A DNA stretch of 64,000 bases, taken from positions 62,001 through 126,000 of the forward strand of contig NZ_JADDKQ010000016.1 of assembly GCF_016464425.1 (NCBI RefSeq). Reading direction: 5' to 3'. This DNA comes from Actinotalea solisilvae. Lineage in GTDB: Bacteria > Actinomycetota > Actinomycetes > Actinomycetales > Cellulomonadaceae. Shown here in pieces: positions 1 through 64,000 of this stretch; positions within the stretch are counted from its first letter, which is position 1, and the number at the start of each line of letters is the position of its first letter. A program made the translations under genes and the position numbers. The notes under the pieces are model-generated. The model was not told the DNA's origin and did not search any database. It saw only the letters and a list, made by a program, of their open reading frames with translations.

Positions 1-1
1 G

Positions 2-262
2 CTCGCGCCCGAGCAGCAGTTCGCCGTCGCCCTCACCCTGACGTTCTTCCTGCTGCTCGGTGCGCCGCGCGCGGTGCTGGAGCTCCTCGCGACCCGCCGC
101 GCGGGCGTCCGGACGTCCGACCCCGACCAGCTCGCGCGGCTCACGCGCGTCCCCGCTGGCGCCTGGGTCGCCGTCCTCGTCCTCGTCACCGTGGGCGCGG
201 CCGCCGCCGGAGCCGGCCTGCTGCTCCCCGACCTGGCCGCGCGCGTCACGTCACTCGTCTAG
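2..262 (+). CDS. C-terminal end of a membrane protein, possibly M50B-like metallopeptidase (5' end outside window)
   Basis: Only the last 86 codons are visible; the frame is open from the window edge to the TAG at 260-262. The piece holds two hydrophobic segments, one near LTLTFFLLLG and one near WVAVLVLVTVGAAAAG, separated by a charged loop with SDPDQLARLTRVP. From memory, this loop plus a final membrane helix resembles the C-terminus of small actinobacterial M50-type (M50B-like) membrane metallopeptidases. No active-site motif is in view, so the family is an inference. Its 3' end overlaps the 3' end of the convergent DUF1697 gene by 12 bp. Confidence 0.5.
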   Translation, partial: LAPEQQFAVALTLTFFLLLGAPRAVLELLATRRAGVRTSDPDQLARLTRVPAGAWVAVLVLVTVGAAAAGAGLLLPDLAARVTSLV

Positions 263-796
263 CGCCTCGAGCGCCGCGCGGATCTTGAGCATCGTGCGCA
301 GGTTGCGGTCGGTGATCCACGGCTTGTAGCGGGCCTTCGAGCCGAGCTTGCTCTGCGCGTCGTCGAGCGTGCGACCCACCGGCGCCTGCCACGCCGCCGC
401 CTCGGGACCGAGGCGCGTTCGCGGGGCGTCGGGGGCGGCCTCGGCGATCGACACGTCGAGCTCGTCGAGCCGCGCCGGGTCCGACGTGACGGTGACGTAG
501 GTGTGCAGCGTCTCCGAGTCCGGCGGGTAGGGACACGCGTCGATCAGCTCGGCCAGCCGCTCGGCCGTGAGGACGACCACCCAGGCGTCGTAGCCGAACC
601 GCTCACGCAGCGCGCCCTCGACGAGCACCTTGAGCGCGCCCGCGTCGCCGTCGTACCGGCACACGACGTTGCCGGACGCGAGCAAGGTCCGGGCGTCCGT
701 GACCGGGAGCTCGGCCAGCAGGGCCCGGAGGTCGGCCGAGCGCACGGTGACGCCGCCGACGTTGACGCCTCGCAGGAGCACCGCGTACCGGGTCAT
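251..796 (-). CDS. DUF1697 family protein
   Basis: Predicted 181-aa cytoplasmic protein. The start MTRYAVLLRGVNVGG is the hallmark N-terminus of the DUF1697 family, followed by LASGNVV and, near the C-terminus, the conserved SKLGSKARYKPWITDRN-type block. The length matches the family (about 180 aa). No biochemical role is established for the family. I chose the ATG at 794-796 rather than an upstream in-frame start because conservation begins exactly there and a TACGGT -10-like box sits 6 nt before it, suggesting a leaderless mRNA. The gene is convergent with the upstream membrane protein and divergent from the flavodoxin. Confidence 0.88.
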   Translation of the reverse strand: MTRYAVLLRGVNVGGVTVRSADLRALLAELPVTDARTLLASGNVVCRYDGDAGALKVLVEGALRERFGYDAWVVVLTAERLAELIDACPYPPDSETLHTYVTVTSDPARLDELDVSIAEAAPDAPRTRLGPEAAAWQAPVGRTLDDAQSKLGSKARYKPWITDRNLRTMLKIRAALEALDE

Positions 797-802
797 GCGC
801 CC

Positions 803-808
803 ACCGTA
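803..808 (-). promoter_or_regulatory. -10 box of a leaderless promoter for the DUF1697 gene
   Basis: Read on the minus strand the hexamer is TACGGT (TANNNT), ending 6 nt before the ATG at 796. This spacing puts the transcription start at or next to the A of the start codon. Confidence 0.45.
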
Positions 809-852
809 GGGCGGCCCTCCGACAGCGGGCACCGGACGGCCTGGGCGGGGCA

Positions 853-867
853 GGGACCAAGGCCCCT
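853..867 (+). promoter_or_regulatory. DosR/DevR-like box upstream of the flavodoxin gene
   Basis: The sequence GGGACCAAGGCCCCT resembles the GGGAC-N4/5-GNCCC half-palindrome bound by DosR/DevR-type response regulators in actinobacteria. It lies 36-50 bp upstream of the ATG at 903, just above the expected -35 position of a leaderless promoter whose -10-like hexamer is GACCGT (891-896). The match is by eye; binding is an inference. Confidence 0.4.
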
Positions 868-902
868 GGCGGCCGTCGTGACGTCGGGGCGACCGTGGTC
901 GC

Positions 903-1427
903 ATGAGCGCGCTGGTGGTCTACGAGTCGATGTTCGGCAGCACCCGGGACGTGGCCGAGGCGGTCGCCGAGGGCCTCGGGGAGAGCGTCCCGGTCCGGTG
1001 CGTGGAGGTGTCGGCCTGGGCCGCGGAGCACCCCGGGTGGGTCCCGGAGGACGTGACGCTCCTCGTCGTCGGCGCCCCGACGCACGCGTTCGGCCTGAGC
1101 CGCGCGAGCACGCGCGCCGACGCCGCGACCAAGACGGGCAACCCGGTCATCTCGTCGGGCCTCGGCGTCCGCGAGTGGCTCGAGACCCTCACGCTGCCGA
1201 CCCACGGCCTGGACGTCGCGACCTTCGACACCAAGGTGTCGAAGCCGAACCTCCCCGGCTCGGCGTCGGGCGCGGCGGAGAAGCGGCTCAAGCGCCTCGG
1301 CGGCCACCCGGTCACGCACCACCGCTCCTTCTGGGTGCAGGGCATGACGGAGGGCCTCCAGCCCGGCGAGCTCGACGCGGCCCGCGACTGGGGCCGCACG
1401 CTCGCCCCCGCGCCCGCGCACCGCTGA
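903..1427 (+). CDS. flavodoxin-family protein
   Basis: Predicted 174-aa cytoplasmic flavodoxin. The N-terminus ALVVYESMFGSTRDVAEAVAEGL carries the FMN phosphate-binding loop (S/T-x-T/S-G-x-T type, here SMFGSTRD), followed by a central beta strand VTLLVVGAPTHAFGLSR that would hold the isoalloxazine ring. Single-domain flavodoxins are usually 140-180 aa, so it is complete. The electron partner is unknown. A DosR-like box lies directly upstream, which would fit control by hypoxia or redox state. It is convergent with the exonuclease gene; a strong hairpin separates them. Confidence 0.88.
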   Translation: MSALVVYESMFGSTRDVAEAVAEGLGESVPVRCVEVSAWAAEHPGWVPEDVTLLVVGAPTHAFGLSRASTRADAATKTGNPVISSGLGVREWLETLTLPTHGLDVATFDTKVSKPNLPGSASGAAEKRLKRLGGHPVTHHRSFWVQGMTEGLQPGELDAARDWGRTLAPAPAHR

Positions 1428-1437
1428 GGCACCGAGG

Positions 1438-1477
1438 CACGGGCACCCCTAACACGGGCACTGCTGAGCACGGGCAC
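1438..1477 (+). repeat. three short direct repeats of CACGGGCAC
   Basis: CACGGGCAC occurs at 1438-1446, 1453-1461 and 1469-1477, a spacing of 15 and 16 bp, directly behind the flavodoxin stop codon. No function is evident. Confidence 0.6.
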
Positions 1478-1478
1478 C

Positions 1479-1508
1479 GCCGGGCTGGACGACGTCGTCC
1501 GGCCCGGC
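1479..1508. terminator. 30-nt hairpin between convergent genes
   Basis: The arms GCCGGGC-T-GGACGAC and GTCGTCC-G-GCCCGGC pair along the whole 30 nt with a single T:G position. It sits between the convergent flavodoxin and exonuclease genes and can act on both strands. There is no T-run, as is common for actinobacterial terminators. Confidence 0.6.
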
Positions 1509-1517
1509 GGGCGCCCG

Positions 1518-2468
1518 TCAGGCGTCGCTCAGCGCGTCCACGAGGCGCGCCACGCTCGACGTGAGCCCCCACCGCTCGGCGAGCGCGACGAGGCGGTCGG
1601 GGTCGGCGGGCGTGCGCGGCAGCGCGTCGTCGTGCTCCGCGACGGGCGCGTCCCGCGCGACGTTGACGACGCCCGGCGCGACGGCGAGGTAGTCCAGTCC
1701 CTCGGTGAGGCGCCGGCGCTGGGCCTGCGTGAGACCGGCGTCGTGCGCGTCGAGCGCCGCGAGGATGCCGTCGAGCGTCCCGTACCGGCGCAGCAGCGCG
1801 GCGGCCGTCTTCTCGCCGATGCCCGCGACGCCGGGCAGCCCGTCGCTGCTGTCGCCGCGGAGCACGGCCATCTCGGCGTAGGCGCGGCCGTCGGGCACGT
1901 CGTACTTGTCGGCCAGCCGCGCCTGGTCGACGACGTCCAGGTCCCCGATGCCCCGCGAGGTGTACAGGACCCGCACGCCGAGCGCGTCGTCGACGAGCTG
2001 GAAGAGGTCGCGGTCCCCCGTGACCACCTCGACCGGGTGCCGCTCCCCCGCCGGCCGCGCGGTCTCACGCGCCGTGAGCGTGCCGATGACGTCGTCGGCC
2101 TCGTAGCCCGGCGCCCCGACGCGCGCGATGCCGAACGCCTCGAGCACCTCGACGATGACCGGGATCTGGGCCGTGAGGAGGTCGGGCACCTCCTCCTCGT
2201 CGCCCTGCGCACTCGTCGGGGCGACCCGGTGCGCCTTGTAGCTGGGGATGGCCTCGACCCGGAAGGCGGGCCGCCAGTCGTCGTCCCAGCACGCGACGAG
2301 GCGCCCGGGCCGGCGGGCGGTCACGAGGCGCGCGGTCATGTCGAGCAGGCCGCGGACGGCGTTCACGGGCGTGCCGTCCGGCGCCTTGACGGAGTCCGGC
2401 ACCCCGAAGAACGCCCGGAAGTACAGCGACGCGGTGTCGAGCAGCAGCAGCGGGCGGCGGTCCGTCAT
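1518..2468 (-). CDS. 5'-3' exonuclease (PolA N-terminal/FEN-like)
   Basis: Predicted 316-aa stand-alone 5' nuclease, the domain found at the N-terminus of DNA polymerase I. Metal-binding acidic clusters are visible in LLLLDTASLYFRAFFG (near residue 10), YEADDVIG and VTGDRDLFQL. The helix-hairpin-helix block GDSSDGLPGVAGIGEKTA that grips DNA follows. The length fits the family of free-standing actinobacterial exonucleases, which would trim flaps or RNA primers alongside PolA. The ATG at 2466-2468 is preceded by a TAGCGT box 6 nt upstream, so it is probably leaderless. It is the only gene of its transcription unit. Confidence 0.93.
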   Translation of the reverse strand: MTDRRPLLLLDTASLYFRAFFGVPDSVKAPDGTPVNAVRGLLDMTARLVTARRPGRLVACWDDDWRPAFRVEAIPSYKAHRVAPTSAQGDEEEVPDLLTAQIPVIVEVLEAFGIARVGAPGYEADDVIGTLTARETARPAGERHPVEVVTGDRDLFQLVDDALGVRVLYTSRGIGDLDVVDQARLADKYDVPDGRAYAEMAVLRGDSSDGLPGVAGIGEKTAAALLRRYGTLDGILAALDAHDAGLTQAQRRRLTEGLDYLAVAPGVVNVARDAPVAEHDDALPRTPADPDRLVALAERWGLTSSVARLVDALSDA

Positions 2469-2474
2469 GGCGCC

Positions 2475-2480
2475 ACGCTA
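2475..2480 (-). promoter_or_regulatory. -10 box of a leaderless promoter for the exonuclease gene
   Basis: TAGCGT on the minus strand ends 6 nt before the ATG at 2468. Confidence 0.45.
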
Positions 2481-2523
2481 GGGGATGCCGCCGGCGCGGC
2501 CGAGGGGCGCTCCGCCCCGGTCC

Positions 2524-2952
2524 TCACGAGGTCGCGGGGCGCTTCTCCTCGCCGTCGTCCTCGGCGCCCGTGGGGCGCAGGCGCTGCTCGCGCTCGCGGA
2601 GCTGCGCCTCCCAGTCCCGCAGCAGACGCTCGTGCTCGGCCCGCTCCCGGCGCTCGACGCCGGCGAGGAACTCGGGGTCGTCGTCGGGCCCCTTCGGCGG
2701 CGCAGGGCGCTCGTACTCGGGGAAGCCGGCGGTCTTCGTCGACGGCCACGGCACCGAGCGGTTGGCCTGCTGCTTGGCGGGGCGCCCCGCGACGAGCCAC
2801 GCGACCGGGCCCGCGATGGGGATGAGGATGATGACGAAGATCCACGCGGTCTTGCCGAGGTTCCGCTCCGAGCCCGACGGCGTCTGGATGCAGTCGATGA
2901 GGCAGAAGACGAGGAGCGCGAGCTCCACGATGTACGGCAGGAAGCGCAGCAC
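2524..2952 (-). CDS. PLDc_N-type small membrane protein
   Basis: Predicted 142-aa protein. Two transmembrane helices lie near the N-terminus (FLPYIVELALLVFCLIDCI and TAWIFVIILIPIAGPVAWLV), with the LIDCIQT and GPVAWLVAGRP signatures of the phospholipase D N-terminal (PLDc_N) membrane domain. The rest is a charged cytoplasmic tail rich in Glu and Arg (residues about 60-142), likely coiled-coil in part. There is no phospholipase catalytic HKD motif. I chose the GTG at 2950-2952 because the domain begins there and AGGGGG stands 3-4 nt upstream. The frame is open much further upstream, but only as antisense of the hydrolase gene. Confidence 0.85.
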   Translation of the reverse strand: MLRFLPYIVELALLVFCLIDCIQTPSGSERNLGKTAWIFVIILIPIAGPVAWLVAGRPAKQQANRSVPWPSTKTAGFPEYERPAPPKGPDDDPEFLAGVERRERAEHERLLRDWEAQLREREQRLRPTGAEDDGEEKRPATS

Positions 2953-3089
2953 GGTCCCCCCTAGGCCCGACGACGAGCGACGTCGCGGACGGCGGACGTC
3001 GGCCACACGGTAGGGCAGCCGGGCGGGCGCGCGGGAGGGGCGTGGCGCACGTTCACCCGTGCGCCGCGCCCCTCCCGTCCGCCGTGCCG

Positions 3090-3983
<894 letters not shown>

Positions 3984-3990
3984 TCACAAG

Positions 3991-4008
3991 TGCATCGTGC
4001 ACGATGCA
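3991..4008. promoter_or_regulatory. 18-bp perfect palindrome, probable operator of the OhrR-like regulator
   Basis: TGCATCGTGCACGATGCA is an exact palindrome in the divergent region. It covers the -10 and part of the spacer of the hydrolase promoter and abuts the -35 of the regulator promoter, so one bound dimer could repress both. MarR/OhrR proteins bind palindromes of this size. Confidence 0.72.
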
Positions 4009-4022
4009 ATTGCAGACGTCAA
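3994..4022 (-). promoter_or_regulatory. promoter of the hydrolase gene
   Basis: On the minus strand -35 TTGACG (4022-4017), 17-nt spacer, -10 CACGAT (3999-3994). The -10 lies inside the 18-bp palindrome. Confidence 0.5.
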
Positions 4023-4038
4023 CACCGTGGCCTAGGAT
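4010..4038 (+). promoter_or_regulatory. leaderless promoter of the OhrR-like gene
   Basis: -35 TTGCAG (4010-4015), 17-nt spacer, -10 TAGGAT (4033-4038), then 7 nt to the ATG at 4046. The palindrome 3991-4008 ends 1 nt before the -35. Confidence 0.6.
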
Positions 4039-4045
4039 TCATTCC

Positions 4046-4510
4046 ATGGCCACCGACGAGGGACTCCCCCTTCCCCTGGAGGACATGCTCTGCTTCGACC
4101 TCTACGCGGCGTCCCGCCTCGTGACGTCGGTGTACCGCCACGTCCTCGACCCGCTCGACCTCACGTACCCGCAGTACCTCGTGCTCGTCGCGCTCTGGGA
4201 GCACGAGGAGCTCACGGTGCGCGAGGTGATCGACCTGCTGGACCTCGACTACGGGACGGTCTCGCCGCTGCTCAAGCGCCTCGAGGCGCGCGGCCTCGTC
4301 GTCCGCCGCCGTCGCCCGGAGGACGAGCGGTCGGTCACCGTGACGCTCACGGACGAGGGCCGCGCGATGCAGGAGCGCGCCCGTGGGGTGTCGCCCGCCA
4401 TCGGCGCGGCGTTCGGCCTGCCCGACGACGACGCCGAGCGCCTGCGTGGCCTGCTCGAGCGCGTGCGGACGTCGGCCGGCGAGCAGGCCGCGCGGCTCGC
4501 GGGGGCCTGA
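4046..4510 (+). CDS. ohrR: MarR-family regulator, OhrR-like
   Basis: Predicted 154-aa winged-helix regulator. The N-terminal block MLCFDLYAASR holds a single cysteine (residue 16) at the place of the peroxide-sensing Cys of OhrR, followed by LTYPQYLVLVALWEHEELTV and the wing EDERSVTVTLTDEGR, both typical of OhrR. In that family, oxidation of this Cys releases the DNA. It is divergent from the hydrolase gene and shares a palindrome with it. I chose the ATG at 4046, not an upstream in-frame ATG at 4004, because that one precedes the -10 box. No ohr peroxidase gene is in view, so the exact inducer is unknown. Confidence 0.85.
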   Translation: MATDEGLPLPLEDMLCFDLYAASRLVTSVYRHVLDPLDLTYPQYLVLVALWEHEELTVREVIDLLDLDYGTVSPLLKRLEARGLVVRRRRPEDERSVTVTLTDEGRAMQERARGVSPAIGAAFGLPDDDAERLRGLLERVRTSAGEQAARLAGA

Positions 4511-4522
4511 GGCGTCAGGACG

Positions 4523-6028
4523 TCAGGCGGCGGGGACCGTGCGCCCGGCCGCCCACGCGCGCAGCGCCGCGACCTGCTCCGCCATGACGACGCTCAGGGG
4601 TCGCGTCGCGCGCAGCTCGGCGGCGACGTGGCGCGCCTCGACCGCCGGCGCCGCGCCGCCGGCCTCGGCGTGCGCGGCGTAGGCGGCGGAGACGACGGCC
4701 TGCTCGATCTCCGCGCCGGAGAACCCCGGGCACAGCGCGGCGAGCGCGACGGCGTCCTCGTCGGTGAGCGCGACGCCGCGCCGGTTCGCGTGCAGGCGCA
4801 CGATCTGGGCGCGCGTGGCGGCGTCGGGCAGGTCGACGAAGAAGATCTCGTCGAAGCGACCCTTGCGCATCAGCTCGGGCGGCAGGCGCGAGACGTCGTT
4901 CGCGGTCGCGACGAGGAAGACGCGTGACCGGTGCTCCGCCAGCCACGTGAGGAACGTGCCGAGCACGCGCTGCGACGTGCCCGTGTCGCCGTCGGACGTC
5001 GCGAGGCCCTTCTCGATCTCGTCGACCCACACGACGCACGGCGCCATGACGTCGGCGGTCGCGAGGCTCTCGCGCAGGCGCCGCTCGGACTCGCCCTGGT
5101 ACTTGTCGTTGATGGCCCCGAGGTCCAGGCGCAGCAGGGGGACGCCGAACATCCCCGCCGCGACCTTGGCCGCGAGGCTCTTGCCGCAGCCCTGGACGCC
5201 GAGCAGCAGCACGCCGCGCGGCGGGTCGAGCGCGGCCGCCGACCCGTCGAAGGCCGGACGCCGGCGCGCGAGCCACGCCGTGAGCCGACCCAGGCCCGCG
5301 AGGTCGGTCGGCGCCGCGGTCTCGTACTCGAAGGTCATCACGCCGCCGCGCGAGAGCAGCTCGTACTTGGCCTGCATCACGGCGGGCACGTCGCTCGCGG
5401 TGATCGCGCCGTCGTCGTGCACCGCGGCACGCGCGAGCCGGCGCGTGTCGGCCACCGAGAGCCCGGCGAGGTTCTCCACGAGCAGGCCGATCGACGTCTC
5501 GTCCGCGCGCACCCACGCCCCGTTCGCGGCCGCCCACTCGCGCGCGACGTCGTCGACGATCGCGCGCCGCTCCTCGCGGGTGGGGAACGCGAGCCGCAGC
5601 CGCGCCGCGTGGTGCTCGAGCTCGGGCGGCAGCGCGACCTCGTGGCTGATGAGGACGACCGTGCGCGGCGCCTCGTCGACGGCCTGGCAGATGTCCTTGA
5701 GCAGGCGGACGGTCAGGGGCTCGCTGAGGTACGGGTGGAAGTCGAGCAGCACGTAGAGCCCGCGCATGCCCTCGCGCACGAACTGCAGGACGCCGTCGGG
5801 TCCCTGGTGGAAGCGCTGGGCACCGCCCAGGTCGACGTCGGTGCGGCGCAGGCCCTCGGTGACCGCCCACTCGAACACCGGCAGCGGCGGGTTGCACGCA
5901 CGCGCCTGGTCGAGGACGGCGGCCCGCGCCCGGTCCTCGTCGCGCGTCTCGATGACGACCAGCGGGATCCGGCTCCGCAGCAGCGCTCCCAGGTCGCGGC
6001 GCTGCCCGGCGGCGTCGACCAGGGGCAT
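4523..6028 (-). CDS. AAA+ ATPase, Ycf46-like
   Basis: Predicted 501-aa cytoplasmic ATPase. Residues 1-230 form an N-terminal domain with LYVLLDFHPYL and VVLISHEVALP, resembling a degenerate AAA domain. Residues 240-460 form a canonical AAA module with Walker A GVQGCGKS (277-284), Walker B CVVWVDEIEK (331-340), sensor region FLVATANDVSRLP and arginine-finger segment MRKGRFDEIFF. This two-part order is that of the Ycf46 family, whose role is unknown. There is no protease domain or membrane helix. A TAGCCT box 6 nt before the ATG suggests a leaderless single-gene transcript. The 3' end is 12 bp from the regulator's 3' end. Confidence 0.85.
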   Translation of the reverse strand: MPLVDAAGQRRDLGALLRSRIPLVVIETRDEDRARAAVLDQARACNPPLPVFEWAVTEGLRRTDVDLGGAQRFHQGPDGVLQFVREGMRGLYVLLDFHPYLSEPLTVRLLKDICQAVDEAPRTVVLISHEVALPPELEHHAARLRLAFPTREERRAIVDDVAREWAAANGAWVRADETSIGLLVENLAGLSVADTRRLARAAVHDDGAITASDVPAVMQAKYELLSRGGVMTFEYETAAPTDLAGLGRLTAWLARRRPAFDGSAAALDPPRGVLLLGVQGCGKSLAAKVAAGMFGVPLLRLDLGAINDKYQGESERRLRESLATADVMAPCVVWVDEIEKGLATSDGDTGTSQRVLGTFLTWLAEHRSRVFLVATANDVSRLPPELMRKGRFDEIFFVDLPDAATRAQIVRLHANRRGVALTDEDAVALAALCPGFSGAEIEQAVVSAAYAAHAEAGGAAPAVEARHVAAELRATRPLSVVMAEQVAALRAWAAGRTVPAA

Positions 6029-6034
6029 GGGCGC

Positions 6035-6040
6035 AGGCTA
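6035..6040 (-). promoter_or_regulatory. -10 box of a leaderless promoter for the AAA ATPase gene
   Basis: TAGCCT on the minus strand ends 6 nt before the ATG at 6028. Confidence 0.45.
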
Positions 6041-6166
6041 GCGGGCGCGGCCACCGGGAACCGGCACCGAGGTCCTCGCGGGGTGGTGGTGGCGTGTCGG
6101 TGGTGCGCGCCACCATGGGTCACCGCCGCCGACGTCGGGTCGGCGGCACGTCCGGTGGGGGTTCCG

Positions 6167-6547
6167 GTGGACTTCAGGCTCGAGCTCGTGATCGTCCCGG
6201 TCAGCGACGTCGACCGGGCCAAGGCCTTCTACGTCGACCAGGTCGGCTTCGTCACGGACCAGGACAACCGGGTCGGCGACGACCTGCGCTTCGTCCAGCT
6301 CACGCCACGCGGGTCGGCGTGCTCGATCGCGATCGGGACGGGGCTGACCGACGCCGCGCCCGGCTCGGTGCGCGGGCTCCAGGTCGTCGTCGACGACGCG
6401 GACGCCGCGCGCGAGCACCTCGTCGCGCAGGGCGTCGACGCGCCGCCGGTCGAGGACCTCCCGTGGGGCCGGTTCACGGGCTTCGCGGACCCCGACGGCA
6501 ACCGGTGGGCCGTGCAGCAGCTGCCCGACCGGTCGGGTCAGGGCTGA
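6167..6547 (+). CDS. VOC (glyoxalase/bleomycin resistance) family protein
   Basis: Predicted 126-aa protein with one VOC unit: FRLELVIVPVSDVDRAKAFYVDQVGF at the start, a second half beginning at GLQVVVDDADAAREHL, and the closing GFADPDGNRWAVQQ where the last metal-binding Glu is replaced by Gln (WAVQQ). Such proteins bind metals or small ligands; the substrate cannot be read. I chose the GTG at 6167-6169 because GGTGGGGG stands 5 nt upstream; longer starts read through non-conserved sequence. It is convergent with the next gene, with a hairpin between them. Confidence 0.88.
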   Translation: MDFRLELVIVPVSDVDRAKAFYVDQVGFVTDQDNRVGDDLRFVQLTPRGSACSIAIGTGLTDAAPGSVRGLQVVVDDADAAREHLVAQGVDAPPVEDLPWGRFTGFADPDGNRWAVQQLPDRSGQG

Positions 6548-6550
6548 CGG

Positions 6551-6574
6551 CCGGCGTCGGAGCGGCGACGCCGG
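6551..6574. terminator. bidirectional hairpin terminator
   Basis: CCGGCGTCG and CGACGCCGG form a perfect 9-bp stem around a 6-nt loop, 3 nt after the VOC stop and 3 nt before the stop of the convergent gene. Confidence 0.65.
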
Positions 6575-6577
6575 GCC

Positions 6578-7138
6578 TCAGGGGCGCTCGATGATCTCGA
6601 GGTCGGCCAGGAGGTGGAGGAAGTTCGACGCGAAGGGGTTGTCCGTGCACTCGCGGCGCACGAGGTCCCAGTCGACCTGCTCGCGCAGCGCGCGGGCCAC
6701 CGGCAGCAGACGCGCGTAGTCGCAGTAGTGCTCGTGCAGCACGCGCAGCTTCGTGGACATGAGGTCGGTCGCGCTGAGCACGGGCATCCGCACGGCGAGC
6801 ACCTCGAGCACGTCGCACCGCTCGAACACGTCCATCGGGACGGGCTCGCCGACCATGCGGAAGAGGACGTCGACGAGCTGGCCGTCGTTGTACGCCTTGA
6901 AGAGCCAGTCCTCGGCGGGGTCGCGCAGCTCGAGGCCCGCCTCCTCCAGGGCCTTGCGCGCGACGTCGACGTCCTCCTCGCGGATCACGAAGTCGGCGTC
7001 GTGCAGGGGCTCGGGGGCGCCGCGCGCCCAGGCGGCGTAGGTGCCGCACAGGGCGTAGGGGATCTCCGCCTTGCCCAGCGCCACCGCGGTCTTGCGCAGC
7101 CCGTCCTGGAGCGCCTCTCGTCCGGCGTGTTCGACCAT
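6578..7138 (-). CDS. nucleotidyltransferase-fold protein
   Basis: Predicted 186-aa protein. The segment IPYALCGTYAAWARG followed by HDADFVIREEDVDVA has the layout of a nucleotidyltransferase core (Gly-rich helix turn, then a D-x-D metal pair at HDAD). The C-terminal half with LMSTKLRVLHEHYCDYARLLPVARAL fits the helical partner region of such proteins. The usual Gly-Ser is CGTY here, so activity is uncertain. It is not next to an obvious antitoxin. The ATG at 7136-7138 is preceded by TACACC at leaderless spacing. The substrate is unknown. Confidence 0.65.
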   Translation of the reverse strand: MVEHAGREALQDGLRKTAVALGKAEIPYALCGTYAAWARGAPEPLHDADFVIREEDVDVARKALEEAGLELRDPAEDWLFKAYNDGQLVDVLFRMVGEPVPMDVFERCDVLEVLAVRMPVLSATDLMSTKLRVLHEHYCDYARLLPVARALREQVDWDLVRRECTDNPFASNFLHLLADLEIIERP

Positions 7139-7196
7139 GCCACGGGTGTACACGACCGGGTGCGCAGGCGCAGCCCGAGCGGCAGGATCGAGGTCG

Positions 7197-7961
7197 ATGC
7201 GCCTCGCGACCTTCAACATCCTGCACGGGCACGCGCCGGTCGACGACGTCGTCGACCTCGACCGGTTCGCGCGCGCCGTCGCCGACCTCGACGCGGACGT
7301 GCTCGCGCTCCAGGAGGTCGACCGCGACCAGCCGCGGTCGCACGGCGCCGACCTCACCGCCGTCGCGGCCGAGGCGATGGGCGCGCCCGAGCACCGGTTC
7401 GTCGCGACCCTCGCCGGGACGCCCGAGCTGTGGTCCGCGGCCACCGGCGAGCTGCAGCCGAGCGTCGCCGGCTACGGCATCGCCCTCCTGAGCCGCCACC
7501 CCGTGGTGACGTGGCGCGCGATGGCGCTCCCGGCGCTCAGGGCCCCCGTGCCGGTCGTCTTCCCGGGCGCGCGCCGGCCGGTCATGGTGCGCGACGAGCC
7601 GCGCGCCGCCGTCGGCGCGGTCATCGAGGCTCCTGGCGGGCGGGTCACCGTCGTCGCGACCCACCTCACCTTCATCCCCGGGTGGAACGCACACCAGCTG
7701 CGCCGGCTCGTGCACCTGCTGCGCGAGGTGCCCCGGCCGGTCGTCGTCATGGGCGACCTCAACCTCCACGGCGACCGGCCGGAGCGCATCTCCGGGTGGC
7801 GGCCGCTCGCGACCGCGCCGACGTTCCCCCTGCACGAGCCCACCGAGCAGCTCGACCACATCCTCGTCGACGGCCCGCTGCACGCCGCGGGGCCGGGGCG
7901 GTCGGTCGACACGGGGCTGTCGGACCACCGCGCACTGGTCGTCGACGTGGTCCGCCGGTGA
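7197..7961 (+). CDS. endonuclease/exonuclease/phosphatase (EEP) family hydrolase
   Basis: Predicted 254-aa metal-dependent phosphoesterase. All core EEP motifs are present in order: ATFNILHG (metal/Asn), LALQEVDRDQ (Glu), VVATHLTF (His), VVMGDLNLHG (Asp/Asn), LDHILVDG and LSDHRALVVDV (the terminal SDH). There is no signal peptide, so it acts in the cytoplasm. Substrates in this family range from DNA to phospholipids, and the sequence does not decide. It is divergent from the nucleotidyltransferase-fold gene, with 58 bp between starts. Confidence 0.9.
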   Translation: MRLATFNILHGHAPVDDVVDLDRFARAVADLDADVLALQEVDRDQPRSHGADLTAVAAEAMGAPEHRFVATLAGTPELWSAATGELQPSVAGYGIALLSRHPVVTWRAMALPALRAPVPVVFPGARRPVMVRDEPRAAVGAVIEAPGGRVTVVATHLTFIPGWNAHQLRRLVHLLREVPRPVVVMGDLNLHGDRPERISGWRPLATAPTFPLHEPTEQLDHILVDGPLHAAGPGRSVDTGLSDHRALVVDVVRR

Positions 7962-8061
7962 GCCGGACCCGGGGCGTCATGCTGTGCGCCGGCTCGCCGG
8001 CCATGGCACGTCGCGCGACCTCGTCGCACGAGACGGCGTCGCGCGGTGAGGCCGCGTCGAC

Positions 8062-8493
8062 ATGACGGCGGCGAGCGGCGAGACGATGGCGGCGATGACG
8101 ACGTCCCGCCGTGAGACGGCGTCGGTGGCCGGGCTCGTGGGCCTGCTCGCGGCCGCGGGCGTGACGCACCTCGTCCGGCCCGCGCTCTACGACGGGCTCA
8201 TCCCCCGGGCACTCGGCGCGCCCCGGCCGTGGGTCCTCGGCAGCGGCGTCGCGGAGCTCGCGTGCGCGGCGGCCGTGACGGTGCCGGCCACGCGACGGCT
8301 CGGCGCGCTGGCGACGGCCGCCCTGTTCGCCGTCGTGCTCCCGGGGAACGTCACGATGGCGGTCCGGATGCAGCGCTCGCGCAGGCCGCGGACGGCGCGG
8401 CGCCGGGTGGCGCTCGCGGTGGCGTGGCTGCGGCTCCCGCTCCAGGTTCCGCTGGTCCTCTGGGCCCTCCGCGTCGCCCGCCGCGCCGCCTGA
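8062..8493 (+). CDS. DoxX-like membrane protein
   Basis: Predicted 143-aa membrane protein with about four helices: VAGLVGLLAAAGVTHL, VLGSGVAELACAAAVTV, GALATAALFAVVLPGNVTMAV and LPLQVPLVLWALRVA. The pattern GVTHLVRPALYDGLIPRALG followed by G-S-G-V-A-E-L is that of the DoxX/SURF4-like family. Many members have no assigned function; some accompany thiol or redox enzymes. It stands alone, and two palindromic repeat elements follow its stop codon. An alternative in-frame ATG at 8086 would shorten it by 8 residues. Confidence 0.75.
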   Translation: MTAASGETMAAMTTSRRETASVAGLVGLLAAAGVTHLVRPALYDGLIPRALGAPRPWVLGSGVAELACAAAVTVPATRRLGALATAALFAVVLPGNVTMAVRMQRSRRPRTARRRVALAVAWLRLPLQVPLVLWALRVARRAA

Positions 8494-8505
8494 GGCCGGC
8501 GACAG

Positions 8506-8555
8506 CGGTTCTGGAACGCGGACGACACTCAGGGGTCGCCTCCGTTCCAGAACCG
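8506..8555. repeat. palindromic repeat element, copy 1
   Basis: Perfect 13-bp arms CGGTTCTGGAACG and CGTTCCAGAACCG around a 24-nt loop. It is one of five related elements in the window. It lies 12 bp behind the DoxX-like gene and could also end its transcript. Confidence 0.75.
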
Positions 8556-8611
8556 ACGCGCCGTCCGAGCGGGTCGCTGCGGGCAGCGGCCGGTCGCCGT
8601 CGGCGGCACGC

Positions 8612-8660
8612 GGTTCTGGATCCCGGGCGACGGTCGGAGGGCCGGATCCCTGCCAGAACC
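8612..8660. repeat. palindromic repeat element, copy 2 (degenerate)
   Basis: Outer arms GGTTCTGG and CCAGAACC pair perfectly; the inner ATCC/GGAT part is kept, with CTG inserted on the right-hand side. It is 56 bp from copy 1. Confidence 0.65.
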
Positions 8661-8852
8661 ACGCTGGCAGGCCCGGCGCTGCGCGGTCCGACCGGACGCG
8701 CGCCTCGCACGCCGCCCTCCGCCCCCCTCGTCGGCCTCCCGGACGAGATGTGCGGCGCACGGTGCTGGTGGGGCTGCTGGGAGCGGACGAGCCGCGCCGC
8801 GCACCACTCCTGGACCGTCCGCCCCGTGCGCCGCACGACCCGTCGGCGCGGT

Positions 8853-8939
8853 GGCGTCGGGGCGTGGCGGCGACCCGTCGTGGCGCAGCGGCGTCGGGGC
8901 GTGGCGGCGACCGTCGCGGCGCGGCGGCGTCGCGGTCGC
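8853..8939. repeat. 37-bp-period direct repeat
   Basis: GGCGTCGGGGCGTGGCGGCG plus ACC occurs exactly at 8853-8875 and 8890-8912; a decayed third start (GGCGTCGCGG) follows at 8926. It lies just behind the stop of the FtsH-like gene. Confidence 0.6.
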
Positions 8940-8973
8940 ACCATGCTTGCCGGCGCCGCGCGGGACGCCTCGG

Positions 8974-11136
<2,163 letters not shown>

Positions 11137-11306
11137 AGGTCCCTTATCGGATCCGAGCGCCGCGCACGTGAGGCGACCGGGTGGTTTTCGTCCGGCGGGG
11201 AGGCTCCGCCCGGCGTGTCCCCCGGCGTGTCGGCTCTCCGGGCGCGCTCGCGGGCGGATGTCGCTCGCGTCGGCATGTCGCGCGCCGTCGTGTCGGAGGG
11301 TGTGCC

Positions 11307-11312
11307 TACCGT
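11307..11312 (+). promoter_or_regulatory. -10 box of a leaderless promoter for the 65-aa gene
   Basis: TACCGT ends 6 nt before the ATG at 11319. Confidence 0.4.
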
Positions 11313-11318
11313 CGTGGC

Positions 11319-11516
11319 ATGAGCACCGGCACCCACGTCTGCGTGTACTTCGACGACGGCGAGCTCGACCACCTCTGCGCGTGCGGCTCGCGCGCGCTGC
11401 TCGTCGTCGGTGAGGACGGGCTGGAGGCCCTCGTCGTCCTGGCGGCCGAGGAGGCCACCGTCACGACGCTGACCACCGGCCGCCTCGCGCCGCAGGAGCT
11501 GCTGGTCTCCGCCTGA
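11319..11516 (+). CDS. small hypothetical protein, 65 aa
   Basis: I do not recognise this protein. It is acidic, with a Cys-His-rich beginning (HVCVYFDDGELDHLCACGS) that could bind a metal ion, and a second half dominated by short hydrophobic strands. The start ATG at 11319 has a TACCGT box at leaderless distance and no ribosome binding site. An upstream in-frame start would add residues from a GC-rich stretch without protein character. It stands alone between the divergent FtsH-like gene and the PAP2 operon. Confidence 0.6.
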   Translation: MSTGTHVCVYFDDGELDHLCACGSRALLVVGEDGLEALVVLAAEEATVTTLTTGRLAPQELLVSA

Positions 11517-11616
11517 CCCGCCCGCCGGCACGCTCGTCGGGCACGCTCGCCGGGCACGTCCGGCCACGCCCGTCGCGCACGGGGTCCCTCCTGAGGCGCC
11601 CGGGCCGCCACGGCCC

Positions 11617-11622
11617 TAGCCT
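11617..11622 (+). promoter_or_regulatory. -10 box of a leaderless promoter for the PAP2 operon
   Basis: TAGCCT ends 6 nt before the GTG at 11629. Confidence 0.45.
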
Positions 11623-11628
11623 GCCCCC

Positions 11629-12396
11629 GTGACGGCCGCTCCCCCTCCCGCCGGCGCCGGGCGCCAGGCGACCCCCACCAGAGGGGTTGCGCGCCGCCTG
11701 CCGCCGCACCTCCTGCGGGCGGGTGCGACCGCCGTCGCGCTCACCGTCCCGGTCGCGCTGCTCGCGTGGGCGGTCCGCGCCGAGGCGTCCGCCGTCGTCG
11801 AGGTCGACGAGGCCACGATCCGTGCGGCGACCGACCTCACGCGCTCCGAGCCCGCGCTGCGCACGGCGCTGCTCGCCTGGCAGGAGGCGTTCCAGGCGCG
11901 GTGGGTCAACCTCGCCGGGGTGCTGCTCGCCGTCTGGGTGTGGCGCCGCCACGGCCTGCGCGCGCGCACGGCCTGGGCCGTCGCGACCGTGCTGCTCGCC
12001 TGGGGGCTGAGCAACGTCGTCAAGCTCGCGGTGCAGCGCTCGCGTCCGCTCGTGGACGACGCCGTCGCCCACGCGCCGGGCTACAGCTTCCCGTCCGGGC
12101 ACGCGATGAACACGACGGCGGCGGCCGTCGCGCTCACGGCGCTCGTGTGGCCGCTCCTCGGGCGGCGCGGGCGCGCGGTCGCCGTGACGGTGGCGACGCT
12201 CGCCGTCGTGCTCACGGGGGTCGACCGCGTGATGCTCGGCGTGCACTACCCGTCCGACGTCGTGGCCGGCGCGTTCCTCGGCGGCGCGGTCGCGGTGGGT
12301 TCGTGGATCGGCTGGTCGGGCCACGTCGGTGGTCGCGACGGCGCACGGGTGACGGGCGCGGACCTCCCGCGGCCGACGGACGGAGGCGCACGATGA
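11629..12396 (+). CDS. PAP2-family membrane phosphatase
   Basis: Predicted 255-aa integral membrane lipid-phosphate phosphatase. The three-part PAP2 active site is complete: KLAVQRSRP (motif 1, with its Lys), FPSGHAMN (motif 2) and VDRVMLGVHYPSD (motif 3, with the nucleophilic His). About five or six helices surround it, e.g. AVALTVPVALLAWAV near residue 35. Family members remove phosphate from phosphatidate, undecaprenyl pyrophosphate or phosphatidylglycerophosphate; which one is not visible. Its stop overlaps the start of a second PAP2 gene (ATGA), so the two are translationally coupled. Confidence 0.92.
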   Translation: MTAAPPPAGAGRQATPTRGVARRLPPHLLRAGATAVALTVPVALLAWAVRAEASAVVEVDEATIRAATDLTRSEPALRTALLAWQEAFQARWVNLAGVLLAVWVWRRHGLRARTAWAVATVLLAWGLSNVVKLAVQRSRPLVDDAVAHAPGYSFPSGHAMNTTAAAVALTALVWPLLGRRGRAVAVTVATLAVVLTGVDRVMLGVHYPSDVVAGAFLGGAVAVGSWIGWSGHVGGRDGARVTGADLPRPTDGGAR

Positions 12397-13130
12397 CGTT
12401 CACGGGCCGCTACAGCGAGGACGTCTCCGCCCCCACGCGGGGCGACGCGTGGCGCGACCTCGGCCGACGCACCCTGCTGCCCGCCGCGGGCGTGTGGGCG
12501 GCCATCGTCGGCGCTGGGCTGGTCATCACGGGTCCGCTCGACGACCTCCCCGCCGAGGACGCGGTGAACGAGGCCCTCGTCGAGACGCGCACGCCCCTCC
12601 TCGACACGGCGACGCAGGTGTGGTCCAACATCGGCGGGACGCACTTCCTCATCATCGCGGGCATCGTCGCCATGGCGCTGATCTGGTGGCGGACCCGGCG
12701 CTGGTGGTTCGCGGTCGTGCCCGGCATCGCGCTGTCCGTGCAGTCGGCGGTCTTCGTCACGTCGTCGGCGCTGGTCGGCCGCTCGCGGCCCGACGTCGAC
12801 CAGCTCGACCACGCGCCGCCGACGTCGAGCTTCCCGTCCGGCCACACGGGCGCGTCGACCGCCTTCTACCTCACGCTCGCGCTGCTCGCGCAGCGGATCA
12901 CGAACCCCGCGCTGCGCTGGGGCGCGACGACGCTCTGCTTCCTCGTCCCCGCCCTCGTGGCCTACTCGCGGCTGTACCGGGGGATGCACCAGCTGTCCGA
13001 CGTCCTCGTCGGCGTGCTCAACGGGATCGTCTGCTGCTGGCTCGCGTGGCGCTACCTGCGCCGCGACGACGCCCGCCCGGACGAGGGCGACGAGCGCGCG
13101 GCCGCGCCCCGCCCGGCCGACGTCGTCTGA
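12393..13130 (+). CDS. second PAP2-family membrane protein, motif 1 altered
   Basis: Predicted 245-aa membrane protein coupled to the previous gene by a 4-nt overlap. Motif 2 SFPSGHTGAS and motif 3 YSRLYRGMHQLSD are intact. Motif 1 reads TSSALVGRSRPD, so the Lys of the K-x6-RP signature is replaced by Ser. This Lys helps bind the phosphate; its loss may weaken or change activity. Five or more hydrophobic segments are visible. The tandem arrangement suggests two phosphatases for related lipids, or a catalytic and a modified subunit. Confidence 0.9.
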   Translation: MTFTGRYSEDVSAPTRGDAWRDLGRRTLLPAAGVWAAIVGAGLVITGPLDDLPAEDAVNEALVETRTPLLDTATQVWSNIGGTHFLIIAGIVAMALIWWRTRRWWFAVVPGIALSVQSAVFVTSSALVGRSRPDVDQLDHAPPTSSFPSGHTGASTAFYLTLALLAQRITNPALRWGATTLCFLVPALVAYSRLYRGMHQLSDVLVGVLNGIVCCWLAWRYLRRDDARPDEGDERAAAPRPADVV

Positions 13131-13139
13131 CGCCGGCCC

Positions 13140-13904
13140 TCAGAGCCGCGCGTGGCGTGCGCGGGCGAACGAGTAGATGCCGTAGGCGGCGAAGCCCAGG
13201 CCCACGAGCGTGAGGAGCACGGGCCCGGCGGGGAGCGCGAGCAGCGTGCGCAGCGCCGGGTCGAGCCCGGGCGTCGCCTGGCTCGCCGCACCCGCGGCGG
13301 CCGCGACGACGAGGCCCCCGACGAGCAGGAGCGCGACTCCCTTGGCGATGTAGCCGACGCGCCCCGCGCGCTCGGTCCACGTCCCCGGGTGCTGCCGCAG
13401 GTCCCGGAGGAACGTCCGGCGCCAGCCCTTGACGACGTGGTGGACCCCCACGCCGACGACGACGAGCCCCACCGCACCCACGAGCAGGCGGCCCCCGGTC
13501 GACGTCATGAGGCCTGCCGTGGTGCTCGCCCCCCCGCCGCCGCCGGAGCCGCGCAGGACCCCGACGGTCGTCAGGGCGAGCGCCGCGTAGACGACGGCGC
13601 GCCCGATGCTCTTCACGCGCTCGGAGGTCTCGCGTCCCGCGACGGCCTCGGTGACCTGCCAGATCGCGAGCAGCCCGAACCCCACGACGCACAGCCAGAG
13701 CAGGACCGCGCCGATCGCGGAGCCCGCGAGGAGCCCGAGCGCGCCGCCCTGGTCGGCCGAGCCGCCGTAGCCCGACCACGCGAGCTGGACCGCGACCCAG
13801 GCGAGCAGCAGGTGCAGGACGCCGCTGGCCGCGTACCCGAGGCGCGCGCCCTGCTCGACGACCCGGCTGTTGCCGGCCGCGACGGCACCGCTGCGCGCGG
13901 TCAT
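13140..13904 (-). CDS. DUF1206 membrane protein
   Basis: Predicted 254-aa membrane protein made of three similar units, each a pair of helices: RLGYAASGVLHLLLAWVAVQ, SIGRAVVYAALALTTVGVL, and RVGYIAKGVALLLVGGLVV, each opened by Arg/Gly and an aromatic residue. That triple repeat is the DUF1206 architecture; no function is known. A Gly-rich stretch follows the second unit's first helix. I chose the ATG at 13902-13904, directly before the first conserved unit. It is convergent with the PAP2 operon (9 bp gap). Confidence 0.88.
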   Translation of the reverse strand: MTARSGAVAAGNSRVVEQGARLGYAASGVLHLLLAWVAVQLAWSGYGGSADQGGALGLLAGSAIGAVLLWLCVVGFGLLAIWQVTEAVAGRETSERVKSIGRAVVYAALALTTVGVLRGSGGGGGASTTAGLMTSTGGRLLVGAVGLVVVGVGVHHVVKGWRRTFLRDLRQHPGTWTERAGRVGYIAKGVALLLVGGLVVAAAAGAASQATPGLDPALRTLLALPAGPVLLTLVGLGFAAYGIYSFARARHARL

Positions 13905-14060
13905 CGCCCGACCGTCCCGGCCCGGGCGGCCGCCCGTCCCGTGCCCTCGACCGTGCTGCGCCTGCCGTCCATCGTCTCCACCCGTCCGTCGCGCCGCCCT
14001 CTGGGCGAACTGTGGCAGCGAGCGGACCGTTCCGCACGCGCTGCGCCGCACCGGACCCGC

Positions 14061-14107
14061 GGTTCTGGAAGCGATCCAGCGCGCCGAACGACGATCCGCT
14101 TCCAGAA
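14061..14107. repeat. palindromic repeat element, copy 3
   Basis: TTCTGGAAGC-GATC on the left pairs with GATC-C-GCTTCCAGAA on the right with one bulged C. It lies in the divergent gap between DUF1206 and the Gly-rich gene, so it cannot be a simple terminator for both. Confidence 0.72.
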
Positions 14108-14230
14108 GGCGCCGCGGGACGCCGACGGCGGGGGCCGGGTGGGGTGGCGGAGGGGGCCGGGGTCGCGTAGGACGGACGTGACGGGTCGCCGGCACGACGG
14201 CGGCGCACGACCGATCCCCCAGGAGCGACC

Positions 14231-15076
14231 ATGGGTTTCCTCGACCGACTGCTCGGCCGCGAGCCGGACCCCGCGGACCGCCAGGACGCGTACGGCCGCA
14301 CCCCCTCGACGCCGTACGGACAGCCGCCTGCCGACGGCGGCTACGGCACGCCGTCGTACGGCGCGTCCCCGTACGGCGCGCCGCCGCAGGACGGCCCCGC
14401 GGGCACGGGTCCGCGCACCCCCGACCAGCGCGCCGTCGAGCGCTACCGCTACCTGCTCGCGACGGCGCCGCCCGAGGGCATCGAGCAGGCGCACGCCGAG
14501 GCGTTCGCGCAGCTCACCCCGGACCAGCGTCGCCAGGTGCTGCAGCAGCTCGCGCAGCACGTCCCGCCGTCCGAGCGCCTCGGGGACGACCCCGCGGGCC
14601 TCGCCCGCATGGCGACGCGCACCGAGGTGCGTCAGCCGGGCACGCTCGAGCGGACCTTCGGCGGCGCGCCCGCGGGCGGCGGGTACGGCGGGGGGCCCGC
14701 GGGTCAGGGCTACGGCGGCCCCGGCCTCGGCACGATGATCGGCGGCAGCCTGCTCGGGACGGTCGCGGGCGTCGTCGTCGGCTCGGCGATCGCGAACGCC
14801 ATGTTCGGGCCCGCGTTCGGCGACCTCGGCAGCGACGCGTTCGCGGCCGACGCCGGCGGCGCGGAGGGCGACGCCGGCGCGGACGCCGGGGGCGACGCCG
14901 GCGCCGACGGCGGTGACGCGGGCGGCGGGGACGCCGGCGGGGACGTCGGCGGTGGGGGCTTCGACGGCGGCGGCTTCGACGGCGGCGGCTTCGACGGCGG
15001 TGGCTTCGGCGGCGGTGGCTTCGGCGGCGGGGACTTCGGGGGCGACTTCGGGGGCGACTTCGGCGGCGACTTCTGA
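14231..15076 (+). CDS. Gly/Asp/Phe-repeat protein with a conserved central domain
   Basis: Predicted 281-aa protein. It starts with MGFLDRLLGREPDPADRQD, continues with a Tyr/Pro/Gly-rich segment (about 20-55), then a helical domain with AVERYRYLLATAPPEGIEQAHAE and LTPDQRRQVLQQL (about 65-115), one hydrophobic helix TMIGGSLLGTVAGVVVGSAI (about 170-190) and a Gly/Asp tail ending in GGGFDGG and GGDF repeats. The helical domain recurs in actinobacteria in proteins sometimes mislabelled as cation ATPases; no ATPase motif is present. AGGAG precedes the ATG by 5 nt. The Asp-rich tail might bind calcium. Function unknown. Confidence 0.82.
   Translation: MGFLDRLLGREPDPADRQDAYGRTPSTPYGQPPADGGYGTPSYGASPYGAPPQDGPAGTGPRTPDQRAVERYRYLLATAPPEGIEQAHAEAFAQLTPDQRRQVLQQLAQHVPPSERLGDDPAGLARMATRTEVRQPGTLERTFGGAPAGGGYGGGPAGQGYGGPGLGTMIGGSLLGTVAGVVVGSAIANAMFGPAFGDLGSDAFAADAGGAEGDAGADAGGDAGADGGDAGGGDAGGDVGGGGFDGGGFDGGGFDGGGFGGGGFGGGDFGGDFGGDFGGDF
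14957..15076 (+). repeat. in-frame repeat coding for GGFD/GGDF units
   Basis: About 12-15-bp units (GGCTTCGACGGCGGC and later GGGGGCGACTTC) are repeated to the end of the gene, encoding Phe-Asp/Gly-rich blocks. Such tracts can change length by slippage. Confidence 0.65.
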
Positions 15077-15103
15077 CCGGACGCCTGCTGACCGGACGCC
15101 TGC
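15074..15103. repeat. exact 15-bp tandem duplication including the stop codon
   Basis: TGACCGGACGCCTGC occurs twice back to back (15074-15088 and 15089-15103). The first TGA is the stop of the Gly-rich gene. Confidence 0.75.
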
Positions 15104-15106
15104 AGA

Positions 15107-15140
15107 GGGCGCTGAGGGGACGCCCGGCTCCTCAGCGCCC
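15107..15140. terminator. hairpin between convergent genes
   Basis: GGGCGCTGAGG and CCTCAGCGCCC form a perfect 11-bp stem with a 12-nt loop. The right arm contains the stop codon of the histidine kinase gene. Confidence 0.7.
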
Positions 15141-17060
15141 GAGCGGCAGCGTGACGCCGAACCGGGTGAGCCCGTCGTCGCGCTCGTACCAGGCCTCGCC
15201 GCCCAGGGCGTGCGCGAGCCGCTGGACGATGTAGAGCCCGAGGCCCGTCCCCCGCCGGCTGCCGCCGCGCAGGAACATCTCGTCGAACAGGTGCCCGACG
15301 ACTCCGTCGGGCACGCCCGGGCCGCGGTCCTCGACGAGCACCTGGAGCCGGCCCTCCTCGACGCCGGCGCGCACCACGACGGGCGCCGCGCCGTACCGGG
15401 CGGCGTTGGTGAGGTAGTTCGTGGCGACCTGGCAGAGCTGCTCGGCGTCGGTCAGGAGCTCGAGGTCGTCGGCGCAGTCCACCTCGACGTCCCCGGCGCC
15501 CGGCTCGGCCGCGCGGCTGCGCGCGACGGCGTCCTCGAGCACGGGCCGGACGCGCACGACGTCGCGCGCCGACCGCACCGCGCCCGCGTCGAGCCGTGCC
15601 GCGAGGAGCAGCTCGTGGAGCATGCGACGCATCTGCTCCGCGCTGCTCGCCACGGACGCGAGCAGGTCGGCGCGCTTGGCGTCCTCGAGCTGGGCCCAGT
15701 GCCGCGCCAGGGTGCTCGCCGCGCCACCGACCACCGCGATGGGGCTGCGCAGCTCGTGCGCCGTGATGGCGAGGACGTGGGCGCGCTCCTCCGCCGCCGC
15801 GCCCAGCCGCACGTTCGCCGCGGACAGGTCCGAGTTCGCGTCCGCGAGCTCGCTCGCGGACCGCTCGAGGTCGAGCGACGCGCGCCGCTGCGCCGTGACG
15901 TCGCGCGTCACCTTGGCGAAGCCGACGAGGTCGCCCCGCGCGTCCCGCAGCGCGGTGAGGACGACGTTCGCCCAGAACAGGGTGCCGTCCTTGCGGACGC
16001 GCCAGCCCTCCTCCTGGTAGCGGCCGTCGCGCGTCGCGGCCGCGAGCTCGGACTCCGGGTGCCGCGAGGCGCGCGCGGCGTCGGTGTAGAAGGTGCGGAA
16101 GTGCTGCCCGAGGATCTCGTCCGCGGTGTAGCCCTTGAGCCGCTCGGCTCCGCGGTTCCAGCTCGCGATCCGCCCCTCCGGGTCGAGCATGAAGATCGCG
16201 TAGTCCGTGACGCTCTCGACGAGCAGCCGGAACCGTTCCTCGCTCTCGACGAGCGCACGCTCGGTGGTCCGCTGCGCGGTGACGTCCTGGCTCTGGAGCA
16301 GGAGGTAGAGCGGCCGCTGCTGCGAGTCGCGCACCGCGGCGATCGTCGAGGTGACCAGGCGCTCGGTGCCCGCCAGCCGGTGCTCGACGCGCGCGACGCT
16401 CTCCTGGACCGCCGTCGCGAGGGCGAACGTCACGGCGTCGCGGTCGGCCGCGGGGACGGCGTCGAGCAGCGCGAGCCCGACGGCGCTCTCGGCGGTCGCG
16501 TCGAGCAGGCGCACGAGCGCCGCGTTGGCGCGCACGATCTGCCCGGTCAGCGTGAGCGTCCCCATGCCGATGGCGGCCTGGTCGAAGACCGCGCGGAAGC
16601 GCTCGACGTGCTCGCCGAGGATCTGCTCCTCGCCGCGCGGCGCGTCCGGCCCGGGCGCGCGCGCGTCCCCGCCCGACGGCGGCTCGGGCGCCTCGCCCGT
16701 GAGCGCCGTGAGCGCGTCGACGACCTCGTCCACCCGGTCGGACTTCTGCACGAACGCGGCCGCGCCGAGCTCGAGCGCGCGGCTCTCCAGACCCTCCTCG
16801 GAGAACCCGGAGTAGAGGACGACGCGCGTCGCGGGCGAGGCCTCGCGCACCTGCTCGATGGCGTCGAGCCCGCCGAGCCCCGGCATGGAGGCGTCCAGGA
16901 GCATGAGGTCCGGGCGGTGCTCGGCGGCGATCGCGACGGCGTCGTACCCCGTGCCGCCCTCCGCGACGACCGTGAGGACGCCCGTGAGCCGCAGGCGCGT
17001 GCGCAGCAGCGCGCGCACCTCGGGGGCGTCGTCGACGACGGCGATGGTGTGCGGGCTCAC
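15132..17060 (-). CDS. sensor histidine kinase with N-terminal receiver and two PAS domains
   Basis: Predicted 642-aa soluble kinase. Order: receiver (about 1-120; acidic pair D10/D11, phospho-acceptor D56, Lys106), PAS 1 (about 150-265), PAS 2 (about 272-393, with DYAIFMLDPEGRIASWN and the C-terminal FAKVTRDVTAQ), dimerisation helix with HELRSP (His435) and an ATPase domain (about 520-640, with N-box TNYLTNAARY and GTGLGLYIV). No membrane helix, so it senses in the cytoplasm. A receiver in front of PAS and kinase is less common than at the end. It follows the receiver-ATPase gene by 25 nt in one operon. Confidence 0.92.
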   Translation of the reverse strand: MSPHTIAVVDDAPEVRALLRTRLRLTGVLTVVAEGGTGYDAVAIAAEHRPDLMLLDASMPGLGGLDAIEQVREASPATRVVLYSGFSEEGLESRALELGAAAFVQKSDRVDEVVDALTALTGEAPEPPSGGDARAPGPDAPRGEEQILGEHVERFRAVFDQAAIGMGTLTLTGQIVRANAALVRLLDATAESAVGLALLDAVPAADRDAVTFALATAVQESVARVEHRLAGTERLVTSTIAAVRDSQQRPLYLLLQSQDVTAQRTTERALVESEERFRLLVESVTDYAIFMLDPEGRIASWNRGAERLKGYTADEILGQHFRTFYTDAARASRHPESELAAATRDGRYQEEGWRVRKDGTLFWANVVLTALRDARGDLVGFAKVTRDVTAQRRASLDLERSASELADANSDLSAANVRLGAAAEERAHVLAITAHELRSPIAVVGGAASTLARHWAQLEDAKRADLLASVASSAEQMRRMLHELLLAARLDAGAVRSARDVVRVRPVLEDAVARSRAAEPGAGDVEVDCADDLELLTDAEQLCQVATNYLTNAARYGAAPVVVRAGVEEGRLQVLVEDRGPGVPDGVVGHLFDEMFLRGGSRRGTGLGLYIVQRLAHALGGEAWYERDDGLTRFGVTLPLGR

Positions 17061-17085
17061 GGCGCCTCCGGTGCGTCCTGCGGTC

Positions 17086-17841
17086 TCAGCGCGCGGCGGG
17101 CGGGCCGGCGACGGTGCCCGGGGTGAGCCGGGCCCAGACGACCTTGCCGGTCGTGCCGGGAGCCGGCAGCACGCCCCAGCCCTGCGCGATGAGCGCGACG
17201 TACGCGAGCCCGCTCCAGCCCCGGGCGAGGGGCCCCGGCTCGGGCGTGCCCGGGGCGTCGTCGGCCACCTCGATGCGCAGGCCGTCGCTCGTGAGCGTGA
17301 GCCGCAGCACCGGCGGCGACGACGCGCGCGCGAGCGCGTTGACCACGAGCTCGCGCAGCACGAGCTCGGCCTCGTAGAGGTCGCCGCCCCATCCCCACCG
17401 CGACGCGTGGAAGCGGAGGAAGTCGCGGGCGCGCGCGACGGCGTCCGCGCCCGCGAGCTCGAGCACCGCGGCGCGCTCCTCGTCGCGGCTGAGGTCGACG
17501 AGCAGGTCCACGAGCGCCGCGACGTCGGCGTCCTTGGGCACGTACCCCTCGACGCGGCCGCGCAGCGCCTCGCCGTCGGCGTCCGTGAGGCCCGTGAAGA
17601 CGGCGACCTTCGCGTGCGGGGCGACGTCGCGCACGAGCGTGAGCACCTCGCCGCCGTGCAGCCGCGGCAGGCCGAGGTCGAGCACCACGAGGTCGGGCTG
17701 CAGGTCGCGCGCGAGGGCGACCGCGGTGTCGCCGTCGCCCGCCTCGCCCACGACCTCGAAGCCGCCCCGCAGCCGGAGCTCGATCGTGACGAGGCGGCGC
17801 AGGTCGGGGACGTCGTCCACGAGGAGCACGCGAGCGGTCAC
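17086..17841 (-). CDS. response regulator with C-terminal GHKL-type ATPase-like domain
   Basis: Predicted 251-aa protein. The receiver (1-115) is complete: D9/D10, D55, and Lys in YVPKDADVA. Instead of a DNA-binding domain, residues about 125-245 read YEAELVLRELVVNALARAS, then LRIEVADDAPG and WSGLAYVALIAQGWG, which is the layout of the HATPase_c_2 domain of anti-sigma/RsbW-type proteins. It may therefore phosphorylate or hold a partner protein rather than bind DNA. It is the first gene of an operon with the receiver-PAS-PAS kinase. Starts with GTG; a TACGAT hexamer lies 8 nt upstream. Confidence 0.86.
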   Translation of the reverse strand: MTARVLLVDDVPDLRRLVTIELRLRGGFEVVGEAGDGDTAVALARDLQPDLVVLDLGLPRLHGGEVLTLVRDVAPHAKVAVFTGLTDADGEALRGRVEGYVPKDADVAALVDLLVDLSRDEERAAVLELAGADAVARARDFLRFHASRWGWGGDLYEAELVLRELVVNALARASSPPVLRLTLTSDGLRIEVADDAPGTPEPGPLARGWSGLAYVALIAQGWGVLPAPGTTGKVVWARLTPGTVAGPPAAR

Positions 17842-17911
17842 GCCTCGGGATCGTAGACCTCGCCGCGTGCGGCGGCCCCCGCTCCGGCGGGCGGGCGGCG
17901 GGCGGCGCCCC

Positions 17912-17917
17912 TACCGT
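17912..17917 (+). promoter_or_regulatory. -10 box upstream of the DUF6929 gene
   Basis: TACCGT here would start transcription near 17924. It overlaps the alternative GTG start at 17916 and so supports the downstream GTG at 17955, which has GGGAGG before it. Confidence 0.4.
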
Positions 17918-17954
17918 GGTCAGCGCGGCCGTGACGGCGGCCCCGGGAGGACGC

Positions 17955-18887
17955 GTGCAGATCGAGGTCGAGGGTGTCGTGCCGCTGCGTTTCGCGGACG
18001 GCGCGCCCGTCCGGGCCGCGTCCGCCGTGGTGCCGTTCGACGCGGGCTGGCTCGTCGTGCAGGACGACGCGACCCACGCCGCCTGGGTGTCCCACCCCGA
18101 CGGCCGGGCGCCCGTGCGGCGGGTGCGCGTGCTGCCCGCCGTCGAGGGGCACGACACGTTCGAGGAGTCGGCCGGGACCAAGCGCCTCAAGCCCGACCTC
18201 GAGGCGGCCTTCAGCGTCCCCGGCACGGCCGACGTCGTGCTGCTGGGCTCGGGCTCGTCGCCCGCGCGGATGCGCGCGTGCCGCCTCGGCAGGGCGTCCT
18301 GCGGGGACGCGCCCGACGTCGCCGTCGCGGACCTCGCGCCGCTGTACGCCGCGGTGGCGCACGCGCTCGGCGAGCCGGAGGACCGGGTCAACCTCGAGGG
18401 CGCGTGCGTCCTCGGCGGCACGGTGCGCTGGTTCCAGCGCGGCTCCCCGGCGGCGGGCGTCCCGACGGCGGCCGTGGACGTCCGCCTCGACACGCTGCTG
18501 CGCGTGCTCGCGGGCGACGTCGACCCGGGCGCGGTCCGGTTCGAGGCGGTCCACCGGTACGACCTGGGCGAGGCGCGCGGGGTCGGCCTCGCGGTCACCG
18601 ACGCGGTCACGCTCGCCGACGGCCGGGTTCTCGTCAGCGCGGCCGCCGAGGACACGCCCGACCCGCGCGAGGACGGTCCGGTCGTGGGCTCGGTGCTCGC
18701 GGTGCTCGACGACCTCGCGGTCGAGCACACCGCGCCGCTCCCCCACGTCGAGGGCGGCGTCCCGAAGGTCGAGGGCCTCGCGATCGTCTCCCAGGACGCG
18801 CCCGGCGACGTCCGCCTGCTCGCGACCCTCGACGCCGACGACGCCACGGCCCCCTCGCTCGCGGTCACGCTGCGCGCGCGTTGGTGA
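17955..18887 (+). CDS. DUF6929 family protein
   Basis: Predicted 310-aa cytoplasmic protein, probably a beta-propeller. Recognisable landmarks are the start QIEVEGVVPLRF, WLVVQDDATHAAWV, then the block ESAGTKRLKPDLEAAFSV, and the late segment VPKVEGLAIV. From memory these match the family labelled DUF6929, which has no assigned function; the KVEGL segment recalls esterase-like phytase proteins. I chose the GTG at 17955 because GGGAGG stands 4 nt upstream and the promoter box covers the longer alternative. It is convergent with the sugar operon, and repeat copy 4 lies between them. Confidence 0.72.
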   Translation: MQIEVEGVVPLRFADGAPVRAASAVVPFDAGWLVVQDDATHAAWVSHPDGRAPVRRVRVLPAVEGHDTFEESAGTKRLKPDLEAAFSVPGTADVVLLGSGSSPARMRACRLGRASCGDAPDVAVADLAPLYAAVAHALGEPEDRVNLEGACVLGGTVRWFQRGSPAAGVPTAAVDVRLDTLLRVLAGDVDPGAVRFEAVHRYDLGEARGVGLAVTDAVTLADGRVLVSAAAEDTPDPREDGPVVGSVLAVLDDLAVEHTAPLPHVEGGVPKVEGLAIVSQDAPGDVRLLATLDADDATAPSLAVTLRARW

Positions 18888-18900
18888 CCGCGCCGCGCCG

Positions 18901-18962
18901 GGCGGGCGGTTCTGGAAGCGGACCCGGGGCCCGCGCGCCGGATCGCTTCCAGAACGCCCGCC
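18901..18962. repeat. palindromic repeat element, copy 4
   Basis: Left arm GGCGGGCGGTTCTGGAAGCG (18901-18920) pairs with CGCTTCCAGAAC-GCCCGCC (18944-18962); one C is missing on the right. It lies between the stops of two convergent genes and could serve as a terminator there. Confidence 0.75.
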
Positions 18963-18974
18963 GGCTGCCCGGCG

Positions 18975-19910
18975 TCAGGCGAGCCGCAGGGTGTCGCCGT
19001 CCCGCACGACCGGCAGCGGGTCCGTGATCTCCCCGACGAACTCCCCGTCCTCGGTGTCCCGGAAGCCGATCAGCGCCCAGCCGCCGCCGACGTCGCGCAC
19101 GAGGCGCGCCGCGTAGAGGCTCGGGTGGCCGAACGACCGGGCGCGGGACAGGTCCCACGGGCCGAGCGGGCCCTCGCCGGGCGCGACCCACATGCCGCCC
19201 GTGGTCCCCTCGCGGCGGTCGGGCGCCATCTGCGCCGGCCAGCAGCAGAAGAGGAGGAAGTGCCCGCCGTCGACCTCGACGACCTGCGGGACCTCGAGCT
19301 GGCCGAAGCCGGCGGGCTCGGACAGCGGCGGCTGCACGGTCCACGTCTCGAGGTCCGGGCTCGTCGCGTGGCCGATGACGCTGCGGCCCGCGGGGTCGCC
19401 CTCGCGCGCCCGGGCGGTGACCAGCATGTGCCAGCCGTCGCCGCCCGGGTCGGGCAGCACCCACGGGTCGCGCCACGCCTCGTCGAACCACGCGACGCCG
19501 TCGTACTTCTCGTACCAGCGCGGGTCGGCCTCGCACACCGGCCCGGGGAGGCGGTGCCACGTGACCAGGTCGTCCGAGCGGGCGACGCCGACGCGCTGCA
19601 CGAGGCCGCGGTCCTCACGGCTCACGCCCGTGTAGAACAGCCGCCACGAGCCGTCGGGCGCCTGCACGACCGAGCCGGTCCACGTCGCGAGGTCGTCCCA
19701 GGCCGGGGCGTCGTCGGTGACGAGCGCGTCCGGCAGGAGCTCCCAGGTGCGCAGGTCGGTGGACCGCGCGTGCCCGATCGACGCCCGGCGGTGCCGCCGG
19801 TCGGGGTCGAGCAGCGCGCGCGACGCCCGCAGGAAGAACAGGTGGTGGTGCTCGCCGTCGAACGCGGGCCAGCTGTCCCACACCCAGTGGTCCGGGAGTC
19901 TCAGGGTCAT
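18975..19910 (-). CDS. glycoside hydrolase of the GH32/GH68 five-bladed propeller clan
   Basis: Predicted 311-aa enzyme without signal peptide. The catalytic triad of beta-fructosidases is visible: WDSWP with Asp12 (nucleophile), WRDPW with Asp148 (transition-state stabiliser) and LEVPQ with Glu206 (acid/base). WDSWP is closer to the GH68 form than the GH32 WMNDPNG. At 311 aa it lacks the GH32 C-terminal beta-sandwich. It is the last gene of the ABC importer operon, 4 nt behind a permease, so it probably cleaves the imported sugar (sucrose or a fructo-oligosaccharide) inside the cell. Confidence 0.8.
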   Translation of the reverse strand: MTLRLPDHWVWDSWPAFDGEHHHLFFLRASRALLDPDRRHRRASIGHARSTDLRTWELLPDALVTDDAPAWDDLATWTGSVVQAPDGSWRLFYTGVSREDRGLVQRVGVARSDDLVTWHRLPGPVCEADPRWYEKYDGVAWFDEAWRDPWVLPDPGGDGWHMLVTARAREGDPAGRSVIGHATSPDLETWTVQPPLSEPAGFGQLEVPQVVEVDGGHFLLFCCWPAQMAPDRREGTTGGMWVAPGEGPLGPWDLSRARSFGHPSLYAARLVRDVGGGWALIGFRDTEDGEFVGEITDPLPVVRDGDTLRLA

Positions 19911-19914
19911 GTCG

Positions 19915-20877
19915 TCATCCCTTCACGCCGCTGGAGGCGATGCTGCTGACGAACGCGCGCTGGAACGCCAGGAACATCACCAGCACGGGGACCGTGATGA
20001 TCGACGTGTAGGCCATCACCTCGCCCCAGGCGGGGTTGATCTGGAAGAAGTACTGCACGCCGACCATGACCGGGCGGAGCTCCTCCTGCTGGACCACCAT
20101 GAGCGGCCACAGGTACTGGTTCCACGCGGGCAGGAAGGTGAGGATCGCGACGGTCGCGAACGCGGGTCCGGACAGGGGGACGATGATCCGCCGGTAGATC
20201 GTGAACCAGCCGGCGCCGTCGATCCGCGCCGCCTCGTCGAGCGACGGCGGGATGGTCGAGAAGTACTGCGTGAACAGGAAGATCGAGAACGCGTTCGCGA
20301 TGAACGGGACGATCTGCACGTGGTACGAGTTGAGCCAGCCGAAGTCGTACATCGGCAGGCCGTTCTCGAAGACGATCGTCGGCAGCTTCGAGACCCAGTA
20401 GACGAGCGGGATCGCGATGGTCTCGAACGGGACGATGAGCGTCGCGATGATGAGCGTGAGGACGAGCTTGCGCCCGCTCCACTCGAGCCGGGACAGGGCG
20501 AACCCCGCCATGCTGTTGACGACCAGCCCGAACCCCACGATGAGCACGGTCACGAGGACCGAGTTGAGCAGGAACCGCGCGACCGGCACGCGGTCGAACA
20601 CGCCCGCGTAGTTGTCGAGGCCGATGTCGCCCACGGGCAGGAAGGCCTGGACGGAGTCGACGTCGGACAGGATCTGCGCGTCCGGCTTGAGGCTCGAGAC
20701 GAGCATGAACACGAGCGGGAAGAGGAAGAACAGGGCGAGCAGGATCATCGGCACGTAGCCGAGGGCCCGCCAGCCGGGACCGCGTCCGCTCGCCTCGCGC
20801 GCCGCACGGCGTGCGGCCGCGCGCTCGGCGGCGGGTGCCTGGACCGGCGTCGAGGCCGGGGTGCTGTCGGTGGTCAT
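19915..20877 (-). CDS. carbohydrate ABC transporter permease (MalG type)
   Basis: Predicted 320-aa inner-membrane permease with six helices after a 35-residue charged N-terminus. The cytoplasmic EAA loop reads DEAARIDGAGWFTIYRRII, the docking site for the ATPase. The C-terminus FLAFQRAFVSSIASSGVKG is typical of MalG-type subunits. The ATG at 20877 is 2 nt behind the stop of the other permease gene, so the two are coupled. No ATPase gene is in the operon; in actinobacteria a shared MsiK-type ATPase usually serves such importers. Confidence 0.93.
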   Translation of the reverse strand: MTTDSTPASTPVQAPAAERAAARRAAREASGRGPGWRALGYVPMILLALFFLFPLVFMLVSSLKPDAQILSDVDSVQAFLPVGDIGLDNYAGVFDRVPVARFLLNSVLVTVLIVGFGLVVNSMAGFALSRLEWSGRKLVLTLIIATLIVPFETIAIPLVYWVSKLPTIVFENGLPMYDFGWLNSYHVQIVPFIANAFSIFLFTQYFSTIPPSLDEAARIDGAGWFTIYRRIIVPLSGPAFATVAILTFLPAWNQYLWPLMVVQQEELRPVMVGVQYFFQINPAWGEVMAYTSIITVPVLVMFLAFQRAFVSSIASSGVKG

Positions 20878-20879
20878 GG

Positions 20880-21845
20880 TCAGTCCTTCTCCCGGGTGAG
20901 CCACCGCTGGATGAGGGCGATGACGAGCACGATGACGAAGAAGATCAGCGAGATGGCGGAGCCGTAGCCGGTCTCCTGGCGGCGGTAGCCCTGCTGCACC
21001 GCGTGGTAGACGAGGGTCGTGGTCGAGTTGAGCGGCCCGCCCTGCGTCATGACGTCGATCTGCGCGAAGAGGCCGAGCGCCTGGATCGTGATCGTCACGA
21101 GGATGAACACCATGGTCGAGCGCAGCCCCGGCCACGTGACGCTGACGAACTGCTGCCAGGCGCCGGCGCCGTCCATCCGGGCCGCCTCGTAGAGCTCCTC
21201 GGGGATGGTCTGCAGCCCCGAGAGCCAGATGATCATGTGGAAGCCGACGGCCTGCCAGATCGACAGCGCGATGATCGCGGCGAGCGCCGTGCGGGTGTCG
21301 CCCAGCCAGTCGGCGCCCTGCACGGCGCCGCCGCTGACCGTCTGCAGGATCGAGTTGACGAGCCCGTCACGCTGGTACATGAACTCCCAGAGCACGGACA
21401 CGACGACGATCGACGTGACCACGGGGATGAAGTAGATGATCCGGAAGAGGGTCGTGCCGCGGACCTTGCGGTTGACGAGGATCGCCATGACGAGCGCGAG
21501 CGCGGACTGCAGCGGCACGACGACGACCGCGAACACGAACGTGTTGACCAGCGACCGCACGAAGGTGGGGTCGCTCGTGAAGGCGCGGACGAAGTTGTCC
21601 AGCCCGACGAACCGCGGCGGGTTCGGCGAGATGAGGCGCGCGTTGGTGAAGCTGAGCCCGAAGGCCAGCAGCACCGGGATGACGAGGAAGAGCAGGAGCA
21701 GGAACGTGGCGGGGGCGACCATGCCGTAGGCGGCGCGGTGGCCCTGCCGGGCCGCTCGGGCGCGCCGACGCTGGCGCGCCGTCGTCGGGGTGAGCTCGCG
21801 TTCGGGGAGCGCGTGCGGGGTGACCTGCTGGGCGGGGACGGTCAT
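20880..21845 (-). CDS. carbohydrate ABC transporter permease (MalF type)
   Basis: Predicted 321-aa permease. The Arg-rich N-terminus (RQRRRARAARQG) is followed by helix 1 PATFLLLLFLVIPVLLAFGL and the family phrase LSFTNARL. The EAA loop reads ELYEAARMDGAGAWQQF. It pairs with the MalG-type permease downstream. It is separated from the binding-protein gene by 108 nt that can form two strong hairpins, which should lower its expression relative to the binding protein. Confidence 0.93.
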   Translation of the reverse strand: MTVPAQQVTPHALPERELTPTTARQRRRARAARQGHRAAYGMVAPATFLLLLFLVIPVLLAFGLSFTNARLISPNPPRFVGLDNFVRAFTSDPTFVRSLVNTFVFAVVVVPLQSALALVMAILVNRKVRGTTLFRIIYFIPVVTSIVVVSVLWEFMYQRDGLVNSILQTVSGGAVQGADWLGDTRTALAAIIALSIWQAVGFHMIIWLSGLQTIPEELYEAARMDGAGAWQQFVSVTWPGLRSTMVFILVTITIQALGLFAQIDVMTQGGPLNSTTTLVYHAVQQGYRRQETGYGSAISLIFFVIVLVIALIQRWLTREKD

Positions 21846-21888
21846 GGTGGCATCCGTTCCGGCGGCCCGGCGGGGCGGCGCGACGTCC

Positions 21889-21935
21889 GGTCCCGGGGTC
21901 GCCCGGGGACCGGTCGGGGCGCGCCGCCCCGACCG
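21889..21935 (-). terminator. two adjoining hairpins between binding-protein and permease genes
   Basis: CGGTCGGGGCG/CGCCCCGACCG (21911-21935) is a perfect 11-bp stem with a 3-nt loop. Next to it GGTCCCGGGG/CCCGGGGACC (21889-21911) pairs with one mismatch. In the operon mRNA they would act as a partial terminator or protect the 3' end of the binding-protein message. Confidence 0.65.
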
Positions 21936-21953
21936 CCGTTCAGGACGGTCGGC

Positions 21954-23249
21954 TCAGAAGCCGTAGCCGTCGTTGGACTCGATGTTGGTGTCGATCTCCT
22001 GGACGGCCTGGTCGAGGGTGGCCTTCACCTCGGCGCCGTTCATGATGTCCTTGCCGGCCCGCTCGAAGACGCTCGAGATGATCGGGTAGGCGGGTGTCGG
22101 CGGACGCTCGAGCGCGAAGCGCTGCGACAGCTCGACGAAGGGCTGCAGCGGGTCGCCCTCGCCGAACATCTCGGAGAGCTCCTCGGCCTCGGCGGTCGCC
22201 GGGATGACGACCTGACCGTCGGCGAAGGCGGCGATGTACTCGGGCTTGAAGCTGAACTCGAGGTACTGGCGTGCGCCGTCGGCGGCCTCGCAGTCGGCCG
22301 CGATGCCCCACTGCCAGGACGCGCCGCCGATCTTCGGGCCCTCGCCCAGGTCCGGCGGCGGGAGGATGAGCAGGTCGTCGCCCACGGCGTCGAGCGAGTC
22401 CATCGCGTTCCACACGCCGGTGTAGCTGAGCGCGACCTCGTCGTTGTTGAACTCCTCGTTGCCGATCGTGCCGGCGTTGCTCGTCAGGCCCCGCTCGAAG
22501 AGGCCCTGGAACCACTCGAAGAACTCGACGGCCTCGGGGCCGTTGAGGGCGCCCTCGGCGGTGAGCATCGAGTCGCGGTCGATGAGGTCGCCGCCCGCGC
22601 TCTGGAGCATCGGCGAGTAGGCGTACGGCCACCACTCGCCCGCGTCCTCGGCCCCGATGTCGAGCGGCGTCGCGTAGCCGGCGCCCTGGAGCGTCGTGAG
22701 CGCGGCGTCGAACTCGTCCTTGGTCCACGGCTCGTCGACCGTCGGGATGCGGATGCCGTTGGCGTCGAGCACCGACTGGCGCGCGAAGATCGACAGCGCG
22801 GCGTCCCAGTACCCGGCCGAGTAGATCTCGTCCTGGTACCGGCCGACCGCGGTCGGCAGCAGCGCGTCGGTGATCGCCGGGTCCAGCTCGAGCGGCTGGA
22901 TGTACCCGGCCCACGCCCAGTTGGGGACGATCGGGCCGTCCATGTCGAGCAGGCACGGGAGGTCCCCGGCTGCGGCGCCCGCGACGACGGCGTCGTTGTA
23001 GGCGCCCTGCGGGAACGACTCCACCACGACCTCGTACTCGTCCTGGGACTCGTTGAAGTCGGTGATGATGCGCTCGTAGATCTCGAGCTCGGCGGGGTTG
23101 CCTGCCGAGTGCGTCCACATCGTCAGCTCGGTCGTGCCGCCGCCGGCGTCGCCGCCGCCGTCCGACTGACCGGCCTGCCCGCAGCCGGCCAGGACGGTGG
23201 CCGATGCGGCGGTGATGGCTAGCATCCCCGTGAAGGACTTGCGACTCAT
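21954..23249 (-). CDS. sugar ABC transporter substrate-binding lipoprotein
   Basis: Predicted 431-aa lipoprotein. The signal peptide MSRKSFTGMLAITAASA ends in the lipobox LAGC, giving lipid-modified Cys23. A Gly-rich linker follows, then the two-lobe binding fold opened by TELTMWTHSAGNPAELEIYERII. Many aromatic residues (WWPYAY, ASWQWG) fit sugar stacking. It is the first gene of the importer operon under a LacI-type regulator. GAAGGGAA lies 5 nt before the ATG. The ligand is probably the substrate of the GH32/68-like enzyme at the operon's end. Confidence 0.94.
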   Translation of the reverse strand: MSRKSFTGMLAITAASATVLAGCGQAGQSDGGGDAGGGTTELTMWTHSAGNPAELEIYERIITDFNESQDEYEVVVESFPQGAYNDAVVAGAAAGDLPCLLDMDGPIVPNWAWAGYIQPLELDPAITDALLPTAVGRYQDEIYSAGYWDAALSIFARQSVLDANGIRIPTVDEPWTKDEFDAALTTLQGAGYATPLDIGAEDAGEWWPYAYSPMLQSAGGDLIDRDSMLTAEGALNGPEAVEFFEWFQGLFERGLTSNAGTIGNEEFNNDEVALSYTGVWNAMDSLDAVGDDLLILPPPDLGEGPKIGGASWQWGIAADCEAADGARQYLEFSFKPEYIAAFADGQVVIPATAEAEELSEMFGEGDPLQPFVELSQRFALERPPTPAYPIISSVFERAGKDIMNGAEVKATLDQAVQEIDTNIESNDGYGF

Positions 23250-23265
23250 CGTGATTCCCTTCGTT

Positions 23266-23296
23266 GGGGGTCTCGACGGGCAAGGTCGAGATCCCC
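23266..23296 (-). promoter_or_regulatory. imperfect palindrome in the leader of the binding-protein gene
   Basis: GGGGGTCTCGAC (23266-23277) and GTCGAGATCCCC (23285-23296) match at 11 of 12 positions around a 7-nt loop, just upstream of the ribosome binding site. It may be a mRNA hairpin or a regulator site. Confidence 0.5.
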
Positions 23297-23331
23297 GCTC
23301 GGTGGTCGCCGGCGGCGACCGTCGGGTTGTG

Positions 23332-24396
23332 TCACCCCCGCCGCCGGCCCGGTCCCCGGGTCGGCGGCGGGCCCACGGAGTCCCGCCGGACGAGCGGGCA
23401 CGGCATCAGGACGACGCCGCCCTCCGCCCCGTCCGGGTCGGGACGCTCTCGCACGCCGAGCAGCACCTCCACCGCCCAGCGCCCCATCTCGTGGTGCGGC
23501 AGGGCGACGGTGGTCAGCGGGGGGTCCAGCTCGGCGGCGATCAGCTGCTGGTCGTCGTAGCCGACGACCGACAGGTCTGCGGGGATGGCCAGGCCGTGGT
23601 GGCGCGCCGCGGCGTACGCACCCATGGCGAGGCGGTCGTTGAAGCAGAAGAGCGCGGTCGGGCGCTGGTCGGCCGGCAGCTCGAGCACGCGGCTCGCCGC
23701 ATCCCGTCCGCCCGCGACGTCGGACGTGCCGCGCACGTGGAGCGCGGGGTCCGGCGTGATCCCCGCGGCCTCGAGCACCTCGAGGTAGCCCGCGAGGCGC
23801 AGGCCGGACGCGAGCGGCAGCGGGTCCTCGTCGATGTCGAGGTAGGCGATCCGCCTGTGGCCCGCGTCGACGAGCGCCTGCACGGCGGCGACCGCGCCAC
23901 CGCGGTCGTCCGGCACCACGCTCGCGAAGCCGCCGTCGACCGGGCGCGCGTCGAGCAGGACCGAGCCGGCCGGCAGGCCCGCGGGCGGCTCTACCGCGCG
24001 GTGCCACATGCACGCGTAGACGATGCCGTCGACCTGGTGGGCCTGGAGCGCCGCGACCGCGTCGCGCTCGAGCGCCGGGTCGCCGTCGGTGTTGACGAGG
24101 AACAGCAGGTGGCCGTTCTCGCGCGCGGCGTCCTGGGCGGCCTCGATCATGCGCACGGCGTACGGCGTCGTCGCGATGCGGTCGGAGACGAAACCGATGG
24201 TCTGGGTGCGCCGCGTGCGCAGCCCGCGGGCCAGCGTGTTGGGCGCGTAGCCGATGTCCTGCGCGACGCGGCGCACGCGCTCCTGGGTCACGTCGGGGAT
24301 GCGGCTCGTGGCGCGCTCGTTGAGGACCAGCGAGACGGTGGCGGCGGAGACGCCCGCCTCGCGTGCGACGTCCTTGATGCCGATGCGTCGCGTCAC
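23332..24396 (-). CDS. LacI-family transcriptional regulator
   Basis: Predicted 354-aa regulator. The N-terminal helix-turn-helix reads IGIKDVAREAGVSAATVSLVLN (about 5-26), with the hinge helix near NTLARGLRT, followed by a periplasmic-binding-protein-like sensor domain (about 65-330) with CFNDRLAMGAYAAARHHG and VVGYDDQQLIAAELDPPLTTV. It sits upstream of the importer operon in the same direction and most likely represses it until the sugar binds. GTG start at 24394-24396. A LacI-like half-palindrome lies 81 bp upstream, which suggests autoregulation. Confidence 0.94.
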   Translation of the reverse strand: MTRRIGIKDVAREAGVSAATVSLVLNERATSRIPDVTQERVRRVAQDIGYAPNTLARGLRTRRTQTIGFVSDRIATTPYAVRMIEAAQDAARENGHLLFLVNTDGDPALERDAVAALQAHQVDGIVYACMWHRAVEPPAGLPAGSVLLDARPVDGGFASVVPDDRGGAVAAVQALVDAGHRRIAYLDIDEDPLPLASGLRLAGYLEVLEAAGITPDPALHVRGTSDVAGGRDAASRVLELPADQRPTALFCFNDRLAMGAYAAARHHGLAIPADLSVVGYDDQQLIAAELDPPLTTVALPHHEMGRWAVEVLLGVRERPDPDGAEGGVVLMPCPLVRRDSVGPPPTRGPGRRRG

Positions 24397-24476
24397 GGTG
24401 CTCCACCTCCTCCTCGAGGGCCGTCCGGTGCGGCTGGCACCGCTCGCTGCGTCGGACGCTGCAGCCGATCCGGTCT

Positions 24477-24492
24477 GGTAAACCGATTAAGC
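24477..24492. promoter_or_regulatory. LacI-type operator candidate
   Basis: GGTAAACCGATTAAGC has the central CG and partial symmetry typical of LacI-family sites and is strikingly AT-rich for this region. It lies between the lacI-type gene and the divergent winged-helix gene. Confidence 0.45.
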
Positions 24493-24540
24493 AGCGTGGG
24501 TCGAGTGTGAGCCGGGCCACTCCCCGCTGTCAACCCCCGA

Positions 24541-24587
24541 GTTCTGGAACGGATCCGGCGCTCCGGACGCGGGATCCGTTCCAGAAC
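24541..24587. repeat. palindromic repeat element, copy 5
   Basis: Perfect 16-bp arms GTTCTGGAACGGATCC and GGATCCGTTCCAGAAC around a 15-nt loop. This is the best-preserved copy. It lies in a divergent gap. Confidence 0.8.
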
Positions 24588-24656
24588 GCGTCGTCCGGGC
24601 CGGGCCGGCGGCGCGTGGGGTGGGCGCGGGGGGGTCGTCGCGTCGGAGGGGCGTCG

Positions 24657-24662
24657 TACGCT
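24657..24662 (+). promoter_or_regulatory. -10 box of a leaderless promoter for the winged-helix gene
   Basis: TACGCT ends 8 nt before the ATG at 24671. Confidence 0.4.
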
Positions 24663-24670
24663 GCGGCGCC

Positions 24671-25774
24671 ATGACGGTCCACCACCTGTCCCGCCGCGAC
24701 GCGCGGCGGGTCGCGGTGCGCGCGCAGCTGCTCACGGCCGAGCGTCCGTCGGGCGTTCTCGACGTCGTGCGCGGCCTGACCTTCCTCCAGCACGACCCGA
24801 CGGCGGCCGTCGCGCCCAGCGCGCACCTCGTCCTGTGGAGCAGGCTCGGCCCGGCCTACGAGCCTCGCGAGCTCGAGGACGCCGTCGACGCGGGGCGGGT
24901 CGTCGACCTGCACGGCCTGCTGCGGCCGGCCGAGGACGTCGCGCTCTTCACCGCGGAGATGGCGGCGTGGCCCGGCCCGCCGCCCGTGCCGCAGTGGCGC
25001 GAGGCCAACCGCGCGTGGGCGGAGGCGAACCGCGCGTGCCGTGACGACATCCTGGCGATGCTGCGCGGCGACGGCCCGCTGCCCGCGAGCGAGCTGCCGG
25101 ACACGTGCGTCCTGCAGTGGCGCTCGTCGGGCTGGAACGACGACAAGAACGTCCTCATGCTGCTCGGGATCATGGTCGCCCGCGGCGAGGTCGCGGTCGC
25201 CGGCCGGGACGCGCGCGGCCGCCTGTGGGACCTCGCCGAGCGCGTCTACCCCGACGACCCGCCCGTCCCGGTCGAGGAGGCGCGCCGGCGGCGCGACGAG
25301 CGCCGGCTCCGCGCGCTGGGCATCGCGCGCGCGAAGGCCGCGCAGACCCCGAACGAGCCGAACCACGTGGGCGCCGCGGGCGAGCAGGCCGTCGTCGAGG
25401 GGGTCCGCGGCACGTGGCGCGTCGACCCGGCGCTCCTCGACGTGCCGTTCGAGGGCCGCACCGCACTGCTCTCGCCGCTCGACCGGCTCGTGTTCGACCG
25501 CAAGCGCATGGACGAGCTGTTCGACTTCGACTACGCGCTCGAGATGTACAAGCCGGCGGCGACGCGGCGCTGGGGCTACTGGGCGCTCCCGGTGCTCCAC
25601 GGCGACCGTCTCGTCGGCAAGCTCGACGCCGCGGCCGACGTCGCCTCGGGGGTCCTGCGCGTGCACGCGGTCCACGAGGACGAGGCGTGGGACACCGCGA
25701 CGCGCGCCGCCGTCGACGCCGAGATCGCGGACCTCGCGCGGTGGCTCGAGCTCGACCTCGTGCGCGCGGGCTGA
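24671..25774 (+). CDS. winged-helix protein of the AlkZ/AlkX (YcaQ) DNA glycosylase-like family
   Basis: Predicted 367-aa protein of the HTH_42 family. The N-terminal winged helices start at LSRRDARRVAVRAQLL and lead to LTFLQHDPTAAV, where the QHD triplet occupies the place of the QxQ/QxD catalytic motif of AlkZ/AlkX glycosylases that unhook interstrand DNA crosslinks. The C-terminal beta-barrel contains LLSPLDRLVFDRKRMDELFDF, a family hallmark. QxD points to the AlkX-like branch. Repair of alkylation crosslinks is thus possible but not shown. It stands alone, probably leaderless. Confidence 0.85.
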   Translation: MTVHHLSRRDARRVAVRAQLLTAERPSGVLDVVRGLTFLQHDPTAAVAPSAHLVLWSRLGPAYEPRELEDAVDAGRVVDLHGLLRPAEDVALFTAEMAAWPGPPPVPQWREANRAWAEANRACRDDILAMLRGDGPLPASELPDTCVLQWRSSGWNDDKNVLMLLGIMVARGEVAVAGRDARGRLWDLAERVYPDDPPVPVEEARRRRDERRLRALGIARAKAAQTPNEPNHVGAAGEQAVVEGVRGTWRVDPALLDVPFEGRTALLSPLDRLVFDRKRMDELFDFDYALEMYKPAATRRWGYWALPVLHGDRLVGKLDAAADVASGVLRVHAVHEDEAWDTATRAAVDAEIADLARWLELDLVRAG

Positions 25775-25825
25775 CCGGCGACCGTCGCGGGCTGACCGGC
25801 GACCGTGCCGCCCCGCCCGCGCGCC

Positions 25826-25850
25826 CACCCGGGACGTGAGGTCCGTCACG
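25826..25850 (+). promoter_or_regulatory. shared dyad upstream of deoC
   Basis: CACCCGGGACGTGA is followed by GGTCCG and TCACG. The same 14-mer, also followed by N6-TCAC, occurs upstream of the GlsB-type gene (58142-58165). The inner GGGACGTGAGGTCCG also looks like a DosR-type box. A TACCGT -10-like hexamer lies at 25890-25895. Confidence 0.45.
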
Positions 25851-25941
25851 ATCAGGACTCCCGGCCCTCGTGCGCGGCACGCGCGCCCGTACCGTGGGAG
25901 GTGCCGGCACCGCGTCGGCCCTCCTCACGAACGGACCCCCG

Positions 25942-26628
25942 ATGACCGCCCCCACGCTCGACCGGACCGCCACCACCCTCGCCGGCCTCGTCGACCACAC
26001 GCTCCTCGCGCCCGACGCGACGCCGGCCGACGTGGCCGCGCACGTCGAGGCGGCCCGCCGCATGGGCGTCCTGGCGGTCTGCGTCTCCCCCTCGATGCTG
26101 CCCCTGGCCGACGCCGAGGGCGTCGTCGTCGCGACGGTCGTGGGCTTCCCCTCGGGCAAGCACCACAGCGCGGTCAAGGCGGCCGAGGCCGCGCTCGCCG
26201 CGTCGCACGGCGCGGACGAGATCGACATGGTCATCGACCTCGGCGCCGCCAAGGCCGGACGCTTCGACCTCGTCGAGGCCGACGTCGCCGCGGTGCGCGC
26301 GGCCGCGCCGGGCGTGCTGCTCAAGGTCATCATCGAGTCGGCCGCGCTGACGGACGAGCAGGTCGTCGGCGCGTGCCGCGCCGCGGAGTCCGCGGGCGCC
26401 GACTACGTGAAGACGTCGACGGGCTTCCACCCCGCGGGCGGCGCGACCGAGCACGCCGTGCGCCTCATGGCCGAGACCGTCGGCGGCCGCCTCGGCGTCA
26501 AGGCGTCCGGCGGGATCCGGACGCGCGAGCAGGCCGAGCGCATGGTCGCCGCGGGCGCGACGCGGCTGGGTCTGTCCGGCACCGCCGCGGTCCTCGCGGG
26601 CGAGGCGTCGGAGGCCGGCGGCTACTGA
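25942..26628 (+). CDS. deoC: deoxyribose-phosphate aldolase
   Basis: Predicted 228-aa TIM-barrel aldolase that splits 2-deoxyribose 5-phosphate into glyceraldehyde 3-phosphate and acetaldehyde. The Schiff-base lysine is in DYVKTSTGF (Lys157), with the partner Lys187 in GVKASGGIR and the acidic EIDMVIDLG (Asp95). Length matches bacterial DeoC. It is monocistronic here, not in a deo operon with phosphorylases. Its last 7 bp overlap the 3' end of the convergent small membrane gene. A dyad resembling a DosR-type box lies about 95-115 bp upstream. Confidence 0.95.
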
Positions 26629-26885
26629 GCCGCGCGCACGCGTGCGGCCGCCGCCGCGGCGGCACGATCGGCGTCGTCGGGGTGGATGGAGCGGTTCTGC
26701 GCGCGCCGGTTGCGCCCGCCGAACCAGGTCGTCGGGTAGACCTTCGGGAGCACCTTGGCGACCGCGAGCGCGGCGTACATCACGGTGTTGACCGCGACGA
26801 ACGCCGCGAGGACCGCCACCGGCCCGGACTGGAGCACCTCGACCGGGAGCAGCACGCCGGCGCCCACCCCCGCCGGGGCGCTCAC
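26622..26885 (-). CDS. small membrane protein coupled to the GT2 synthase
   Basis: Predicted 87-aa protein with one or two helices ([15 protein letters not shown] and [24 protein letters not shown]), followed by a basic segment [17 protein letters not shown] and an Ala/Arg tail. Its GTG start overlaps the stop of the glycosyltransferase gene (GTGA), so it is co-translated and may be a subunit of the synthase, as small partners are in other membrane polysaccharide synthases. I do not recognise the family. Confidence 0.65.
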
Positions 26886-28546
26886 GACGTCACCGTCACG
26901 ACGTGGCCGGGGCCGACGTGGACGTGCTTCCAGCCGGCCTCCCGGCCGAGCGAGATGTCGACGATGCCCTTGACGTAGACGACGTCGAGGAAGGCCGCGA
27001 ACACCAGCTCCGGGAGGAGCGCCGCGGCGAGCAGCCGCGCCCGCCAGCCTCCGCGCCACACCGTGACGACGCGCTCGACCATGAAGAGCCCGCCGAGCCC
27101 CATCCAGAACGGGAACCACACCCACGTGTCGACCGAGAGCACGGTGAGCAGGATGAGCCCGAGGTACGACATGAGCGCGATGACGCCGTAGCCGATGCCC
27201 AGCTGCTGCGCCCAGTACGGGAACGTCTTCGGCGTCACGCCGTAGGCGCCGAGGTTCTCGAGCGCGCCGCGCTGCCACCGCAGGCGCTGCGCCCACAGCG
27301 CGCGCCACGAGGGCATCACCTCGGTCACGACGGTGCACTGCTCGGGCGAGATCATGAGGCCCCCGAGCGACTTGAGCGCGATCGTCAGCTCGTTGTCCTC
27401 GGTGAGCGCGGCCGTGTCGTAGACGTCGCCGTGGGTCCCCGGGATCGCGTGCCCCCGGCTCCCGGCGACCGTGCGCAGCGCGACCGGACGGAACAGGGAG
27501 GCGGTGCCCGTGAGCACGAACACGCGGCCGCGGCGCCGCCGCATCTCGCGCGCGTAGCGGAGGTACTCGTTGCGCTGGAACTGACCCAGCACGCCCGATC
27601 CCTCCTCCCCGTAGAAGAGCCCGCCGATGGCCATGAGCGCGCGGTCCGCGGACAGGCGCGCGACGGCGGCCTCGAGGAAGCCGTCGTCGAGGCGGGTGTC
27701 CGCGTCCATGACCATGACGACGTCGTTGTCGCCCTGTCCCGGCAGCAGCCAGCGCAGGGCCTGGTTGAGCGCGCCCGCCTTCTTGCGCGTGTTGTCCACG
27801 GACTCGAAGACCTCGACGCCCGCCGCGCGCGCGACGTCGACGGTCCCGTCGGTGCAGTTGTCGGCGACGACGACGACGCGCTCGGGCCGGTGCGACTGGC
27901 CCAGGAGCGAGGCGAGCGTCCCGGGCAGGGACTGCTCCTCGTCGTGCGCCGGGATGAGCACGGTGACGGTCACCGGGCCGGCGAAGACGCCGCGGGTGCG
28001 CGCCATGACGACCTTGGGCGCCAGCGGGTGGGTGCGCACGTCCGCGGAGCGCCGGGAGCTATTGGTGATCCGGCGCTCGAGGAGCGCGGTGCCCGCCGCC
28101 GCGAGCAGCGCAAACGCGACGGCGGTCGCCGCGACGTGCGTCGGCGGCGCCTCGGTCGCGTAGAGCACGGACCACAGCCCGAGCACGAGGCCCTCCGTGG
28201 GCTGCTCGCCGACGCCGTCCGAGGACGCCGCGGCCGCCCACCACAGCAGGCCGGCGGCGGTGCCCGCGAGCCCGAGGATGAGGACGCCGATGAGGCGCCG
28301 GAACCAGTCGGCCGGGAGGGTGTGGCCGGCCGGGACGTCGTCGGTCGGCGGACCGCCGAGCACCTCGACGCCCGGCGCGGGGCGCTGCGTCGGCAGGTCG
28401 TCGACGGCGCGCGGGCCCGGGTGCGTCAGGGTGGCGGCGGGGGCAGGCGCGGCGCCGTCCGCGGGCACGGCGAGGGGACGCGCCGCGTGGGCCGCGTCGC
28501 TCGCGGCGTCGTCGGACGCGCTGCGCTCCCCGGTCTCCTGGCTCAC
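26882..28546 (-). CDS. processive GT2-family glycosyltransferase (polysaccharide synthase-like)
   Basis: Predicted 554-aa membrane enzyme. After a disordered N-terminus come two helices, the GT-A domain with VLIPAHDEEQSL, VVVADNCTDGT, VMVMDADTRLD (metal-binding DAD), LTEDNELTIALKSLG (catalytic base) and QRLRWQRG (the Q-x2-RW of processive synthases), then about four more helices. The full set matches cellulose/hyaluronan-type synthases; the sugar and product are unknown. No PilZ domain or c-di-GMP motif is visible. Start: the GTG at 28546 has GAGGGA nearby; an upstream GTG at 28633 is possible. Confidence 0.88.
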   Translation of the reverse strand: MSQETGERSASDDAASDAAHAARPLAVPADGAAPAPAATLTHPGPRAVDDLPTQRPAPGVEVLGGPPTDDVPAGHTLPADWFRRLIGVLILGLAGTAAGLLWWAAAASSDGVGEQPTEGLVLGLWSVLYATEAPPTHVAATAVAFALLAAAGTALLERRITNSSRRSADVRTHPLAPKVVMARTRGVFAGPVTVTVLIPAHDEEQSLPGTLASLLGQSHRPERVVVVADNCTDGTVDVARAAGVEVFESVDNTRKKAGALNQALRWLLPGQGDNDVVMVMDADTRLDDGFLEAAVARLSADRALMAIGGLFYGEEGSGVLGQFQRNEYLRYAREMRRRRGRVFVLTGTASLFRPVALRTVAGSRGHAIPGTHGDVYDTAALTEDNELTIALKSLGGLMISPEQCTVVTEVMPSWRALWAQRLRWQRGALENLGAYGVTPKTFPYWAQQLGIGYGVIALMSYLGLILLTVLSVDTWVWFPFWMGLGGLFMVERVVTVWRGGWRARLLAAALLPELVFAAFLDVVYVKGIVDISLGREAGWKHVHVGPGHVVTVTS

Positions 28547-28629
28547 CCGCCCCCGTCCCTCGTCGCTCCACCGCACGGGCGTGGCCCGTGAGAGGAAGAT
28601 CGTCGGGATCCGCCCCGCACTGAGCGCCG

Positions 28630-28650
28630 TCACCCGGATGCCGCGGGTGA
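28630..28650. promoter_or_regulatory. inverted repeat TCACCCG-N7-CGGGTGA
   Basis: It lies upstream of the GT2 gene. The same arms recur at 28730-28745, 100 bp away in the same divergent region. Confidence 0.4.
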
Positions 28651-28729
28651 AACGGGTCAGGCCGCCCGTTACCGGGCGCGCTCGGCCGCCGCCGCCGCGC
28701 GCGACCGCCGGAGGGACGACGGCCCGCGC

Positions 28730-28745
28730 TCACCCGAACGGGTGA
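28730..28745. promoter_or_regulatory. palindrome TCACCCG-AA-CGGGTGA
   Basis: A tighter copy of the inverted repeat at 28630-28650, placed about 40 bp upstream of a possible -10 (TACGGT, 28785-28790) of the FG-GAP gene. The pair suggests one regulator controlling both divergent genes. Confidence 0.45.
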
Positions 28746-28838
28746 CGCCCGACGGCGTGCCACCGCGGCGTCGGTGCCCGCCGCTACGGTCTCGGGGACC
28801 GGGAGGGTGGCTCCCGGCGCTCCAGGAACAGGTGTGCG

Positions 28839-30017
28839 ATGCGTCGTCGTCCCGGGCTCGTCCTCCTCGCCGCGATCGCGGCGCTCGCGCTCGGCGCGTC
28901 CCCCGCCACGGCGGCAGCCGACGACGGCGAGCCGGCGCTCGGCATCGCGCACCTGCTCCCGAACGGGATGAACCTCTGGGAGGTCCCCCTCGCCGTCGAG
29001 GACCCCGGCCTCGGGACGCCTCAGCTCGTCACGTCCCTGACGACGGGCGGCTTCTCGTACGCGTACTCGCGCACCGAGACGGGCGACTTCGGCGACGTCA
29101 CGGGCACCGACGACGGCAGCCCGGACTGGCTCGTCTCGCACCGCCAGCCCAACGGCGGCGTGCTCCTCTGGGTCGTCGGCGGCGGGCCGGACACCACCCC
29201 GCGCCTGTGGGCCGACCTGCGCGGCGGCGGCTGGAGCTGGGACGCGTCACGCCAGCTCGTGGGCGACGTCAACGGCGACGGGCTGGACGACGTCGTGAGC
29301 GTCCACCGCAACCCGCTGTCCGCCCGGGACGTCCGGGCGAACGTCTGGGTGCACCTCAACACGGGCACCGGCTTCGCGGCGCCGGCCCTCTGGGCCCAGC
29401 TCTCGACCGTGAGCATGGTCCGCCTGTCGCTCGAGCCGTTCTCCCAGGTGCGCTACATGCTCGGCGACGTCGACGGCGACGGGCGCGACGACCTCGTGAC
29501 GACGGACGGGGACACGGCCGTCGGCTGGCCGTTCGCGCTGCGCCACTTCGTGCACCACAACACGGGCGCCGGCTTCGCCGTGAACGACTCGTTCGCGGGC
29601 GGCCTCGCGCGCGAGGGCTGGTCGTTCGCCGCGAGCCGCGAGCTCATGGCCGACGTCACGGGCGACGGCATGGAGGACCTGGTCACCGTGCACGCCCAGG
29701 GCGGGGGCGGGATCCTCCTGTGGGTCCGTCCGGGCAGCGGCAGCTTCGTCGCCGACACCCCCGTCCTCATGGCGGACCTGCGCACCGGCGGCTGGAGCTA
29801 CGCGTCCTCGCGGCAGGTCGCCGCCGACGTCGACGGCGACGGCCGCGACGACGTCGTCAGCGCCCACGACCAGCCGGGCGGCGGCATGCTGCTCTGGGCC
29901 CACCGCAGCCACGAGAACCGGGTCTTCGAGGAGCCGGTCGTGCTCGGCGACCTGCGCGGCGGCGGCTGGGACTACTGGTCGAGCCGCGCGAGCGTGGGGC
30001 ACCGCACGGCGGTCTGA
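28839..30017 (+). CDS. secreted FG-GAP/VCBS repeat protein
   Basis: Predicted 392-aa exported protein. Signal peptide MRRRPGLVLLAAIAALALGA ends near SPATAAA. The mature part is a seven-bladed-propeller-like array of about six units, each with a Trp-rich strand (GGWSWDASRQ, EGWSFAASRE, GGWSYASSRQ) and a calcium loop (DVNGDGLDD, DVDGDGRDD, DVTGDGMED). There is no cell-wall anchor, so it is free outside the cell. Such proteins bind glycans or other proteins. It is divergent from the polysaccharide synthase, which hints at an extracellular carbohydrate role, an inference only. Confidence 0.86.
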   Translation: MRRRPGLVLLAAIAALALGASPATAAADDGEPALGIAHLLPNGMNLWEVPLAVEDPGLGTPQLVTSLTTGGFSYAYSRTETGDFGDVTGTDDGSPDWLVSHRQPNGGVLLWVVGGGPDTTPRLWADLRGGGWSWDASRQLVGDVNGDGLDDVVSVHRNPLSARDVRANVWVHLNTGTGFAAPALWAQLSTVSMVRLSLEPFSQVRYMLGDVDGDGRDDLVTTDGDTAVGWPFALRHFVHHNTGAGFAVNDSFAGGLAREGWSFAASRELMADVTGDGMEDLVTVHAQGGGGILLWVRPGSGSFVADTPVLMADLRTGGWSYASSRQVAADVDGDGRDDVVSAHDQPGGGMLLWAHRSHENRVFEEPVVLGDLRGGGWDYWSSRASVGHRTAV

Positions 30018-30106
30018 CGTCGCGGGCGGGACCTCGGACCTCCGCGCGGGCTCGCGGCGCGGGGTTCGATGGTCGCGCACGGGCCGACCGACGAAGGGGC
30101 GCGCCG

Positions 30107-31267
30107 ATGCGACCAGCACGTCGCGGGGCCGCCTCCGCCCCGTTCGCCGCGGCGGGTGCCCGGCCGCGCCCCGGGCCGGTCGTGCCGGTCACGCTGCGCC
30201 TCGACCCGCTCGCCGCGATGCTCAACGCCGAGCTCGCCGACCACCCGGTGTACGACGGCCTCGAGCTCCAGTGGTTCGACGACGACCAGCACGGCACCGG
30301 CATGCTCGCCTTCCTCTCGCGCCGCGCCGACGCGACCGTCGACTACTACGTGCAGCCCGGCCTGCGCCTGGACCGGCGGGGCTACGAGATCGGGGGCGGG
30401 CAGCGCTCCTGGACGGTGACCGAGTTCGCCGTCGCCCGCCTCGTCGTCACCGACGACGGCGTCGACGCGGAGGTGCGGTTCACCGACGTCGACGGGCGGG
30501 TGGTCGAGGTCCGGGTCGACGACCGCGACGGGCGGCCCCGACGCCGCGCGCGCCTCCTCGCCCCGGTGAGCGCGGGCGTCCTGCGACCGACCTCCCTGCT
30601 GCTCGTGTGGATGCCGGCCTTCGACCTGGTCCGCGTGACGTCGACGCCGCCCCACGTGCGGATCGACGGGCGCGCGGCTTCGACCGGCAGCCTGCCGGGC
30701 ACGCGGCTGCACCGCCGCCACCTCGTCAAGTACGCGGCGGACCTCGTCGCGGTCGAGCTCAACCGCGACGAGGACGACGGCTGTGACGCGGCCGACCCGC
30801 CCGCAGGTCGCCCCGGCACGGTGTGCGGGACGACGGCCGGACCCGACGGCGGCGTCGCGGCGATCACCGCGGCCCGCGGACGGCACCTGGCGGAGGTCCG
30901 CTTCAGCCCGGCCATGCCCGACGCCGCCGGTCTCCCCGACGGCGCTCGCGCGTCCGGGCGATGGACGCTCACCGTGGACGGCGCGGAGCTCACGTCCGGC
31001 GACTGGTCGCTGGCGCGTGCGTGCGAGCGGGTCGAGGCGGGCCTCGACGGCCTCGCGCCGTGGCGGCCCCGCGGGCTCCCGTGGCTCATGCGGCTGGTGA
31101 CGACGGTCGTCCCCGTCTTCCGCGCGTGGCCGACGACCTACGCCTGGCGCGGTGAGGTGGCGCTGTCCGACCGGCCGAGGGTGACCGGCGCGTGGCGCCG
31201 CACCGGCGGCCACGACGGTCAGGGGTACCGGCGCGCCACCGGCTCGTCGACACGCTCCACGCGCTGA
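30107..31267 (+). CDS. hypothetical protein, 386 aa
   Basis: I do not recognise this protein. It is soluble, mostly beta-rich in the first half (PVTLRLDPLAAMLNAELADHPVYDG, DATVDYYVQPGLRLDRRGY), with repeated short strands and many Asp/Arg. The second half contains WTLTVDGAELTSGDWSLARACERVEAGL. An amphipathic or membrane-associated stretch WLMRLVTTVVPVFRAWP lies near residue 330. GAAGGGG 7 nt before the ATG at 30107 supports the start. No signal peptide is evident. It stands alone behind the FG-GAP gene with an 89-bp gap. Confidence 0.75.
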   Translation: MRPARRGAASAPFAAAGARPRPGPVVPVTLRLDPLAAMLNAELADHPVYDGLELQWFDDDQHGTGMLAFLSRRADATVDYYVQPGLRLDRRGYEIGGGQRSWTVTEFAVARLVVTDDGVDAEVRFTDVDGRVVEVRVDDRDGRPRRRARLLAPVSAGVLRPTSLLLVWMPAFDLVRVTSTPPHVRIDGRAASTGSLPGTRLHRRHLVKYAADLVAVELNRDEDDGCDAADPPAGRPGTVCGTTAGPDGGVAAITAARGRHLAEVRFSPAMPDAAGLPDGARASGRWTLTVDGAELTSGDWSLARACERVEAGLDGLAPWRPRGLPWLMRLVTTVVPVFRAWPTTYAWRGEVALSDRPRVTGAWRRTGGHDGQGYRRATGSSTRSTR

Positions 31268-31285
31268 GCGGGGCGCGGAGGCCGC

Positions 31286-31591
31286 TCAGCCGACGCCGTC
31301 GATGAGGCGGCGCAGGGCGGCGACGTGGTCACGCAGGGCGCGCCGGCCCTCGTCGGTCAGCGCGACCCACGTGGTCCGCCGCCCGGCGTGCACACCCTTG
31401 CGGACGCGCACGTAGCCGACGTCGGCCAGGGCCGAGAGGTGCTTGGACAGCGCCGAGTCGCTCACGTCGAGCACGCCCCGCACGGTCGCGAACTCGGCCT
31501 CCGAGACCGCGGCGAGCGTCGTCACGAGCTGCAGACGCGTCGGCGCGTGGATGTGCGGGTCGAGGTGGCGCTTCTCCTCCGGGCCGGCCAT
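31286..31591 (-). CDS. winged-helix transcriptional regulator (ArsR/MarR-like, short)
   Basis: Predicted 101-aa regulator. The helix-turn-helix LQLVTTLAAVSEAEFATVRGVLDVSDSALSKHLSALADVGYV covers residues about 20-60 (turn and recognition helix in the part DVSDSALSKHLSAL), followed by the wing RRTTWVALTDEGRRALRDHV. This matches the short one-domain regulators that partner a small membrane protein. Its ATG overlaps the stop of the upstream membrane gene by 1 nt (TGATG). It probably controls its own operon through the GGAAAGT half-sites found at that operon's promoter. Confidence 0.85.
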   Translation of the reverse strand: MAGPEEKRHLDPHIHAPTRLQLVTTLAAVSEAEFATVRGVLDVSDSALSKHLSALADVGYVRVRKGVHAGRRTTWVALTDEGRRALRDHVAALRRLIDGVG

Positions 31592-32211
31592 CAGCCGAGC
31601 GCCACCAGCGCCGCGACACCGAGGCACGCGACCACGGCGAGTCCCGCGAGCACGCGCGGCGACGCACCGCGCGCATGGGCCGCCGGGTCGTGTCGGTAGG
31701 TGCTCCACCAGTGGCGGGCGCCGAGCGCGCAGCCGACGCCCGCAAGCACGGCCGCGACGGCGACGAGCCACCACAGCGAGCCGAAGGCCGCCCACGTGGC
31801 GGCCACGAAGGCGCCGAGGTAGGCGAGTGAGGTCGACGCCCCCGAGGCGAGGAGGACCTGGCTGACGAGGCCGTCGACCCAGACGCCGTTCTCGCGCCGG
31901 AAGCGGTGCAGCACGAGGGCCGCGACGCCGAGGAAGACGGCGAGCCCGGCCAGCACGACGGCGAGGCCGGTCGTGGTCTGGGCGGCGATCCCCCAGGCCG
32001 CGGTCGCGACCTGGACCGCGATCGCGGCCCCGAGCATCGGGAGGGTGCCCGCGGGCAGGCGCAGGCCCGTCGCGAGGCGACGACCCGCCTCGTCGGCGAG
32101 TGCGAGCGCACGACGGACGTCGTCGGGGCTCTGGCGCCGCCCGGACCCGGGTGGCTCGGGTCGCTCGGGTCGCTCGGGTCCGGACGCGGCGTCGGTCTCG
32201 TTACTTTCCAT
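31591..32211 (-). CDS. membrane protein co-transcribed with a regulator
   Basis: Predicted 206-aa membrane protein with a Pro/Glu-rich N-terminus (about 1-50) and four to five helices, e.g. TLPMLGAAIAVQVATAAWGIAA, LAVVLAGLAVFLGVAALVL, STSLAYLGAFVAATWAAFG and LVAVAAVLAGVGCALGA. I know no function. Pairs of a four-helix membrane protein with a small winged-helix regulator are common in actinobacteria. Its ATG at 32211 is at leaderless distance from the -10 box. Confidence 0.75.
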   Translation of the reverse strand: MESNETDAASGPERPERPEPPGSGRRQSPDDVRRALALADEAGRRLATGLRLPAGTLPMLGAAIAVQVATAAWGIAAQTTTGLAVVLAGLAVFLGVAALVLHRFRRENGVWVDGLVSQVLLASGASTSLAYLGAFVAATWAAFGSLWWLVAVAAVLAGVGCALGARHWWSTYRHDPAAHARGASPRVLAGLAVVACLGVAALVALG

Positions 32212-32238
32212 AGAGGAAAGTCTATGGTCTTACTTTCC
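32203..32238. promoter_or_regulatory. triple half-site operator GGAAAGT over a leaderless promoter
   Basis: ACTTTCC (32203-32209), GGAAAGT (32215-32221) and ACTTTCC (32232-32238) alternate in direction across the start of the membrane gene. The minus-strand promoter is -35 TTGCCA, -10 TAGACT (32224-32219) and a start 7 nt later at the ATG. CCATAGA/TCTATGG (32208-32227) forms a further dyad. Confidence 0.65.
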
Positions 32239-32268
32239 GATCTGGCAAGTATGTCGGGCGCAGCCGGG

Positions 32269-33069
32269 TCAGGCCGGGACGGGCAGCGCCTCCAGCCACG
32301 CACGCCACGCGGGCTCCTCGCGCCGGACGACGTCGTCCGCGTCCGGGGAGAACAGGTAGGCACGAACAGCCGCCAGTGCGGTGCCGCCCTCCTCCGGGAA
32401 CGTGAAGGCCGTGAGCATGCCCGGCACCGGCGCGGTCAGCCGCACGAGCGCCTGCCGCTGCCCGATCTTCTCGACGACGCCGCGCGCGCCGTTGACGTCG
32501 ACCCCCGTGCCCACGTCGCCCACACCGAGCGCACCGCGCAGGGCGGACCAGAGCGCGTCGGCGTCGCCGGGGTGCGAGGTGGAGACCTCGAGCTGGCGCG
32601 CCTCCTGGCCCGGGAAGTGCGCGAGGTAGAGGCGCAGATTGTCGAAGTACGGCATCCAGCCGGGGCCCATGTCGTCCCAGAACTCCTGCTCCCAGTCGGC
32701 ACCCCGGCCGAACCCGCTGCTCGTCACGCGCACGACGCACGTGCCGCCGGACGTGGCCTCGACGAGGAACTCGGACGTCAGCGGGCTGACGGCGTCCGGG
32801 TCCTTGCCCATGAGGCCGGCCCAGTCCTCCTCGTAGACGAGGTGGCGCGGCGGGTCCCACCGGACGACGTGACCGTCCGAGCCCATCTCGGAGCCCATCT
32901 CGAAGCGGAGGGTCCCGCCCTCGCGCTCCTCCAGCCGCGTGGGCAGGAACCACGCGGACATGCCGCGCGCGGTGGCGATGGCCTGCCACACCTGCTCGGG
33001 CGTGCCGGGGACCTCGACGCTGAACTCCAGGCGGTACGGGACGTCAGGCGTGCTGGTGCTCGTGCTCAT
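32269..33069 (-). CDS. SRPBCC/AHSA1-like domain protein
   Basis: Predicted 266-aa protein. The N-terminal 150 residues have the START-like fold signature of AHSA1-type proteins: YRLEFSVEVPGTPEQVWQAIATARGMSAWFLP, then GSEMGSDGHVVRWDPPRHLVYEED. The C-terminal 100 residues look like a second, diverged unit. Such proteins bind hydrophobic ligands. It is coupled by a 4-nt ATGA overlap to an upstream ArsR-like regulator, a very common partnership. Ligand unknown. Confidence 0.88.
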   Translation of the reverse strand: MSTSTSTPDVPYRLEFSVEVPGTPEQVWQAIATARGMSAWFLPTRLEEREGGTLRFEMGSEMGSDGHVVRWDPPRHLVYEEDWAGLMGKDPDAVSPLTSEFLVEATSGGTCVVRVTSSGFGRGADWEQEFWDDMGPGWMPYFDNLRLYLAHFPGQEARQLEVSTSHPGDADALWSALRGALGVGDVGTGVDVNGARGVVEKIGQRQALVRLTAPVPGMLTAFTFPEEGGTALAAVRAYLFSPDADDVVRREEPAWRAWLEALPVPA

Positions 33070-33644
33070 GGGTGCTCCTCGGGCAGCGGGTGGGCGGCGA
33101 CGACGAGCCGGTGCGGGCGCCCGTCGTCGTGGTGGTAGCGGGCCGTGAGGTCCAGGACCGCGGCGGTCAGGTCGTCGGCGAAGGCCGCGCGGTCGGCGGC
33201 CGAGCGGAAGCCGATCGTGGTGTCGATGGTCAGGGTCGGCAGGCGCCCGCCGGACGCGCCGGCCCGGCGTGCGAGCGCCGCGACCTCCCGGACCAGGCGT
33301 CCGGCGAGCGCGACGAGGTACCCGGCCGAGAGGTGGTCGTCCGAGGCGTCCGGGTCGGCGGCGGACGCGCTCACCGCCGCGGGCGACACGACGTACGACG
33401 CCGCCGACGCGCGCAGCACGCGCTCGGTGATCCCGCCGTGCCGGCGCTCCTCCGCGAGCTCGACGAGGCCGTGCGCCTCGAGCGTCTTGAGGTGGTAGTT
33501 GACCTTCTGGCGCGCGATGCCGACCCGCGCGGCGAGGCCGGCGGCCGAGGCGGGCTCGGCGAGCTCGCGGAGCAGCCGGGCCCGGACAGGGTCCAGCGCG
33601 ACGGCGGCCGCGTCCGCGTCCTCGATGACCTCGACGTCCTGCAT
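33066..33644 (-). CDS. ArsR-like helix-turn-helix regulator
   Basis: Predicted 192-aa regulator. The winged helix covers about residues 18-80: DPVRARLLRELAEPASAAGLAARVGI, then RQKVNYHLKTLEAHGLVEL, where VNYHLKTLE is the recognition helix. The C-terminal 100 residues, with LTIDTTIGFRSAADRAAFADDL, probably sense a ligand or form the dimer. It is the first gene of an operon with the SRPBCC protein. A palindrome covering a consensus -35 (TTGACA) lies directly upstream, so it most likely represses itself. No cysteine metal site is seen. Confidence 0.88.
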   Translation of the reverse strand: MQDVEVIEDADAAAVALDPVRARLLRELAEPASAAGLAARVGIARQKVNYHLKTLEAHGLVELAEERRHGGITERVLRASAASYVVSPAAVSASAADPDASDDHLSAGYLVALAGRLVREVAALARRAGASGGRLPTLTIDTTIGFRSAADRAAFADDLTAAVLDLTARYHHDDGRPHRLVVAAHPLPEEHP

Positions 33645-33658
33645 GCCGCCAGCCTGGG

Positions 33659-33680
33659 CTTGACAACATTGTTTGTCAAG
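33659..33680. promoter_or_regulatory. operator palindrome over the ArsR-like promoter
   Basis: CTTGACAA and TTGTCAAG are perfect 8-bp arms around CATTGT. On the minus strand the palindrome contains the consensus -35 TTGACA; the -10 candidate CAGGCT (33656-33651) would give a start at the ATG. Confidence 0.65.
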
Positions 33681-33789
33681 AGCCTGAGAGATCGGATCTG
33701 CGGCCGCCGATCACCGCGGATGCTGCCATCAGCACGGCGTCTGGCCACCGGCCGGACCCACTCCCGACGCTGCCACCGCTGCCGCCGAA

Positions 33790-33806
33790 CGGGCGACTTT
33801 CGCCCG
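33790..33806. promoter_or_regulatory. short dyad upstream of the DUF726 gene
   Basis: CGGGCGA-CTT-TCGCCCG lies 18 bp above a TATCGT -10-like hexamer (33825-33830). It could be an operator or a terminator-like hairpin. Confidence 0.35.
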
Positions 33807-33919
33807 GCCCGTAGTCTCCCCGCCTATCGTGACCGCGACACCGTGACCTGGCGTCAGTCCTTGTGCGACGAGGCTCGCTTTCCCCCAGCGCCCGTCGCCC
33901 GATCGAGATCGAGACCCCG

Positions 33920-35539
33920 ATGGCGACAGTCGAGTACAAGCCGCGGGACCGGGGCTTCGAGGTGACCCTCGTCGCGGGCGGTCTCGAGCTGGTTGCTCGG
34001 GGCACCGATCTCGAGACCCCACCCGACGTCACCGGCAGCCCCGTGCTCCTGTCCAACGTCGCGCTCGTGGCGCTCGTGCTCGGCCATGCAGCGAATGAGC
34101 TCGCGTACCGCCGTTCCCGCTCGCCCGAGAAGCGTGCGAATCACCGCAAGGCGGCCGACGTCGAGCGCAAGGACGCCATCGCCCTCGCTGACCTCGTCGT
34201 GCGGCCCGGCGACCGCGTGGTCACGGAGTGGTGCTCCGGGTGCTTCGCGAAGACGAAACACCGACACGTGCGTGGAGCCGACCGGCCACGACGCACCTAC
34301 CTGTGCCAGGAGTGCGGCACCCCGACGGTCGACTGCGCGGTCCTGGGCTGCTCGCACCATGCGGTGATCCGGCGGCGGACTCCGGTCACCCTGTCGTACT
34401 GCGCCGAGCACCGACACGAGATCCCGGGATTCGCGAAGCTCGATGCGACGATCCCGACCCTCGGTGACTACGCCGGATTCCTGGAGCACGACGCCCGCAA
34501 TGCCGTCCGCATCACCAAGGTCGCCGGTGGGATGATCGCCGCTGCGGCAGTCGTCGCGCCCGTGGCTCTGCTCGCTGCACCGGCCCTGGGGGCAGCACTC
34601 GGGAGCTCGGTCGTGGGCGGCTCCCTCACCGGTGCGGCCGCAACCAGTCACGGCCTGGCGATGCTCGGTGGTGGCGCCGTCGCGTCCGGCGGACTCGGCA
34701 TGGCTGGCGGCGTGACGGTCGTGACCGCCACAGGCACGGCGCTCGGAGGCGCACTCGGGGCGGTCACGGCATCTGCCTACACGGCCGCCGACCGCTCCTT
34801 CGCGATCGAGCGCGTGCGCGACGGAGCGGGGACGCCCGTGGTGTTCGCCTCGGGCTTCCTCACCGAGGGCCTCGCCCGGTGGGACGACTGGCGTCGGCTG
34901 GTCGACTCCCGATACCCGGACGCACCGGTCTACCAGGTGCACTGGGGCGCGAAAGAGCTGCGGGACCTCGCGCTCCTTGCCGGGTCCGCCGCGGGCAAGG
35001 TGGCGGTCCACTCGCTCCTCGCCCAGGGCGCCCGCCGGGGAAGCAAGGCCTTCGGTTTCCCCGGGCTCGGGTGGGTGCTGGCCGCGCAGGAGCTCGCCGC
35101 GAATCCCTGGACCGTCGCCAAGGTGAGGGCGGGCATGACCGGCGCGGCGCTCGCCGAGCTGATCGCTCGGACCACTGAGGGCCCGTTCGTCCTCATGGGT
35201 CACAGCCTCGGAGCCCGCGTCATGGTCACGGCAGCGCAGACGCTCGGCACGCGGCAAGGGTCGCCCCGCGTCGAGTCGATGCATCTGCTCGGTGCTGCCG
35301 TCGACCGAGTCGGCGACTGGCGCAGCCTCGAGACGGCGGTGTCCGGCACCGTGTGGAACTACTGGTCGGCGGAGGACTCCGTGCTCCGTTGGGTCTACAA
35401 GACCGCCGAGGCAGGGAAGAGCGCGGTTGGCCACCAGGGCTTCGGGTCGAAGCTCCCACGGATCAAGGACCGCAACGTGAGCCGCACGGTCAGCGGACAC
35501 ACCAGGTACGTCTCCGGGGTAGCGCGGCTGGCTGAGTGA
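33920..35539 (+). CDS. zinc-ribbon plus DUF726-like alpha/beta hydrolase
   Basis: Predicted 539-aa protein. Residues 105-164 hold a Cys/His cluster (C105, C108, C129, C132, C139, C144, H146/H147, C161, H164) that looks like one or two zinc sites. Residues about 200-290 are Gly/Ala-rich and hydrophobic, possibly membrane-inserting. Residues 305-539 form a hydrolase with GFLTEGLARWDDW and nucleophile GHSLG (Ser429), resembling DUF726. The gene has visibly lower GC and more varied codons than its neighbours, suggesting transfer. ATG at 33920 chosen; an in-frame GTG at 33863 is possible. Function unknown. Confidence 0.78.
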   Translation: MATVEYKPRDRGFEVTLVAGGLELVARGTDLETPPDVTGSPVLLSNVALVALVLGHAANELAYRRSRSPEKRANHRKAADVERKDAIALADLVVRPGDRVVTEWCSGCFAKTKHRHVRGADRPRRTYLCQECGTPTVDCAVLGCSHHAVIRRRTPVTLSYCAEHRHEIPGFAKLDATIPTLGDYAGFLEHDARNAVRITKVAGGMIAAAAVVAPVALLAAPALGAALGSSVVGGSLTGAAATSHGLAMLGGGAVASGGLGMAGGVTVVTATGTALGGALGAVTASAYTAADRSFAIERVRDGAGTPVVFASGFLTEGLARWDDWRRLVDSRYPDAPVYQVHWGAKELRDLALLAGSAAGKVAVHSLLAQGARRGSKAFGFPGLGWVLAAQELAANPWTVAKVRAGMTGAALAELIARTTEGPFVLMGHSLGARVMVTAAQTLGTRQGSPRVESMHLLGAAVDRVGDWRSLETAVSGTVWNYWSAEDSVLRWVYKTAEAGKSAVGHQGFGSKLPRIKDRNVSRTVSGHTRYVSGVARLAE

Positions 35540-35620
35540 CACCGACGCCGCCGCGGTGAAGACGACACCCGACCCACAGCTCGCGTCGCCTGGTCCCCGT
35601 CAGCGCGCGTCGGCCACTGG

Positions 35621-36580
35621 CTAGCGTCGTCGCCGGCCGACGGCGGCGACGGTGGCCAGCGCGATCATCGCGGCGGCCACGAGCGTGGCCGGGTGGACGC
35701 CGACGCCCGTCGCGACGTCGATCCCCACGGCGGTCACCATCTGGCCGCCCACGATCGCGAGGGTGAGCGCGAACGTGCCGAGGTGACGCACCGCCCAGGC
35801 GGCACCCACGGTGATCGCGGCCCCGAGCGGGCCGCCGAGGTACAGGTACCAGTGCTCGACCGCCGACGGCAGGACGACGTCCGCGAGCCCGCCCGTGAGC
35901 GCGACCGCCCCGAGGAGCGCGGAGATCGCCGCGGTGCCGCCGATCGCGGTGGTCAGCCCGGCCACGACGGGGTCGCCCGCGAGCTGCGTCACCCGGCCGT
36001 TGCCCGCCTGCTGGCCGGCGAGCGTGACCCCGCCGGCGAACAGCAGCAGCCCCATCACGATCACGGTCCCCGGGTCGGCGGACCGCCCGCCCGAGCCCGC
36101 GAGCACGGCGGTCGCGAGGCCGCCGATCGCCACGACGCCGGCGAGCGCGCGACGGCCGGACAGCGGCAGGCGCGCCGGGACGCCCACGCCGCGCGCGTCG
36201 AGCGCGAGCCCGGACACCGTCTGGCCGGCGACGGACGCGACCGAGGCGATCGCCACGCCGACCACGGGGATCCCCGCGGTCATGGCCAGCACGATCGGGA
36301 TGCCGCACAGGCCGACGGCGTACCACCACCAGCGGCCGTCACGCCGCAGCGTGCGCACCGTTCGCGGCGCCGATCCGCCCGCGACCACCACGACGACGAC
36401 GGTCACGAGCGTGCCGACGTAGGAGAGCCAGCTCGCCGTCAGGGCGCCCGCGCCGGCCGTCGACAGCTGGCCGTTGAGCTGTCCCTGCGCCGCGACGAGC
36501 CCTCCGCAGACCGCCGCGACCAGCACCGCGGGCAGCACCCGCACCACGACGGGCGGTGGGGTCACCGAGGGTGTGGGCAC
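35621..36580 (-). CDS. DMT-superfamily transporter (DUF606-type)
   Basis: Predicted 319-aa membrane protein with about ten helices in two homologous halves. The beginning VLVAAVCGGLVAAQGQLNGQLS and the start of the second half GLLLFAGGVTLAGQQAGNGRV share the Q-x-N-G-x-L pattern of the DUF606 (YdcZ-like) branch of the drug/metabolite transporter family. The substrate is unknown. GTG start at 36578-36580 with TAGGGT 6 nt upstream, so probably leaderless. Confidence 0.88.
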   Translation of the reverse strand: MPTPSVTPPPVVVRVLPAVLVAAVCGGLVAAQGQLNGQLSTAGAGALTASWLSYVGTLVTVVVVVVAGGSAPRTVRTLRRDGRWWWYAVGLCGIPIVLAMTAGIPVVGVAIASVASVAGQTVSGLALDARGVGVPARLPLSGRRALAGVVAIGGLATAVLAGSGGRSADPGTVIVMGLLLFAGGVTLAGQQAGNGRVTQLAGDPVVAGLTTAIGGTAAISALLGAVALTGGLADVVLPSAVEHWYLYLGGPLGAAITVGAAWAVRHLGTFALTLAIVGGQMVTAVGIDVATGVGVHPATLVAAAMIALATVAAVGRRRR

Positions 36581-36586
36581 GTGCGG

Positions 36587-36592
36587 ACCCTA
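36587..36592 (-). promoter_or_regulatory. -10 box of a leaderless promoter for the DMT transporter gene
   Basis: TAGGGT on the minus strand ends 6 nt before the GTG at 36580. Confidence 0.4.
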
Positions 36593-36617
36593 TCGACCGG
36601 ACCGCGATCAGCCTGCG

Positions 36618-36690
36618 TGGGCCCCGTGGGGCTCGAACCCACAACCTACGGATTAAAAGTCCGCAGCTCTGCCAATTGAGCTAGAGGCCC
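36618..36690 (-). tRNA. tRNA-Lys (anticodon TTT)
   Basis: A 73-nt cloverleaf: acceptor GGGCCTC/GGGGCCC, D-loop GCTCAATTGGCAGAGC, anticodon stem GCGGA-CTTTTAA-TCCGT and T-arm GTGGG-TTCGAGC-CCCAC. CCA is not encoded. Confidence 0.95.
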
Positions 36691-36771
36691 GGGGCTGCGG
36701 GACGCGACGGCGCCCGTCTGCCACGCGCACAGCCTAGGTCCGGCCGGCCGCGTCGGGGGCGAGCCGCGCAC

Positions 36772-36867
36772 TCAGCGCATCCAGGGCGGCACGAGCGCCC
36801 AGACGCCCTGGAGGCGCTCCTCGAGCCAGCGGGCGATGCGGTCGAGCAGTCCAGGCGTGCGGTCCAT
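36772..36867 (-). CDS. 31-aa small protein gene
   Basis: A short gene with a very good start: GGGAGG (36879-36874) stands 6 nt before the ATG at 36867. The peptide begins MDRTPGLLDRIARWLEER and ends VWALVPPWMR, an amphipathic helix followed by a hydrophobic, Trp-rich end that could sit on a membrane. It is divergent from the CGNR gene with 118 bp between starts, and the gap contains two dyads. No family is known to me. The ribosome binding site and the helix pattern are the evidence that it is real. Confidence 0.55.
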   Translation of the reverse strand: MDRTPGLLDRIARWLEERLQGVWALVPPWMR

Positions 36868-36887
36868 GACGAGCCTCCCTGTTCTCA

Positions 36888-36940
36888 CACCGGCAAACGG
36901 GTTTGACCGGTGTTGCCACCCTCCGCCGATGCGCAACACC
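36888..36940. promoter_or_regulatory. nested and paired dyads between the small gene and the CGNR gene
   Basis: CACCGG-CAAAC-GG-GTTTG-A-CCGGTG (36888-36912) is a near-perfect 25-bp palindrome. It is followed by GGTGTTGC (36909-36916) and GCAACACC (36933-36940), perfect 8-bp arms 16 nt apart. TGTCAA is repeated at 36941-36946 and 36960-36965. CGNR proteins are thought to bind DNA, so self-control from here is plausible. Confidence 0.55.
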
Positions 36941-36985
36941 TGTCAATGGGTTACGGTGGTGTCAATCTCACGAGGAGGGTCCGCC

Positions 36986-37573
36986 ATGGCAGACGTCGAG
37001 CCGGCGGTACCGCGCGCCGTCGGGCTGGTCCGCGACTTCGTCAACACCTACGAGCCGCAGGTCGACGCGGAGTCCGTCGGGGACCCCGCCGTGCTGGGTC
37101 GGTGGCTCGTCGAGCGCGGCCTCGCCGCACCGGGCACCGCGCTCCACGCCGCCGACGTCGTCCGGGCCCACGTCGTCCGCGAGGGCTTGCGGTCGGTGCT
37201 GCTCGACCACGCGGGTCACGAGCCGGACCCGGCCGCGCTCGCGGCCCTCAACGCGACGCTCGCCGCGTCACCCGTCACGCTGGCCTTCGCGCCCGGCGGC
37301 CACCGCATCGTCGCGCTCGACGGCGACGGCCTCGCGCCGGCGCTCGCCGGGCTGCTCGACGCCGTGCGCGAGGCGGCCGAGGACCAGACCTGGGGGCGGC
37401 TCAAGGTGTGCGCGCGCGACACCTGCCGATGGGCGTTCTACGACGCCTCCCGGAACCAGGCCCGGCGCTGGTGCTCGATGGCCGGGTGCGGCAACACGGT
37501 GAAGATGCGGCGCGCGTACGCCGCCCGGACGGGCCGCGGCCGCCCCGACGCGACCGACGGGTCGGTCGCCTAG
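36986..37573 (+). CDS. CGNR-type zinc-finger protein (ABATE domain), with CGNT instead of CGNR
   Basis: Predicted 195-aa regulator-like protein. The N-terminal ABATE domain begins AVGLVRDFVNTYEP. The C-terminal treble-clef zinc site is KVCARDTCRWAFYD and RRWCSMAGCGNT, with four cysteines in place. The namesake CGNR tetrapeptide reads CGNT here, so the Arg expected to touch DNA is replaced, while KMRRAYAAR behind it is still basic. GAGGAGG 7 nt before the ATG supports the start. Its stop overlaps the stop of the convergent ADP-ribosylglycohydrolase gene. Confidence 0.87.
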   Translation: MADVEPAVPRAVGLVRDFVNTYEPQVDAESVGDPAVLGRWLVERGLAAPGTALHAADVVRAHVVREGLRSVLLDHAGHEPDPAALAALNATLAASPVTLAFAPGGHRIVALDGDGLAPALAGLLDAVREAAEDQTWGRLKVCARDTCRWAFYDASRNQARRWCSMAGCGNTVKMRRAYAARTGRGRPDATDGSVA

Positions 37574-38559
37574 GCCCGCGCCTCCCCGCGCGCCAGCGCG
37601 AGGCCGCGCTCGCCGAGCTCCGCCACCCGCAGGCCGGGCCAGCCGTGGACGACGTCGAGCCAGGCGGCCGGCGCCGCCGACGCGCCCCACCGGGCACCGA
37701 TCAGGGCGCCCGCGATCGCCGCGACCGTGTCCGCGTCGCGTCCGCCGCGCACCGCCGCCTCGAGTCCGGTGACCAGGGGCGTGGTGGGCGCCGCGTCCGG
37801 GCCCGCTGCGCGCGCGGCGACCGTGATCGCCGACCACGCCGCCTGCAGCGCCTCGACCACCCAGCCGTTCTGCGTGAAGTCGGCCGGCTCGCGGGCTTCC
37901 GCCTCATCGAGCCGCCGCGCCCACAGGTCGCGGCGACCCGCGCCGAGGAGGTCCAGCCCGCTGCGGACGTCGAGGACGCCGTCGAGCACCGCGCGCCGGA
38001 GCGCCGCGCACCACAGCACGCACGCGTCGCCCGCGTCGGGGTCGACGTGCGTGAGCTCGCTCACCTCCCGCGCCGCCGTCACCATCGCCGCCTCGTCGTG
38101 GAGGTGCGCGAGCGCGACCGGCGCCGTGCGCATGAGCGACCCGTTGCCACCGGACCGGCCCGTCCGCTCGTGCAGGTCGCGCGCCGCCGCGCGCAGGCCG
38201 TCGGCGGTCACGGTCCCGTCGCGAGCGACCGCCTCGATGATCCGGCTCGTCTGGATGCCGACGTCCCGGGCGGTGGCGCTCCACGCGACCCAGCCGCGCG
38301 CCACGTCGTCCAGCACGTCCGTGAGCGCGACGCCCCGGCGCACCGCGGTCTCCGCCGCCTCGAGCACCACGACGGACATCTGCGTGTCGTCGGTCCACTC
38401 GCCCGGCGCCCAGCCGAGGTCGCCGCCGCCGACCATGCCGACCGGGGCCTCGGGCGCGAGCGGCGGCCCGAACTCGTACGGGGCGCCGAGCGCGTCACCG
38501 CACGCGAGCCCCACGAGGACGCCCGCCGCCCGGTCGGCCTGCGGGGCGTCGAGGATCAC
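37570..38559 (-). CDS. ADP-ribosylglycohydrolase family protein
   Basis: Predicted 329-aa protein of the DraG/ARH fold, which removes ADP-ribose from proteins or small molecules using two Mg ions. The metal sites are visible: GLACGDALGAPYEFGP, EWTDDTQMS (Thr-Asp-Asp) and GRDADTVAAIAGALIGARWG (Asp-x-Asp-Thr). The length fits. I chose the GTG at 38557-38559 with GGTGGA upstream; an upstream in-frame ATG would extend into the decayed repeat. Its 5' end lies 6 bp from a relic of the neighbouring giant operon, so its promoter region may be recent. Confidence 0.9.
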   Translation of the reverse strand: MILDAPQADRAAGVLVGLACGDALGAPYEFGPPLAPEAPVGMVGGGDLGWAPGEWTDDTQMSVVVLEAAETAVRRGVALTDVLDDVARGWVAWSATARDVGIQTSRIIEAVARDGTVTADGLRAAARDLHERTGRSGGNGSLMRTAPVALAHLHDEAAMVTAAREVSELTHVDPDAGDACVLWCAALRRAVLDGVLDVRSGLDLLGAGRRDLWARRLDEAEAREPADFTQNGWVVEALQAAWSAITVAARAAGPDAAPTTPLVTGLEAAVRGGRDADTVAAIAGALIGARWGASAAPAAWLDVVHGWPGLRVAELGERGLALARGEARA

Positions 38560-38564
38560 GCGCG

Positions 38565-38650
38565 CTATTCCACCAGGAAGTCGTACCGGACGCCGCGCGG
38601 TCACCAACCACCACGGCGTCGTCGGGGTCACCGCCCAGCAGCACCCTCAC
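38565..38650 (-). pseudogene. relic of the 3' end of the 578-aa operon gene
   Basis: Positions 38565-38600 match 38855-38890, the last codons and stop of the 578-aa gene, at 33 of 36 bases. A second block (38615-38650) matches the region starting at 39023. About 120 bp between the blocks are missing in the relic and the frame is broken. It is a decayed partial duplicate. Confidence 0.75.
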
Positions 38651-38835
38651 CGCAGGGGACTCGACGGCTCCACACCGTGGGCGTCGAGTGACTGCCGAGC
38701 GACGAGCCAGTCGACAAGGCGTTGCTCGCCGGAGACGAACGTGCACTCCATGTCCACATCAGTGGTGACACACCATGCAAGGTCCTCGGGCCACAGCAGG
38801 CTCGGCGACTGCGTCAGTGCGGCGATGCACCGCAC
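38647..38835 (-). CDS. short hypothetical ORF or gene fragment, 62 aa
   Basis: The frame opens at a GTG at 38833-38835 and reads ALTQSPSLLWPEDLAWCV, then DMECTFVSGEQRLVDWLVA, a natural-looking protein sequence. The DNA has clearly lower GC than its surroundings. There is no good ribosome binding site, and the piece is wedged between the 3' end of the giant operon and the relic of its last gene. It may be the tail of an inserted, truncated gene. Family unknown. Confidence 0.4.
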   Translation of the reverse strand: MRCIAALTQSPSLLWPEDLAWCVTTDVDMECTFVSGEQRLVDWLVARQSLDAHGVEPSSPLR

Positions 38836-38854
38836 CTGCCCGCTCGGCGTCCCA

Positions 38855-40591
38855 CTACTCCACCAGGAAGTCGTAGCGGACGCCGCTCGGCGGCAGCCCG
38901 CTGCTCACGCGCGTCCGGTGCGCCGCCCACACGTGCAGCGACCCGTCGACCCACCGCGCCGCCTGGTAGGACCGCTGCACCACGAGGCCGCCCGTCGGCA
39001 CCTCCTCCTCCGGGATCAGCAGGGCGCCGTCAGGGTCGCCGCCCAGCAGCCGGGTCACGCTGCGGACCACCCGCCGGCCGCCGTCGAGCTCGAGCACCGC
39101 GCCGCGCGCGAGCGCCGTCTGGGCGCCGTCCACGCGCACCGGCAGCAGCGGGATCCAGTGCGGCGGCGGCGCCTGGGCCAGGTGGTAGTCCGGCGCGACG
39201 TCGGGGTCGCCGGGCGGCTCGGGCGGTCGGGTCGTGCCGAGCTCGACCCCGGTCTGCAGCGGCGTCTCGACGACCTGCTCGACCGCCCAGCCGAGGTTCG
39301 CGAGCTCGTCGCGCGCCAGCACCACCCGCTCGACCACGGGCCCGACGACGGGCTGCGCGAGGCGCGGCGTGAGGTAGAGCAGGTTGGTGATCGGCACGCC
39401 CTCGGGCTCGTCGTCGTCGACCGGCATCGCGTGCTGGAACAGCCCCCACCGCTCGGACGGCCCGAGGCGGTGGTCGCCGTGCGGCCGCAGCAGCGTGCGC
39501 GTGCCGAACGTGTCCGTGACCACGAGCGACGTCGCGTGGACCAGGTGCCCCACGGGCAGGTCGACGCCGACGACGAACCAGTCGTTGCCCCAGCCCGAGA
39601 GCGTCTCGATGAGCAGCAGCTGGCCGAGGTCGGTCTCGGCGGGCCGCAGCGCGGCGAGGTTGAGCCGGCCGTCCTCGAGCTCCCAGAACCGCCGCGCGGG
39701 CAGCCCGGGCGCCGTCACGGGCGCGGGTATGACCGTGCGCGTGACGGCGCGCCCGGCCTCGGCCGGCGTCGTGCCCAGGTTGACCTCGCCGTTGACGTCG
39801 AGCTCGTACCAGTCGAGCGTGTCGCTGTCGTAGCGGTGCGCGGTGAGCGTCGTCTCGCCCGCGGGGTCGGCGGTGCGCCGTGCGGCGATCGACGCGGTGT
39901 GCTCGAACCGGGCGGGCTGCCAGCTCGTGGCCGCGGGATCGGCGTCGGCGAACAGCCCTGCGACCAGCCGGAGCCACTCGGCACCCGCCGCGCGCAGCTC
40001 GGCGCGGTCCCCGGGGTCGACGTCGACGCCCAGCCGCAGGAGGTCGTGCGCCTCGAGCTCGCCGCGCAGGCGCCGGCCGTCGAGGCTGCGGCCCGCGTGC
40101 AGGCGCGCGTAGCCCGCCGTCGCGGGGTCGAGCGCCGCGAGCACCTCCGGCGCGGGCTCGGGCACCGCGTACGCGCGCACGACGTCGGCTGCGTAGTCGC
40201 GCGACGTCGTCTGGCGCGCGAGCACCCGCAGGAAGAGCCGGCCCGTGTCGACCGCGAGCCGCACACCCTCGGCCGTCGCCGCCGACGACGGGAGGGGTGC
40301 GCCCGCGCGCTCGACGAGCGTCTCGAACGGCGCCGCGGTCGCGTCGAACCGGTCGGCCTGGAGCGCCGTGTCGGCCGGCACGGGCCCGGCGACGAAGCGC
40401 GTCGGCAGGGTCGCGACGCCGCGCCAGCGCGCGACCACGGGCGTGCCGCCGTCGTGCCCCGCGAACTCCCCGACCTGCCACTGCCGGGCGAGCAGCCACA
40501 GCGGGTCCGCGACGGGCGCGGCCGCGCCGTCGGCGACGTCCGGCCGCATCGGGTCCGGCTCGAGCCGCGCGAAGGTGGTGATCGAGGCCAC
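38855..40591 (-). CDS. giant-operon gene 5: uncharacterised 578-aa protein
   Basis: Soluble, no signal peptide or membrane helix. It begins ASITTFARLEPDPMRPDVADG and continues with DPLWLLARQWQVGEFAGHDGG, a phrase I have seen in uncharacterised proteins of several bacterial phyla but cannot tie to a function. The rest is mixed alpha/beta with many Trp/Arg near RRFWELEDGRLNLAAL, SGWGNDWFVVGVDLP and GVRYDFLVE at the end. The GTG at 40591 lies 1 nt behind the stop of gene 4 with GGGGGA 6 nt upstream, so it is coupled. It is the last gene of the operon; a relic of its 3' end lies 255 bp further on. Confidence 0.82.
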   Translation of the reverse strand: MASITTFARLEPDPMRPDVADGAAAPVADPLWLLARQWQVGEFAGHDGGTPVVARWRGVATLPTRFVAGPVPADTALQADRFDATAAPFETLVERAGAPLPSSAATAEGVRLAVDTGRLFLRVLARQTTSRDYAADVVRAYAVPEPAPEVLAALDPATAGYARLHAGRSLDGRRLRGELEAHDLLRLGVDVDPGDRAELRAAGAEWLRLVAGLFADADPAATSWQPARFEHTASIAARRTADPAGETTLTAHRYDSDTLDWYELDVNGEVNLGTTPAEAGRAVTRTVIPAPVTAPGLPARRFWELEDGRLNLAALRPAETDLGQLLLIETLSGWGNDWFVVGVDLPVGHLVHATSLVVTDTFGTRTLLRPHGDHRLGPSERWGLFQHAMPVDDDEPEGVPITNLLYLTPRLAQPVVGPVVERVVLARDELANLGWAVEQVVETPLQTGVELGTTRPPEPPGDPDVAPDYHLAQAPPPHWIPLLPVRVDGAQTALARGAVLELDGGRRVVRSVTRLLGGDPDGALLIPEEEVPTGGLVVQRSYQAARWVDGSLHVWAAHRTRVSSGLPPSGVRYDFLVE

Positions 40592-40592
40592 G

Positions 40593-43500
40593 TCAGTCCC
40601 CCTGCGGCGTGAGCGCGTTCGGGTTCGTCGAGACGGCGTCCCGGTCCGCGTTGTAGGCGAGCACGGTCGCCGGGAGGTACTGCCGCACCGCGCCGAGCGC
40701 CGACGGCGGGACGGCCCGCAGGTGCGCCTGCTCGAGCGTCTCCACGAGCACCTGGTCGAGCGTCCCGACCGTCCACGGCTCGCCCGCGACGGGCGGCACC
40801 GCGAGCAGCACGGCCTGGGGCGCCATGAGCTCGGGCGGGTCGTACCGGAACGCGACGCCGGTCGTCTCGTGCGCGGACGGGACGACCTCGGCCCACTCGT
40901 CGACGAGCAGCCCGCACACGGCGCGGCCCGGCGCCACGACGTCGGCCCCCACGAGCAGCAGCGAGGCGGCGCCGTCCACGTAGTGCTCGGCCGGCAGGGC
41001 GTTCCAGGTCGCGCCCGGCACGTGCGGGACCTGCGCCGCGGCGAGCGCGAGGGGCGGTCCGCCGAGGGCCTCCGCCTCACGCAGCGCGATGCCCAGCCGC
41101 GCGAGCGGCTCGCGCACGCGCTCCATGCGCGTGAGCCACACCTCGGGCGCGAGCGCGTCGCCGCCCAGCAGACCCGGGTCGTCGCGCGAGGCGCAGACGT
41201 CGGACGCGGTTCCCGGGACGGCGCGGGGCAGGACGACGAGCCCCGGGCCGAGGAGCGCGCGCAGCCGCTCGGACGCGGCCGCGACCGCCGCCTCGGGCGT
41301 GCGGCCGTCGGCGACCGCGTCGGCCTCGGCGAGGCGCGCGGCGAGCCGGGACCGGACGCGCCCCGCCGCCGCGGTCCAGGCGTCGGGCGCGCTCTCGGCC
41401 GGCACGCCCGCGTCCCCGACCCCGAGCGCCCAGGTCGCGGCGACGGCCGCGCGCACCGCCGCGACGTCCGGCGCGGTCGAGGCGGTGAGCACCGCGTCGA
41501 GGCCGGCAGCCGCGCCCGCGACCGCGGAGCGCGCCGCGGCCGCGCGCGCCTCGAGCTCGGCGACGTCGACGTCCGGCTGCGGGTCCGCGTGCGGCGGCCG
41601 GAACGCGGACCCGTCGAGCGGTCGCACCGGGCCGAGCAGCGCGGCGAGCGCTCGGCCGACCTCGAGCAGGTCGCCCAGGTCACGGTCGACGTCGACCACC
41701 GGCCGCCGCAGGTCCGCGCCCGACGCGAGCGCCGCGCGGGCCGCGACCTCGGCGAGGCCCGCGTCCCCGGCCCCGGCCACGCGCACGACGTCGCTCGCGG
41801 AGAGCCCGAGCGCGGGCAGGGCGACGGTCGCCACGGCGCCGCCCGCGGCGTCGCGGACCGTCACGGTCCGGCCGGTCGCCGCCCCGAGCAGCCGACCGAG
41901 CCACGCGTCGAGCGCGGGCGAGGCGGCCGCGCGCGGCGAGGCGGCCGGCCCCGCCCAGCCCTCGGCCGCCGGGGCGTCGGGGTCCAGCACGACGGCGACG
42001 CGGTGCGTCACACCGACGCCCGTCCGCGGCGTCGCGAGGACGTCGAGCTCGGGCGGCGGGACGAGGCCGCGGTCGACGTCGGCGACCGTGCTCACCGCGC
42101 GGTCGAGGTCCCCCAGCGCGAGCTGGTGCACGTGCTCGGCCTGGAGCGCGTCGGCTGCGGCGTCGACCGCGCCGCCGAGCCGCCGGAGCACGGCCGCGGC
42201 GGCCGCGCGACGGGCCGCGCTCGGGTCGCCGCCCACGAGGTGGTCGAGCGCGTGGTCCTCGCTCTGCGCCCACAGCGCGTGCAGGCCCAGCCCGTCGAGC
42301 CGGCGGGCGGCCGGCGGCAGGTGGTCCTCGCCGGGCAGCGGCGCGACCTCGCGCGCGTTGTCGACGGCCGCGTCGAGGTCGTGCTCGTGCAGGTCGCGCT
42401 CGACGAGGTAGCCGAGCACCGCACCCACGGACCGGCCGGCGCGCACGCCGTCGAAGATCCAGCGGGCGAGGCGCACGCGCGAGGACGTGAGGCTGATGGC
42501 GAAGGGCCCGTCGCCGCCGCCCTGGGCGAGGTGGGCGTTGCGCAGGAGGGCCGCGACCTGCGCCTGGTGCAGGGACGGCGCGTGCAGGAAGCCCGGGTCG
42601 TCGGCGGCGGCGAGCAGCGGGGCCTCCTCGCCCGGGGGGAGCTCGGCCAGGGGCGCAGCCGTGGCCGGCGCGAGCTGCTCGGCCCAGCCGTACCCGCCCA
42701 CGACGACGCCCGCGGGCTCGGCCGCGCGCAGCTCGGCCAGCCGCCGGGTCGCGAGCGACGTCACCCACGCGTCGACCCGGTGCGAGGCGGCGTCCAGGGT
42801 GCCGAGCAGGTGCCGCTCGAGGGTCGCGACCTCCGTCGCGGCGAGCGTCTCGACCGCCGCGCGGAACGCCCGCAGGTCGGCGGTCGCGGGATCCGTCCCC
42901 GCCGCGACCCGCTGCGCGACCGTGTCACCCCCGGGCAGCGTCGTCGCGCGCCGCGCGGCCCAGCCGACCGTCGGCTCGCCGACGCCGTAGAACTCGGCGT
43001 CCGTGACGTCCGGCGCCTCCGGACCGAGCAGGCGGGCCGCCGCGGTGGCGTGCTCGCGCAGCAGCCCGTGCCGCACGAGCGCGACGAGCAGCGACGCCGG
43101 GACGTCGTCCCCGCCCGCGGCGAGCGCGTCGACGTCGGCCGCGAGCAGCGCGCGCAGGCGGTCCCCCTCGCCCTCGGCCGCGACCAGGGGCACCGTGACG
43201 GGCGCCGTCCCCGGCTCGTGCACGGTCAGCGCGCCCGCGCGCAGCCCCACGCCCGCGGCGACCGCGACGGGCAGGGCGCGGTCGCGCGCGACGTCCCAGA
43301 AGCCGGCGTCGGTCAGGCGGCGGCCGAGGAAGCGCTGGACGTGCTCGGCGAACCGTGCGCCGAAGGCGCGGCGCACGTGCACGCGGTCCGAGCGGTCGCC
43401 CAGGCGCAGGACGTCGACCAGGTCGGCCGCGACGTCGCCGCGCCCGACGCGCGGCGCCTGGGCGAGCACCGGCCGCCAGGCGTCGTCGACGAGTCCGGCG

Positions 43501-44759
43501 AGGGCCCGGCGCAGGCGCGCGGTGCGCTCGTCGCCCGCGAACCGCCCGAGCGACGTCACGGGCAGCAGGCCGTAGGGCTGCCGCCCGACCCGCAGCGTCG
43601 GCAGCGGCCCGCCGGGCCGCACGGAGGACCGCGCGTGCTCCCGCGCCCACGCGACGTCGGCGTCCGCGACCCCGAGGAGCTGCGGCAGGACGTAGCCCCA
43701 GGTCGCAGGCCAGAGCGCCGTGGCCATGGCCGCCGCGACGGCGTCGTCGTCCGGCGCGCCGCCCGGGACGCCCGCGAGGACGTCCGCCGGCACCCCGAGC
43801 GCCGCCGCCGCGCGCGCCGCGGGCGTCCCGGGCGACGGCGCCGCGGGGTGCGGTGACCACGTCCCGCGCGCCGCGCTCGACCAGCCCGACGGCGCGTCCT
43901 CGGCGTTGTTCGTCGGGGTCCCGGGGGCCAGGAGCGCGAGGCCCTCGGAGAAGCGCTGCGCCTCGAGCAGGCGCGCGAGGCCGTCGGCACCCTTACCGGG
44001 GGCACCCTCGCGGACGCCCGTGACGAGCAGCAGGTCGACGGGCCCGGCGACCGGAAGGCGCAGCGCCATGCCGATCTCCTCGGCCGTCGCGAAGTCGACG
44101 AGCCAGCTCATCGCCTCGTCCACGGCCGCGACCTCGTCGTCGCCCTCGCCGCCGTCCTCGGCGTGCACGAGCGGCGCGGCGAGGTCGGGCCCGACCGCCG
44201 GGTCCGCCGTGATCGGGCGCCCCGTCGCGACGGCGACCACGGCGCCCTGGGCGTAGGCGGTCGCGGTCCACCGCGTGGGCAGCAGGCGCGCGACGGGCGT
44301 GCGGGGCACCTCGGACGCCACCAGGGCGGGGAACACCGGCTCGGTCGCGAGCGGCGTGCCGTCGGGGACCGCGGCGTCCGGCCGGGCGGCGGCGTTCGTC
44401 GGCGTCGTGGCCCGGGCGACCCACGCCGCGCGCCCCGGGCCCCACCGGTCGGCGAGCGCCGCCCAGGCGCGCTGCGTGCGCTCGCGGTCCGTGCCCGTGC
44501 GCCACGCGGCGCGCCAGAAGTCCTCGCCGGACGCGATCTCCCCAGCGGACAGCGCCGGGTCGTGCGCGTCGACGTGGACCTGGTCGGGGTAGACCCGCAC
44601 GAGGAGCGACGTCCCGTCGCCGTCGGTCCGGAACCGCGTCTCGAGCCGGACGGGCAGCAGCACGAGGGGGTGCGCCGGGCCGGCGACCTGCGCGGCGAGC
44701 CGGTCGTCGGCGGCGAGGGCGTCGGCCGTGAGCGGACCGAGCGCGAGCGGCTCGCTCAT
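40593..44759 (-). CDS. giant-operon gene 4: uncharacterised 1388-aa protein
   Basis: Very large soluble protein. N-terminal landmarks are PLVLLPVRLETRFRTDG, RVYPDQVHVDAHDP and GRAAWVARATTPTN. In the middle, LRVGRQPYGLLPVTSLGRF and LGRRLTDAGFWDVARDRAL; near residue 780, LHQAQVAALLRNAHLAQGG; and near the C-terminus, YVDGAASLLLVGADVV and FRYDPPELMAPQAVLLAVPP. Long Ala-rich helical stretches occur around residues 1000-1200. No catalytic motif is recognised. ATG overlaps the stop of gene 3 (ATGA, 44756-44759). The size and lack of secretion signal suggest a scaffold or shell component, an inference only. Confidence 0.82.
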   Translation of the reverse strand: MSEPLALGPLTADALAADDRLAAQVAGPAHPLVLLPVRLETRFRTDGDGTSLLVRVYPDQVHVDAHDPALSAGEIASGEDFWRAAWRTGTDRERTQRAWAALADRWGPGRAAWVARATTPTNAAARPDAAVPDGTPLATEPVFPALVASEVPRTPVARLLPTRWTATAYAQGAVVAVATGRPITADPAVGPDLAAPLVHAEDGGEGDDEVAAVDEAMSWLVDFATAEEIGMALRLPVAGPVDLLLVTGVREGAPGKGADGLARLLEAQRFSEGLALLAPGTPTNNAEDAPSGWSSAARGTWSPHPAAPSPGTPAARAAAALGVPADVLAGVPGGAPDDDAVAAAMATALWPATWGYVLPQLLGVADADVAWAREHARSSVRPGGPLPTLRVGRQPYGLLPVTSLGRFAGDERTARLRRALAGLVDDAWRPVLAQAPRVGRGDVAADLVDVLRLGDRSDRVHVRRAFGARFAEHVQRFLGRRLTDAGFWDVARDRALPVAVAAGVGLRAGALTVHEPGTAPVTVPLVAAEGEGDRLRALLAADVDALAAGGDDVPASLLVALVRHGLLREHATAAARLLGPEAPDVTDAEFYGVGEPTVGWAARRATTLPGGDTVAQRVAAGTDPATADLRAFRAAVETLAATEVATLERHLLGTLDAASHRVDAWVTSLATRRLAELRAAEPAGVVVGGYGWAEQLAPATAAPLAELPPGEEAPLLAAADDPGFLHAPSLHQAQVAALLRNAHLAQGGGDGPFAISLTSSRVRLARWIFDGVRAGRSVGAVLGYLVERDLHEHDLDAAVDNAREVAPLPGEDHLPPAARRLDGLGLHALWAQSEDHALDHLVGGDPSAARRAAAAAVLRRLGGAVDAAADALQAEHVHQLALGDLDRAVSTVADVDRGLVPPPELDVLATPRTGVGVTHRVAVVLDPDAPAAEGWAGPAASPRAAASPALDAWLGRLLGAATGRTVTVRDAAGGAVATVALPALGLSASDVVRVAGAGDAGLAEVAARAALASGADLRRPVVDVDRDLGDLLEVGRALAALLGPVRPLDGSAFRPPHADPQPDVDVAELEARAAAARSAVAGAAAGLDAVLTASTAPDVAAVRAAVAATWALGVGDAGVPAESAPDAWTAAAGRVRSRLAARLAEADAVADGRTPEAAVAAASERLRALLGPGLVVLPRAVPGTASDVCASRDDPGLLGGDALAPEVWLTRMERVREPLARLGIALREAEALGGPPLALAAAQVPHVPGATWNALPAEHYVDGAASLLLVGADVVAPGRAVCGLLVDEWAEVVPSAHETTGVAFRYDPPELMAPQAVLLAVPPVAGEPWTVGTLDQVLVETLEQAHLRAVPPSALGAVRQYLPATVLAYNADRDAVSTNPNALTPQGD

Positions 44760-47584
44760 GCCGGCCTCAGCAGGACGGCCACGGGGATGGTGAGGCGCGC
44801 GGGCAGCTGGCGCAGCCGTGCGGCCTGCCGCGCCGACGTCGCCTCGGTCGCGGGCGCGTGGGTGACGCCGGCGGGCGCCTCGCCGACCTCGAACCCGAAG
44901 CGCGGCGCCCCCGGCTGCTCCGCGATGACGATCGACCATGCCTCCGCCTCGGCGAGCGGCACGGTGAACCCGAAGAACGTGACGTCCGGCTCCATCGACC
45001 CGCGGAACACGGGCAGGAGGTGCTCGGCCGGCGGCCCCGGGCGGGTGGCCGAGACCAGGACGTCCGGGAAGCGCCGGACGAGCTCGCTGCGCAGCAGCAG
45101 GACGAACCGGTCCTCGGACACCGTCGGGGCACCCAGGCCGCGGTCCCCCCACGCGTCGAGCGGCGCGACGTCGGGCGGCGCGTCGGGGTCGACCGCGGCG
45201 TCCCAGAAGCGGTCGAAGAACGTCGCCGTGAGCGGCGTCGGGTACTCGCGCCAGAGCAGCTCGCGGCCGAGCTCGTGGTTGAGCCCGACCATGAAGGCCT
45301 CGACGAACGCGCCGTTCGTGCGCAGGCCGAGGGCGGTGTTCGCGGGCACGCCGTCGAGGCCCGGCAGCAGCCAGTGCTGGCCGAGCTCGACGAGCGCGCG
45401 CGACATCGGGGTGTCGAACCGCGGCGCGAACCGCAGCGCGGGCACGACGCCGCCCGACCCCGGCACCGCCGGCACGGTCGGCACCGCCGGACCCGGATCC
45501 TCGAGCAGCCCCGCCACGCTGGCCCCGAACGTGCGCGTCGGCGCCGTGAGCGCCACGGCCTCGGCGAACACGTCGCCGCTGCGGAGCACGCCCAGCGGCG
45601 GGCGGTCGGGCGGCGGGGGCGGCAGGAACGCCGCGAGCTGTCGCGCCGCGGCGGCGCGGAAGGCGACCGCGTCCGCGCTGTCCCGGCGCGGGGGCCGCGG
45701 GTCGACCGGGTCCGGGTCCACCGGGTCCGGGTCCACCGGGTCGACCGGCCCGGGCTCCGTCGGGTCGCCCGGGTCGCCCGGGCGCCGCCGCGCGAGCGGG
45801 ACCGCGCGGCCACCGAGGACCGGGCCGACGACGCCCGGGTCGAGGACCCCTCCCCCGAGGACCGGAGGCAGCGGACGGGGACCGGGCGTCGGCACCGGCG
45901 CGGGCGCGAGCGCGAAGCCGGGCCGCGGCGGCGCGTGCGTCACCGCGGCCGCGCTCACCTGGGCCCACGACGCCTCGACGGGCGTCGGCGACGACGCCCC
46001 GCCCACCTCGAAGGTCAGCGGCCCGGCGACCGGCGTGAGCTCGCGCCCGACCCGGACGGCGGGCGCCATCCGGCCGAGCACGTCGAGCCGGGCCGACGGC
46101 GCTCCGCGCCGCAGCCGGCGCACGGCCGGGCCCCGCGGCCGGGTGGCGCGCCGCACGGCCGGGCTCAGCGCGCGGTCCGGGAGACGGGCCTCGGCCCACC
46201 GCTGCGCGAAGCTCGCGCCGTCGCCCGTCCCCGTCGCCGGGGCACCCAGCAGCCGCGCCCGCAGCGGCGCGAGCACGAACAGGCCCGCCTCGGGCGGGAG
46301 CGGCGCGACGTGCCGCCGGTGCAGGCTGTCCGCGAGCGCGAGCCCGAGCGTCGCGAGCCCCAGCACGCGGCCCGCGGCCCGGAGGTCCGCGGCCTGGTCC
46401 CACGCCGCGGCCACGAGCGTCTCCTGCTGGTGCTGGACGACGAGCGTCCCGAGCGCCGCCGCGACGCGGTGCGCCGGGTCGCGGTTGAGCTGCTCGTACC
46501 AGCGACCCGGGCGCGCGGGGTCGAGCCGGGGGGCGAGGACGTACGGCGAGCCGTAGCGCGGCGGGGCGAGCAGCGGGGTCCCCGCCGGTGCGTCGTCGGG
46601 CGCGTTCACGACCTCGGTCAGCGAGTCCGCGAACCGGGCCGCCATCGCCGGGTCGGACCACGGCTCGGCGCGGGGTCCGAGCGTCAGCAGCGCGCCCGCG
46701 AGCCGGAGCTGCACGTCGTCGGCGCCCGGGACGCCCAGGCCCGACGTCGACAGGTCGACGGCGCGCGTGCCGAAGCCCTCGGCGACCGGGCGCCCGCGGA
46801 TCGCGAGCGCGAGGGACTGGAAGTCGCCCGCCGGGCCGGTCGCGAACCGCCAGTGGTGCAGCACGGGCAGGTCGACGGGCGCCATGTCCGGCGCGCGCCG
46901 CCACGCCGGACCCTCGGCGTCGCCGGGGTCGTCGCCCAGCCCCGCGCGCCTGCCCGCCTCGAACGTCGGGACCACGCACGCGAGGTACGCCGTCTGCTCG
47001 GCCAGCAGGCGCGGGCTCACCAGGCGCGCGAGGCTGCGCCCCGGGTCGCCCGCGAGCGCGCCCGCGAGGGCGGCGTCGCCCGGGACGACGTCGCTCGCGA
47101 GCTGCGCGTGCGCCCAGGCCCAGCTCTCGTCGAGGTCGGGCAGCTCGTCCTCGGGGCGAGCGGCGCCGCCGATCCGCAGCACCGGCAGGACGCCGCGCCC
47201 GGGCGGGAGCAGCTGGACGCCGGGCTGCTCGCGCACGACGACGAGGCACAGCCACGGCCGCAGCCGCCCGGCCGACGCCGACGCCGGCGTGAAGAGCCAG
47301 GGCAGCGCCGGCTCGTCCAGCTCGACCTGCGCCAGGTAGTTGGACTCGAAGGTGCGCGCGCCCGGAGCGGGGTCGGTCCGGATGACCTGCTGCGGGGCGA
47401 GGCCGGTGACGTCACCGGGACCGAGGAGGCGGAACGCGACGGTCGCGGGTCCGGCACCGTTGACCCGCACCTCGGCGGTCGACGCCACGCTGCTCGCCGG
47501 GTGGCCGTCGCGCGGGTCCGGCGGCAGGTCCAGGGGTCCGCCGCGGCGCACCCACGGCAGCAGGACGAGGTTCGGCTCGCTCAT
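44756..47584 (-). CDS. giant-operon gene 3: uncharacterised 942-aa protein with Pro-rich linker
   Basis: Soluble protein in two parts. Part 1 (about 1-500) starts NLVLLPWVRRGGPLDLPPD and includes PWLCLVVVREQPGVQLLPP and LPVLHHWRFATGPAGDFQSLA. A low-complexity Pro/Asp linker (about 590-650, with VDPDPVDPDPVDP) is encoded by a 15-bp DNA repeat. Part 2 contains LGLRTNGAFVEAFMVGLNHEL and GRELLWREYPTPLTATFFDRF, a strongly conserved-looking block I remember from uncharacterised proteins elsewhere, and ends LTIPVAVLLRPA. ATG overlaps the stop of gene 2 (ATGA, 47581-47584). No enzyme motif recognised. Confidence 0.82.
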   Translation of the reverse strand: MSEPNLVLLPWVRRGGPLDLPPDPRDGHPASSVASTAEVRVNGAGPATVAFRLLGPGDVTGLAPQQVIRTDPAPGARTFESNYLAQVELDEPALPWLFTPASASAGRLRPWLCLVVVREQPGVQLLPPGRGVLPVLRIGGAARPEDELPDLDESWAWAHAQLASDVVPGDAALAGALAGDPGRSLARLVSPRLLAEQTAYLACVVPTFEAGRRAGLGDDPGDAEGPAWRRAPDMAPVDLPVLHHWRFATGPAGDFQSLALAIRGRPVAEGFGTRAVDLSTSGLGVPGADDVQLRLAGALLTLGPRAEPWSDPAMAARFADSLTEVVNAPDDAPAGTPLLAPPRYGSPYVLAPRLDPARPGRWYEQLNRDPAHRVAAALGTLVVQHQQETLVAAAWDQAADLRAAGRVLGLATLGLALADSLHRRHVAPLPPEAGLFVLAPLRARLLGAPATGTGDGASFAQRWAEARLPDRALSPAVRRATRPRGPAVRRLRRGAPSARLDVLGRMAPAVRVGRELTPVAGPLTFEVGGASSPTPVEASWAQVSAAAVTHAPPRPGFALAPAPVPTPGPRPLPPVLGGGVLDPGVVGPVLGGRAVPLARRRPGDPGDPTEPGPVDPVDPDPVDPDPVDPRPPRRDSADAVAFRAAAARQLAAFLPPPPPDRPPLGVLRSGDVFAEAVALTAPTRTFGASVAGLLEDPGPAVPTVPAVPGSGGVVPALRFAPRFDTPMSRALVELGQHWLLPGLDGVPANTALGLRTNGAFVEAFMVGLNHELGRELLWREYPTPLTATFFDRFWDAAVDPDAPPDVAPLDAWGDRGLGAPTVSEDRFVLLLRSELVRRFPDVLVSATRPGPPAEHLLPVFRGSMEPDVTFFGFTVPLAEAEAWSIVIAEQPGAPRFGFEVGEAPAGVTHAPATEATSARQAARLRQLPARLTIPVAVLLRPA
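45705..45734 (-). repeat. 15-bp tandem repeat coding for the DPVDP linker
   Basis: ACCGGGTCCGGGTCC occurs twice exactly (45705-45719, 45720-45734) with partial copies on both sides. It is in frame within gene 3, so copy-number changes would only lengthen or shorten the linker. Confidence 0.65.
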
Positions 47585-50500
47585 CGCACGCCCACCGGCG
47601 CGGCGAGGCGCGGCGCGTCCGGCCGCTCGACGCCGCCGTAGCGCTCGGCGACCGCGGTGCGCGTCGCGGCGCGGGCCGCCGCGGCGAGCCGCAGGCCCGC
47701 GCGCAGCTCGCGCGGGTCGACGGGCCGCGGGTCCGGCCGGACGACGGGCACGCCGTCCGGCCCGACGACCACCTCGGTGTACCGGAACGGCTCGGCGACC
47801 GCCGCGGCGGCGTCGGAGACGTAGCGGTCCGAGCCGAGGCTCACGCCCGCCTCGCGGCGCACCACGCCGGGCGCGGCGAGCCGCTCGGCGTCGCTCATCT
47901 CGAAGTACTGCCCGTCGGGGAACTCGTCCTTCACGGGCACGACGTCGGCCGTGGCCCCGCCGATCCGCGGGTCGGTGAGCGCGAACCGCCGCGCGTCGCG
48001 CGGCACCGCCGCGCCCACGCGGTCGATGTCCCGGTCGGTGCGCAGCGGCACGACCGCCTGCTGCACGACGAGCCGCCCGAGCGGGTGCAGCAGGAGCACC
48101 TCGCTGCGCGGCTCGCTGCGCACGCCGGCCACCTGCCCCGCGCTCGCGGGCAGCTCGGCGCGCCAGCTGCGCGCGTCGCCGAGCCGCGCGAGCACCTCGG
48201 CGACGACGTCGATGCTCTCGGTGACGACCGAACCGCCGCCCCCGACGAGCGTCCTGTCGAACGAGACCGTGTAGTCCCACCAGAGGATGCCGAAGGTCGC
48301 CCGGCCCGCGACGCGGAGCGGGATCGGCCCCTCGAGCGTGCCCCGCACGTCGACCTTGAACAGGTTCCGCGAGCCGCGCTTGAGCTGCACGCCCGCCGCG
48401 AAGTCGGCGACGAAGTGCGGCGGCCAGAAGCTCACGAGCACGTCGAACCCGATGTACCCCTCGATGCTGAAGCCGTACGCCGCGGCGTAGAGCGACGCCT
48501 TCGCGCCGAGCTGGAGGGTGTTCGTCGTCACCGCGAGGTACGCCTCGAGGACCAGCCGCGGGTTGTCGCCCGTCGTGAGCGCCACGGTGACCCGCGGCAG
48601 CGCGGGGAACCCGGCGGGCGGCGTGAACCGCGGGTTGAAGCCGCCGACGGCGAGCGCGAAGCCCTGGCCGCGCTCGCGGCGGAAGGCCGCCGCGCCCGTG
48701 AGGACGAACCGGCCGCAGAGCTTCGACTCGTAGAGCACGGCGTCGAGCGCCGCCGCGCCGGTCTCGAGGTCGAGCACGCCCACGACGTCCAGGTTCAGCG
48801 TCACGAGCGCGTCGTCCTCCTGCGGGAGCACCGACGACAGCCGGCCGAGCACGAGCAGGCGGCTCGAGTCCGTGTGGGAGTCGCGCTCGAGCAGGAGCGC
48901 GAGGTCGGCGCGGAGCAGCGGGTGCGCGCTGCCGAAGGTGAGCTTCACGAGGAAGCCGTAGATGCTCGTGCCCTGCTTCGGCGGGAAGAAGGTGCGCAGC
49001 GCGGAGACCAGCTCGGGCAGGTGCTTGACCGGGTCCGCGGGGAACAGGACGTGCTTGAGCTGCCCGGAGGGCAGCGCCGCGCGCACGGCCGCGACGTCCA
49101 TCGTGCGGTCCGAGGCGTAGAGCAGGCCGAAACCGTCGAAGGTCACCACGCCCGCGTCGAGGCCGAGGTGCTCCACCGTCCCGATGAGGATCAGCGACGA
49201 GTGCTCGGCACCCTCGCGGTCCCGGGTCGAGGCGAGCCCCACGCAGGTGAGGGTGAGGCGCTTCTTCACGCGCAGGACGAGCGCACCCGCGTAGTCGCCG
49301 GTCGAGGGGTCGTACTGGATGGTCCCGCCCCCGCTCACCGGGCCGGTGCGCAGGTCGAGCGCGATGCCCGTGGGCCGGGTCGCGTCGACGTGGGCGTCGA
49401 CCACGCGCAGGTTGCGCTCGTCCGAGGGCGTCATGGTGTCGACCTCGGCGAGCAGGCCGAGCCGGTCGACACGGACGTACAGCGGTCCCAGCTGCGTGCT
49501 GAAGGACACGAGCGCCCCGACGGCGACCGCCCACCCGGTCGCCGGGTCCTCGGCGCGCTCGTACGCGGCGCGCAGCACGACCTCGTGCACGTTGATGCCG
49601 AGCGTCCCCCCGCCGCCGAGCGGCAGCGTGAGCTCGAGGTCGGACGGCCCCGCGGGACCGGCGGAGTCGAACGGCGGCTCGGGGCCCGTCGCGTCGACCG
49701 CGCTCGGCACGTGCACCTCGTGGATGAAGCCGAGCGCCGCGTCGTAGCCGAGGCCGAGCGAGAACGCCTTGCGGTAGGGCCGCCCGCCGAGGAGCGTGCG
49801 GACGAAGGAGTCCTTGTCGGCCGAGTCCACGACGAGCGTGCAGTGGTCGAGCCGCAGGAGGACGCGCGCGCCCGTCGCGGAGATCGTGAGGACGACCGCG
49901 ATCTCGCCGAGCTCGACGCGGGTCCCCGTCGCGCGCGGCAGGGCGTAGCTCACGCCGGTCTCGTCGGGGACCGCGTGGTAGCCCACCGACACGGCCGCGC
50001 CGGCCGCCGCGGCGTTCGCCTCGACCCCGCCGCCGCCGATGAGCAGGGCCGCGTCGGCGTCGCTGCGGACGTGGACGCGGAACCGCCACGTCGGGTCGTC
50101 CCCCGAGGAGAGCACCTCGTCGAGCGTGAGGCTGCCGCCGAGCGCGAGGAACAGCTGGTGCGGTCGTGCCGGCGTCCCGATCCGGCGCGGCAGGTACATC
50201 CACGTGAGGCGCAGCTGCTCCGCGTCGGCGCCCTCGCCGTCGCGGCGCAGCGCGATCGACGTCATGCGCGCCGCGAGCACGTCGGCCGCGGTAGGGCGCG
50301 CCGGCGAGTCCACGTCCAGCGCGGCCGCGTCCCAGCCCACGACGACGTCGCCGAGCGCGTTGCGGTTCTCGCCGTCCTTCGTCTGGTCGACGACGGCGAT
50401 CGCGGCGACGATGCCCCGCACGAGGCCGTCGACGACGAGGAACGACGTGTCGCGCGCGGTGTTCAGGGTGCTGCCCTCAGCGTCGGGCAGCGTGTCGTCG

Positions 50501-51021
50501 AGGTCGTCGAGCGTGCGCCCGGGGTTCCACACGAACGAGAAGATCGTCGCGAAGGCGCTGAGGAACCGCGAGTGCGCCCGGTCGCCCGGGGCGAGCGAGC
50601 CGGTGAGCTCCGCGGTGACCGAGACCGCCTGCATCACCAGGAAGAGCTTCGGCCAGCGGCGCCGCACGTAGGTGCTCCCCAGCAGGTCGAGCAGGCTCGT
50701 GACGAACGTGTCGCCACGACCCGCCCAGTCGGCGCCCTCCCAGGCCTCCACCTGGTCGATGACGGCGCCGAGCAGCAGCGCGAGGTTGCCCGCGGCCTCG
50801 ACGTCCGCCTGGAGGTCGCCGTCCACCTGCTCCCGGTAGGCGCGGACGGCGGCGAGCGGCGCCTCGGGCAGCACGAGCGGGCCGGACGCCCCGCCCGGCG
50901 CCGCCCCGAGGTCCCGCAGCACGGCCTCGCGCGCCTCCGGCCGCCCGAGCAGGTCGGCCGTGAAGACGACGAGGTCGAGCACCTCGCCCGCCAGGCTGCG
51001 CAGCACCGAGCCCGCGCTCAT
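47581..51021 (-). CDS. giant-operon gene 2: DUF6603-like 1146-aa protein
   Basis: Large soluble protein. The N-terminal 180 residues are helical (EVLDLVVFTADLLGRPEAREAV). From about 280 on it is dominated by repeated beta strands. The stretch [81 protein letters not shown] and FGILWWDYTVSFD (about 620-900) matches my memory of the family labelled DUF6603, which has no known function. The many Gly-flanked strands would suit a large beta-sheet scaffold. ATG overlaps the stop of gene 1 (ATGA, 51018-51021). Confidence 0.82.
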   Translation of the reverse strand: MSAGSVLRSLAGEVLDLVVFTADLLGRPEAREAVLRDLGAAPGGASGPLVLPEAPLAAVRAYREQVDGDLQADVEAAGNLALLLGAVIDQVEAWEGADWAGRGDTFVTSLLDLLGSTYVRRRWPKLFLVMQAVSVTAELTGSLAPGDRAHSRFLSAFATIFSFVWNPGRTLDDLDDTLPDAEGSTLNTARDTSFLVVDGLVRGIVAAIAVVDQTKDGENRNALGDVVVGWDAAALDVDSPARPTAADVLAARMTSIALRRDGEGADAEQLRLTWMYLPRRIGTPARPHQLFLALGGSLTLDEVLSSGDDPTWRFRVHVRSDADAALLIGGGGVEANAAAAGAAVSVGYHAVPDETGVSYALPRATGTRVELGEIAVVLTISATGARVLLRLDHCTLVVDSADKDSFVRTLLGGRPYRKAFSLGLGYDAALGFIHEVHVPSAVDATGPEPPFDSAGPAGPSDLELTLPLGGGGTLGINVHEVVLRAAYERAEDPATGWAVAVGALVSFSTQLGPLYVRVDRLGLLAEVDTMTPSDERNLRVVDAHVDATRPTGIALDLRTGPVSGGGTIQYDPSTGDYAGALVLRVKKRLTLTCVGLASTRDREGAEHSSLILIGTVEHLGLDAGVVTFDGFGLLYASDRTMDVAAVRAALPSGQLKHVLFPADPVKHLPELVSALRTFFPPKQGTSIYGFLVKLTFGSAHPLLRADLALLLERDSHTDSSRLLVLGRLSSVLPQEDDALVTLNLDVVGVLDLETGAAALDAVLYESKLCGRFVLTGAAAFRRERGQGFALAVGGFNPRFTPPAGFPALPRVTVALTTGDNPRLVLEAYLAVTTNTLQLGAKASLYAAAYGFSIEGYIGFDVLVSFWPPHFVADFAAGVQLKRGSRNLFKVDVRGTLEGPIPLRVAGRATFGILWWDYTVSFDRTLVGGGGSVVTESIDVVAEVLARLGDARSWRAELPASAGQVAGVRSEPRSEVLLLHPLGRLVVQQAVVPLRTDRDIDRVGAAVPRDARRFALTDPRIGGATADVVPVKDEFPDGQYFEMSDAERLAAPGVVRREAGVSLGSDRYVSDAAAAVAEPFRYTEVVVGPDGVPVVRPDPRPVDPRELRAGLRLAAAARAATRTAVAERYGGVERPDAPRLAAPVGVR

Positions 51022-53891
51022 GGCGGCGGCGCCGGGATCGGGGCGCGGGCCAGCACGGCCTCGCGCAGCTGCTCGGGCGGCGCCTCGTCGACGGGTCCGA
51101 GGGACGCGCGGTGGACCATGTACGGGCCGAGCACCGGCAGCTGCGTCTCCGGGTCGACGGCGGAGGTGTACACCTCGCCGACCACGGTCACCACGCCGTC
51201 GTCGTCGGTCTCGAACCGGCAGATGCCGACGTTCGAGCGGAACATCATCTGGCGCGTGTTCCGCATCCGGTCGAGCGAGCCCTGGTGCCGGCGCGCGACG
51301 GCCTGCATCGCGGCGAACGCGGTCGCCGGGTCGGCGAGCTGCGCCTCGACCGCCGCGTCGTCGAGCGGGACCGCGCGGATCGGCGGCGGGCGGTCGGCGT
51401 CGGACCGCTCGTCGAGCAGCGGCGTGATGCGCCACCGCCACTCGGGCGGGCGCGCGGGGTTGAGCCGCGAGGTCAGCCCCGGGTCGGGGGCCGCGCCCTC
51501 CTCGTTCTCGTCGGGCCAGCCGTGCGTCGTCAGGAGCACGGGGCTGCGCAGCAGCCGCGCGCGCGTCGTCGCGACGAGGTCGGCCTCGGTCAGGCCGCGG
51601 GGCAGCAGCACGAGGTCGGCGTCGGGCCGCGTCCAGCCCAGGCGCTCGACGCCGAGCTTCGCGCGCAGCAGCTCCTGGAGCAGCATGGCGCTGCGGTCGA
51701 GCGCGCGCAGGTAGACGGGCATGACGTTCTTGAACCCGCTCGAGGTGAGCTGGGCGATGCGTGCGGGCCGGGGCGCGTCGCCGCGCCAGTAGCTCATGAC
51801 GTTGGACGCCGCGTTGTGCACGTCGCCCGAGAGCACGACGACGCGGCCGTGCTCGGCGAGCCGGGCGAGCAGGTGCTCGTACGTCACCGCGTCGAACGCC
51901 CACGTCTCGAGCGCGTCGGGGTTGGTGCCCGGCATCCGCCGGGTGCCCGCGAGCGACGTCGGGTCGGTGAGGTCGCCGGCCTCGACGAGGTCGAACACCC
52001 GGTAGATCGCCCGCGCGACGACCTCGTCGATCACCGGCGGGCCGAGGACCTGGAGCGGGGCGAGCACCACGAGCACCTCGCGCCCCGCGGGCAGCGGCGG
52101 CCTGGGCACCTGGTCGACGAGCGCCTCGGTGGACACGTTGCCCGGCGGGCCGATCTCCGCGGCGTAGCTGCGCCGCGTCCGGTTGTCGAGCGCGACGACG
52201 ACGTGCTTCGGGCCGTCGACGGTGAAGTGCCACGTCATCGCGGCGTCGACCGGGCCGAAGCGGCCGTCCGGGAGCACGGGGTTGTCGAGATGGTGCCCGA
52301 ACATCCGGCCGATCGCCGTGAACAGGTCCCGGTCCGGCCCGGCGGCCGCGCCGGCCGGGAAGAGCTCGGTCGCGCGGTCCAGCAGGTCGCCGGGGAGCTG
52401 CCCGCCGAGCTCCGGGTGCTCGGCGGTCGTGACCGGGTCGTAGCGCCGCGGGTCGTTGCCCCAGTCCTGGAACAGGGCGTAGGCGAGCATCCCGTTCGTG
52501 AGGACCGTCTGCCCGAGCGCGGTGCCGAGCACGCGGCGGCGCCACATCGGGCTGAGGAAGAGGTCGTCGGTGACGTCGTGGTCGTCGAGCACCATGTAGG
52601 TCGGCGCGTTGGCCAGCACGCGCTGCACCTTCGCGAGCCCGAGCAGGAACTCGCGGTGGACGCGGTGGCTCCGGCGCCGGGACCGTGCGCGCTCGGCGTC
52701 GCTCACCGTCGCGGCCTCCGCGGCCCGCGCCGCGATCGCGGCGGCGGACGCGAACAGGTGCTCCGGGACGCGCTCGGGGTGTACGGGGCGCGGCATCGCG
52801 ACGTCGTCGTCCTCGCCCAGGACGTCGAGCCAGCGCAGGGGTGGGCCGATCGTCCCGCCGACCGGGACGCGCGAGGCCCCGGGCACGACGTCGCCCCAGC
52901 ACGCGGGCGACCACGCGAGCACGTAGGCGGCCGCGAACTCGCCGAGCGAGACGAGGTGGTTGACGCCGTCGGTGCTCGTCAGCTGGGCGGCGAGGTTCGT
53001 GAGCCGCAGGCGGCCGCCGATCGGGACGTCCTGCGGGCCGGCGGGCAGGTCGCCGACGGGGAAGGCGGGCGGGCCCGCGGGCAGCGCACCCGCGTCCGCC
53101 GTCTGCGCGGGGGTCTCGGGCGCGTAGGCGGCGGCCGGGTCCGCCGGGTCCACCGCGCTCCCGGCCGGGCGCCGCAGCACCTGGTCGACCGGCACGCGCT
53201 CGACCGGCACCCCGCCCGACGTGCCGACGAGCTCGACGCCCAGCTCGGCGGTGCGCAGCATCATGATCGAGTCGACGTCGTCGGCGTAGATCTGGTCCCC
53301 GCCCAGGAAGAGCTGGTGGATCCTCGCGCGCGGGTCGTCCATCGTCGCGGCGAGCACCTCGTCGAGCCAGGCGAGCGCGTCGCCGTCGTCGTACCCGGGC
53401 CGGCGGCAGGACCCGTACGCGAGGCGGAGGTCGTCGAGCGTCGTCGGGGGCAGCGCGAAGCTCGGGAGCATCCGGTCGGCGTAGCCGAGCGGACCGGCCT
53501 CGACGCCGCTGACGGTGTGCGGCCCGAGCAGCCCGAGCGTCGCGAGGTCGCTCGTGACCCCGCCGGCGGTCGTGATCCGGACGTCGTAGGAGTAGAGGCG
53601 GTCGGGCTGGAACGCGCGCCCCGACGTGGGTGGCAGGCGGGCCGTGACGAGGCCCAGGTGCAGCCGCTCGCCGATCCGCACCGTCGCCCCGCCGGGGTGC
53701 GGCGGCGGCGCGTTCGGGTCCGCCGGGTCGTCGCTGCGCGCGAACGGCGGGTTCTCGGTGTCGTGCGCGACGCGCCCCTCGTACACCGTGAGCCGGACCT
53801 CGGCCGCCTCGCCGAGGACGACCTGCACGGCGACGAGCCCGGGGTCGACGCGGCGCAGCAGCGGACCCGCGAGGAGGAGCGGAACGGCCAT
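51018..53891 (-). CDS. giant-operon gene 1: PhoD-like metallophosphatase domain protein, 957 aa
   Basis: First gene of the operon. An N-terminal beta domain (about 1-150) is followed by a PhoD-type core: LAYGSCRRPG (157-166), GGDQIYADDVD (197-207), MVLDDHDVTDD (433-443) and VLSGDVHNAAS (686-696), i.e. the expected metal-ligand positions. The core carries insertions, and a further 250 residues follow it. Classic PhoD enzymes are Tat-exported; here the N-terminus MAVPLLLAGPLLRRVDPG has no twin Arg, so the protein should stay in the cytoplasm. The substrate may be a phosphodiester or a lipid/teichoic polymer; unknown. Confidence 0.87.
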   Translation of the reverse strand: MAVPLLLAGPLLRRVDPGLVAVQVVLGEAAEVRLTVYEGRVAHDTENPPFARSDDPADPNAPPPHPGGATVRIGERLHLGLVTARLPPTSGRAFQPDRLYSYDVRITTAGGVTSDLATLGLLGPHTVSGVEAGPLGYADRMLPSFALPPTTLDDLRLAYGSCRRPGYDDGDALAWLDEVLAATMDDPRARIHQLFLGGDQIYADDVDSIMMLRTAELGVELVGTSGGVPVERVPVDQVLRRPAGSAVDPADPAAAYAPETPAQTADAGALPAGPPAFPVGDLPAGPQDVPIGGRLRLTNLAAQLTSTDGVNHLVSLGEFAAAYVLAWSPACWGDVVPGASRVPVGGTIGPPLRWLDVLGEDDDVAMPRPVHPERVPEHLFASAAAIAARAAEAATVSDAERARSRRRSHRVHREFLLGLAKVQRVLANAPTYMVLDDHDVTDDLFLSPMWRRRVLGTALGQTVLTNGMLAYALFQDWGNDPRRYDPVTTAEHPELGGQLPGDLLDRATELFPAGAAAGPDRDLFTAIGRMFGHHLDNPVLPDGRFGPVDAAMTWHFTVDGPKHVVVALDNRTRRSYAAEIGPPGNVSTEALVDQVPRPPLPAGREVLVVLAPLQVLGPPVIDEVVARAIYRVFDLVEAGDLTDPTSLAGTRRMPGTNPDALETWAFDAVTYEHLLARLAEHGRVVVLSGDVHNAASNVMSYWRGDAPRPARIAQLTSSGFKNVMPVYLRALDRSAMLLQELLRAKLGVERLGWTRPDADLVLLPRGLTEADLVATTRARLLRSPVLLTTHGWPDENEEGAAPDPGLTSRLNPARPPEWRWRITPLLDERSDADRPPPIRAVPLDDAAVEAQLADPATAFAAMQAVARRHQGSLDRMRNTRQMMFRSNVGICRFETDDDGVVTVVGEVYTSAVDPETQLPVLGPYMVHRASLGPVDEAPPEQLREAVLARAPIPAPPP

Positions 53892-53936
53892 GAGCTCTCG
53901 CCTGCCCCACTGACGAGGAGAACCCGGACGATCCGG

Positions 53937-53942
53937 ACGCTA
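53937..53942 (-). promoter_or_regulatory. -10 candidate for the giant operon
   Basis: TAGCGT on the minus strand would start transcription near 53930, leaving a leader of about 38 nt with GGCGAGAG near the ATG at 53891. The -35 region is poor. The 191-bp gap is shared with the divergent EAL gene. Confidence 0.35.
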
Positions 53943-54082
53943 GACCCCCGGCACCCACGCCCACCAGACCCCGGCGCCGTCCGGCGGGCCGCGGGTGCGA
54001 ATCCCGCCCGCACCTCCCGCCCGGGCGTCCCGAGTGCCACGATGGCGCAGGGGGCCCGGGCCCGGAGCGGAGGTGACGACGC

Positions 54083-55330
54083 GTGGCCGTGACGAGCCCG
54101 ACGCTGGACCCCGTGGAGCCCGTCTGGCTCGACCGCGCCGTGCGGCGCTCGTCGTCGTTGCCCCGGTGGGCGTCCGTGACCGTGCTCGCCGTCACGCTCG
54201 GGCTCGGCTGGGTCGTCGTCTACACCACGGGCGGCACGCACCTGTCGACGCCGCACCTGTTCTACCTGCCGATCATGGCGGCGACCCTGCCCTTCGGCGC
54301 GCGCGGCTCGATCCCCACGGCGCTCGTCGCGACCGTCCTGTGCGGACCGCTCATGCCCCTGGTCACCGAGACCGGCGAGCCGCAGCAGCCGGCGAGCTGG
54401 ATCGTGCGCGGCGCGATGTTCGTCGTCGTCGCGTCGCTCGCGGCCCTCGCGCTCGGTCTGCGCGAGCGCGCCTACGAGCGCCAGCTCACCCTCGAGCTGC
54501 GCCAGACGATCGGCCCCGGGCACGCACCCGGCGCCCTGGAGCCCGAGCTGCTCCAGCGGGTCGACGACGTCGTCGACGGCCGGCTCTTCCGGCCCGTCTA
54601 CCAGCCCATCTACGCGCTCGGCGACGGCCGCCTCGTCGCCGTGGAGGCACTGACGCGCTTCGAGCCCGAGCCCTACCGGTCGCCCGACCTGTGGTTCGCG
54701 GCGGCCCGCTCCGTGGGCCGCGGCACAGAGCTCGAGATCCTCGCGGTCGAGGCGGCGCTCGAAGGCGCGCGCGACCTGCCGCCCGAGATCGAGCTGTCGG
54801 TCAACGCGTCGCCCGCGACGCTCGCCGACGAGCGCCTCCACGCGCTCCTCGCCGCGGCCGGGCGCCCGCTCGTCATGGAGATCACCGAGCACGCCGTCGT
54901 CGAGGACTACCCCGTGCTCGAGGGCTCGGTCCAGGCGCTCCGCGCGCTGGGCGTGAAGATCGCGGTCGACGACGCCGGCGCCGGCTTCGCGAGCCTGCGC
55001 CACATCGTCCACCTGGCCCCGGACACCATCAAGCTCGACATGTCCCTCACGCAGCACCTCGCGGCGAGCCCGCTGCGCCGCGCGCTCGCGGTCTCGCTCG
55101 TCGAGTTCGCGCAGCAGACCGGCGCCGCGCTGGTCGTGGAGGGGCTCGAGGACGTCGCCGACCTCCAGGCCTGGACGGGGCTCGGCGCGCACGCCGCGCA
55201 GGGCTACCTCGTCGGCCGCCCCGGCCCGCTGCCGCCGCCCGTCGTCAACCCGCTCATCACGGCGCTGCACCACCCGCGCCGCGGCGACCACACGCACCGG
55301 GACCAGCCCGCCCCGGCGCGCCGCGGCTGA
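54083..55330 (+). CDS. membrane-anchored EAL-domain c-di-GMP phosphodiesterase
   Basis: Predicted 415-aa protein. The N-terminal third has three or four helices (WASVTVLAVTLGLGWVVVY, LFYLPIMAATLPFG, AMFVVVASLAALALGL), a MASE-like sensor. The EAL domain (about 165-390) has a full catalytic set: VEALTRFEP (EAL), LSVNASP (Asn), MEITEH (Glu), DDAGAGFASL (Asp pair), IKLDMS (Lys), VEGLED (Glu) and QGYLVGRP (Gln). It should hydrolyse c-di-GMP. No GGDEF domain. GGAGGTGA 6 nt before the GTG at 54083. It is divergent from the giant operon. Confidence 0.93.
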   Translation: MAVTSPTLDPVEPVWLDRAVRRSSSLPRWASVTVLAVTLGLGWVVVYTTGGTHLSTPHLFYLPIMAATLPFGARGSIPTALVATVLCGPLMPLVTETGEPQQPASWIVRGAMFVVVASLAALALGLRERAYERQLTLELRQTIGPGHAPGALEPELLQRVDDVVDGRLFRPVYQPIYALGDGRLVAVEALTRFEPEPYRSPDLWFAAARSVGRGTELEILAVEAALEGARDLPPEIELSVNASPATLADERLHALLAAAGRPLVMEITEHAVVEDYPVLEGSVQALRALGVKIAVDDAGAGFASLRHIVHLAPDTIKLDMSLTQHLAASPLRRALAVSLVEFAQQTGAALVVEGLEDVADLQAWTGLGAHAAQGYLVGRPGPLPPPVVNPLITALHHPRRGDHTHRDQPAPARRG

Positions 55331-55337
55331 GCCGCCC

Positions 55338-55343
55338 TATCCT
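55338..55343 (+). promoter_or_regulatory. -10 box of a leaderless promoter for the APH-fold kinase gene
   Basis: TATCCT ends 6 nt before the GTG at 55350. Confidence 0.45.
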
Positions 55344-55349
55344 CGGGCG

Positions 55350-56276
55350 GTGCCGCACGTGTGGACGCCCGACGTCGTGATCGACGAGCGGCTCGCGCGC
55401 GCCGTCGTGGCCCAGCAGTTCCCCGAGCTCGCCGGCCTGCCCGTGCGCGTGTTCGACGCCGGCTGGGACAACCTCGTGGTCGCCGTGGGTGACGCGTGGC
55501 TCTTCCGGTTCGTGCACCGCGAGATCGCGCTCCCCGGCGCGCGCCACGAGCTCGCGGTGCTGCGCCACCTCGCCGACCGCTTCGAGGTCCCGATCCCCCA
55601 CCCGCGCTGGCTCGGCAGCCCGACCGCCGAGGTGCCGTGGCCGTTCTGGGGGGCGCGGGCGCTGCCGGGCGTCGAGCTCGCGCGCGCGGGCGTCGAGGAC
55701 GCGGCGCGGGGCGCCGTCGCGCGCGCGGCCGGGACGCTGCTCCGCGCGCTGCACGCGCCCGACCTCGCGCGCGAGACCACGGCGGCGCTCGCCCGTGACG
55801 GGCTCACGCTGCGGGCGGACCCCAACCGCCGCGCCGACCCGACGACGGTCACGGCGCGGGCGCGCGCGGCGCTCGCGGACCTCGGCGACCCGGCGCTCAC
55901 CGCCGACGCCGAGGGCGTGCTCGCCGCCGTCGAGCGCCTGCCCCCGCCCGGCCCGGAGGCGTCGGTGCTCGTCCACGGCGACCTGCACGTGCGCCACCTC
56001 CTCGTGGCCGACGGCCGGCTCACGGGCGTCATCGACTGGGGCGACGTCGCGCTCGCGGACCCGTGCGTCGACCTCATGGCCGCGTACGGCGCGTTCGACG
56101 GCGCCGCCCGGGCGGCCTTCCTCGACGCCTACGGCGACGTGCCCGAGGACCGGGCGCTGCGGGCGCGCGCCGTCGCGGTCCGCGTCCACGCCTCCCTCGC
56201 GCACCAGGCGGGTGTCGACGGCCTCGACGCCGTGCACCGCGAGGCGGTCGCGGCGATCCGCCGCGCGACCCGCTGA
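55350..56276 (+). CDS. aminoglycoside phosphotransferase (APH)-fold kinase
   Basis: Predicted 308-aa cytoplasmic small-molecule kinase. N-lobe: RVFDAGWDNLVVAVGDAWLFRF, where the Phe/Trp-rich strand replaces a Gly loop, as in choline-kinase-like members. Catalytic loop SVLVHGDLHVRHLLV: His and Asp are present, but the usual Asn (HGD-x4-N) is His. The metal-binding IDWGDVALADPCVDL follows. The Asn change may alter activity. A TATCCT box lies 6 nt before the GTG at 55350, so it is probably leaderless. The substrate is unknown; it need not be an antibiotic. Confidence 0.87.
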   Translation: MPHVWTPDVVIDERLARAVVAQQFPELAGLPVRVFDAGWDNLVVAVGDAWLFRFVHREIALPGARHELAVLRHLADRFEVPIPHPRWLGSPTAEVPWPFWGARALPGVELARAGVEDAARGAVARAAGTLLRALHAPDLARETTAALARDGLTLRADPNRRADPTTVTARARAALADLGDPALTADAEGVLAAVERLPPPGPEASVLVHGDLHVRHLLVADGRLTGVIDWGDVALADPCVDLMAAYGAFDGAARAAFLDAYGDVPEDRALRARAVAVRVHASLAHQAGVDGLDAVHREAVAAIRRATR

Positions 56277-56302
56277 GACCGGTCCGCGCCGAGGTCGTCC
56301 GC

Positions 56303-56584
56303 TCAGTCCCGGGGCGCGAGCAGGAAGCCGGTCCCCTCGGGCGACGCGGCGGCGTCGAGCTGCTGGTCGGCGAGGACCGACGACGTCCGCGGCTCGACGT
56401 ACACGCGCGCGCCGTCCGCCTCGATGACCTCGTCGCCCTCGACCGGCTCCTCGACGAGCGACACCTCGAACGCCCCGGCGCGCTCGCGCGACTCGGCGAT
56501 CCGCAGCCCGCCCCGACGTGAGAGGTGGGCGCGCGCGGCGATGTCCCGGACCGCGTGCCGGGCGTTGGGCGTGAGCGTGAGCAT
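56303..56584 (-). CDS. cysteine-free HesB/IscA-fold protein
   Basis: Predicted 93-aa protein. LTPNARHAVRDIAARA at the start and GLRIAESRERAGAFEVSLVEEPVEGDEVIEADGARVYVEP follow the HesB/IscA fold. All cysteines of true iron-sulfur carriers are absent, so it should not carry a cluster. Actinobacterial relatives are often labelled adhesin or HesB-like. GAGGAGG before the ATG supports the start. Role unknown. Confidence 0.8.
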   Translation of the reverse strand: MLTLTPNARHAVRDIAARAHLSRRGGLRIAESRERAGAFEVSLVEEPVEGDEVIEADGARVYVEPRTSSVLADQQLDAAASPEGTGFLLAPRD

Positions 56585-56672
56585 CGGGGCACCTCCTCGG
56601 CGCCGCCCCGGTGGTGGCGCGAGCCCACCGTCGCGAACGCCGTGGCTGATCGCAACCGGAGGGCGGCCCCGC

Positions 56673-58097
56673 TCAGCGCTCGTGGCGCGCGGGTCCTCCC
56701 TCGGGCGGCACGGGCGGCAGCTGGCCCGACGCCGTCTGCTCGCGCTCGGCGATCACCTCGTCGCCGGGGCCCTGGAACACGCGCGAGCGCTCGACCGCGC
56801 GGATGCTGCCCGTGAAGAGCCGCGAGTCCTTGCCCGGGTCGAGGCGCACGGTGTCGTCCGCCGTCGGGTGGCCGGGCGCGCCCGGGACGGCCGTGGGCGT
56901 CGGCGCCGTGCGTGGCGTCGCGACGTCGGGCTCCCGCGCGACGTCGGGCGTGCGGGGCGCCGGCCGCGCCGCGGGCTCGGTCGCCGACTGCTCCCACCGC
57001 GTCCGGGGCAGCGCCTCCGGGTGGTGGCGCTGGAGCCAGTCGACGAGGCCCTCGCGCACCTCGCACCGCAGGTCGAAGAGGGTCGGCGCGTCGACGGCGC
57101 TCGCGAGCGCGCGGACCCGCACGAAGCCTCCCGTCGCCTCGGTGACCTGGAGGATGCCGATCCGGTGGTCCCACAGGCCGCTCTCACCGAGGAGGCGCGT
57201 CAGCTCCGCGCGCATCTCGGCGACGGGCACCTGCCAGTCGAGGTCGAGCTCGACCGTGCCGAGGAGGTCCGCCGCGCGCCGGGTCCAGTTCTCGAACGGC
57301 GTCGACGTGAAGTAGGTCGACGGGAGGATGAGCCGCCGGTCGTCCCAGACGTGGACGACCACGTAGGTCATCGTGATCTCCTCGATCCGGCCCCACTCGT
57401 CGTCGACCACGACGACGTCGTCCACGCGGATCGCGTCCGTGAACGCGAGCTGCAGGCCCGCGAAGACGTTGGCGAGCGACGTCTGCGCCGCGAGGCCGAC
57501 GACCACCGACAGCACGCCGGCGGACGCGAGCACGCCCGCGCCGATCGCGCGCGCGCCGTCGAACGTCAGGAGCACGGCGGCGAGCGCGACGAGCACGAGG
57601 GCGGCCACCGTGAGGCGGCGCAGGACCATCACCTGGGTGCGCACGCGACGCGCGTGGCGGTTGTCGGGCACGTCCGTCCGGTAGCGCGCGGCCGTCGCGT
57701 CCTCGACGACGAAGGCGAGCGCCCCCACGAGCCACGCGACCGACACGATGAGCACGATGAGCAGCGCGTGCTCGAGCCCCGGCCGCCAGGTCGGTCCCCC
57801 GGGCGGCGGGTCGGTCACGAGCCGCAGGGCGACCCACACCGAGGCCACGACGAGCACCACCCGCAGCGGCCGGCGCGCGCGGCGGGAGAGGTTCTCCGCG
57901 AGCCACGTGCGGCGCCCGACCGCACGCACGACGGCGGCGACCACCTCGGCGACGACGAGCGCCACGATGAGGGCGCCGGCGATGGTGAGCACGATGACCG
58001 GCCCGGCCGCGGTGCCGCCCGCCTCGGCGGCGTCGGCGGCCGCGAGGAGACCGGGCGGGTGCGCGGGCAGGCTCAGGGACGGGGCTGCGGGGGTCAC
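56673..58097 (-). CDS. MscS-family mechanosensitive channel
   Basis: Predicted 474-aa membrane protein. Four to five helices lead to the pore-lining helix 3 (GVLASAGVLSVVVGLAAQTSLANVFAGLQLAFTD has its core at about 185-220), then the beta domain with IRVDDVVVVDDEWGRIEEITMTYVVV and the NWTRR segment, and a cytoplasmic cage. The last 110 residues are a Pro/Thr-rich tail absent in E. coli MscS. It should release solutes on hypo-osmotic shock. TAGCCT lies 6 nt before the GTG at 58097, suggesting a leaderless transcript. Confidence 0.93.
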   Translation of the reverse strand: MTPAAPSLSLPAHPPGLLAAADAAEAGGTAAGPVIVLTIAGALIVALVVAEVVAAVVRAVGRRTWLAENLSRRARRPLRVVLVVASVWVALRLVTDPPPGGPTWRPGLEHALLIVLIVSVAWLVGALAFVVEDATAARYRTDVPDNRHARRVRTQVMVLRRLTVAALVLVALAAVLLTFDGARAIGAGVLASAGVLSVVVGLAAQTSLANVFAGLQLAFTDAIRVDDVVVVDDEWGRIEEITMTYVVVHVWDDRRLILPSTYFTSTPFENWTRRAADLLGTVELDLDWQVPVAEMRAELTRLLGESGLWDHRIGILQVTEATGGFVRVRALASAVDAPTLFDLRCEVREGLVDWLQRHHPEALPRTRWEQSATEPAARPAPRTPDVAREPDVATPRTAPTPTAVPGAPGHPTADDTVRLDPGKDSRLFTGSIRAVERSRVFQGPGDEVIAEREQTASGQLPPVPPEGGPARHER

Positions 58098-58103
58098 CCG
58101 TCC

Positions 58104-58109
58104 AGGCTA
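58104..58109 (-). promoter_or_regulatory. -10 box of a leaderless promoter for the MscS-type gene
   Basis: TAGCCT on the minus strand ends 6 nt before the GTG at 58097. Confidence 0.45.
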
Positions 58110-58141
58110 GGACGAACTCGGGCGTCCACCCACGACCCGGG

Positions 58142-58165
58142 CACCCGGGACGTGACCCGCCTCAC
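58142..58165 (+). promoter_or_regulatory. shared dyad upstream of the GlsB-type gene
   Basis: CACCCGGGACGTGA, then CCCGCC and TCAC: the same 14-mer and spacing as upstream of deoC (25826-25850). It lies 51 bp above a TAGCGT -10-like hexamer (58216-58221). Confidence 0.45.
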
Positions 58166-58271
58166 TCGATCGGGTACGTCGATCAACTCGACGTGCGGGC
58201 TCACCCGGGCGGGTCTAGCGTCCGTGCCGAGGGTCAGCACCCCAGGAAAGATCCAGCAACGGAGGTCAGCC

Positions 58272-58547
58272 ATGGGAATCGGCTCCATCATCGCCGCGAT
58301 CGTCGTCGGCATCATCATCGGGCTGCTCGGGCGCCTCGTGGCTCCGGGGCGGCAGAACATCTCGCTCCTCGTGACCGTGATCGTCGGCATCATCGCCGCG
58401 CTGCTCGGCACGTGGATCGCCGGCGCGCTCCTCGGCACCGAGGACACGCCCGGCATCGACTGGATCGAGCTCATCATCCAGGTCGTCCTCGCCGCGATCG
58501 GTGTGACGATCGCCGCGAACATGCTCGGCCGCCGTCGTCGCGTCTGA
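58272..58547 (+). CDS. GlsB/YeaQ/YmgE-type stress membrane protein
   Basis: Predicted 91-aa membrane protein with three helices (IIAAIVVGIIIGLLGRLVAPG, LVTVIVGIIAALLGTWIAGAL, LIIQVVLAAIGVTIAANML). The pattern G-R-x-x-x-P-G after the first helix is the family hallmark. Members are induced by envelope or general stress. GGAGGT 5 nt before the ATG at 58272 is one of the best ribosome binding sites in the window. The dyad shared with deoC lies upstream. Confidence 0.93.
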   Translation: MGIGSIIAAIVVGIIIGLLGRLVAPGRQNISLLVTVIVGIIAALLGTWIAGALLGTEDTPGIDWIELIIQVVLAAIGVTIAANMLGRRRRV

Positions 58548-58637
58548 CGCGACCCGCGGTACGCGACGCCCGGTGGCCCCGTGCCACCGGGCGTCGCTGC
58601 GTCCGGGCCCGTCGCGGCGGCCGGATGTTCGGTTTTG

Positions 58638-58667
58638 TTGAAGTTCTTTCGATCCTGTGGCTATCCT
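58638..58667 (+). promoter_or_regulatory. leaderless promoter of galE
   Basis: -35 TTGAAG (58638-58643), 18-nt spacer, -10 TATCCT (58662-58667), then 7 nt to the ATG at 58675. The stretch is strikingly AT-rich for this genome. Confidence 0.65.
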
Positions 58668-58674
58668 GGGTGCC

Positions 58675-59652
58675 ATGACCTGGCTCGTGACCGGCGGCGC
58701 CGGCTACATCGGATCCCACGTGGTGCGCGCGTTCGGCGAGGCGGGCCTGCCCGCCGTCGTCGTCGACGACCTCTCGAGCGGGCACGAAGCATTCGTGCCC
58801 GACGACGTCCCCCTGGTGCGCGCGAGCATCCTCGACACCGACGCGGTGCTCGCCGCGATGCGCGAGCACGCGGTGACCGGCGTCGTGCACCTCGCGGGGT
58901 TCAAGTACGCGGGCGTCAGCGTGCAGCGCCCGCTGCACACGTACGAGCAGAACGTCACCGGCACCGCGCACCTCCTGCGCGCGGCCGCCGAGGCCGGCGT
59001 CGAGGCCGTCGTGTTCTCGTCGAGCGCCGCGGTCTACGGCACGCCGCACACCGACCTCGTCACCGAGGCCACGCCGCCCGCGCCCGAGTCCCCGTACGGC
59101 GAGAGCAAGCTCATCGGCGAGTGGCTGCTGCGCGACCAGGCGCGCGCGACGGCGGACGCGCCCGCGCCCCTGCGGCACACGTCGCTGCGGTACTTCAACG
59201 TCGTGGGGTCGGGCACGCCGGACCTCTACGACACGAGCCCGCACAACCTCTTCCCGCTCGTCCTCGACGCGCTCGTCGCGGGCCGCACGCCGCGCATCAA
59301 CGGCACGGACTACGAAACGCCCGACGGCACGTGCGTGCGCGACTACGTGCACGTCGCCGACCTCGCGACCTCGCACGTCGCGGCGGCCCGCGCGCTCGCC
59401 GAGGGCCGTCCGCTCGAGCCGGTCTACAACCTCGGCAGCGGGGACGGCGTCTCGGTGCGCCAGATCATGACCGCGATGGCCGAGGTCACCGGGATCGCCT
59501 TCGAGCCCGAGGAGGCCCCGCGCCGGCCGGGCGACCCCGCGCGGATCGTGGCGTCCGGGGAGCTGGCGGCGCGCGACCTCGACTGGCGCATGCGCCACTC
59601 CCTCACGCAGATGGTCGCGAGCGCCTGGCAGGCCCGCCAGTCCCACCCCTGA
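58675..59652 (+). CDS. galE: UDP-glucose 4-epimerase
   Basis: Predicted 325-aa short-chain dehydrogenase-fold epimerase that interconverts UDP-glucose and UDP-galactose with bound NAD. NAD loop GGAGYIGSH (7-15), then VVVDDLSSGH, the catalytic SSSAAVYG (Ser in 116-118) and YGESK (Tyr141, Lys145), and substrate block LRYFNVVGSG. Length is normal. It is a single gene with a clear leaderless promoter. In this setting it probably feeds cell-envelope sugars; no Leloir genes are next to it. Confidence 0.94.
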   Translation: MTWLVTGGAGYIGSHVVRAFGEAGLPAVVVDDLSSGHEAFVPDDVPLVRASILDTDAVLAAMREHAVTGVVHLAGFKYAGVSVQRPLHTYEQNVTGTAHLLRAAAEAGVEAVVFSSSAAVYGTPHTDLVTEATPPAPESPYGESKLIGEWLLRDQARATADAPAPLRHTSLRYFNVVGSGTPDLYDTSPHNLFPLVLDALVAGRTPRINGTDYETPDGTCVRDYVHVADLATSHVAAARALAEGRPLEPVYNLGSGDGVSVRQIMTAMAEVTGIAFEPEEAPRRPGDPARIVASGELAARDLDWRMRHSLTQMVASAWQARQSHP

Positions 59653-59682
59653 CCCACCCACCCCACCCCCGCGAACGAGGGG

Positions 59683-60594
59683 TCAGAGGGCCCGGAGGGC
59701 GGGGAGGCGCGAGGCCGCCTGCTCCAGGACCGCCTCGCTCCCCGCGTAGACGCCCTCGGCGCGCGGCCAGTGCACGACGACGTCCGTGAACCCGAGCGCC
59801 GCGGCGCGCGCCACGCCCTCCTCGAGGACGTCGACGGACTCGAGCGAGAACACCGGGGCCGCGTCGACGTTGAGGTAGCGGTCGATGGTCGCGGGGTCGC
59901 GGCCCGCGTCGCGCGCGGCATCCTCGAACCGCTCGACGAGGCCGGCCAGGTCGGACCACCACTGCTCCTGCAGCGCGTCACGCCCCGGGCCGGTCCCGTC
60001 GGCGTCGACCGCGGCGCCGACCCCGTAGGTGGCCCACCCCTGGCCGTACCGCGCCGCCACCCGCAGGGCGCGCGGCCCGTTCGCGGCGACGACGAACGGG
60101 ACCCGCGGCGTCTGCACGCAGCCCGGGAGCATGCGCGCGGCGTGCGCCTCGAAGTGCCGGCCGGACCAGTCGGTCACGGGCTGCGTGAGGAGGAGGTCGA
60201 GCAGCTCGACGAACTCGGCGAACCGCTCGCTGCGCACCCGGGGCGTCACGGGCGGCCCGAGCACCTCGGCGTCCCAGCCCGTGCCCCCCGCGCCGACGCC
60301 GAGCACGAACCGGCCCTCGCTGATGTCGTCGAGCCCCATGACGTCCTTGGCGAACGGGACCGGGTGGCGGAAGTTGGGGCTCGCGACCCACGTGCCCAGG
60401 CGGGCGCGGTGCGTGACCGTCGCTGCCGCCGCGAGGAGGGGCACGGTGGCGAGCCACGGCTCGTCGGCGAGCGTGCGCCACGCGAGGTGGTCGTAGGTCC
60501 ACAGGTGGTCGAAGCCGTACTCCTCGGCGCGCACCCAGCGCTCCCGGTCGACGGCCCAGCGCTCCTGGGGCAGCAGCACGATCCCGATCCGCAT
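59683..60594 (-). CDS. LLM-class flavin/F420-dependent oxidoreductase
   Basis: Predicted 303-aa TIM-barrel enzyme. Family landmarks: IGIVLLPQERWAVDRERWVRAEEYGFDHLWTYDHLAWR has its core in the first 40 residues; then RARLGTWVASPNFRHP, LDDISEGRFVLGVGAGGTGWD and PFVVAANGPRALRVAARYGQGW. In actinobacteria most such proteins use coenzyme F420; the substrate cannot be read. I chose the ATG at 60592-60594, where conservation begins. It is 35 nt downstream of the HEXXH peptidase gene and probably co-transcribed with it. Confidence 0.9.
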   Translation of the reverse strand: MRIGIVLLPQERWAVDRERWVRAEEYGFDHLWTYDHLAWRTLADEPWLATVPLLAAAATVTHRARLGTWVASPNFRHPVPFAKDVMGLDDISEGRFVLGVGAGGTGWDAEVLGPPVTPRVRSERFAEFVELLDLLLTQPVTDWSGRHFEAHAARMLPGCVQTPRVPFVVAANGPRALRVAARYGQGWATYGVGAAVDADGTGPGRDALQEQWWSDLAGLVERFEDAARDAGRDPATIDRYLNVDAAPVFSLESVDVLEEGVARAAALGFTDVVVHWPRAEGVYAGSEAVLEQAASRLPALRAL

Positions 60595-60629
60595 CCTCGT
60601 CCTCTCGTCCGCTCGTCCTCGTCGACCGC

Positions 60630-60983
60630 TCAGGCCCAGCCGAGCGCGTGCAGGCGGTCGTCGTCGATCCCGAAGTGGTGCGCGATCTCGTGCACGACCG
60701 TCACGGCGACCTCGTCGACCACGTCGTCGGCCGTCTCGCACACCGCGAGCGTCGGGTTCCGGAAGATCGTGATCCGGTCCGGGAGCGACCCCGCCGCCCA
60801 CCACCCGTCCCGCTCGGTCAGCGCGACGCCCTCGTACAGGCCCAGCAGGTCCGGGTCGTCCTCGGGCGCGTCGTCCTCGACGAGCACGACGACGTTGTCC
60901 ATCTGCGCCGCGAGCTCGGCGGGGATGAGGTCGAGGGCGTCGCGCACGGCGTCCTCGAACGCCTCCCGGCTCATCTCGACCAT
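60630..60983 (-). CDS. small HEXXH metallopeptidase family protein
   Basis: Predicted 117-aa zincin-like protein. The zinc motif is HEIAHHFGIDD (about 97-107), an HEXXH with the following G-I-D-D that supplies the third ligand. The rest, VVVLVEDDAPEDDPDLLGLYEGVAL and DRITIFRNPTL, matches the family of short actinobacterial metallopeptidases of unknown substrate. GGGGGC just before the ATG at 60983 supports this start over an upstream GTG/ATG. Confidence 0.9.
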   Translation of the reverse strand: MVEMSREAFEDAVRDALDLIPAELAAQMDNVVVLVEDDAPEDDPDLLGLYEGVALTERDGWWAAGSLPDRITIFRNPTLAVCETADDVVDEVAVTVVHEIAHHFGIDDDRLHALGWA

Positions 60984-61035
60984 GCCCCCATCATCGCGCC
61001 CCGCGCCCCCTCCGGGCACCGTCCGGGCAGGTCAG

Positions 61036-61052
61036 GGCCCCCCGAGGGGGCC
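61036..61052. terminator. short GC hairpin upstream of the tRNA promoter
   Basis: GGCCCCC and GGGGGCC form a perfect 7-bp stem around CGA, ending 3 nt before the -35 of the tRNA promoter. It may insulate the tRNA unit. Confidence 0.4.
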
Positions 61053-61055
61053 GCT

Positions 61056-61084
61056 TTGGAGATCCGGAGGCGCTCCCGTATGCT
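61056..61084 (+). promoter_or_regulatory. promoter of the tRNA Glu-Asp-Phe cluster
   Basis: -35 TTGGAG (61056-61061), 17-nt spacer, -10 TATGCT (61079-61084). The first tRNA starts 51 nt downstream of the -10. Confidence 0.7.
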
Positions 61085-61134
61085 TTCCGAGGTCTTACGA
61101 CGCTTCGACGTCACGGGCGTCCGACGTGACACGG

Positions 61135-61207
61135 GCCCCCATCGTCTAGCGGCCTAGGACCCCGCCCTTTCACGGCGGTAGCACGGGTTCGAATCCCGTT
61201 GGGGGTA
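61135..61207 (+). tRNA. tRNA-Glu (anticodon TTC)
   Basis: 73-nt cloverleaf: acceptor GCCCCCA/TGGGGGT, D-arm TCGTCTAGCGGCCTAGGA, anticodon arm CCGCC-CTTTCAC-GGCGG, T-arm ACGGG-TTCGAAT-CCCGT. Confidence 0.95.
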
Positions 61208-61285
61208 CGGCCCGGGTCGAGCAGTTCAGCGGTCCAGCACGACGAGCAGTTCAGCAGTTCAGCAGCATGGTCTTGGCTTCACCAA

Positions 61286-61359
61286 GGCCCCGTAGCGCAG
61301 TTGGTTAGCGCGCCGCCCTGTCACGGCGGAGGTCGCGGGTTCAAGTCCCGTCGGGGTCG
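61286..61359 (+). tRNA. tRNA-Asp (anticodon GTC)
   Basis: 74-nt cloverleaf: acceptor GGCCCCG/CGGGGTC with discriminator G, anticodon arm CCGCC-CTGTCAC-GGCGG, T-arm GCGGG-TTCAAGT-CCCGT. Confidence 0.95.
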
Positions 61360-61374
61360 CTCGGCAGTACGCAC

Positions 61375-61447
61375 GGCCACTTAGCTCAGTTGGTAGAGCG
61401 TTCGACTGAAAATCGAAAGGTCGGCAGTTCGACCCTGCCAGTGGCCA
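61375..61447 (+). tRNA. tRNA-Phe (anticodon GAA)
   Basis: 73-nt cloverleaf: acceptor GGCCACT/AGTGGCC, D-arm GCTCAGTTGGTAGAGC, anticodon arm TTCGA-CTGAAAA-TCGAA, T-arm GGCAG-TTCGACC-CTGCC. Order Glu-Asp-Phe is common in actinobacteria. Confidence 0.95.
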
Positions 61448-61547
61448 CCCAGGACCTCACGCCCCGCCCGCGCCCGACGCCGGCGGGGCGTCGTCGTCCC
61501 CGGCTAATTCCGTCGCGCCTCCCCCGGCGAGGCGCGACGCTCGGACC

Positions 61548-62669
61548 GTGAGCGAGCACACGACCACGCCGACCGTCCCGAGCACCGTCGAGATCCTCGA
61601 GGTCCTCCCCGCCGACCTCGACAGCCCGGACGCCTGGGCCATCCACGGCACCGTCCTCCTCGAGCGCGCCATCGCCCTCGACGACCTCGGCGACACGGAC
61701 CTCGCGCTCGACGCCGCCACGACGCGCGCGACGCTGCTCGACCCCTACCGCCGCATGCGGCGCTTCGTCGCGGTCGCCGACGGCAGCCGCACGCCGGAGT
61801 CCGTCGTCGGGCGCGGCATGGTCGCCTTCCCGCAGGTGGGCAACGCGCACATCGCCGAGGTGTACGTGGGCGTCCACCCCGAGCGACGTGGGCGCGGCAT
61901 CGGCGCGGCCCTGTGGGACCGGGTCACGGCCGTCGCCCGCGACGCGGGCCGCCGCGTGGTGCACACCGACGGCATGGCCGGCACCGAGCCGCCGCCGGGC
62001 CCGGGCGCGCTCGAGGCCCCCACGGGCAGCGGCCGCTTCCCCGCCGACCACCCCACGGCCCGGTTCCTCCTCGCGCGCGGCCTGCGCCTCGAGCAGATCG
62101 CCCGGCACTCGGTCCTCGACCTCCCCGTCCCCGCGGACCACCTCGCGCGCCTGCACGACGACGCCCTCGCGGCCGCGGGCGACGCGTACCGCGTGCACGT
62201 CTGGCACGACGAGATCCCCGCGGCCTGGGTCGACGACGTCGCCGCCCTCGAGACGCGGATGAGCACCGACGCGCCGTCGGGCGCGCTCGACGTCGAGGAG
62301 GACCCCTGGGACGCCGACCGGGTGCGGTCGGCCGAGCAGCAGTTCCACGAGCGCGGCCAGCGCTACCTCATGGCGGCCGCGGAGCACGTCGCGTCGGGTC
62401 GCCTCGCGGGCTTCTCGATGGTGGCCTACCCGGTCGACGGCGAGGGCCCCGTCTTCCAGGAGGACACGCTCGTGCTGCGCGAGCACCGCGGGCACCGGCT
62501 CGGGATGCTGGTGAAGAGCGCCGTCGCGCGGGCGCTGCCCGAGGTGGCCCCGCGCGCACGTCGGGTGCACACGTGGAACGCCGAGGAGAACGCGCCCATG
62601 CTCGCGATCAACGTGGCGCTCGGGTTCCGTCCCGCCGGCGTCGCCGCCGAGTGGGAGGGCAGCCTCTGA
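61548..62669 (+). CDS. double-domain GNAT acetyltransferase
   Basis: Predicted 373-aa cytoplasmic protein with two GNAT folds. Domain 1 has the acetyl-CoA loop VGVHPERRGRGIGAALWD (about 107-124). Domain 2 has LVLREHRGHRLGMLVKSAV (about 322-340) and the closing NAEENAPMLAINVALGFRP. Both loops keep the R/Q-x2-G-x-G/A pattern in part; domain 2 is more degraded. Tandem GNATs acetylate amines, antibiotics or thiols such as mycothiol precursors; the substrate is not readable. GTG start at 61548, 101 bp behind tRNA-Phe. Confidence 0.87.
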   Translation: MSEHTTTPTVPSTVEILEVLPADLDSPDAWAIHGTVLLERAIALDDLGDTDLALDAATTRATLLDPYRRMRRFVAVADGSRTPESVVGRGMVAFPQVGNAHIAEVYVGVHPERRGRGIGAALWDRVTAVARDAGRRVVHTDGMAGTEPPPGPGALEAPTGSGRFPADHPTARFLLARGLRLEQIARHSVLDLPVPADHLARLHDDALAAAGDAYRVHVWHDEIPAAWVDDVAALETRMSTDAPSGALDVEEDPWDADRVRSAEQQFHERGQRYLMAAAEHVASGRLAGFSMVAYPVDGEGPVFQEDTLVLREHRGHRLGMLVKSAVARALPEVAPRARRVHTWNAEENAPMLAINVALGFRPAGVAAEWEGSL

Positions 62670-62784
62670 CGCCTCGGCGCCAGGATCCGTGCGCCGACGC
62701 ACGTGCGCCGGGGCGGCCGGTGCAGAACAATGTCATCGGACGCAGGCCGCCGTGGCGGCTCCCGACGACGAAGGACGTGGTGAG

Positions 62785-63192
62785 GTGGCTCACACAACGC
62801 GACCCGATGCCCGGCCGAGCATCGGGGAGCTGGTCAGCAGCCTCTCCGAGAAGCTGTCCCAGCTGATCCGGGACGAGATCCGGCTCGCCAAGGCCGAGCT
62901 CGCGATCAAGGCCAAGCACGCGGGCGTCGGCATCGGCCTGTTCGGGGCCGCCGCGTTCCTCGGGTTCTTCGGCTTCGCCGCGCTCGTCACGACGGCGATC
63001 CTCGGGCTCGCGCACGCGGTGCCCGCCTGGCTCGCGGCGCTCATCGTCGCGGTCGTGCTCCTGCTGGTCGCCGGCATCCTCGGGGCCGTCGGCAAGCGCG
63101 CGCTCGACCAGAGCAAGCCCCCCGGCCCCGAGCGCGCGCAGGCGAGCATCAAGGCCGACGTCGCCGCCGTCAAGGAAGGACTCCACTCATGA
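62785..63192 (+). CDS. phage-holin-family-like (Actinobacteria holin superfamily III type) membrane protein
   Basis: Predicted 135-aa protein. An N-terminal amphipathic helix SIGELVSSLSEKLSQLIRDEIRLAKAELAIKAKHAG has its core at about 12-45. Two helices follow (IGLFGAAAFLGFFGFAALVTTA and VPAWLAALIVAVVLLLVAGIL). This is the actinobacterial family annotated as phage holin/DUF1469, a chromosomal envelope protein, not a phage gene. I chose the GTG at 62785, with AAGGA upstream. Its stop overlaps the next start (ATGA), so it is coupled to a DUF3618 gene. Confidence 0.87.
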   Translation: MAHTTRPDARPSIGELVSSLSEKLSQLIRDEIRLAKAELAIKAKHAGVGIGLFGAAAFLGFFGFAALVTTAILGLAHAVPAWLAALIVAVVLLLVAGILGAVGKRALDQSKPPGPERAQASIKADVAAVKEGLHS

Positions 63193-63482
63193 GCTCGTCC
63201 GGTCCCTCGACCGACCCCGCCGAGATCGAGGCGGAGATCGCCCGGACGCGGGCCCAGCTCAAGGACACGGTGGACGAGCTCAGCGACCGCCTCAACCCGA
63301 AGAACGCGGCGGCCGAGATCTCCGACGAGGTCAAGGCGGCCGTCGCCGACCTGCGGCGCCGCGTCACGGGCGACGTGCGACCCGCCGACGAGCCCGAGCC
63401 GACCCGGCGCGCGTGGATCGTGCTCGGCGCCGGGGCCGCCGTCGTCCTCGGCGTCGTGGGGAAGCTCGTCCGCCGCGGCTGA
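63189..63482 (+). CDS. DUF3618 family protein
   Basis: Predicted 97-aa protein. PAEIEAEIARTRAQLKDTVDELSDRLNP (core at about 10-35) is the DUF3618 signature helix. One membrane helix (WIVLGAGAAVVLGVVGKLV) lies at the C-terminus. It is almost always found next to the holin-like DUF1469 gene, as here through a 4-nt overlap. The pair probably shapes or stiffens the envelope; no biochemical role is known. Confidence 0.9.
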   Translation: MSSSGPSTDPAEIEAEIARTRAQLKDTVDELSDRLNPKNAAAEISDEVKAAVADLRRRVTGDVRPADEPEPTRRAWIVLGAGAAVVLGVVGKLVRRG

Positions 63483-63513
63483 CGCCGGGTCAGGCCGTCG
63501 GGCGGTCAAGCCG

Positions 63514-64000
63514 TCAGGACGCCGCGCCGCGCTCGTGCGCGAGGAGCGCCTGCTTGGTCGCGACGCCGAACGCGTACCCGCCCAGCGAGCCGTCCGTGCG
63601 GACGATGCGGTGGCACGGCACGAACGGCGCGACGAGGTTGCGCGCGCAGGCCGTGCCGGCCGCGCGCACGGCCGCGGGACGTCCCGCCATCGCCGCGAGC
63701 TCGGTGTACGTGACCGTGCGGCCCGGCGGGATGCGGCGCATGGCGTCCCAGGCGGCCTGGAAGAACTCGCCGCCCGGCTGGGTGACGGGCACCGCCTCGA
63801 GGGCGCCCGCGTCGCCCGCGGCGTACCGCTCGAGGGCCGGCACCGCGTCCCCGGGCAGGTCCGCGGGCGCGACCTCGCGGCTGACGACGCCGGGGTAGGC
63901 GGCACGCAGGCGGCCGAGCACCGCGTCGAGCGGCGCGTAGCCCGCCGCGCGCACGACGCCGTCGGGCGTCACCGCGAGCGCGACGTCGCCCCCGGGCGTC
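63514..64000 (-). CDS. ogt: methylated-DNA--protein-cysteine S-methyltransferase (5' end outside window)
   Basis: 162 codons are visible up to the right edge; the frame is still open. The active site PCHRIV contains the Cys that takes the alkyl group from O6-alkylguanine. The preceding RTVTYTELAAMAGRPAAVRAAGTACARN is the DNA-binding helix region, with the Arg finger in AVRAAG. After the Cys comes GSLGGYAFGVATKQALLAHE. It repairs O6-methylguanine directly and is used once. An Ada-type regulatory domain cannot be excluded because the N-terminus is cut off. Confidence 0.92.
   Translation of the reverse strand, partial: TPGGDVALAVTPDGVVRAAGYAPLDAVLGRLRAAYPGVVSREVAPADLPGDAVPALERYAAGDAGALEAVPVTQPGGEFFQAAWDAMRRIPPGRTVTYTELAAMAGRPAAVRAAGTACARNLVAPFVPCHRIVRTDGSLGGYAFGVATKQALLAHERGAAS

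Follow-up and report, generated by a model that had tools for sequence, protein, structure and literature searches.

The window, a 64,000-nucleotide stretch of an Actinotalea solisilvae contig, carries five consecutive large genes on its minus strand, which we call g1 to g5. The first, g1 (53891-51018, 957 aa, ATG start), encodes a PhoD-like metallophosphoesterase, as judged by its motifs, and occupies a variable hydrolase slot. It is followed by the four genes of a core: g2 (51021-47581, 1146 aa, ATG), a DUF6603 protein; g3 (47584-44756, 942 aa, ATG), with two conserved domains and a variable middle between them; and g4 (44759-40593, 1388 aa, ATG) and g5 (40591-38855, 578 aa, GTG), both without a known family. 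The g1/g2, g2/g3, and g3/g4 junctions are ATGA overlaps of 4 nt, and the g4/g5 junction is a 1-nt gap; the 3′ end of g4 contains a ribosome-binding-like GGGGGA (40602-40597, minus strand), placed 5 nt ahead of the g5 start codon. The window sequence thus bears out the first-pass annotation, which had described five coupled minus-strand genes of these lengths, three ATGA overlaps, and a 1-nt gap with a ribosome binding site inside g4.

GC3 is 97-99% in all five frames, in DNA of 76% GC. A gene call based on codon usage, for which these genes were also the training set, picked out all five, and full-length homologue alignments were obtained for all five proteins. On these grounds, g1 to g5 are genes and not chance ORFs. 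The longer versions of g2, g3, and g4 in the ORF list result from extension back to the first GTG. In relatives, the start lies at most 30 nt from the preceding stop at 28 of 31 g1/g2, 70 of 82 g2/g3, 61 of 84 g3/g4, and 72 of 80 g4/g5 junctions, counts that are biased towards small gaps by choosing the in-frame start nearest to the stop. A promoter and terminator scan upstream of g1, not built for this type of organism, returned nothing.

Against the Pfam PhoD family (PF09423), g1 scored 21.3 bits, under the 27-bit cut-off, and a profile search of solved structures gave a weak alkaline phosphatase match (E 0.11). Its likeness to PhoD-like phosphatases consists of the weak family match and three putative metal-binding motifs on the minus strand: GDQIYADD (residues 198-205; 53277..53300), DDHDVTDD (residues 436-443; 52563..52586), and SGDVH (residues 688-692; 51816..51830). 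The motif columns are mostly invariant or nearly so in a 22-sequence alignment, and the motifs are putative metal ligands by analogy with the PhoD family. The protein differs from that family in scoring below the curated cut-off, in having no signal peptide by a crude hydropathy test, and in being encoded ahead of the core. The earlier PhoD-like call for the first gene was right; phosphatase or phosphodiesterase activity is predicted from the motifs.

The second gene had been likened to DUF6603, and this was confirmed: residues 491-1045 of g2 (47887..49551, minus strand) matched PF20248 at 327 bits (E 2e-97; cut-off 27 bits). Pfam gives no function for this family, which is set here in a fixed four-gene core. 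In the predicted structure, the domain is mostly a long antiparallel β-meander in which most strands are amphipathic. The 50 Foldseek matches listed were mostly outer-membrane barrels, ushers, and LptD, with ApoB also among the weak neighbours; their TM-scores were <0.3 and rmsd values >19 Å, and 9 of the 50 fell below E 1e-3. Since the TM-scores are below 0.3, this likeness is not evidence of homology; kinship with barrels, ushers, or LptD was rejected and the likeness taken as a generic effect of long strands.

The search with g3 revealed no Pfam, PHROG, or PADLOC family and one insignificant NCBIfam match; its alignment has 34 invariant columns over 44 rows. Its variable middle spans residues 485-706 (45467..46132, minus strand) and is a Pro/Asp-rich linker in the window; some other lineages have FG-GAP repeats or a hydrophobic hairpin there instead. 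No known family was found for g4 (Pfam, NCBIfam, PHROGs, PADLOC) or for g5, which gave one insignificant Pfam match. Profile comparison of g2 to g5 with solved structures returned chance-level matches only. Structures were predicted for g2 and g5, and the g5 model had no PDB or BFVD match below E 1e-3 in Foldseek; as modelled, the fold of at least one core protein is apparently absent from the PDB. Homology among g3, g4, and g5 was considered and rejected, the comparison yielding one local match (g5 residues 86-182 with g4 750-833, 53% probability).

Signal peptides and membrane helices were called with hydropathy rules, not trained predictors. The signal-peptide test was positive in 1 of 50 g2, 0 of 44 g3, 0 of 42 g4, and 0 of 56 g5 proteins, and the claim that the five window proteins have none holds at this crude level. 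The accompanying claim of no clear membrane helix stands for the window g3; it is weakened by a moderately hydrophobic stretch in the window g2 (residues 193-211) and by the hairpin of some g3 homologues. A strong hydrophobic segment occurs in 13 of 83 g3 proteins, and in 10 of these 13 an uncharged stretch of 33-46 residues is flanked on each side by Lys/Arg no more than 15 residues away. A Pfam search of the five window proteins and of 34 diverse core members turned up neither an NTPase nor a nucleotide-sensing domain. Some core proteins do carry add-on modules (Kelch, FG-GAP, PA14, lamin-tail, and, below cut-off, F5/8C), and one of the 34 members, a haloarchaeal g4, has a BGTF surface domain annotation.

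Among 72,556 plasmid records, 14 had any of g2 to g5, and 13 of the 14 had all four; the remaining one (S. anthocyanicus) had g5 and a 64-bit remnant of g4. A relative of the PhoD-like gene was present without the core in 15 plasmid records. A g3-seeded scan of 84,980 species genomes found at least 324 relatives, pattern scans being lower bounds. We analyzed 88 loci, 77 of them genome loci from the best 80 of the 324 stretches by g3 similarity, a choice by which PhoD-type relatives are over-represented. Left out of the count were L045 (a copy of L003), L011 and L019 (phage record), L014 (g5 and g4 remnant), L016 (a lone PhoD), and L001, L017, L018, L097, and L098.

The 88 loci come from 13 bacterial phyla and haloarchaea. 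For the genes present, order and strand were kept in 88 of 88; g2 was found in 83, g4 in 86, and g5 in 80, and 13 of the 15 absences of core genes were at contig ends. The anatomy of g2 to g5 as a fixed core of constant order and strand is solid. Co-occurrence in distant genomes, which the first-pass annotation had proposed to tabulate, is thus seen for g2 to g5. Its five-gene unit did not survive: the locus is a four-gene core plus a slot, with the PhoD-like gene replaced elsewhere.

Pairwise distances of the four core families correlate (Spearman 0.66-0.84 over 58 rows, permutation maximum 0.14, species relatedness not controlled). The placement of cores across phyla on a FastTree tree without bootstrap points to horizontal transfer. 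DUF6603 was found in 2 of 10 near relatives and g5 in 2 of 100 genomes of the phylum, the own genome being counted in both. A search for an empty insertion site in the genus gave none: in the genomes listed (19 counting the own, 8 with the first flanking gene), the best matches listed for the two flanking genes were never side by side.

Five hydrolase classes occupied the position upstream of g2 in 48 of the 80 loci with upstream sequence available: PhoD (30), subtilase (S8, 6), trypsin-like (6), M64 (3), and PLD (3). This shows that g1 is not part of the core and is one occupant of an exchangeable hydrolase slot. No slot hydrolase was recognized in the other 32, where we found a same-strand gene that was unrelated or without family (17), an opposite-strand neighbour (12), or nothing within 400 bases (3). 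L013 and L077 have the recognized protease one gene further from g2, with a partner without Pfam match between the two; this partner bears the WHR domain described below. Pfam classing covered 49 of the 64 upstream genes found and two downstream genes of L012; a separate scan covered 24 of 32 downstream genes and three genes between core genes. The S8 class of L046, L049, L058, L060, L064, and L012 rests on the Pfam tally of 7 and on motifs, and that of the first four also on mutual similarity; L064 is a distant subtilase (own-profile E 0.18). Twenty slot-region proteins scanned singly comprised four M64, three PLD, four trypsin-like, six without family, two weakly NAL1-like (L007 and L096), and one RNase E (L091).

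Catalytic motifs, scored by simple patterns and by reading of L064, were seen in many slot enzymes: all three S8 motifs in 4 of 7, the GDSG-type serine in 9 of 10 trypsin-like proteins, HExxH in 3 of 4 M64, and two HKD in 3 of 4 PLD. Unsupervised clustering of 547 non-core genes also recovered proteases, PLD, and M64 as recurring families, with 15 of the 23 listed members at most 60 bp from g2 and most others being tandem partners further upstream. In the same clustering, two-component, ABC, TetR, and SDR families recurred at scattered distances. On the core tree (48 labelled rows), slot class changes at least 12 times, compared with 13-17 times (mean 16.5) in 200 label shuffles, so it follows the tree weakly; over the 17 non-PhoD rows, there were 9 changes.

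Two of seven S8 and nine of ten trypsin-like slot proteins have in common an unnamed C-terminal domain, here called WHR. Across the 16,855 ORFs of the loci, a profile search (E up to 1) matched slot genes and nothing else. Of 72,556 plasmid records, two had WHR, and these two also had the core; in a search of 14 genomes (with 150 candidates scored in three of them) 7 of 8 matches were at the locus. The set labelled S8mid in the C-terminal comparison proved to be catalytic domain. A single C-terminal domain for all slot enzymes was rejected, as the ends of PLD, M64, and PhoD are unrelated to WHR.

The reading that we favour, tentatively and with slightly less than even confidence, is a widespread, horizontally moving system with a constant four-protein core and a variable hydrolase slot, probably of conflict (immunity or cell-suicide) use. 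We infer its trigger and function as follows. g2 to g5 would form a cytoplasmic assembly, which in some lineages may be anchored to the membrane by the two-helix hairpin of g3. The core would keep the hydrolase inactive or positioned via its C-terminal part, for example WHR, and would release it once a trigger had been sensed, either by the core itself or by its add-ons (Kelch, FG-GAP, PA14, lamin-tail). The freed enzyme would then attack lipids or phosphodiesters (PhoD, PLD) or proteins (S8, trypsin, M64), the most likely use being anti-invader immunity or programmed cell death.

Regulated conflict systems in which a constant core is paired with variable effectors, among them the MoxR-vWA ternary and NucA-trypsin systems, have been described (Kaur et al., 2020, PMC7159879). 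The likeness extends to a constant multi-gene core, a swappable effector position (here five classes in 48 of 80 loci), a patchy distribution, trypsin-like and S8 peptidases among the effectors, and a small non-enzymatic domain on the effectors. The differences are that no MoxR, vWA, GTPase, STAND, or other NTPase was found in our core, which consists of large families without known fold, that PhoD, PLD, and M64 are among the enzymes, and that no homotypic copy of the effector domain (WHR) was found on the core.

Several results count against the conflict reading. No NTPase or nucleotide-sensing domain was detected in the core, unlike the conflict systems of PMC7159879; 32 of 80 loci have no recognized hydrolase; WHR links S8 and trypsin-like enzymes only; and the window g1 to g5 had no match in PADLOC-DB at E up to 0.1. 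Modules of extracytoplasmic type are present in core proteins and in one g1, that of S. longwoodensis, which has a peptidoglycan-binding annotation. Membrane docking is disfavoured by the hydrophobic segment of g3 occurring in 13 of 83 proteins and not in the window copy.

PA14, F5/8C, FG-GAP, lamin-tail, and peptidoglycan-binding modules are typical of proteins outside the cytoplasm. Together with the BGTF annotation, the Big_2 and transthyretin-like pieces found below cut-off in slot enzymes, and the resemblance of PA14 and Kelch add-ons to phage tail or structural proteins, they suggest a different reading, which we consider unlikely: g2 to g5 as an extracellular or lysis-released particle with the slot enzyme as payload, add-ons that bind targets, and a g3 hairpin that enters the target membrane. 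Extracellular contractile injection systems and tail-like particles combine large proteins that lack a signal peptide with payload enzymes and with binding modules that vary, a likeness shared by this locus, and missing signal peptides would fit lysis-released particles too. However, the defining parts of such systems or of tail-like particles were not found in the core: for the window proteins, neither Pfam nor PHROGs gave a family of the phage-tail, sheath, baseplate, or injection type, and among 34 diverse core members eight PHROGs each matched one member. From 2.9 million viral contigs, a pattern scan picked out 71 stretches, none of them a relative. No recurring neighbour cluster looks like lysis or secretion genes, as judged from N-termini only, and 10 of 13 hairpins carry positive charge at both ends, as would a helix pair that the producing cell puts into its own membrane.

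An enzyme complex outside conflict, with a role for instance in controlled proteolysis or in the turnover of envelope lipid or phosphate, is rather improbable. The amphipathic groove of DUF6603 would handle a lipid, and the hydrolase class would follow the substrate. The amphipathic β-meander of the predicted structure and the lipid or membrane β-proteins LptD and ApoB among its weak neighbours are consistent with this, but the matches listed have the low TM-scores given above. PhoD and PLD act on phosphodiesters, which suits such chemistry. ABC-type genes recur near four groups of loci, but they are scattered from 0.1 to 11 kb away, and housekeeping genes are not usually rare, plasmid-borne, placed across phyla in this way, or prone to enzyme swapping.

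Phage- or provirus-derived structural genes were suggested by one UNVERIFIED "Bacteriophage sp." record with g3, g4, g5, and the end of g2, and by the PHROG matches (best E 2e-61), two of the eight being named tail protein and virion structural protein. That record, with 76% GC over the part examined, is the sole g5 match among 50,697 phage records. When two module-bearing members were searched directly against phages, the matching parts were the PA14 add-on of a Caulobacter g5 (residues 298-461) and the Kelch add-on of an Actinomadura g2 (1182-1496), g5 proper finding that record again; the eight PHROG matches probably reflect add-on modules. With no relative of the g3 profile in viral contigs and no BFVD match for the g5 model, a phage or injection-system origin of the core was rejected, phage- or provirus-derived structural genes being very improbable and close to refuted. 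Families of phage tails, injection systems, or biosynthesis that might have explained the core, as the first-pass annotation had allowed, were not found, and where phage likeness could be assigned to a region, that region was an add-on module.

The conflict reading can be taken further, to a pan-prokaryotic (bacteria and haloarchaea) immune or suicide machine in which a new core of four giant proteins would act as a membrane-dockable cage or scaffold and unleash a swappable hydrolase without an NTPase switch; this form is possible and rather doubtful. We found no description of the system or of DUF6603 in the literature within reach, which included few subscription papers.

From actinobacteria to haloarchaea, g3, g4, and g5 occur almost only as one unit linked with DUF6603, and so this family and several anonymous giant proteins become one testable system. 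The swapping of unrelated proteases on a common WHR domain offers a direct route to learning how the enzyme is attached. If the conflict reading is right, prokaryotic immunity would gain a core of a new kind, one without the usual nucleotide switch; if it is wrong, the locus would still be a new large assembly tied to dangerous hydrolases.

The analysis showed that a constant core of four genes (g2, a DUF6603 protein, followed by the large proteins g3, g4 and g5) is often accompanied by an exchanged hydrolase in the slot upstream of g2, which in the window is filled by the PhoD-like g1. The five minus-strand genes of 957, 1146, 942, 1388 and 578 aa described in the first-pass annotation were confirmed, with three ATGA overlaps and one 1-nt gap after GGGGGA; third-position GC was 97–99% in every one of them. 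A tRNA-Gly called by ARAGORN inside g3 (window 45608–45688) was taken as false, and there was no Rfam call there. Judged by length and N-terminus alone, the flanking genes look like an ordinary chromosomal type. The window (contig C38, 62001–126000) belongs to a 4.3-Mb genome with an estimated contamination of 8.17%, in which some matches score equally on two contigs; the core is close to other Cellulomonas, and Cellulomonas species were its nearest relatives among named genomes in the g3-profile genome scan and on the core tree.

Only g2 scored above a curated cut-off (DUF6603, 327 bits). The PhoD match of g1 was below cut-off, with three PhoD-like motifs retained. No convincing match to g3, g4 or g5 was found in Pfam, NCBIfam, PHROGs or PADLOC, and profiles from 42–56 relatives gave chance-level matches only among solved structures. 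A congener has a DUF6603 gene (G001:C1:649935–651434) that is distant from the window g2 (24% identity over part) and has a higher family score.

A tblastn search of 72,556 plasmid records matched 19 records for g1, 13 for g2, 13 for g3, 12 for g4 and 14 for g5. The g2, g3, g4 and g5 sets were nearly identical, and the core plasmids came from Streptomyces, Nocardia (its g4 missed by BLAST and recovered by profile), Natrinema, Salinigranum, Halalkalicoccus, Halobellus, Gemmatirosa, Rhizobium and Paraburkholderia. The single odd record, a Streptomyces anthocyanicus plasmid (L014, 17640–19644), is a decayed core copy: it has only g5 and a 64-bit g4 remnant, and two genes for IS5 transposases lie some 4 kb upstream. 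Among the g1 relatives, only Salinigranum (one record) and S. longwoodensis (three) also carried the core; the other 15 of 19 records (Roseibium, Labrenzia, Salinivibrio, Photobacterium) did not turn up in the core searches; one of them, from Salinivibrio, was inspected, and there the relative stands among unrelated genes. Of the five genes proposed to be checked for joint occurrence in distant genomes, g2–g5 do occur together; g1 is not part of this core.

A g3 profile run against 84,980 species genomes gave 324 relatives, and 77 loci were kept. These came from haloarchaea and from Actinomycetota, Pseudomonadota, Bacteroidota, Planctomycetota, Nitrospirota, Verrucomicrobiota, Acidobacteriota, Chloroflexota, Cyanobacteriota, Bacillota, Myxococcota and Goldiibacteriota, and plasmids added Gemmatimonadota. 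In all 88 genome and plasmid loci, the genes present followed the order g2-g3-g4-g5 on one strand (g2 in 83, the seed g3 in 88, g4 in 86, g5 in 80). Four of the five loci lacking g2 start at most 433 bases from g3; both loci lacking g4, and seven of the eight lacking g5, finish at a contig end; the eighth, a second copy in Halobellus, lies close to where its record ends. The core is rare: of 100 genomes from the phylum, two had g5, the window's own genome among them.

Leptolyngbya PCC 7375 (L082) has g3-g4-g5 and then a PhoD-like gene, with no g2 within its 9.8 kb of sequence. The end of g2 and g3–g5 also occur in a 40-kb 'UNVERIFIED Bacteriophage sp.' record from faeces (MT835531.1, 30103–40040; GC 76% over the 29.9 kb measured), which probably is a contig of bacterial origin misfiled under phages. 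Error-prone polymerase genes lie beside the cluster in two genomes, possibly by chance: in Rhizobium lusitanum (L005, 2758–7580) they are annotated as error-prone DNA polymerase and as DNA polymerase Y family, and in Arcticibacter (L043, 19868–22877) there is an impB/mucB/samB family gene.

Pairwise distances of the four core families correlated at 0.66–0.84 (58 rows, species relatedness uncorrected; permutation maximum 0.14). On the core tree Sphingomonas stands beside Desertimonas and Rubellimicrobium beside Planotetraspora, so the four genes seem to pass between phyla together.

The slot held a PhoD-like enzyme in 30 of the 80 loci with upstream sequence, a subtilase (S8) in six, a trypsin-like protease in six, an M64 peptidase in three and a phospholipase D-like (PLD) enzyme in three, the class of L007 and L096 being assigned from weak matches and motifs; 17 loci had another same-strand gene, 12 an opposite-strand neighbour and three nothing within 400 bases. 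A profile search of 51 neighbour genes (49 upstream, two downstream of L012) found seven subtilases, four M64, four trypsin-like and three PLD enzymes, and 20 slot-region proteins scanned singly comprised four M64, three PLD, four trypsin-like, two weak NAL1-like, one RNase E and six without a family. When 547 non-core genes were clustered without prior knowledge, the same enzyme groups were recovered, and 15 of the 23 listed members lay at most 60 bases from g2. Another six, five proteases and an M64 enzyme belonging to tandem pairs or triples, lay 1.4–3.4 kb upstream; one was 6.7 kb away on the opposite strand and one came after g5. Two-component, ABC, TetR and SDR genes recurred, but at scattered distances.

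Catalytic motifs were scored by simple patterns and, for L064, by reading the sequence. The full set of three S8 motifs was present in four of seven subtilases (L036, L046, L049, L064), a GDSG-type serine in nine of ten trypsin-like slot proteins, HExxH in three of four M64 and two HKD motifs in three of four PLD enzymes. Trypsin-like slot enzymes often form tandem pairs (L007, L013, L077, L088); the second one of L013 had no serine motif by pattern. Enzyme class follows the core tree weakly, because it required 12 parsimony changes over 48 rows against 13–17 (mean 16.5) in 200 label shuffles; the 17 non-PhoD rows alone required nine.

The subtilases of L049 and L058 and the trypsin-like proteins of L007, L013, L056, L077, L088 and L096 have in common a domain, WHR, with the motif WHRxxGP; it spans about 120 residues at or near the C-terminus and occurs in 11 copies at eight loci. 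The hydrolase adjoins g2, with two exceptions: in L013 and L077 a WHR-bearing partner stands first upstream of g2 and the protease recognised by Pfam second. In both, one WHR copy precedes a second protease domain. Of the 16,855 ORFs in the loci, only these slot proteins matched the profile. In 14 whole genomes it gave eight matches, of which seven fell at the locus and one, a second WHR domain, lay away from it at the edge of another contig (G110:C270:5–310); both matching plasmid records had the core. The ends of PLD, M64 and PhoD slot enzymes, when compared, were unrelated to WHR, which is the best candidate for attaching the enzyme to the core.

The DUF6603 model shows a low-confidence helical N-terminus and then a long antiparallel meander whose strands are mostly amphipathic (mean pLDDT 72 overall; block means mostly 82–94 in residues 611–920), and the Foldseek matches listed were mainly porins, ushers and LptD, with TM-scores below 0.3. 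The g5 model (pLDDT 77, pTM 0.74) had no PDB or viral structure match below E 1e-3, pointing to a fold without a solved example. In g3, two conserved domains flank a variable middle. In the window this is a linker rich in Pro and Asp, and in Streptomyces wedmorensis (L052) it carries FG-GAP repeats; 13 of 83 homologues, spread over several phyla, have a strongly hydrophobic segment there, a trait that changes at least seven times on the tree. In ten of these 13, a charge-free block of 33–46 residues, long enough for two helices, has Lys/Arg at most 15 residues away on both sides.

Single core members carry PA14, lamin-tail or Kelch modules, or F5/8C below cut-off, and the likeness to phage proteins that could be placed lies in the PA14 and Kelch parts. 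WD40 and Kelch families each accounted for three of 27 searched genes, placed by sequence start and annotation between g2 and g3 (L051, L058, L060) or after g5 (L006, L073, L095). The gene between g2 and g3, in Actinomadura and Amycolatopsis, encodes 384–394 aa and is probably Kelch-type; the g2 of L051 itself ends in a Kelch propeller. The add-on modules of core members are of extracellular type, which keeps alive the alternative of a released weapon; a housekeeping enzyme complex is also possible. The lack of signal peptides described for the window proteins extends, by a crude rule, to nearly all core proteins. Given the missing export signals, the g3 hairpin and the catalytic motifs, the favoured reading is that the core proteins form an assembly in the cytoplasm, in some cases docked at the membrane, which would restrain the hydrolase until triggered.

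Conflict systems with variable effectors work in the same pattern (Kaur et al., 2020, PMC7159879). The g2–g5 core differs from them in that no NTPase was found and no WHR copy was detectable in it, and on these grounds the core and slot are not a member of those systems. Our literature searches found no paper naming DUF6603 or PF20248 and, by description, no account of a core and slot system. Regarding the core as categorically new is justified, because it combines three families without matches in the libraries searched, a protein model that resembles no known structure and a gene set fixed across two domains of life.
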